A stretch of DNA of 21,455 nucleotides from a virus. The translations under genes were made by a program, and so were the position numbers. The stretch covers positions 1-21,455 of IMG/VR virus record IMGVR_UViG_3300031952_000178; one strand, 5' to 3'. The notes under the pieces were generated by a model. The model did no database searches. It was not told the DNA's origin and was given only the letters and a program-made list of their open reading frames with translations. Below, one piece after another: positions 1 through 21,455 of the stretch (positions within the stretch are counted from its first letter, which is position 1; the number at the start of each line of letters is the position of its first letter).

Positions 1-76
1 CATGCTCCATCTTCCCCATCTGGACACTCCTTTCCGTTGGTTCCTACCTACCCTATCGGAAGCAAACGAGTGTCCA
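1..76 (-). mobile_element. Left end of an insertion sequence, reading out of the window (partial)
   Basis: On the minus strand the sequence changes character at about position 76, where TGGACACTC begins. A 9-bp perfect inverted repeat (68-76 with 21-29) encloses a short leader. An AAAGGAG ribosome site (33 down to 27) follows, then an ATG at 19 that starts M-G-K-M-E-H before the window ends. A short terminal sequence, a hairpin over the ribosome site and a start codon fit the 5' end of an IS transposase gene, possibly IS3-type. The start codon is in a different frame from the gene it interrupts. The boundary at 76 is inferred from where the upstream protein stops resembling its family. The other IS end lies outside the window. 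Confidence 0.5.
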
Positions 77-534
77 ATCCAACCCTGGGGCGGGAGACCA
101 TCCCCTCCGAAAGGGAAGTAGTGCTGAAGGGGAGGCGCATCCTTCATCGGATGGAATTCAAATGAGTATCCGTCCTCGGAGAGAAAACTGAGGGTGTCGC
201 GCAGCGCACGGGACACCTCGGAGCTGTTCCAGAAGTCCGGCATTCGCACCGGAATGCGAAAGAAAAAAGTCCGTCGCCAGTCTTCGCCAGCGTTCTCTAC
301 GCCACTTCCACCGCGCGGTGTCGCCTGATCTGCAACGTAGACGTAAGTGGCAATATCGAGTAGATCGAGGAATTGGGGCGGGGTGTTTTGGAAAAGCGGC
401 CGCTGGATGTCATCAACGTGCAGGTGGCAATTCTTCCCCGCGCCCCACAGCAGCAGCCGCAATGAATTGCCACCACCGACCGGCAGTTTGCCGTCTGGCA
501 CACCGCGACCGAGGATGGCACGTTCGTTAGGCAT
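1..534 (-). CDS. QueC/QatC-like defence protein, N-terminal fragment cut by an IS
   Basis: The frame is open from ATG 534 to the window edge (178 codons). Its first ~150 residues resemble the N-terminal domain that precedes the PP-loop in QueC-like proteins of anti-phage islands such as QatC. Visible landmarks are LDLLDIATYVYVADQ, then WRRTFFFRIPVRMPDFWNS and LRDTLSFLSEDGYSFEF. In that family an ATP-binding SGGLDS PP-loop follows shortly after. Here the reading instead runs into low-complexity basic sequence from about residue 153, where the IS begins, and no PP-loop is seen. The start overlaps the stop of the upstream gene by 8 bp, suggesting translational coupling. The intact protein would probably use ATP to act on a nucleobase-like or protein substrate; which one is unknown. 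The family call comes from remembered motifs, not a search. Confidence 0.6.
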   Translation of the reverse strand, partial: MPNERAILGRGVPDGKLPVGGGNSLRLLLWGAGKNCHLHVDDIQRPLFQNTPPQFLDLLDIATYVYVADQATPRGGSGVENAGEDWRRTFFFRIPVRMPDFWNSSEVSRALRDTLSFLSEDGYSFEFHPMKDAPPLQHYFPFGGDGLPPQGWIGHSFASDRVGRNQRKGVSRWGRWSM

Positions 535-1312
535 CGGAACGTGCCCCCGCTTTTAGCTCGGCCACCAACTTCCCCATAGCCACATGGGCAAACCGTGCGG
601 CATCTTGCCGCGAGATACCGCCTTTCTCCCAGTTCGTCTTCGAGACCCATTCACCAAAGAACTTCTCTACGATCACTGCGGCTTGGTGGCAGTGCGTTTC
701 AAGGGCCCTGCTGAAGTCGGCGTGCTGGGCAAGGGTGGCGAAACGTTGGCCTTCGCCTACATGGAATGCCATGGCGCGACTGAGATAGTAACTCAGGCAT
801 CTGTTGGTCATTCTGGCAAAGAAATACTTCCCGAACGTGCTGAACTGCTTGACGGTGGCCAATGAGGCGAGTGTCTGTTGAACGTCACCTGTCGATGGTC
901 CAAACAGGCCTCCTTGGACCCGCGACCCAACGTACTTGGACAGGGTCTCCGACGCCGCCATCTGCGCAATCTCGCCGAGGTCAGTCCGCCTCTTGTTGTT
1001 GGGAAGGCGGAGGTCAATGGCATCCGAAGCCGCGCCGACAATCTCCATCAGGCTTGGCGAGTCCGAAATTGCGAGTCCGGCTTTGCGGAGCGCTCCGACG
1101 AAATCCCTGCTCTTGGCGGCCAAAGGCAATTGCGTTAACAGCCAGATTGTCTCGACAAGCCCGCTATCCTTGGCCGCAAAGTTCATGCCGCGTTCCGCGG
1201 CCGTGATGGTCGCGTTGGCCAGCTGCGCGGCCCCAGCACCGCCCCCAATGAGGGCAACGACCTGAGCCCATTTCCGAGTGCGAGGAAGATCGCCAAGTCT
1301 GGTGTGACCCAT
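527..1312 (-). CDS. Conserved protein of unknown function, partner of the QueC-like gene
   Basis: The protein has 261 residues starting MGHTRLGDLPRTRKW. The start at 1312 is chosen because AAGGAGG (1321-1327) lies 8 bases upstream. A start eight codons further up at 1336 has no such site. The protein looks mainly helical and soluble, with no signal peptide. A glycine/alanine-rich patch (IGGGAGAAQLA) lies near residues 23-33. The C-terminal third (SYYLSRAMAFHVGEGQRF, then THCHQAAVIVEKFFGEW) carries conserved-looking His and Cys residues. I remember similar proteins next to QueC-like genes in defence islands but cannot name the family. It does not match my recollection of QatB. The 8-bp overlap with the next gene means they form one operon. 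Its third-base composition looks less GC-rich than the phage genes to the right, consistent with separate acquisition. Confidence 0.75.
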   Translation of the reverse strand: MGHTRLGDLPRTRKWAQVVALIGGGAGAAQLANATITAAERGMNFAAKDSGLVETIWLLTQLPLAAKSRDFVGALRKAGLAISDSPSLMEIVGAASDAIDLRLPNNKRRTDLGEIAQMAASETLSKYVGSRVQGGLFGPSTGDVQQTLASLATVKQFSTFGKYFFARMTNRCLSYYLSRAMAFHVGEGQRFATLAQHADFSRALETHCHQAAVIVEKFFGEWVSKTNWEKGGISRQDAARFAHVAMGKLVAELKAGARSDA

Positions 1313-1426
1313 TATGGGACCCTCCTTGGTGGACAAGCCGCCGGCTATTCTATCGACTGGGGAGTTTGAGGTCCACCATCAGAACAGTTTCCGGCTCTGG
1401 GAGTATCCCTGCATGCTACGCGAGAA

Positions 1427-1567
1427 GTAGCAAGTGCTACGCCGGGTGTGGCGCCCTTCCAGTGAAGGCGCGGCCCGGCGAATATAACCGCGCACAGCGC
1501 CCGAAAGGGCGTGAACCCGACCCCGAGAGGCACCTTTCGCCGGGCCCGCCTCTCGGGGTCCTTTTCT
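1427..1567 (+). ncRNA. Structured RNA or leader ending in a terminator (candidate)
   Basis: Four stems follow one another in 140 bases without a convincing gene. They are GTAGCA/TGCTAC (1427-1440), GCCGGG/CCCGGC (1441-1446 with 1474-1479) enclosing an 8-bp stem (1451-1459 with 1464-1471, one bulge), a GCCC-GAAA-GGGC tetraloop hairpin near 1499-1510, and the 13-bp terminator stem 1519-1560. This could be a small phage RNA with its own terminator, or a leader that attenuates the gene at 1597. No known RNA family is recognised. Confidence 0.3.
1519..1567 (+). terminator. Rho-independent terminator
   Basis: GACCCCGAGAGGC (1519-1531) is perfectly complementary to 1548-1560. The 16-base loop is followed by CTTTTCT (1561-1567). 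The T-run lies on the plus side only, so it should act on rightward transcription. It sits 30 bp before the start of the gene at 1597, so that gene needs read-through or a promoter after the hairpin. Confidence 0.6.
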
Positions 1568-1596
1568 ACGCCCCACAGGGGCGAAGGAGCAGTGCA

Positions 1597-1929
1597 ATGG
1601 TGACCACGGTGGTAAAGGGGGCGCTTTCACCCCGGCGGAGAGCGATCATCGAGTTGATGCAGCGAATCAACTTCGGGCGCATCGAGGGACTTGGGGTGCG
1701 CGGCGGCGAACCCGTCTTCGACCCGCCGCCGCGCGTGGTCCGCACGGTGAAGATGGGCGGGGACAACGGCCCGCGCCCGCAGGCCCGGTCGGCGGACTTC
1801 CACCTGAAGCGCGAAGTGGTGGAGTTCTTTGAGCACCTCGGGCGTCTCGGCAACGGCGTCGTGGGGTGCATCGAGGTCAGATATGGCTTGCCTTTCAGCA
1901 TGGAAATCGAGGGCGAATCCCAGGCGTAG
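1597..1929 (+). CDS. Small conserved phage-type hypothetical protein
   Basis: This 110-residue protein starts at ATG 1597 with GAAGGAG (1583-1589) 7 bases upstream. An upstream in-frame extension would run through the terminator hairpin and is rejected. The N-terminus (LSPRRRAIIELMQRINFGRIEGL) looks like a helix-turn-helix-sized helical segment followed by a conserved GEPVFDPPPRVVR stretch. The C-terminal half (HLKREVVEFFEHLGRLGNGVV) is helical and ends in a short beta segment (IEVRYGLPFSMEI). I recall similar proteins in planctomycete genomes without a known function. The composition suggests a small basic nucleic-acid-binding protein, but no defined domain is recognised. It is the first plus-strand gene of the phage block. 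Confidence 0.6.
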   Translation: MVTTVVKGALSPRRRAIIELMQRINFGRIEGLGVRGGEPVFDPPPRVVRTVKMGGDNGPRPQARSADFHLKREVVEFFEHLGRLGNGVVGCIEVRYGLPFSMEIEGESQA

Positions 1930-1970
1930 GGCCTGAAACCAGTCAGGACACAGCACACTAACCGGCCGCA

Positions 1971-2024
1971 AAGCGGAGGCGTGTGGGTGTCGCCGAGACA
2001 ACGGCGCACCACACGCCTCCGCTT
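1971..2024 (+). promoter_or_regulatory. 16-bp perfect hairpin upstream of the sigma-factor gene
   Basis: AAGCGGAGGCGTGTGG (1971-1986) pairs perfectly with 2009-2024, and the loop holds a second 5-bp stem (1991-1995 with 2002-2006). The bases after the stem (CTTGGCCC) are not T-rich on either strand, so it is a weak terminator at best. It may be a processing or attenuation structure in the leader of the sigma gene. Confidence 0.5.
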
Positions 2025-2058
2025 CTTGGCCCTACGCCCCGCTCGGTCGGCACCCATA

Positions 2059-2082
2059 CGTCCTCCTCGGCCAAGGAGGACG
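2059..2082 (+). promoter_or_regulatory. Hairpin that hides the ribosome-binding site of the sigma gene
   Basis: CGTCCTCCT (2059-2067) is perfectly complementary to AGGAGGACG (2074-2082), with a 6-base loop. The right arm contains almost the whole AAGGAGG Shine-Dalgarno site (2073-2079), which lies 6 bases before ATG 2086. When folded, the stem should block ribosome loading, so translation would need unfolding by a protein, temperature change or a competing structure. Confidence 0.6.
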
Positions 2083-2085
2083 CAC

Positions 2086-2646
2086 ATGTATTCTGATGCA
2101 ACCGTCGAGTATGCCGGCCGTATCATCGGACACCGCGTGCGGAAACTGCTCGGGCGCGCCGGGCTCACCAAGGGCGACCGCGAGGACCTCGAGCAGCAGT
2201 TGATGTGCGACGTCCTGCGCCGCCTCCGGCGGTTCGACCCGTCGCGCGGCGCTATCGGAACGTTCATCGCCCGCATCGTCGAGCGGCACATCGCCATCAT
2301 CCTGCGCGACCGCCGGGCCCCCATCCGCGACTACCGCCGCAACGGGTGCTCGCTGAACGACGACCTCACCGGCGAGGACGGCGAGACGGTCGAGCGGGCC
2401 GACGCCATCGACGCCCAGGTCAACCGCCCTGGCCGGTTGGACGAGGACCACAGCCAACTGGTCCTCGACATGTGCCAGGTCACCGACGGCCTGCCGGATG
2501 ATCTGCGGACCCTCTGCGTGCGCCTCAAGGCGCAGACTGTGACCGAGATCTCCCTTCAGACCAGGACGCCCCGGACAACGCTCTACGACGCCATCCGGCG
2601 CATCCGGGGCCACTTCGAGGCGGCGGGCATGGACGGATATCTGTAA
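2086..2646 (+). CDS. Sigma-70-family RNA polymerase sigma factor, phage-encoded
   Basis: The protein has 186 residues from ATG 2086, placed by AAGGAGG 6 bases upstream. Residues ~30-75 (REDLEQQLMCDVLRRLRRFD, then IGTFIARIVERHIAIILRDRR) match sigma region 2, the core-binding and -10-recognising helices. Residues ~135-186 (LPDDLRTLCVRLK, then EISLQTRTPRTTLYDAIRRIR) match the region 4 helix-turn-helix that reads the -35 element. Region 3 is absent, as in ECF-type sigma factors, which are of similar length. It would redirect host RNA polymerase to phage promoters. A candidate target motif occurs downstream of this gene and again before the head genes. Its own translation may be limited by a hairpin over the ribosome site. 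Confidence 0.8.
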   Translation: MYSDATVEYAGRIIGHRVRKLLGRAGLTKGDREDLEQQLMCDVLRRLRRFDPSRGAIGTFIARIVERHIAIILRDRRAPIRDYRRNGCSLNDDLTGEDGETVERADAIDAQVNRPGRLDEDHSQLVLDMCQVTDGLPDDLRTLCVRLKAQTVTEISLQTRTPRTTLYDAIRRIRGHFEAAGMDGYL

Positions 2647-2670
2647 CCGCCGCGCCGACGTTTGGGCCGC

Positions 2671-2697
2671 AACGCGGGTAAGTTTCTCAGTGTAGGC
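2671..2697 (+). promoter_or_regulatory. Shared intergenic motif, copy 1 (candidate phage promoter)
   Basis: The sequence fits AACGCGGGTARGTTTMTCAG, followed two bases later by TAGGC. A second copy lies at 18127-18151. Both are on the plus strand in short gaps, 28-50 bases before the start of a gene. The extent of identity is far more than chance would give between two unrelated gaps. No function is proven. Confidence 0.45.
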
Positions 2698-2724
2698 CTC
2701 GTCCGTTCGACGAAAGGAGCCGCC

Positions 2725-3042
2725 GTGAACAAGCCTGGCTATCGGTTCGCCTTCAACCCCGAGGTCTCGATGCAAGACGTCGAAGACTTCCTCCTTCTGG
2801 CCGTCCTGGCCGCCGAGGGGTTGCACGGCCAGGCCCGCGTGCGTGCGGATGTCGCCTACGGCATGGACGAGGCGAAGCGGGCGTGCGCGATCGACGGGAG
2901 CACCCAGGTCGGGCAGGACGTGGCGGCCATCTTCATCGGCTTCGTCCAGTGCGTGTTCGGCCCGGGCGCCTTCCGCATCGAGCGCGCCGCCGCTTCGCCT
3001 TCCCGCGAGAACCCCTGCGCCTCTGGCGCGAGGACCCCATAG
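2725..3042 (+). CDS. Hypothetical phage protein
   Basis: This 105-residue protein starts at GTG 2725, with AAAGGAG (2713-2719) 5 bases upstream. The first ~85 residues look like a compact mixed domain (FNPEVSMQDVEDFLLLAVLAAEGLHGQARVR is helical, then VGQDVAAIFIGFVQCVFGPGAFRIER). The last 20 residues are Ser/Pro/Ala-rich and probably disordered. No transmembrane segment is convincing. It sits between the sigma factor and the recombination genes, so an early role is likely by position only. No family is recognised. Confidence 0.6.
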   Translation: MNKPGYRFAFNPEVSMQDVEDFLLLAVLAAEGLHGQARVRADVAYGMDEAKRACAIDGSTQVGQDVAAIFIGFVQCVFGPGAFRIERAAASPSRENPCASGARTP

Positions 3043-3068
3043 GTCACCAGCAGAAAGGAACCATTCGC

Positions 3069-3863
3069 ATGACCTTGCTCGAACGCATCTTAAGGGGGCG
3101 GCGGCCCATGCCGCCGCGGCTGATGCTCTACGGCACCGAGGGCATCGGCAAGTCGACCTTCGGCGCCTCCAGCGACCGGCCCATCTTCATCCAGACCGAG
3201 GACGGCCTCGGGGAGATCGCCTGCGACAAGTTCCCCCTGGCACGGTCGTTCGGCGACGTGACGGCGGCTCTCTCGGAGCTCTACTCCGAAAAGCACGACT
3301 ACCAGACGGTCGTGGTCGATTCGCTCGACTGGCTGGAACGGCTGATCTGGGAAGACGTCTGCCGCGAGTTCGGCGTCAAGAGCATCGAGAAGGCCGACGG
3401 CGGCTACGCCAAGGGGTACACCCACGCCCTGACGCAGTGGCGCGAGTTCCTGAACTGGCTCGACGCCCTGCGGAACGACCGGGGCACGGTCTCCATCCTC
3501 ATCGCCCACGCCAAGGTCGAAAAGTTCGAGGACCCGGAGTCCACGGCCTACGACCGCTACTCGCCGCGCCTGCACAAGCACGCGGGGGCCCTGGTCACCG
3601 AGTGGTGCGACGCCGTGCTGTTCGCCACCCGCCGGTTCCGCACCGAGACCGAGGAGGCGGGCTTCAACCGCACCCGGACCATCGCCACGGCGGTCGGCGC
3701 GGACGGCGGCGAGCGCATCCTGCGCACCGTCGGCGGCCCGGCCTGCATCGCCAAGAACCGGTACGGCCTCCCGGCCGAACTGCCGCTCGCGTGGCCCGCC
3801 CTCGTGGCGGCGCTGACGGCGGCCACCAGCACCCCCAGCGAAGGAGCGAATCCCAATGGCTAA
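3069..3863 (+). CDS. RecA-like ATPase of the phage Sak4/AAA_24 type
   Basis: The protein has 264 residues from ATG 3069, with AGAAAGGAA upstream. Walker A is GTEGIGKST (residues 22-30) and Walker B is TVVVDSLDW (80-88). The segment between them is typical of the ATP-binding phage proteins annotated AAA_24 or Sak4-like. Such proteins promote single-strand annealing and homologous recombination, usually with a phage SSB. The next gene is exactly that kind of partner and overlaps this one by 8 bp. The C-terminus (after ~residue 230) is Ala/Pro-rich and may be a flexible tail. The nucleotide-binding call is firm; a recombinase role is inferred from family and context. Confidence 0.8.
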   Translation: MTLLERILRGRRPMPPRLMLYGTEGIGKSTFGASSDRPIFIQTEDGLGEIACDKFPLARSFGDVTAALSELYSEKHDYQTVVVDSLDWLERLIWEDVCREFGVKSIEKADGGYAKGYTHALTQWREFLNWLDALRNDRGTVSILIAHAKVEKFEDPESTAYDRYSPRLHKHAGALVTEWCDAVLFATRRFRTETEEAGFNRTRTIATAVGADGGERILRTVGGPACIAKNRYGLPAELPLAWPALVAALTAATSTPSEGANPNG

Positions 3864-4308
3864 CCTCAATGGCTTCGACGCCAACCAGGTCGAACCGACC
3901 AGTTTCGACCCGATTCCGGCGGGCAAGTACCTGGCCTGCATCACCGAGTCGGAGATGAAGGCCACGAAGAGCGGCACGGGCCAGTTCCTCTATCTCACCT
4001 TCCAGATTCTGGAGGGCGAGTACAAGGGCCGCAAGGTCTGGGCAAGGCTGAACCTGAAGAACCCGAACCCCCAGGCCGAGCAGATCGCCCGCGGCCAACT
4101 CTCGGCCGTCTGCCGGGCCGTGGGCGTCATGGCCCCGAAGGACTCGGTCGAACTCCACAACCTCCCGCTGGTCATCACCGTCAAGGTCAAGAAGCGCGAG
4201 GACACCGAGGACCTCCAGAACGAGATCAGCGGCTACGCCAAGCGCGAGACGGCAGCCGCCCCTGCGCCGCCGGCGGCCGCCGGAAGCACCCCGCCGTGGA
4301 AGCGCTAG
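3856..4308 (+). CDS. DUF669-family single-stranded-DNA-binding-like protein
   Basis: The protein has 150 residues from ATG 3856, with AAGGAG (3841-3846) 9 bases upstream, and overlaps the ATPase gene by 8 bp. It matches the DUF669 pattern: an N-terminal PAGKYLACITESEMKATKSG stretch, then LTFQILEGEYKGRKVWARL, then a C-terminal Ala/Pro linker ending in PPWKR. DUF669 proteins lie next to phage recombinases and have an OB-fold-like domain thought to coat single-stranded DNA. The short flexible tail after residue ~130 resembles SSB tails, although here it ends basic rather than acidic. It probably works with the upstream ATPase and the downstream resolvase and helicase in phage recombination-dependent replication. 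Confidence 0.8.
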   Translation: MANLNGFDANQVEPTSFDPIPAGKYLACITESEMKATKSGTGQFLYLTFQILEGEYKGRKVWARLNLKNPNPQAEQIARGQLSAVCRAVGVMAPKDSVELHNLPLVITVKVKKREDTEDLQNEISGYAKRETAAAPAPPAAAGSTPPWKR

Positions 4309-4311
4309 CCC

Positions 4312-4794
4312 GTGGGCCGGCGCGCTTCAGCCCTCCTCGTGCTGGACGCCGATTGCCCCGCCTGCAGCGGGCCGCTGACGACGCCCAGGTTGGGCGAACA
4401 GGATGAGCAGCAGTATCCGGCTTCCCCGGAAACAGTGCGGCTGTGTGTTCGGTGCGTGGCGCTGGTGCTGGTGCGGGCGACGGTGGCCATTCACGGGCCG
4501 CCGTCGCCCCACCCGGAGAGCAACCGCTGTCCTGGCCACGAGGAGCGGATGCTCTTTCATGAGGATCGCGTGGCGAGGGAACTCCAAGGTGACCATCCGA
4601 ACGATTCGGCGGCTCAGCCGGACGCGAGTCCATGTGCTCTTGTCGAGCATCGAGAACCCGGCGATGGCCGACTATGTGCGGCGCCGCGGCCGGGAAGTGC
4701 AAGGGAGCAACGGCCTCTGGCGGCAACTGTCGTGGACGGCGTGGAAGAGGCGGCCATCGGGCGGCGCAGCGCGCCGAGCGCGGAAACCCCGTAG
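4312..4794 (+). CDS. Zinc-ribbon hypothetical protein; C-terminal half doubtful
   Basis: The frame opens at GTG 4312, three bases after the DUF669 stop, without a clear ribosome site. Residues C15-P-A-C18 and C45-V-R-C48 form a plausible four-cysteine zinc ribbon. Coding character (G/C at third positions) is good up to about 4580, then fades, while another frame starting at 4559 takes over. Either the real protein is short and the tail runs on by chance, or a one-base frameshift has split one gene in two. The short zinc-ribbon part is the believable portion. Function unknown; it may bind nucleic acid. Confidence 0.4.
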   Translation: MGRRASALLVLDADCPACSGPLTTPRLGEQDEQQYPASPETVRLCVRCVALVLVRATVAIHGPPSPHPESNRCPGHEERMLFHEDRVARELQGDHPNDSAAQPDASPCALVEHREPGDGRLCAAPRPGSAREQRPLAATVVDGVEEAAIGRRSAPSAETP

Positions 4795-4822
4795 TCCAGG
4801 CGAGGTTGCCGCCCATGCTTGA
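4559..4822 (+). CDS. Small basic hypothetical protein
   Basis: This 87-residue frame from ATG 4559 reads convincingly as protein: IRRLSRTRVHVLLSSIENP, then AMADYVRRRGREVQG and NGLWRQLSWTAWKRRP. It is followed by a basic, Ser/Ala-rich tail. A GAGGAG site lies 13 bases upstream, which is rather far. Its stop overlaps the RusA start by 8 bp (ATGCTTGA), the same coupling used elsewhere in this operon, which supports it being real. It overlaps the preceding zinc-ribbon frame by more than 200 bases. No family is recognised; a DNA-associated role is only suggested by its charge and neighbours. Confidence 0.5.
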   Translation: MRIAWRGNSKVTIRTIRRLSRTRVHVLLSSIENPAMADYVRRRGREVQGSNGLWRQLSWTAWKRRPSGGAARRARKPRSPGEVAAHA

Positions 4823-5159
4823 GTTTGAACTGCCGTATCCCCCGTCGGTCAACCACTACTTCCGCATGGTCGGCGGTCGGATGCTCATCAGCCGCGAGGG
4901 TCGGGCGTTCCGCAACCGCGTCTGCTCGATCCTCGCGGCCCTGGGGGTCCGGGCGCTGGCGGGGCCGCTCGCCGTCGAGGTCGAGGTGTATCCGCCGGAC
5001 AACCGGCGGCGGGACGTGGACAACACGCTCAAGAGCCTCCTGGACGCACTTCAGCATGGCGGCGCGTACTGCGACGACAGCCAGATCGTGGACCTGCGCG
5101 TCAGGAAGTGCGCTGCCGTCGAAGGCGGTCGCACCCTCGTGAGGATTGCCCAAGCGTAG
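4815..5159 (+). CDS. rusA: RusA-family Holliday junction resolvase
   Basis: The protein has 114 residues from ATG 4815. RusA landmarks are clear: LPYPPSVNHYFR at the N-terminus, then YPPDNRRRDVDNTLKSLLDAL with the catalytic acidic residues (the two D of RRDVDN and the D of LLDAL), then DDSQIVDL. Length matches RusA (about 120). RusA dimers cut four-way DNA junctions made during recombination or replication. In phages this resolves recombination intermediates and branched DNA before packaging. It sits between the small basic gene and the helicase, with only one base between its stop and the helicase ATG, so all are probably translated from one message. Confidence 0.9.
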   Translation: MLEFELPYPPSVNHYFRMVGGRMLISREGRAFRNRVCSILAALGVRALAGPLAVEVEVYPPDNRRRDVDNTLKSLLDALQHGGAYCDDSQIVDLRVRKCAAVEGGRTLVRIAQA

Positions 5160-5160
5160 C

Positions 5161-6849
5161 ATGGAACTACGGCCATACCAGAACGAGGCGGTCGAGGCGG
5201 TGTACCGCCACCTGCGGGAACACGACGATAACCCGTGCGTGGTCATCCCCACGGGCGGCGGCAAGACCCCCGTCATGGCCACCATCTGCCGCGACGCGGT
5301 CGCGCAGTGGAACGGCCGCGTCCTGGTGCTGGCGCACGTCAAAGAACTCCTCGAGCAGACGGCCGGGACGCTCTCACGCGTGGCGCCGGACCTGCCGCTT
5401 GGCGTCTACTCGGCCGGCCTCGGGCGGCGCGACCGCGGCTACGCCGTCACGGTGGCGGGCATCCAGTCGGTCTACAAGCGGGCCTGCGACCTCGACACCT
5501 TTGACCTGGTCATCGTCGACGAGGCCCACATGATCCCGCCCGATGGCGAGGGGATGTACCGGCAGTTCCTGGCCGACGCCAGGGTCGTCAACCCGCAGGT
5601 CCGCACCATCGGCCTGACGGCCACGCCGTACCGGATGTCGAGCGGCACCATCTGCACGCCGGACAACCTCCTGAACGCGGTTTGCTATGAGATTAGCGTC
5701 CGTGAACTCATCGTGCAGGGCTACCTCTGCCCGCTTCGCACGAAGGCCGGGAGCGAGAAGGGCGACTGGTCGGCCCTGCACGTTCGTGGCGGTGAATATG
5801 TCGCAGGCGAAGTCGAGGCGATGATGGACACCGACCGCCTGGTGCGGTCGGCCTGCGCCGAAATCGTCCAGCACACCACAGGCCGCAAGTCCTGCCTCGT
5901 CTTCGCGTCAGGCATCGAGCACGGTCTGCACATCCAGCGCGTGCTTCAGGACCACGGCATGCGGTGCGGCTTTGTCTGCGGCGACACGCCGACGGCCCAG
6001 CGCGACGAGACCATCCGCGAGTTCCGCGAAGGGCGCCTCCTATACCTGGCGAACGTCAACGTCCTGACGACCGGGTTCGACGCTCCGAACGTCGACTGCA
6101 TCGCCATGCTCCGGCCCACGCTCTCACCGGGCCTCTACTACCAGATGGTCGGTCGCGGATTCCGTACCTGCCCGGGCAAGGCCGACTGCCTGATCCTCGA
6201 CTTTGGCGGCAACGTGCTGCGCCACGGCCCGGTGGACGCCATCCGCATCACCGAGCCGAGTAGCGGCGACGGCGAGGCGCCGGCCAAGGAGTGCCCGGAC
6301 TGCCATGCGGTCATCGCGGCGGGCTACGCCGTCTGCCCCGAGTGCGGCCACGAGTTCCCCGAGCGCCAGCTGCGCCAGCACGAAGCGAAGGCGTCGAGCG
6401 CCGCCATCCTGTCCCCACAGGCCATCACGAACGAGTATCCCGTCCGGGAGGTCTCCTACGGCGTCCACACGAAGCGCGACGCGCCGCCCGACGCCCCGAA
6501 GACTATGCGCGTCCAGTACCGCATCGGCTGGAACACCTGGCGCAGCGAGTGGGTCTGCTTCGAGCACATGGGCTGGCCCCGGGCCAAGGCGGAATCCTGG
6601 TGGCACCGCCGCACGGACCACCCCGTCCCCGCGACGGCGGCCGAGGCCGTCGACATCGCGAGCGCCGGCCACCTGGCCGAACCCGTCGCCATCACCATCA
6701 AGTGCGTGGCCGGCGAGAAGTACGACCAGATCGTCGGCTACCGCTTCGCCGACGAGCCGCCGCCCGACGCCGCATTCGCGCCGGAAACACAGACCGTTCC
6801 CACTACGGCCGACGACTTCGACTTAGACAACGAGGCCGTCCCCTTCTGA
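5161..6849 (+). CDS. SF2 DEAD/DEAH-box helicase with C-terminal zinc ribbon
   Basis: The protein has 562 residues from ATG 5161, one base after the RusA stop. Superfamily 2 motifs appear in order: PTGGGKT (residues 30-36), DEAH (120-123), TATP (153-156) and QMVGRGFR (328-335, motif VI). A four-cysteine zinc ribbon follows (CPDC 378-381, CPEC 392-395). The C-terminal ~150 residues (IGWNTWRSEWVCFEHMGW, then AESWWHRRTDHP) are a domain often appended to such phage and plasmid helicases, of unknown role. It should use ATP to unwind or translocate on DNA, most likely in replication start or recombination. No nuclease or restriction domain is attached, which argues against a restriction subunit. A TTG start at 5146 is possible but has poor spacing. 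Confidence 0.85.
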   Translation: MELRPYQNEAVEAVYRHLREHDDNPCVVIPTGGGKTPVMATICRDAVAQWNGRVLVLAHVKELLEQTAGTLSRVAPDLPLGVYSAGLGRRDRGYAVTVAGIQSVYKRACDLDTFDLVIVDEAHMIPPDGEGMYRQFLADARVVNPQVRTIGLTATPYRMSSGTICTPDNLLNAVCYEISVRELIVQGYLCPLRTKAGSEKGDWSALHVRGGEYVAGEVEAMMDTDRLVRSACAEIVQHTTGRKSCLVFASGIEHGLHIQRVLQDHGMRCGFVCGDTPTAQRDETIREFREGRLLYLANVNVLTTGFDAPNVDCIAMLRPTLSPGLYYQMVGRGFRTCPGKADCLILDFGGNVLRHGPVDAIRITEPSSGDGEAPAKECPDCHAVIAAGYAVCPECGHEFPERQLRQHEAKASSAAILSPQAITNEYPVREVSYGVHTKRDAPPDAPKTMRVQYRIGWNTWRSEWVCFEHMGWPRAKAESWWHRRTDHPVPATAAEAVDIASAGHLAEPVAITIKCVAGEKYDQIVGYRFADEPPPDAAFAPETQTVPTTADDFDLDNEAVPF

Positions 6850-6860
6850 AAGGACACCCC

Positions 6861-7190
6861 ATGAACCCCAAGGACGCACAGGCGGCCATCGCCACCATCT
6901 GCGACGAGGTGAAGCGAATTCTCCTCGAGAAGAATCGGGCCTACGGTAACTCGGCTCTCGCGCCCCTGCGCATCTTCAGCCGAGCCGACCCCGTCGAGCA
7001 GTTGAACGTCCGCATCGACGACAAGTTGTCGCGCATCGCGCGCGGCCGCGAATACGCCGGCGACGACACCGAACTGGACCTCATCGGCTACCTCATCCTG
7101 CGCCGCGTGGCGCGCGCCCTGGCGAAACCTGCTGAGCCGCCGCTGGTGCGCATCGGCCAGGGGGACGGCCAGCGCGACATCCAGGCCTGA
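6861..7190 (+). CDS. DUF1599-like (nucleotide-modification-associated) protein
   Basis: The protein has 109 residues from ATG 6861, with GAAAGGA about 6 bases upstream. It carries the pattern EKNRAYGNSALAPLRIF, then LNVRIDDKLSRIARG and DTELDLIGYLILRRVA. This fits the DUF1599/Nmad1 family (K-N-x-x-Y-G near the start, DKLxRI in the middle, D-x-x-x-D-L-x-x-Y-x-I at the end). That family has a MazG-like all-helical fold and is often found in phages that make modified DNA bases or control nucleotide pools. The acidic residues likely bind metal. Its exact substrate cannot be read from sequence. It lies between the helicase and primase genes, a usual place for phage nucleotide-metabolism genes. Confidence 0.6.
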   Translation: MNPKDAQAAIATICDEVKRILLEKNRAYGNSALAPLRIFSRADPVEQLNVRIDDKLSRIARGREYAGDDTELDLIGYLILRRVARALAKPAEPPLVRIGQGDGQRDIQA

Positions 7191-7203
7191 ACGAGAGAGA
7201 CTG

Positions 7204-9510
7204 ATGGCCGACCGGCCTGACCATCTTGCCGACTGGGCTGCCGCCTATCTGGGGGCCGGCCTGAGCGTGCTTCCTGCCCGCCGTAGTGGCGACGAGAAGC
7301 GCGTCGCGCTTCGGTCCTGGAAGCCCTACCAGGGCCGTCTGCCCACGCCGGATGAGGTGCAGGCTTGGTTCAGCAACAGCCACCAGGCGCTCTGCCTGGT
7401 CTGCGGCGGCGTCTCCGCGAACCTGGAGATGCTGGACTTCGACCTCGGTGCGGAGGCGTTCGAGCCGTGGTGCCGGCTGGTCCGCGAGGCCGCGCCCGGC
7501 CTCTTGGAGCGGCTCGTCATCGAGACGACCCCCTCCGGCGGTCGCCATGTCGCTTACCGCGCCGCGGCCGCTGTCTGCGGCAACCTGAAACTCGCCCAGC
7601 GTAAACTGCCCGGAGCCAGCGGCGACCCGGTTGTCATCTGCGGCAAGACCCATGTGCCGCGCAGGGACTCTGGCGGCGCCTGGCATGTGCTGCTGACACT
7701 CGTCGAGACGCGCGGCGAGGGCGGCATATTCCTCTGCGCCCCGTCCGATGGCTACCAACTTGTCCAGGGCGACTTCACGAACCTGCCGGTCCTTTCGACC
7801 GACGAGCGCGAGACGCTCCTCTCGGCCGCCTGGGCGCTGAACGAGGTCGTGCCGGCGCCGGAACCCGTTCCCCACGGCACGGACGCCGGCACCAGGCCCG
7901 GCGACGATTACAGCGCCCGCGGCGACGTGCGGGCCGTTCTCCAGAAGCACGGCTGGACGCTCGCCAAGCCCGGCGAGAATGAATACTGGCGCCGGCCCGG
8001 GAAGACCGCCGGCACCTCGGCCACGCTCAAGGACCGCGTGTTCTACGTCTTCTCGTCGAACGCCGCTCCCTTTGAGCCGCAGAAGGCCTACGCGCCGTTC
8101 ACCGTGTACGCCCTCCTGGAACATGGCGGCGTCTTCGCCAAGGCGGCTGCCGCCCTGCGGGCCGAGGGCTACGGGGCCGACACGCCGGCCCATGACGGCG
8201 TGGACGTCTCGGCCATCGTCGCGGCGGCATCCGACACCGGTGATTCACCGCCGGAGAGCCGCGGGCCGCCCGATCCCGGGCCGGTACCGGACGCGCTGCT
8301 GTACGTCCCCGGTTTCGTCGGCGAGATGATCGACTTCTGCATGGCCAACGCGCCGTACCCCAGCCTCGGCATGGCGTTCTGCGGCGCGCTGGCGATGCAG
8401 GGCCACTTGTGTGGCCGCAAGGCCCGCGATGCGGGCGACCTCAGGACAAACCTATACCTCCTGGCGCTCGCGAGCTCCTCGGCCGGCAAGAACTATCCCC
8501 GGCAGATCAACTCCCACCTGGCCATCGCCGCCAACATCTCCGAGACAGTGCGCGTCCGGTTCGCATCCGGCGAGGGCATCGAGGACCACCTGGACTCCCA
8601 ACCCTGTTCCATGTACCAGACCGACGAGATCGACGGCATCCTCCAGTCGATCAGCCGGGCCCGCGACGCCCGCCACGAGTCCATCATCACGACGCTGCTG
8701 ACGATGTACTCCTCGGCCAACATGATGTACCCGATGCGGTCCAAGGCGGGCAAACAGCCGGCCGGCGTCATCCACCAGCCGCACCTCACCATCTTCGGCA
8801 CCGCCACGCCGGGCCATTACTACGAGGCCCTGTCGCAGCGCATGCTCACCAACGGCTTCTTCGCCCGGATGATCATCGTCGACACGGGCAAGCGCTCGGC
8901 CGGCCAGGACACCGTCCCGGTGGAGAACATGCCCCCGCGCCTGGTGGAGACGGCCTCCTGGTGGGCCGGCTTCCAGCCCGGCGAGCATCGCGGCAACCTC
9001 GTCGGCTTCTTCCCCCAACCCGTCGTCGTGCCGTACAGCGACGACGGCAAACGTGCCGCCGACGACTTTCGCCGCTGCGCCGACGAGGAGTACACCAAGG
9101 CGGAGGACAAGCGCGACGACGTGGCCACGACCGTCTGGGGCCGCGCCAACGAGAACGCCAGGAAGTTGGCGCTCCTCTACGCCTGTAGCGAGAACCACGC
9201 CGAGCCCGAGATCACCCGCGCCGCTGTCGATTGGGCCACCGCCTTCATCGAGCACCAGACCCGGCGGATGTTGTTCATGGCCTTTCAGTACGTGGCCGAG
9301 AACCCGTTCCACAGCGAGTGCCTGAAACTCTTGCGCAAGTTGCGGGAAGCGCCCGGCCGCCAGATGCAGCGACAGCATCTCCTGCGGATCATGCGGTGCA
9401 AGGCCGCAGACTTCGACCAGATGGTCGGGACGCTCTACCAGCAAGGGGACATCATGCCGGTGGACATTCCGACCCGAACCAAGACGGCCCTGGGGTACCG
9501 AATCGCATGA
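7204..9510 (+). CDS. Primase-polymerase / DUF3987 helicase-like replication protein
   Basis: The protein has 768 residues from ATG 7204. Residues ~5-170 match the bifunctional primase/polymerase (PrimPol) domain: GLSVLPARRSGDEKR, the metal-binding LDFD (77-80) and TPSGGRH (109-115). Residues ~365-640 match DUF3987, a P-loop domain. Its Walker A is degenerate (SSSAGKN, 424-430) and an acidic TDEID (473-477) is the likely Walker B. The C-terminal ~60 residues (RQMQRQHLLRIMRCKAADFD) resemble a winged helix. This is the usual layout of a phage replication initiator that primes DNA synthesis and drives or loads the helicase. The large palindrome array begins 15 bp after its stop, so the C-terminal domain is a candidate for binding those repeats. 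The large size matches primase-DUF3987 fusions. Confidence 0.8.
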   Translation: MADRPDHLADWAAAYLGAGLSVLPARRSGDEKRVALRSWKPYQGRLPTPDEVQAWFSNSHQALCLVCGGVSANLEMLDFDLGAEAFEPWCRLVREAAPGLLERLVIETTPSGGRHVAYRAAAAVCGNLKLAQRKLPGASGDPVVICGKTHVPRRDSGGAWHVLLTLVETRGEGGIFLCAPSDGYQLVQGDFTNLPVLSTDERETLLSAAWALNEVVPAPEPVPHGTDAGTRPGDDYSARGDVRAVLQKHGWTLAKPGENEYWRRPGKTAGTSATLKDRVFYVFSSNAAPFEPQKAYAPFTVYALLEHGGVFAKAAAALRAEGYGADTPAHDGVDVSAIVAAASDTGDSPPESRGPPDPGPVPDALLYVPGFVGEMIDFCMANAPYPSLGMAFCGALAMQGHLCGRKARDAGDLRTNLYLLALASSSAGKNYPRQINSHLAIAANISETVRVRFASGEGIEDHLDSQPCSMYQTDEIDGILQSISRARDARHESIITTLLTMYSSANMMYPMRSKAGKQPAGVIHQPHLTIFGTATPGHYYEALSQRMLTNGFFARMIIVDTGKRSAGQDTVPVENMPPRLVETASWWAGFQPGEHRGNLVGFFPQPVVVPYSDDGKRAADDFRRCADEEYTKAEDKRDDVATTVWGRANENARKLALLYACSENHAEPEITRAAVDWATAFIEHQTRRMLFMAFQYVAENPFHSECLKLLRKLREAPGRQMQRQHLLRIMRCKAADFDQMVGTLYQQGDIMPVDIPTRTKTALGYRIA

Positions 9511-9524
9511 AACGGCTCGCACGG

Positions 9525-9783
9525 AATCCTTCCCGAATCCTTCACAATCCTTCACGCGGGCGTGAAGGATTGGGCCTTGGCGGGGCGTTTCCCAGCCCGA
9601 AAGAGGCGGTCCGACCGAATCCTTCACGAATCCTTCACGGGTGTTTTGTGAAGGATTCGGAGCGGCGTAAGCCTAGGAATTATAAGAGAATACACACTCT
9701 CTCTCCCTCTATATCTAATCCTTCACACCCCCCCGCCCGCGCGTGTGCGCCTACGTGCGCGCGTAGGGGGGATGTGAAGGATT
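9525..9783. repeat. Array of nine AATCCTTCAC repeats in three palindromes; candidate replication origin
   Basis: AATCCTTC(A/C)C occurs forward at 9525, 9536, 9546, 9618, 9629 and 9717 and inverted at 9562, 9648 and 9774. Three pairs make palindromes: 9546-9571 (12-bp arms, 2-base loop), 9627-9659 (12-bp arms, 9-base loop) and 9717-9783 (11-bp arms extended by C6/G6, inner CGCGCG-rich stem). Between the second and third is an unusually AT-rich patch (9676-9720) that could melt easily. Iterons beside an initiator gene plus an AT-rich stretch are the classic make-up of an origin. The forward-then-inverted order could alternatively mark single-strand hairpins or operator sites. Confidence 0.55.
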
Positions 9784-10110
9784 GCGCAATAGGTACTTCC
9801 TGCCATTCTGGCAGACAACTGGGCACGCGAATGTGTCGCCAAAGGCAGCAGAGTTTGTTTTGGCGTGAGAAAAACGCCACGTCGGCCCACGGGCCGTCCG
9901 GGGCGGCCCGGTTGGCCGGTCCGGCGCTCCGGTGGCCTCGGTTGCCCTGGGGGCGAACGTGGGCGTCCGGGGGCCGGTCGTGGCGCAGAAAAAAGGCGGT
10001 GGCCGGACGGGGGGACATCCGACCGCCGCACGAACCACGCGGGAACGTCCCGCATGGCATAACGGGATTCTGACCACCGGCAGCTGCAAAGTCAAGCGAA
10101 GGAGAAGAAC
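9784..10110. other. Non-coding stretch between the repeat array and the methyltransferase gene
   Basis: No convincing gene is seen. Small inverted repeats occur: TGCCA/TGGCA near 9801, TGGCGT/ACGCCA near 9859-9882, and GCGGGA/TCCCGC at 10039-10053. The middle is very G-rich and holds two A-runs. An 80-codon frame from ATG 9831 has no ribosome site and an unlikely composition. The end of the stretch carries GAAGGAG (10098-10104), the ribosome site for the GTG at 10111. A promoter for the methyltransferase gene probably lies here, but I cannot place it. Confidence 0.4.
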
Positions 10111-11424
10111 GTGAAGGTTGAACTGCGAAACATCGAGGCCATCCGGCCTTACGAGCAGAACCCCCGCCTGAACGACCAGGCGGTCGAGGCGGTCGCCAAG
10201 AGCCTGCGGGAGTTCGGGTTCCGCCAGCCCATCGTGGTCGACGAGGGCGGTGTCATCATCGTCGGCCACACGCGGTGGAAGGCGGCCCAGAAACTGGGCC
10301 TGAAGCAGGTGCCGGTCCACGTGGCCACGGACCTGACCCCGGCGCAGGTGAAGGCCTACCGCCTGGCCGACAACCAGACGGCCACGCTCGCCGAGTGGAA
10401 CTACGACCTCCTGCCGCTGGAACTGAAGGACCTGGCGGGCATGGACTTCGACCTGTCGCTCCTCGGGTTCTCGCAGGAGGACCTCGGGGCACTGCTCGCC
10501 CCGCCCGGCAACGAGGGCCTCACCGACCCCGACGCCGTGCCGTTGCCGGGCGACGAGGCGATCACGAAGCCGGGCGACCTGTGGATCCTCGGCCAGCACC
10601 GGCTGCTCTGCGGTGACTCCGCCAGCGCCGCCGATGTGGACCGTCTGCTGGCCGGGGCCGCCGTCCACTTGGTCAACACCGACCCACCGTACAACGTCAA
10701 GGTCGAGCCCCGGTCGAACAACGCCATCGCCGCAGGCCTGTCCTCCTTCCCCGCTGCCGACGCCCACCACGGCCTGATGCACCACCAGTCCTTCGACGTG
10801 GCCCGCCAGGGTGCCAAGCACGCGACCACCGAGAAGTTGCGCCCCAAGGACCGGCCGCTGGTCAACGATTTCGTGTCCGACGAGGACTTCGACCGGATGC
10901 TCCGGGCGTGGTTCGGGAACATCGCGCGGGTGCTCGTGCCCGGCCGCTGCTTCTACATCTGGGGCGGGTACGCCAACTGCGGGAACTACCCGCCGGTCCT
11001 GAAGGCCTGCGAGCTCTATTTCTCGCAGGCCATTATCTGGGTGAAGGAGCATCCCGTCCTGACGCGCAAGGACTTCATGGGCAACCATGAGTGGTGCTTC
11101 TACGGGTGGCGCGAGGGGGCGGGACACGAGTTCTTCGGGCCCAACAACGCCACGGATGTCTGGCCGGTCAAGAAGGTGAACCCCGCCAGCATGATTCACC
11201 TTACGGAGAAGCCCGTGGAACTGGCCGTGCGGGCCATCGAGTACTCGTCGCGGCCGGGCGAGAACGTCCTGGACCTCTTCGGCGGATCGGGTTCGACGCT
11301 CATCGGCTGCGAAAAGACAGGGCGGCGCGCCTTCCTGATGGAACTCGATGCCCTGTACTCGGACGTCATCGTCCAGCGCTGGGAGCAGTTCACGGGCAAG
11401 AAAGCCGAGCGGGAGGCGGTCTGA
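10111..11424 (+). CDS. ParB-domain / adenine- or cytosine-N4-methyltransferase fusion
   Basis: The protein has 437 residues from GTG 10111, placed by GAAGGAG 6 bases upstream. The N-terminal ~95 residues are a ParB/sulfiredoxin-like domain (EQNPRLND, then VGHTRWKAAQKLG and YRLADNQTA). The rest is an amino-methyltransferase with DPPY (191-194, the catalytic motif IV) before LDLFGGSGST (387-396, the AdoMet-binding motif I). That order is typical of the beta class acting on exocyclic N6 of adenine or N4 of cytosine. Such fusions are common in phages and usually protect phage DNA against host restriction. An insert of about 60 residues (~200-260) after DPPY may be part of target recognition. The gene overlaps the Mom-like gene by ATGA. 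Confidence 0.85.
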   Translation: MKVELRNIEAIRPYEQNPRLNDQAVEAVAKSLREFGFRQPIVVDEGGVIIVGHTRWKAAQKLGLKQVPVHVATDLTPAQVKAYRLADNQTATLAEWNYDLLPLELKDLAGMDFDLSLLGFSQEDLGALLAPPGNEGLTDPDAVPLPGDEAITKPGDLWILGQHRLLCGDSASAADVDRLLAGAAVHLVNTDPPYNVKVEPRSNNAIAAGLSSFPAADAHHGLMHHQSFDVARQGAKHATTEKLRPKDRPLVNDFVSDEDFDRMLRAWFGNIARVLVPGRCFYIWGGYANCGNYPPVLKACELYFSQAIIWVKEHPVLTRKDFMGNHEWCFYGWREGAGHEFFGPNNATDVWPVKKVNPASMIHLTEKPVELAVRAIEYSSRPGENVLDLFGGSGSTLIGCEKTGRRAFLMELDALYSDVIVQRWEQFTGKKAEREAV

Positions 11425-12233
11425 TGGCGTACCACGTCGAACCCATCCCCCGGTCGTTGATGGCCGCGTTCGTGGCGGCACACCACTACGCCGTCCGCGT
11501 GCCGCCGCACTGCCTGTTGTCCCTGGGGTGCTTCCGGGGGAGCGACCTCGTCGGCGTGGCCTCGTGGGGCTTCGGCGTCCGGCCCCGGCACACCATCCAG
11601 CGGCTGTTCCCGTCGCTGGGAACGGCCGACTACTACGAGCTCAACCGCCTGTGCATGCTGGACTCCGAGCCGCGGAACGGCGAGAGCCGGTTCCTCAGGC
11701 TCTGCCGCGAGTACATCGCCCGTCACGACCCGCGGCGGGTGGTCCTCTTCACCTGGGCCGACGGCATGCGCGGCAAGCCCGGCTACGTCTACCAGGCCGA
11801 CAACTGGCTCTACGGCGGCTTCATCCGCACCGAGTTCTACGTCACGCGCGAGAACGAGGTGGTCCACCCCCGGCAGGTCATCACGCGCTGTGGCCGGCGG
11901 GACCGGGCGTTCACCCGGAGCGTGGGCCTGCGGCGTGTGCGCGGCCGGCAGTTCCGGTACTGCCACTTCCTGTGCGGCCACGCGGTGCGGAAGCGGCTCC
12001 TGCGCGAGTCGCCATTCCGATGGGGCCAGGAGTACCCGAAGAGGGATGACTGCGTCTGGACGTTCGAGGGTGGCGCGGAAACGAGAGCGGCGGAGGGCTC
12101 AAGAGAGAGCCGGGAACCTCCCAGGTTCCAGGGCGTGGGGCAGTTCCACGACGCCGCTCCACTTTTCGCCCAGGTAGAGGCCGAAGACACGCCCAGGCAG
12201 GACGCGCCCGGGCGTGACATGGAGGTGGGTTGA
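11424..12233 (+). CDS. Mom-like DNA-modification protein (GNAT-like fold)
   Basis: The protein has 269 residues from ATG 11424, joined to the methyltransferase gene by an ATGA overlap. The core, residues ~30-190, resembles the Mom family: LSLGCFRGSDLVGVASWGFG, YYELNRLCMLD (E72) and FTWADGMRGKPGYVYQADNW (~109-128). Mu Mom converts adenine in DNA to an N6-carbamoylmethyl form that blocks many restriction enzymes. Mom relatives have an acetyltransferase-like fold. The C-terminal ~50 residues look disordered and basic/acidic mixed. Pairing with a methyltransferase suggests a two-gene DNA-protection cassette. Other GNAT-like functions are possible, and the family call rests on pattern recall. Its stop lies two bases from the stop of the convergent minus-strand gene. 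Confidence 0.6.
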   Translation: MAYHVEPIPRSLMAAFVAAHHYAVRVPPHCLLSLGCFRGSDLVGVASWGFGVRPRHTIQRLFPSLGTADYYELNRLCMLDSEPRNGESRFLRLCREYIARHDPRRVVLFTWADGMRGKPGYVYQADNWLYGGFIRTEFYVTRENEVVHPRQVITRCGRRDRAFTRSVGLRRVRGRQFRYCHFLCGHAVRKRLLRESPFRWGQEYPKRDDCVWTFEGGAETRAAEGSRESREPPRFQGVGQFHDAAPLFAQVEAEDTPRQDAPGRDMEVG

Positions 12234-12235
12234 TG

Positions 12236-13117
12236 CTACTGCTTCTTGCCTGCGTGCTCGTCGGCCAGGGCGAAGTAGCCGCGCAGGCTGACGGCCTTGC
12301 CGTCCCGCGTCTCCTTGACCTCGGCGCGGCGGAACCGGGCGTCCTTGCCCTTCGCGGCGCACTCGCGGATGATCGCGGCGTAAAGCGTGGCCGCAGGCGT
12401 CGCGCCCTTCGTCTGCCAGTAGCCCTTCGCCAAGGCCACCTTCACGATGTCCTGGCAGCCCATGGGCTTGCCGGCCTCCTGGAGGACGCGGACGGCGGCG
12501 TCCAGGCACCCAGCCTTCCGCTCGCCCTTCGCCTTGCCGGCCTTGGCCTTCTTCGCGCGGCCCTTGGCGTCGGCGGCCTTGATGGCGGCGTCGAGCTGCG
12601 GGTCAGGCTTGGCGGCCTTCGCGGCGATCTCCTTGCGCCACGCAGCGACCTTGGCGGCCTTCTCCGCCTTCGCGGTGTCCTTCTGACCCCGGTAGTGGGC
12701 CTCCAGGGGGTTGGTGGTTTCGCCCCCGGCGGCCGCGGGCAGGGCCTTGGTATCCTTGGCCGACCCGGCGGCCGGTTTGGCCCCTGCGCCAACGTGGGCC
12801 GCGGGGGCGGCCTTGCGGCCGGCCTCGGCCCGCAGCCGCTGGGCACTCTTGATGCGGACGGCCTTCCTCGTGGCCAGGTTAGTCGCGTCCCACCCGCCGT
12901 GCGGGTTCTCGCGGTCGATGCGGACCTGGGCCAGCCTGCCCGACACCTTCGCAACGTACTGCCCGCCGACCTTCACCTCGTTCTTCTTCATGACCGTGCT
13001 CCCTTCGCTCTGTGCGACACCGTGGTCCAGGGCCGCGTGCCGGATGGCCTCGTGCTTCGCCGCGATCCGCGCGGCGCGACGTGCGGCCCGCTCTTGTCTC
13101 TGTTTCAGCGTGAGCAT
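12236..13117 (-). CDS. HARE-HTH domain protein with basic Ala/Lys-rich linker
   Basis: The frame of 293 residues starts at ATG 13117 with TAGGAGG upstream. An internal ATG at 12991 (M-K-K-N-E-V) has its own AAGGGAG and may be the main start, giving 251 residues; the first 42 residues are a basic helix. Residues ~43-100 (VGGQYVAKVSGRLAQVRID, then GWDATNLATRKAVRI) look like a small beta-barrel domain. A long Ala/Lys-rich linker follows. Residues ~205-290 (CLDAAVRVLQEAGKPMGCQ, then AALYAAII-like and RGYFAL) match the HARE-HTH winged-helix domain. That domain occurs in RNA polymerase delta, restriction enzymes and chromatin proteins. A DNA-binding or transcription role is likely. It is the most downstream gene of the reverse cassette. 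Confidence 0.7.
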   Translation of the reverse strand: MLTLKQRQERAARRAARIAAKHEAIRHAALDHGVAQSEGSTVMKKNEVKVGGQYVAKVSGRLAQVRIDRENPHGGWDATNLATRKAVRIKSAQRLRAEAGRKAAPAAHVGAGAKPAAGSAKDTKALPAAAGGETTNPLEAHYRGQKDTAKAEKAAKVAAWRKEIAAKAAKPDPQLDAAIKAADAKGRAKKAKAGKAKGERKAGCLDAAVRVLQEAGKPMGCQDIVKVALAKGYWQTKGATPAATLYAAIIRECAAKGKDARFRRAEVKETRDGKAVSLRGYFALADEHAGKKQ

Positions 13118-13126
13118 GGCGACCTC

Positions 13127-13504
13127 CTATCCGCCCGAGGCGGACCCGCCTTGGGCGGGCTTCGTGGGCGGCGCGTACTGCTTGCCGCAGGTGGTGCACT
13201 TGACCGTGCCGTCGCCCTGCCACACGAGGTTGTCGACGTTCCGCTCGCCGCAGCCGGGGCAGGCGTCGGCCTCGGCCACCTCGTCGTCGAGCTGGGCATT
13301 CAGGGCGTCGCGGACGTAGTCCACGTCAACCGACTCGGCGTCATCGACGCCCGCGGCCATGTTCTGGATGATGCCCTCAAGGCCGTCCAGGTCGCGCCCC
13401 AGGGCCCGCTCGACCTCGCGGCACTTCTCCCAGACCTCGTGCAGGGCGGCGACGGCGGCCCGCATGGTCGGGAGGATCGTCTCGGCCTGTTTCGTGGTGA
13501 TCAC
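13127..13504 (-). CDS. Coiled-coil/zinc-ribbon hypothetical protein
   Basis: The protein has 125 residues from GTG 13504, with AAAGGAGG (13511-13518) 6 bases upstream. The first ~75 residues are helical (TILPTMRAAVAALHEVWEKC, then REVERALGRDLDGLEGIIQ). C82-P-G-C85 and C103-T-T-C106 make a classic zinc ribbon, and the last 15 residues are Gly/Pro-rich. The ribbon could bind DNA, RNA or a protein partner. Only 9 bases separate it from the next gene of the reverse cassette. No specific family is recognised. Confidence 0.6.
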   Translation of the reverse strand: MITTKQAETILPTMRAAVAALHEVWEKCREVERALGRDLDGLEGIIQNMAAGVDDAESVDVDYVRDALNAQLDDEVAEADACPGCGERNVDNLVWQGDGTVKCTTCGKQYAPPTKPAQGGSASGG

Positions 13505-13528
13505 AGGTCTCCTCCTTTCGGTTGGGCG

Positions 13529-13945
13529 CTACAGCGCGCGCTCGATGGTCTCAATCTCGGCGCCCCGCAGGGCGGCCAGGACCTCCAGCAGGCCGCTGCG
13601 GACGCGGTACAGGTCGCCCGCCGCGTCCCAGTTGCCCGGCTCGGCCTGGGCCGCCCTCGCGTGCTTCGCCAGTTCCTGCCCGAGCCAGTCCATCAGGCGG
13701 TCGATGTCCCGCCGCCGCTCGGCGTACATCTCAGCAGCCGTCTGGCCGTCCTTCGTCGGCGCGGCCACGCCCGTATCGAGGAACGCGAGCCACGCCTCGC
13801 GCGTCATCGGCTCGTGGGCCTGGATGCTGCCGGGCCGCTCGACGCGCCACAGCCGCGGGTCTTCGGGGTCGCGCCTCACCTTCACGGTCTTCCACCGGCT
13901 CTTGGCCAGGCGGTTCGCCTCAGGGATCGTGAGGACCTTCGCCAT
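13529..13945 (-). CDS. Hypothetical protein of the reverse cassette
   Basis: The protein has 138 residues from ATG 13945 (MAKVLTIPEANRLAKSRW), with AAAGGAG just upstream. An upstream in-frame start would pass through a 9-bp inverted repeat and is not favoured. The N-terminus mixes beta and basic residues (KTVKVRRDPEDPRLWRVERP). The rest is helical (AEMYAERRRDIDRLMDWLG, then ELAKHARAAQAEPGNWDAA). No cysteine cluster or membrane segment is seen and no family is recognised. It is transcribed opposite to the replication genes. Confidence 0.6.
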   Translation of the reverse strand: MAKVLTIPEANRLAKSRWKTVKVRRDPEDPRLWRVERPGSIQAHEPMTREAWLAFLDTGVAAPTKDGQTAAEMYAERRRDIDRLMDWLGQELAKHARAAQAEPGNWDAAGDLYRVRSGLLEVLAALRGAEIETIERAL

Positions 13946-13968
13946 CGCCTTCTCCTTTCCTGGTTCGC

Positions 13969-14004
13969 ATTCCCATGCGTCTATGCTGATCAGGGCATGG
14001 GAAT
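13969..14004 (-). promoter_or_regulatory. 9-bp inverted repeat and shared CATGCCCTGATC motif
   Basis: ATTCCCATG (13969-13977) and CATGGGAAT (13996-14004) are perfect inverted arms 18 bases apart, 24 bases upstream of the gene starting at 13945. On the minus strand CATGCCCTGATC occurs here (13988-13999), and again before the gene starting at 15181. The repeats may be an operator or a leader hairpin. Confidence 0.35.
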
Positions 14005-14050
14005 CGCCCCCAGGCAAGGCGGATTCCGGAATATTCCGGCCGCCGGCCGC

Positions 14051-14404
14051 CTACCGCTTCCGGCGGCCCAGGGGCGTGACCTCGAAGTCCCAGAACCAGT
14101 ACTCGCCCTCCTTGTTCCTGGCGATGGCGGGCGCCTGGCCTCGCGTCGGCCGGACGCGGTAGAGCCACCCCGCGTCGTACTCGGCCTTGGTGACGATGCC
14201 GTCGCACTCCTCGGCGAAATGGTCGCTCCTCACGTGGACCCGCGTGCCGTTCGCCAGGCGCGGCGGGCGGGTTTCGGCTTCGCGGAACTTCACCCGGTCG
14301 CACTTGGCGCACCGCACGGCCCGCCGGCCGTCAGCCAGGAGCGTGCCGCCGCACCAGTGGGTGCCTACCGTCCGTCGGTTCTGTCGCCTGCTCTTCCTGG
14401 CCAT
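14051..14404 (-). CDS. Small zinc-binding hypothetical protein
   Basis: The protein has 117 residues from ATG 14404, with GAGGAGA upstream. Residues H16, C18, C32 and C35 (HWCGG, then CAKC) could bind one zinc ion. The N-terminus is very basic (MARKSRRQNRRT), as in nucleic-acid-binding proteins. The C-terminal half is beta-rich (GTRVHVRSDHFAEECDGIV, then AGWLYRVRPTRGQ). It may be a small SH3-like barrel, but that is a guess. It is one of six same-direction genes with good ribosome sites, and its function is unknown. Confidence 0.6.
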   Translation of the reverse strand: MARKSRRQNRRTVGTHWCGGTLLADGRRAVRCAKCDRVKFREAETRPPRLANGTRVHVRSDHFAEECDGIVTKAEYDAGWLYRVRPTRGQAPAIARNKEGEYWFWDFEVTPLGRRKR

Positions 14405-14473
14405 CGCATCTCTCCTCGCGGCGGAATTGCCGGGCTGGGGGCCGCTGGCGGGCGGCCCGTCGCCGGGTCCCTC

Positions 14474-14902
14474 CTACCGGCCCGTGTGCTCCACCAGGAC
14501 GCCGCCATCGATCAGGTTCCAGCCCCACGCATCGCCCCAGGCGGCAGGCGGCCGGATGGTCGCCAGGACCTCGTCGGTGCCGGTCCGGCGAAGTTCCACC
14601 TTGCGGCCAACCTGGGTGGCGTACCAGGCGGGGGCCTCGGTGCGGCAGACAAGGCGCCGGGGCCTGGGGTTCACCACCCGCATCCAGGGGATGTCGTCGC
14701 GCTGGGCGGTGTCGAAGCTGTTGTTGAAGAACTGCGGGTCGGGGCCGTTGCCCGACCAGTGGCAGGTGCAGACGTAGCGCGGGAAGTCCGGCTCGAGGGT
14801 AATGCGGTCGATGACCCACTCGTAGCCGCCGCGGATGACCACGTCGCCCACCCGCAGGCGCTTACCCATCACGTTCTCGGTGTTGCGTGCCGCCGTCTTC
14901 AT
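14474..14902 (-). CDS. Hypothetical protein of the reverse cassette
   Basis: The protein has 142 residues from ATG 14902, with AAGGAGC upstream. An internal M-G-K at residue 12 is an alternative start. The central part is beta-rich (RVGDVVIRGGYEWVIDRI) and the middle (YVCTCHWSGNGPDPQFFNNS) has two cysteines and a histidine. The segment TQVGRKVELRRTGTDEVLAT suggests a small beta fold. The protein ends with GWNLIDGGVLVEHTGR. No family is recognised. The 69-bp gap to the next gene downstream contains no obvious signal. Confidence 0.55.
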   Translation of the reverse strand: MKTAARNTENVMGKRLRVGDVVIRGGYEWVIDRITLEPDFPRYVCTCHWSGNGPDPQFFNNSFDTAQRDDIPWMRVVNPRPRRLVCRTEAPAWYATQVGRKVELRRTGTDEVLATIRPPAAWGDAWGWNLIDGGVLVEHTGR

Positions 14903-14926
14903 GGTCTGCTCCTTGTTCTGGTCGCC

Positions 14927-15181
14927 TCAGTCGGCGAAGTTCTGGATGGCCCGCAGGTAGTCGGCCACGTCGCCCGCGGTGCCCTGGTATCCGTCGAGTT
15001 CCCGCTGGAGCCGGGCGGCGGCGTAGCGTTGGCTGCCTTCGTCGCGGGTATCGACGTTCAGGTCGAAGACGCCCGCCGCCCCGTCGCCTCGAATGCCGAT
15101 GACCACCTTGCCCGCCACCTCGCGCCGGGCGATGTTCGCCCAGCCCTTCGTGCCCTCGACCGTCATTCGCGTGGCCTTCAT
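14927..15181 (-). CDS. Small hypothetical protein, first gene of the reverse cassette
   Basis: The protein has 84 residues from ATG 15181, with AAAGGAG upstream. The sequence is a short beta-rich N-terminal half (KVVIGIRGDGAAGVFDLNVD) followed by helices (RYAAARLQRELDGYQGTAGD, then VADYLRAIQNFAD). It is probably the promoter-proximal gene of the minus-strand operon. No family is recognised. Its size and position fit a phage accessory or regulatory protein. Confidence 0.6.
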   Translation of the reverse strand: MKATRMTVEGTKGWANIARREVAGKVVIGIRGDGAAGVFDLNVDTRDEGSQRYAAARLQRELDGYQGTAGDVADYLRAIQNFAD

Positions 15182-15340
15182 TGGCGTCTCCTTTCGCTGT
15201 TTGCCTTACCACGTGGATCAGGGCATGTTTTCGGCCCGGAATCAAGGTGAAATATGGACGGGACGGCATAATTCGGTCGCCCGTATGTCTAGGAAAGGGC
15301 GCTAGTTACGGCGATGGGCCGAAATGGGGAAAGATTTCCG
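15182..15340. promoter_or_regulatory. Divergent intergenic region between the reverse cassette and the packaging genes
   Basis: This is the only gap that separates two divergent operons, so promoters for both are expected here. On the minus strand it has CATGCCCTGATC (around 15216-15227) and the palindrome CCACGTGG. An AT-rich patch (ATAATTC near 15268) could be a -10 region, but no clear -35/-10 pair can be fixed. No gene longer than about 30 codons fits apart from upstream extensions of the 15341 gene. Confidence 0.45.
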
Positions 15341-15598
15341 ATGACCGATGACCAGGCGGGATTCGAAGACGCGCCGCCGCAGCGGGCAGGCATGAACCCG
15401 GTCGCCCTGACCTTGGCCGACGCGGCCAGGCTGCTGACCGCCGCCGGCGGCAGACTGGTGACGGCGGCCATGCTTCAAATGGCCATCGACCGGGGCGCGC
15501 CGGCGCTGCCGGACGGCCGCGTGAACCTCGTGGCGCTCGCAGCGTGGCTGGAACGGGACGTGGCGGGCGGAACCCGCCCAATGGACAGGCAGGCATGA
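15341..15598 (+). CDS. Small DNA-binding-like protein before terminase (small-terminase position)
   Basis: The protein has 85 residues from ATG 15341. An ATG at 15314 would add nine residues, and neither start has a strong ribosome site. The core (LTLADAARLLTAAGGRLVTA, then LQMAIDRGAPALPDGRVNL and LAAWLERD) looks like a compact helical DNA-binding domain. A similar pattern recurs at the N-terminus of the next protein. Its stop overlaps the terminase start by ATGA. Position and size suggest a terminase small subunit or accessory protein that recognises packaging sites. No firm family is recognised. Confidence 0.55.
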   Translation: MTDDQAGFEDAPPQRAGMNPVALTLADAARLLTAAGGRLVTAAMLQMAIDRGAPALPDGRVNLVALAAWLERDVAGGTRPMDRQA

Positions 15599-17871
15599 GC
15601 ATCGACCTTCGGCAGATGCGCCCGGGGCAACTGGCGGGCCTCCTGAACTCGACGCCCCTGGGCGAGGTGACCAGCGAGGCCCGCGTGCGCCGCAACATCG
15701 TCCGGGCCGGCCTGCGTGTGGGCGACTCGACGCGCGTCAACGCCCTCGCCTACGCCGCATGGCTCGTATGCACCTGGTACGCGACGGCCACCAACGTCCA
15801 GGCCGCCAGGGGCCTGACGGGCTACGAGGCCATGAAGGAGCAGGCCCGGGCGCGGAACGCCGCGCTCTCGGCGGCAGGTCGGGACATCGGTGACATCCCA
15901 CCCGTAGCCGATCCCGCGCGGAAGGCCCGGGCCATGACGGATTTCCGGTTCTTCTGCGAGACATACTTCCCCCACACGTTCTACCTCGCTTGGTCGCAGG
16001 ATCACCTGAAAGCCGTTGCCCGCATCGAGGATGCCGTGCTGCGGGGCGGCCTCTACGCCTACGCCATGCCGCGCGGCAGCGGCAAGACCGTCCTCGCGGA
16101 GTCGGCCTGCATCTGGGCGATGCTCATCGGCGCCCGGGAGTTCGTGGCGCTTATCGGCAGCGACGAGGGGCACGCCGAGTCGATGCTTGATTCCATCAAG
16201 ACGGAACTCGAGACCAACGAGCGGCTGCTCGAGGATTCTCCGGAGGTGGTGTACCCCATCCGGTGCCTGGAGGGCATCGCCAACCGCTGCGCCGGGCAGA
16301 CCTGTCGCGGCGAGCGGACCTACATCAGCTGGACCGCGCGGGAGATCGTCCTCCCGACTATCGAGGGCAGCCCGGCCAGCGGGGCCATCATCCGCGTGGC
16401 CGGAATCACGGGCCGCATCCGGGGGATGAAGTTCAAGCGGTCCGACGGCCGTTCCATGCGGCCGTCGCTGGTGATCCTCGACGACCCGCAGACGGACGAA
16501 TCGGCACGGTCGCCCTCGCAGTGCGCGACGCGCGAGGCCATTCTGGCCGGGGCGATCCTCGGTCTGGCCGGGCCGGGCCGCAAGATCGCCGGCGTCATGC
16601 CGTGCACCGTCATCCGGCCCGACGACGTGGCCGACCGTATCCTCAATCGCGACAAGCACCCCCAGTGGCAGGGCGAACGCACGAAGATGGTCTATGCGTT
16701 CCCCACGAACGAGAAGTTGTGGGCGCGCTACGCCCAGATTCGGGCCGAAAGCCTGCGCAACAACCGCGGCATCGTCGAGGCCACCGAGTTCTACCGTCAA
16801 CACCGCGTGGAGATGGACGCCGGGGCGCTCGTGGCCTGGTCGGAGCGGTTCAACGGCGACGAACTGTCGGCCATCCAGCACGCGATGAACCTGCGCCTCC
16901 AGGACGAGGCCGCGTTCTGGGCAGAGTACCAGAACGAACCCCTGCCTGCCGACGAGGGCGACGGCGAGACGCTCTCGGCCGAGGCGGTGGCCGCCAAGAC
17001 CAACGGCATCCGTCGGGCCGATATCCCCGTCGGCGCGAACCACATCACGATGTTCATCGACATCCAGAAGGAACTCCTCTTCTATCTGGTGGCGGCATGG
17101 GAGGACGACTTTACCGGCTACGTCGTGGACTACGGGACATACCCCGACCAGAAGCGGCCGTATTTCACGCTGCGGGACGCGCGGCTGACGCTGGCCTCGG
17201 CGGCGCGGAAGGCAGGCATCGAGGGGGCCATCTACGCGGGCCTCGATGCGCTGACGGGCGATTACCTTGCCCGCGAATGGCGGCGGGACGACGGGGCGGT
17301 CCTGCGAATCGAGCGGTGCCTGGTGGACGCCAACTGGGGAGAATCGACCGACGTGGTGTACCAGTTCTGTCGCCAGTCGGCCCACGCCGCGGTGCTGCTG
17401 CCGAGCCACGGCAAGTACGTCGGGGCGTCGAGCATCCCGTTCTCGGAGTACAAGCGGAAGGCCGGCGACCGCGTCGGTCATCATTGGCGGATTCCGAACG
17501 TCCACGGCCGCCGGGCCGTGCGGCACGCGCTTCTCGACACCAACTACTGGAAGTCGTTCGTGCACGCCCGCCTGGCCGTGCCGATGGGCGACAAGGGCTG
17601 CCTGTCGCTCTTTGGCCGCTCGGCCGAGGCCCACCGGCTCCTGGCCGACCACCTGACGGCTGAATATCGCGTGAAGACTGAGGGCCGCGGCCGCACGGTG
17701 GACGAGTGGAAGGCCCGCGTCGGCAAGGCCGACAACCATTGGCTGGACTGCCTCGTGGGCTGCGCCGTGGCGGCGTCGATTCAGGGGGCGGTCCTCTTCG
17801 CCACAGGCGGGGGCCAGGGGCCGCCGAGGAAACGGCTGAAGCTGTCGGACCTTCAACGGAGCAGGCCGTGA
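15595..17871 (+). CDS. Phage terminase large subunit with an extra N-terminal domain
   Basis: The protein has 758 residues from ATG 15595. Residues ~8-60 (LAGLLNSTPLGEVTSEARVR, then RVNALAYAAWLV) repeat the domain found in the upstream small protein. The ATPase has Walker A PRGSGKT (159-165) and Walker B LVILDDP (292-298). The C-terminal nuclease has candidate metal-binding aspartates at FIDIQ (D489), LDAL (D551) and LDCLV (D718). Terminase pumps phage DNA into the empty head and cuts it at start and finish. The overall length is longer than most large terminases (~450-650) because of the N-terminal part and a long ATPase-nuclease linker. It belongs to the gpA-like/large-terminase class in general; the precise family is not fixed. 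Confidence 0.85.
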   Translation: MSIDLRQMRPGQLAGLLNSTPLGEVTSEARVRRNIVRAGLRVGDSTRVNALAYAAWLVCTWYATATNVQAARGLTGYEAMKEQARARNAALSAAGRDIGDIPPVADPARKARAMTDFRFFCETYFPHTFYLAWSQDHLKAVARIEDAVLRGGLYAYAMPRGSGKTVLAESACIWAMLIGAREFVALIGSDEGHAESMLDSIKTELETNERLLEDSPEVVYPIRCLEGIANRCAGQTCRGERTYISWTAREIVLPTIEGSPASGAIIRVAGITGRIRGMKFKRSDGRSMRPSLVILDDPQTDESARSPSQCATREAILAGAILGLAGPGRKIAGVMPCTVIRPDDVADRILNRDKHPQWQGERTKMVYAFPTNEKLWARYAQIRAESLRNNRGIVEATEFYRQHRVEMDAGALVAWSERFNGDELSAIQHAMNLRLQDEAAFWAEYQNEPLPADEGDGETLSAEAVAAKTNGIRRADIPVGANHITMFIDIQKELLFYLVAAWEDDFTGYVVDYGTYPDQKRPYFTLRDARLTLASAARKAGIEGAIYAGLDALTGDYLAREWRRDDGAVLRIERCLVDANWGESTDVVYQFCRQSAHAAVLLPSHGKYVGASSIPFSEYKRKAGDRVGHHWRIPNVHGRRAVRHALLDTNYWKSFVHARLAVPMGDKGCLSLFGRSAEAHRLLADHLTAEYRVKTEGRGRTVDEWKARVGKADNHWLDCLVGCAVAASIQGAVLFATGGGQGPPRKRLKLSDLQRSRP

Positions 17872-18050
17872 CCGAACCGACCGTCTCGCCGCAAGCGCAG
17901 GAACCGAAGGGCCTGGAGTGCCGCGACTGCGGCTGCAGGCACTTCTTCGTCATCTACACCCGGCGGGCCGTCGGTGGAAGACTGCTTCGCCGACGGGAGT
18001 GCCGGAACTGCGGGAAACGCATTACCACCTCGGGAAAGCCCATCCGATGA
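17868..18050 (+). CDS. Small zinc-ribbon protein
   Basis: The protein has 60 residues from GTG 17868, overlapping the terminase stop by GTGA. Cysteines C18, C21, C23, C45 and C48 (CRDCGC, then CRNC) give a zinc ribbon reminiscent of NrdR and other transcription-related ribbons. The surrounding residues (FFVIYTRRAVGGRLLRRREC) are basic. Small ribbon proteins at this place are common in phages and are presumed to bind nucleic acid; the role here is unknown. The strong coupling to the terminase frame supports it being a real gene. Confidence 0.6.
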   Translation: MTEPTVSPQAQEPKGLECRDCGCRHFFVIYTRRAVGGRLLRRRECRNCGKRITTSGKPIR

Positions 18051-18057
18051 CGGCGTG

Positions 18058-18104
18058 GGCCGCCCCGTTGTCTAGCGGTAGACATGATTTGCAGGCATGG
18101 GGCG
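18058..18104 (+). other. tRNA-like fold without T arm (candidate)
   Basis: The outer stem CGCCCC (18061-18066) can pair with GGGGCG (18099-18104). It encloses a D-arm-like hairpin GTCT-AGCGGT-AGAC (18070-18083) and a second hairpin ATG...CAT (18084-18098) whose loop contains TTTGCAG. The GTCTAGCGGTAGAC piece is typical of tRNA D arms. There is no T arm or TTCGA, so it is not a working canonical tRNA. It may be a tRNA-derived remnant, a processed RNA element or chance. Confidence 0.3.
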
Positions 18105-18126
18105 GCGCCGCCGTACACTTCGCCGA

Positions 18127-18151
18127 AACGCGGGTAGGTTTATCAGTAGGC
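18127..18151 (+). promoter_or_regulatory. Shared intergenic motif, copy 2 (candidate phage promoter)
   Basis: AACGCGGGTAGGTTTATCAG followed directly by TAGGC. It matches copy 1 (2671-2697) at all but two positions of the first 20 bases, with a 2-base insertion in copy 1 before TAGGC. It lies 49 bases before the start of the connector-position gene, at the head of the portal and capsid genes. A promoter or RNA-level element for late genes is a reasonable reading. Confidence 0.45.
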
Positions 18152-18200
18152 AACCATGCCGGGGCTTCGCTTGGCTTGGTTGGCGCTGAGGAACATGCCC

Positions 18201-18398
18201 GTGGCCGACGAACTGGACGACGCGATTCGCACCAACGCCGAGGGGCCGGCCGAGGCCCACGGCGATTCCGGGGGCATGAAGCAGCATAGCCTCCAGGACC
18301 AGATCGCCGCCGACCGCTACCTGGCGTCGAAGAATGCCTCGCGGGTGAAGGGCCTGGGTGTTCACCTCACCAAAGTGGTTCCACCGGGAGCAGCGTGA
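18201..18398 (+). CDS. Small head-module protein in the gpW position
   Basis: The protein has 65 residues. GTG 18201 is chosen because GAGGA (18188-18192) lies 8 bases upstream; ATG 18195 and ATG 18156 are alternatives in the same frame with poor spacing. It runs DELDDAIRTNAEGPAEAHGD, then MKQHSLQDQIAADRYLASK, then a short KGLGVHLTKVVPPGAA tail. I remember similar NAxGPA...QHSLxDQIAADRYLAS proteins between terminase and portal genes in other prophages. In lambda this place is taken by the 68-residue head-completion protein gpW, but the sequence does not look like gpW. Its stop overlaps the portal start by one base. Role in head completion is inference from position. Confidence 0.55.
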   Translation: MADELDDAIRTNAEGPAEAHGDSGGMKQHSLQDQIAADRYLASKNASRVKGLGVHLTKVVPPGAA

Positions 18399-19864
18399 TG
18401 TTTGCGTGGCTGAAGCGCATCCGGGCGTTCGCCAAGCCTGCTGGCGGCGGGCTACGGATGGCCGTGCGCTTCGTGCGCGGCCGGTACGATGCCGCGCAGA
18501 CGACCGAGGGTAACCGGAGGCACTGGGCGGGGGCCGACGGCCTGTCGGCGGATGCGGCCGCCAGCGCCGAGGTCCGGCGCATCCTGCGGAACCGTGCCCG
18601 TTACGAGGTGGCCAACAACTCCTACGCCCGCGGCATCGTCCTGACGCTCGCCAACGACGTCATCGGCACGGGCCCCCGCCTCCAGATGCTCACCGACGCC
18701 CCCGAGGTCAACCGTCAGGTCGAACGCGAGTTCATGCGGTGGGCCGCGCGCATCGGCCTCGCAGCCAAACTCCGCACCATGCGGATGGCCCGGACCCAGG
18801 ACGGCGAGACCTTCGCCCTCCTCATCTCGAACGAGAACCTCGGTGCGCCCGTGACGCTGGACCTGCGGCTCATCGAGGCGGACCAGGTGGCCACCCCCCT
18901 CGTCAGCCTGCTCGCCCCCAATACGGTTGACGGGATCGTCTTCGACGCCGTCGGCAACCCGGTGGAGTATCACGTCTTGAAGACGCATCCGGGTGCCAAG
19001 GTGTCCCTGGGCCTCGACTACGACCGGGTGCCGGCGGAGTCCATGCTCCACTGGTTCCGCGCTGACCGGCCGGGCCAGCGGCGCGGCATCCCGGACTTGA
19101 CGCCCGCCCTCCCGATCTTTGCCCAACTGCGGCGGTTCACCTCCGCGGTCCTCGATGCCGCCGAGACGGCGGCCAACATCTCCGGCACCGTCGAGACCGA
19201 CGCCCCGCCCAACGGCGAGGCGGAACCCATCGACCCGATGGACACCATCGAGTTGGAGCGCAACATGCTGTTGACGCTCCCCGGCGGCTGGAAGATGAGT
19301 CAGGTCCGGCCCGAGCAGCCGGCGACGACGTATGTCGAGTTCGTCCGCGAAAAACTCAACGAGGCCGCCCGGTGCCTCAACATGCCGCGCAACATCGCCC
19401 TGTGCGATTCGTCGGCCTACAACTACGCCTCGGGCCGCCTCGACCACCAGACCTACTTCAAGAGCATCCGCGTCGAGCAGGCCCACCTTGAGGACGTGGT
19501 TCTTGATCGGATTCTCGATGCGTGGCTGCGCGAGGCCACCCGGGTGCCGGGCCTTCTGCCAGCGTCGGCCCGCGCGCTCCTCGATTACCCCCACCAGTGG
19601 TTCTGGGACGGGATGGAGCATGTGGACCCGGCCAAGGAAGCCAACGCCCAGGCGACGCGCCTGGCCAGTCACACCACCACCCTGGCCAGCGAATACGCCA
19701 GAGAGGGCAAGGACTGGGAGACGGAACTTCGCCAACGGGCCAAGGAAGTCGCGCTGATAAAGGAACTGGGCCTCACCGTGGAGCAGGCGCAGCCGAAGGC
19801 GCCGCCCGCCAACAGGCCGGACGACGAGGAAACAGACCGTGAAGACGAGCGACGAGCCGCGTGA
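18398..19864 (+). CDS. Phage portal protein, lambda gpB type
   Basis: The protein has 488 residues from ATG 18398, with GGGAG 7 bases upstream; a GTG three bases earlier has poorer spacing. The N-terminal block (LRNRARYEVANNSYARGIVL, then TLANDVIGTGPRLQ) is characteristic of lambda-type portals. The middle holds HWFRADRPGQRRGIPDLTPA, the conserved region of this family. The C-terminus (DWETELRQRAKEVALIKELG, then Pro/Glu-rich) is a helical tail. Portal forms the twelve-subunit ring through which terminase pumps DNA and to which the tail attaches. Length fits (lambda gpB is about 530). The start of the capsid gene overlaps its end by 26 bases. Confidence 0.85.
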   Translation: MFAWLKRIRAFAKPAGGGLRMAVRFVRGRYDAAQTTEGNRRHWAGADGLSADAAASAEVRRILRNRARYEVANNSYARGIVLTLANDVIGTGPRLQMLTDAPEVNRQVEREFMRWAARIGLAAKLRTMRMARTQDGETFALLISNENLGAPVTLDLRLIEADQVATPLVSLLAPNTVDGIVFDAVGNPVEYHVLKTHPGAKVSLGLDYDRVPAESMLHWFRADRPGQRRGIPDLTPALPIFAQLRRFTSAVLDAAETAANISGTVETDAPPNGEAEPIDPMDTIELERNMLLTLPGGWKMSQVRPEQPATTYVEFVREKLNEAARCLNMPRNIALCDSSAYNYASGRLDHQTYFKSIRVEQAHLEDVVLDRILDAWLREATRVPGLLPASARALLDYPHQWFWDGMEHVDPAKEANAQATRLASHTTTLASEYAREGKDWETELRQRAKEVALIKELGLTVEQAQPKAPPANRPDDEETDREDERRAA

Positions 19865-21332
19865 ACTGAAGTTCATCGCGGCCATCAACATGGAGGCGGC
19901 GGCCCCCGCCGCGGCGGGTGACGCCCAGGCCGCGCGGCCGCGCCGGTTCCACATGGACGCCTACTCCGGCGCGCCGATGGCGGTGGCCGGGTGGCGGTTC
20001 CCTGTGGTGGTGGACCTCAACGGCCTCACGGTGCGCGGCGGCGCGAAGGTGTACCTGGACCACGACCGGGGTGCCCGCGTCGGTCACATTGACGGCATCC
20101 AGATTGAGCACGGGGGCCTGCGTGTGTCGGGCGTGATCTCGTCCACCACTCAGGCCGCCCGTGAGGTCGTGGCCGATGCCGACAACGGATACCCGTGGCA
20201 GGCCAGCATCGGGGCGTCGGTGCGCGATGTCGAGTTTGTGGGCGAGGGCAAGATGGTGACCGTCAACGGGCGCGAGTTCGCCGGGCCGGTGAATGTGGCG
20301 CGGCGGGCCTCGCTTCAGGAAGTGAGTTTCGTGGGCAACGGCGCGGACGACCAGACGTCCGCCAGCATCGCGGCGGGAATCGCCGGGGAGAAGGAAATCA
20401 TGGACGGCAGCGACAAGACCAAGACGGTGGACGGCGAGGTGGCGGGCGGTGCGGCTCCGGCCGGCGAGGGCGCCAAGGAGGCGGTGGTCCAGGCGCAGGC
20501 CCCGGCGGGCGTGCCGGCGAGCGCGGGCGGCGCCGCCGAGGGCGCGCTCGTCATCGACCCCGTCGCCGACATGCGCACCAAGGCGGCCGCCGAGGAAGAG
20601 CGGATCGCCGCCGTGCGCAAGGTCTGCGGTAGCGGGCACGCGGACATTGCCGCGCGGGCCCTCCGCGAGGGCTGGGACGTGACGCGGACGGAACTCGAGG
20701 TCCTTCGGGCCGACCGGCCGAAAGCCCCGGCCGCCCACGTGCCCGACAACACGATGACGGGCACGGTGCTGGAGGCCGCCTGCGTCCTCACGGCGAAGCT
20801 GACCGGCGCCGAGAAGGAGTACGAGGAGAAGGCGCTCGACGCCGCGTCGAAGCGCTTCCGCGGCGGCATCGGCCTCCAGGAACTGCTCCTCGAAGCCGCC
20901 TGGGCGAACGGGTACGCGGGCCGCAACTTCCGCGACTCGCGAGAGGTCCTCCGGTTCGCCTTCGGGAAGGACATCCAGGCCGGCTTCTCCACCATCGACA
21001 TCGGCGGCATCCTCTCGAACGTCGCCAACAAGTTCCTCCTGGAGGGGTTCTTCAGCGTCGAGCGGGTCTGGCGCTCGATCTGCGCCGTCCGGAACGTCTC
21101 GGACTTCAAGACCGTGACCTCCTACCGCCTCATCGGCAAGGACCAGTACGAGCCGGTCGCGCCGGGCGGGGAACTCAAACACGGCACGCTGGGCGAGGAG
21201 AAGTACGAGAACAAGGCCGACACGTTCGGCCTGCTCCTCTCCATCGACCGGCGGGACATGATCAACGACGACCTCGGGGCCATCACCACGGTGCCCCGCA
21301 AGCTCGGCCGTGGGTCGGGCCTGGCGATCTGA
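19839..21332 (+). CDS. Prohead protease-major capsid fusion, C-terminus lost to an IS
   Basis: The frame has 497 residues from GTG 19839, with GAGGA about 8 bases upstream. Residues ~30-185 look like a phage prohead protease, with H75 (YLDHD) and S123 (WQASIGA) as the likely catalytic pair. Residues ~190-250 are an Ala/Gly-rich linker. Residues ~290-490 resemble the Mu-type major capsid protein, with RVWRSICAVRNVSDFKTVTS and MINDDLGAITTVPRKLGRG near the end. In that family the sequence continues for another stretch after GRGxGL; here it stops at once. The stop codon is the first three bases of the inserted IS, so the capsid end is missing. An internal ATG at 20400 with GGAGAAGGA upstream could make a protease-free form. 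Such fusion proteins are known in Mu-like phages. Confidence 0.8.
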   Translation: MKTSDEPRELKFIAAINMEAAAPAAAGDAQAARPRRFHMDAYSGAPMAVAGWRFPVVVDLNGLTVRGGAKVYLDHDRGARVGHIDGIQIEHGGLRVSGVISSTTQAAREVVADADNGYPWQASIGASVRDVEFVGEGKMVTVNGREFAGPVNVARRASLQEVSFVGNGADDQTSASIAAGIAGEKEIMDGSDKTKTVDGEVAGGAAPAGEGAKEAVVQAQAPAGVPASAGGAAEGALVIDPVADMRTKAAAEEERIAAVRKVCGSGHADIAARALREGWDVTRTELEVLRADRPKAPAAHVPDNTMTGTVLEAACVLTAKLTGAEKEYEEKALDAASKRFRGGIGLQELLLEAAWANGYAGRNFRDSREVLRFAFGKDIQAGFSTIDIGGILSNVANKFLLEGFFSVERVWRSICAVRNVSDFKTVTSYRLIGKDQYEPVAPGGELKHGTLGEEKYENKADTFGLLLSIDRRDMINDDLGAITTVPRKLGRGSGLAI

Positions 21333-21455
21333 CCTTCCCCCCGAAAACTGTACCAAGATGAATGAGAGTTTTTGACGACCTAAAGGGTCGAAAGGAGCTC
21401 TCGATGAAGAAGCACAGCGGGCAGCAGATCGTGGCGAAGTTGCGAGAGGCGGACG
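21330..21455 (+). mobile_element. IS3-family element, left end and start of orfA (partial)
   Basis: The left end appears to start TGACCTTCCCCCC at 21330, a form common at IS3-family ends, and interrupts the capsid gene. After a leader with an imperfect hairpin (GAGAG 21364-21368 with CTCTC 21398-21402, inner CGACC/GGTCG 21376-21390), a reading frame begins at 21404. Its AAAGGAG site (21391-21397) lies inside the hairpin. Such hairpins limit translation from outside transcripts in several IS families. The right end lies outside the window, so no target duplication can be checked. Confidence 0.65.
21404..21455 (+). CDS. IS3-family transposase OrfA, N-terminal fragment
   Basis: The first 17 codons after ATG 21404 read MKKHSGQQIVAKLREAD. 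This matches the helix-turn-helix start of IS3-type OrfA proteins, in which (T/S)xxQIVxKLREA(D/E) is typical. OrfA binds the IS ends; in intact elements it is joined to the OrfB integrase domain by programmed frameshifting. The gene continues past the window edge. AAAGGAG lies 6 bases upstream, inside a hairpin. Confidence 0.75.
   Translation, partial: MKKHSGQQIVAKLREAD

Follow-up and report, generated by a model that had tools for sequence, protein, structure and literature searches.

A candidate replication origin in PrimPol-DUF3987 phages whose repeats co-vary with the winged helix of the adjacent initiator

In the SaPI Rep/ori and SCCmec Cch2 systems, short iterons lie directly downstream of the initiator helicase gene and are read by the C-terminal domain of that helicase (Ubeda 2007, as relayed in PMC7581432); binding as two hexamers is proposed for this type of system. 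The origin of pRN1 is one 100-nt stem-loop 3' of the PrimPol gene with no iteron structure, and a stem-loop origin 3' of the PrimPol gene has been suggested for Bordetella phage BIP-1 (PMC4234260). In phage P4 one protein, alpha, primes, unwinds and binds origin repeats via a winged helix (Yeo 2002, as summarized in PMC4234260), while RSF1010 places a priming hairpin beside iterons (ssiA/ssiB with RepB'; PMC4234260). For the iteron-related domain of geminivirus Rep, a residue-to-base correspondence was derived by comparing related viruses (Arguello-Astorga 2001, in the account given by PMC12548392).

The locus analysed here, 9525-9783, belongs to a 21.5-kb IMG/VR fragment from a tailed phage or prophage (the window, meaning the whole stretch of DNA that was analysed). 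The features of the locus and of the gene preceding it are as follows:

7204-9510, plus strand: initiator gene, 768 aa, with PrimPol at residues ~12-187, an MCM-like AAA+ helicase (DUF3987) at ~370-690 and a C-terminal winged helix at ~698-768 (Pfam, PHROG DNA primase, AlphaFold models, Foldseek)
9295-9507, plus strand: coding sequence of the C-terminal winged helix, in which residues 722-727 (strand 1/helix 2 start) and 757-764 (wing) track the repeat (AlphaFold, wHTH matches, column mutual information)
9525-9571, no strand: repeat cluster 1, copies at 9525, 9536 and 9546 (plus) and 9562 (minus), palindrome 9545-9572 (relatives at equal offsets 14> 25> 35> 53<)
9618-9657, no strand: repeat cluster 2, copies at 9618 and 9629 (plus) and 9648 (minus), palindrome 9615-9660 (copy and palindrome searches, offsets in relatives)
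9675-9716, no strand: candidate unwinding element, an AT-rich patch with a CT tract at 9694-9709 (CT tract and AT content in homologous flanks)
9717-9783, no strand: repeat cluster 3, copies at 9717 (plus) and 9774 (minus) around a GC-rich palindrome (core 9727-9773), a candidate priming hairpin (palindrome search, relatives, folding energy)

The earlier designation of the 7204-9510 gene as PrimPol-DUF3987 was confirmed by Pfam, with E 1.6e-9 for Prim-Pol and E 3e-12 for DUF3987. In Foldseek comparisons the N-terminus of the full model matched ORF904 PrimPol (E 1.3e-6), and the AAA+ region that precedes the winged helix was MCM-like (E 3.5e-5); ORF904 was also the sole sequence relative in the PDB (profile E 3.7e-4). 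Walker A-like SSSAGK and Walker B-like QTDEID motifs are conserved in sequence, and the analysis suggests that DUF3987 may be an MCM-like origin helicase. The C-terminal 70 residues were modelled by AlphaFold as a winged helix (pLDDT 89) with wHTH matches up to Z 12, MarR and Zalpha among them; the P4 alpha origin-binding domain was not among the structure matches listed for this domain, which has no bearing on membership.

The first-pass annotation had described nine copies of a 10-mer, six forward and three inverted with the first one base off, starting 15 bp past the stop of the PrimPol-DUF3987 gene and forming three large hairpins, with an AT-rich patch between hairpins two and three. Each of these points was borne out. 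A copy search placed AATCCTTCAC at 9525, 9536, 9546, 9618, 9629 and 9717 on the plus strand and at 9562, 9648 and 9774 on the minus strand, the copy at 9525 being AATCCTTCCC, with one mismatch; its first base is the 15th past the primase stop codon (TGA, 9508-9510). The palindrome arms are 13 nt (9545-9557/9560-9572, perfect), 16 nt (9615-9630/9645-9660, 94%) and 18 nt (9717-9734/9766-9783, 94%) long. The AT-rich patch, ~9675-9716, lies between palindromes 2 and 3, so that repeats stand on both its sides. Two elements were absent from that annotation: the distinct GC-rich core of palindrome 3 and the CT tract, which is part of a conserved element. Iteron origins have many copies of a short repeat in a compact region and an AT-rich region adjoining them; here there are nine copies within 260 bp and the AT/CT patch, whose unwinding role is putative. 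No exact AATCCTTCAC copy occurs outside the array in the 21,455-bp record, in the whole of which 20 matches with at most two mismatches were found versus 8.6 expected, a number reached in 0 of 100 shuffles. The DNA of the array has a folding energy z of -8.2 relative to mononucleotide shuffles. A DNA similarity search of the array against GenBank phages gave no meaningful match, and cumulative GC skew, a check named earlier, was uninformative: two long records had no more than weak local minima close to the array.

Annotated genes on the plus strand of the window (Pfam, PHROG) encode a sigma-like factor, DUF669, RusA, a helicase, PrimPol-DUF3987, a ParB-N methylase, a Mom-like protein, a gpA-type terminase, a portal and a capsid/protease. 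Downstream of the array is a second conserved block (9789-9862; TAGGTACTTCC...GGAACAG...CAGAGTTTGTT), which many relatives also have, irrespective of repeat type; a simple pattern for it was present in 48 of 74 loci, and its role is possibly packaging or regulation. At 10111-12233 the ParB_N-N6/N4 methylase gene overlaps a Mom-family frame (PF25680, E 6.8e-40), and the two, beside the proposed origin, form a candidate DNA-modification pair. Between the Mom-like gene and the terminase, a 1006-aa open frame (12230-15250) had no Pfam or PHROG match.

Relatives of the locus were sought by repeat pattern and by initiator. Searching 2.9 M virus contigs for the 10-mer in two inverted copies yielded eight stretches, one of them a near relative with an 89% identical primase. 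Four more (L014-L017) had multi-copy arrays, each directly following the 3' end of a PrimPol-DUF3987 homologue (50-57% identity), and the lone palindromes without a PrimPol gene in L012, L013 and L018 were set aside as chance. A genome scan for ATCCTTCAC pairs gave at least 119 loci, most of which chance or unrelated tandem repeats could account for, and an AT/palindrome pattern scan returned two contigs only, both known already. In the primase-based search most relatives with usable flanks, from virus contigs and from prophages of Planctomycetota and Verrucomicrobiota, carried an array at the equal place with differing repeats, among them AATCCTTCCC, AATCCGTCAC, AATCCGTCAG, CTTCCTTCAC, CTTCTTTCAC, GTTTCACCC, CGGTTTTCTC and others. 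Automatic calling detected a repeat in both orientations at 40 of the 43 first-set loci and at 66 of the 86 later ones, and in four records of 45-58 kb the repeat matches fell essentially in one cluster. No clear array was found on these terms in relatives L237, L239, L284 and L290, and many distant relatives had none either. The proposal that this is a replication origin had been tied to the presence of the repeats beside homologous primase genes; most close relatives of the primase carry an array there, which supports it, and the tracking of the initiator's DNA-binding domain by the repeat type, described below, supports it further.

With a cut-off of E <= 1e-30, relatives were found in genomes of Planctomycetota (35 of 392, up to 71% identity), Verrucomicrobiota (10 of 195), Acidobacteriota (1 of 199) and Pseudomonadota (11 of 299, at 27-30% identity only), the phylum labels being taken from the titles of centre genome records. 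Among eight cultured phages with distant homologues, three, namely Sphingomonas phage Kharn (L339), Stenotrophomonas phage Bhz54 (L340) and Sinorhizobium phage AP-16-3 (L338), carry an array directly 3' of the primase with both orientations, AT patches and other repeats (GTTGTATA, GGGGGATAGG and a TGGAATT type); no such array was found in the other five.

Copy offsets after the stop codon are near-identical between phages though the spacers are unrelated, as these examples illustrate (>, forward; <, inverted):

Window: 14> 25> 35> 53< 107> 118> 139< 206> 265<
L139 and L143: 14> 25> 35> 53< 98> 108> 128< 139< 197> 261< 274<
L142, of another repeat class: 14> 25> 35> 53< 110> 130< 188> 252< 265<

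Neighbouring copies in one direction mostly stand 10-11 bp from each other. In the relatives, an AT-rich stretch ending in a CT tract separates clusters 2 and 3; by a simple pattern the tract occurs in 95 of 126 homologous flanks versus 14 of 540 control stretches, and the 40 bp upstream of it average 64% AT versus a flank mean of 44%. The GC-rich palindrome then follows in most relatives, whatever the repeat type, and its segment folds moderately low (median z -2.2 over 93 loci, versus mononucleotide shuffles). The CTT-type and GTTTCAC-type repeat classes have their own, less regular layouts. Downstream genes vary between loci; the architecture of the array is constant.

Sequence comparison showed that the repeats change together with the C-terminal winged helix of the PrimPol-helicase beside them, whereas the remainder of that protein shows no such co-variation. 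Over 43 loci with hand-curated repeat consensuses, repeat distance correlated with winged-helix distance (r 0.76; partial Mantel 0.77, p 2e-4) versus a partial Mantel of -0.19 for DUF3987 distance, and after dereplication the values were 0.84 for the winged helix versus -0.13 for the helicase. Automatic repeat calling gave 0.67 versus 0.01 in the first set and 0.49 (p 5e-4) versus -0.02 in the later loci; the second virus set alone gave 0.38, with a weak helicase signal of 0.20. Mean association per column, measured as mutual information, was 0.48 in the winged helix versus 0.03 in the helicase. The top columns (residues 724, 762, 725, 723, 727, 722, 739 and 760) all fall within the winged helix; in the model they map to the beginning of helix 2, to helix 3, and to the wing with the strand that follows it.

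The region 9525-9783 is thus very probably a phage replication origin, with iterons that would be read by the initiator's own winged helix and an AT patch that would melt. Each repeat copy would be bound as duplex DNA by one winged helix, and the copies that flank the AT/CT patch on either side would assemble MCM-like helicase rings. By analogy with the SaPI, P4 and pRN1 systems, we infer that the patch would melt after ring assembly, that the PrimPol domain would prime on the strands so exposed, with the GC-rich palindrome as a possible site, and that forks would then leave the origin.

An unlikely but not negligible alternative is that the primase recognises the palindromes as extruded single-strand hairpins, in the manner of RSF1010 ssi or the pRN1 stem-loop, and not the duplex repeats. 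The palindromes are strong, the GC-rich one is kept under every repeat type, and for pRN1 a stem-loop adjoining the 3' end of the PrimPol gene is required (PMC4234260). Direct copies at 10-11 bp spacing, however, suit duplex binding on one face, and the repeat sequence varies with a winged helix, a type of fold that in most cases recognises double-stranded DNA. The earlier suggestion of action through single-strand hairpins found no supporting evidence. Near base-exact copy positions among random spacers favour duplex binding; the hairpin mode may apply to the GC palindrome alone.

It is less likely again that the array is an operator, at which the winged helix controls downstream transcription or senses the level of initiator while replication starts elsewhere. 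Some phage initiators also serve as regulators, and winged-helix binding to an operator would yield identical co-variation. Against this, the array lies 3' of the initiator gene and has no internal promoter of the sigma-70-like type, the only type searched, its architecture stays constant over differing downstream genes, and a repeat-flanked AT/CT patch suits an origin better.

Recombination of adjacent DNA could produce co-variation by hitch-hiking with no binding at all, as the winged-helix coding sequence and the array adjoin; this we regard as very improbable. The fraction of shared 7-mers in spacers was 0.020 within a repeat class, 0.011 between classes and 0.008 in shuffled sequence, so that within-class spacers are barely above chance, yet repeats match exactly, are identical within an array and change in concert in all copies. 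Because the spacers are near random, linkage alone is insufficient for the co-variation, the strongest part of which is limited to few residues, and selection for a match between domain and repeat would be the simplest reading. Least credible is that the hairpins, which directly follow the stop codon, belong to a transcription terminator or to an RNA element closing the primase gene. The array has no terminator-like site (the one such site lies outside it, on the other strand), and the terminator reading was dropped; an Rfam search of the window gave no match, and an element acting as RNA would not be expected to co-vary with a winged helix.

Within the favoured reading of an iteron origin bound by the winged helix, the few residues with which the repeat changes over ~70 related phages and prophages fall into two parts. 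At 723-725, RQH or HQ occurs with CCTTC, R[RN]x with CCGTC and HS with (C)TTTC, while in the wing TKT occurs with AAT, GR with CTT, PRxG with G(TTTCAC) and KPG with GATTCAC. This comparison shows the inner half of the repeat following residues 723-725 and the outer half following the wing. A tally by a fixed rule took in arrays that hold three or more copies of a named motif, the counts not being independent events because the sampled proteins are related:

RQH with TKT: AATCCTTC, 8 of 8
R[RN]x with TKT: AATCCGTC, 10 of 10
HQ with GR: CTTCCTTC, 7 of 7
HS with GR: CTTCTTTC, 25 of 26
HS with TKT: AATCTTTC, 5 of 5
HS with PRxG/KPG: GTTTCAC 13, GATTCAC 3

No locus of the first set combined HS with TKT. 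Those that turned up in the second scan carry AATCTTTC, which is what joining the two halves would give; the agreement is strong but is no blind prediction, because the wing rule was noticed on second-set data. A prediction written beforehand for far more distant relatives was right for L307 and L308, right in the left half for L318 and wrong for L309; the flanks of L307-L309 had already been seen, so that L318 and later-retrieved loci are the strictly unseen ones, and many other loci of this prediction had no recognisable array. The two-part rule weakens outside the initiator family. Five loci (L255, L256, L258, L278 and L280) have a divergent winged helix with an MPxW/MPAW motif and other repeats, for example AACTCATTG and ACCTATTG, which implies that the code has further letters.

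Related prophages of one genome can differ in their repeats. Three in genome G373 carry AATCCGTC (L288), CTTCCTTC (L289) and CTTCTTTC (L291), and two in G353 carry GATTCACC (L285) and GGTTTTCT (L286), each repeat fitting its own domain. The repeats of L168, L171 and L175 also differ; the record names suggest one isolate (IMG 2824432718), and the shared host is taken from the name. Because prophages of one genome carry different repeats, a host protein as the reader is argued against. G353, one Planctomycetota chromosome, holds four PrimPol-DUF3987 relatives (L284-L287), three with arrays; L284 has no recognisable array though its domain predicts CTTCTTTC. Since the gene ends with the winged-helix coding sequence and the presumed target of that domain comes directly after, domain and origin would be exchangeable in one recombination event, which would account for closely related helicase domains with different domain/repeat pairs. 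We consider it probable, with less assurance than the origin itself, that a two-part recognition code operates, with helix-2 residues 723-725 specifying the inner half of the iteron and the wing its outer half, and that domain and array form an exchangeable cassette by which co-resident prophages keep separate replication specificities.

The analysis gives the C-terminal domain of PrimPol-DUF3987 proteins a likely role. It predicts where replication starts, and by which initiator, in a large group of uncultured Planctomycetota and Verrucomicrobiota phages and prophages, and these form a natural collection from whose sequences the DNA specificity of a winged helix can be read. Exchangeable initiator/origin pairs, if true, would account for how related prophages in one cell avoid cross-initiation. 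The arrays beside the primase genes of the cultured phages Kharn, Bhz54 and AP-16-3 make the idea testable now.

An iteron origin downstream of its initiator and read by the C-terminal domain is already known from SaPI and SCCmec. Searches of the literature with the repeat letters gave unrelated text only, and no description of this origin type in DUF3987 phages was found in the literature searched, whose coverage left out most subscription journals; as far as that literature shows, the PrimPol-DUF3987 phage origin family, its conserved geometry and its two-part specificity pattern are new. The first-pass annotation had held the forward-forward-inverted order to be unlike ordinary iterons, which was right in part, but mixed orientation around an AT patch 3' of a primase/helicase gene resembles SaPI-type origins. 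As in SaPI and SCCmec, the iterons of the window and of most close relatives lie directly downstream of the initiator helicase gene, and where the C-terminal domain reads the iterons in SaPI, here it tracks the repeat in sequence comparison and may read it. The likeness to SaPI is one of description: here the initiator is a fused AEP PrimPol and MCM-like AAA+ protein, the hosts are mainly Planctomycetota, and the repeats stand in fixed palindromic clusters with a GC-rich palindrome. P4 alpha has a Toprim primase, unlike the Prim-Pol (AEP) found here. RSF1010, again likened by description, offers a model for the GC-rich palindrome as a priming hairpin, though it uses three separate proteins. 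With geminivirus Rep the locus shares an initiator/iteron correspondence obtained by comparison, although that Rep is an unrelated rolling-circle protein of plant ssDNA viruses. Homology links the initiator to ORF904 of pRN1, which likewise combines AEP PrimPol, helicase and C-terminal winged helix with an origin immediately 3'; the pRN1 helicase is SF3, and in place of its single stem-loop without iterons the phage locus has a nine-copy array.
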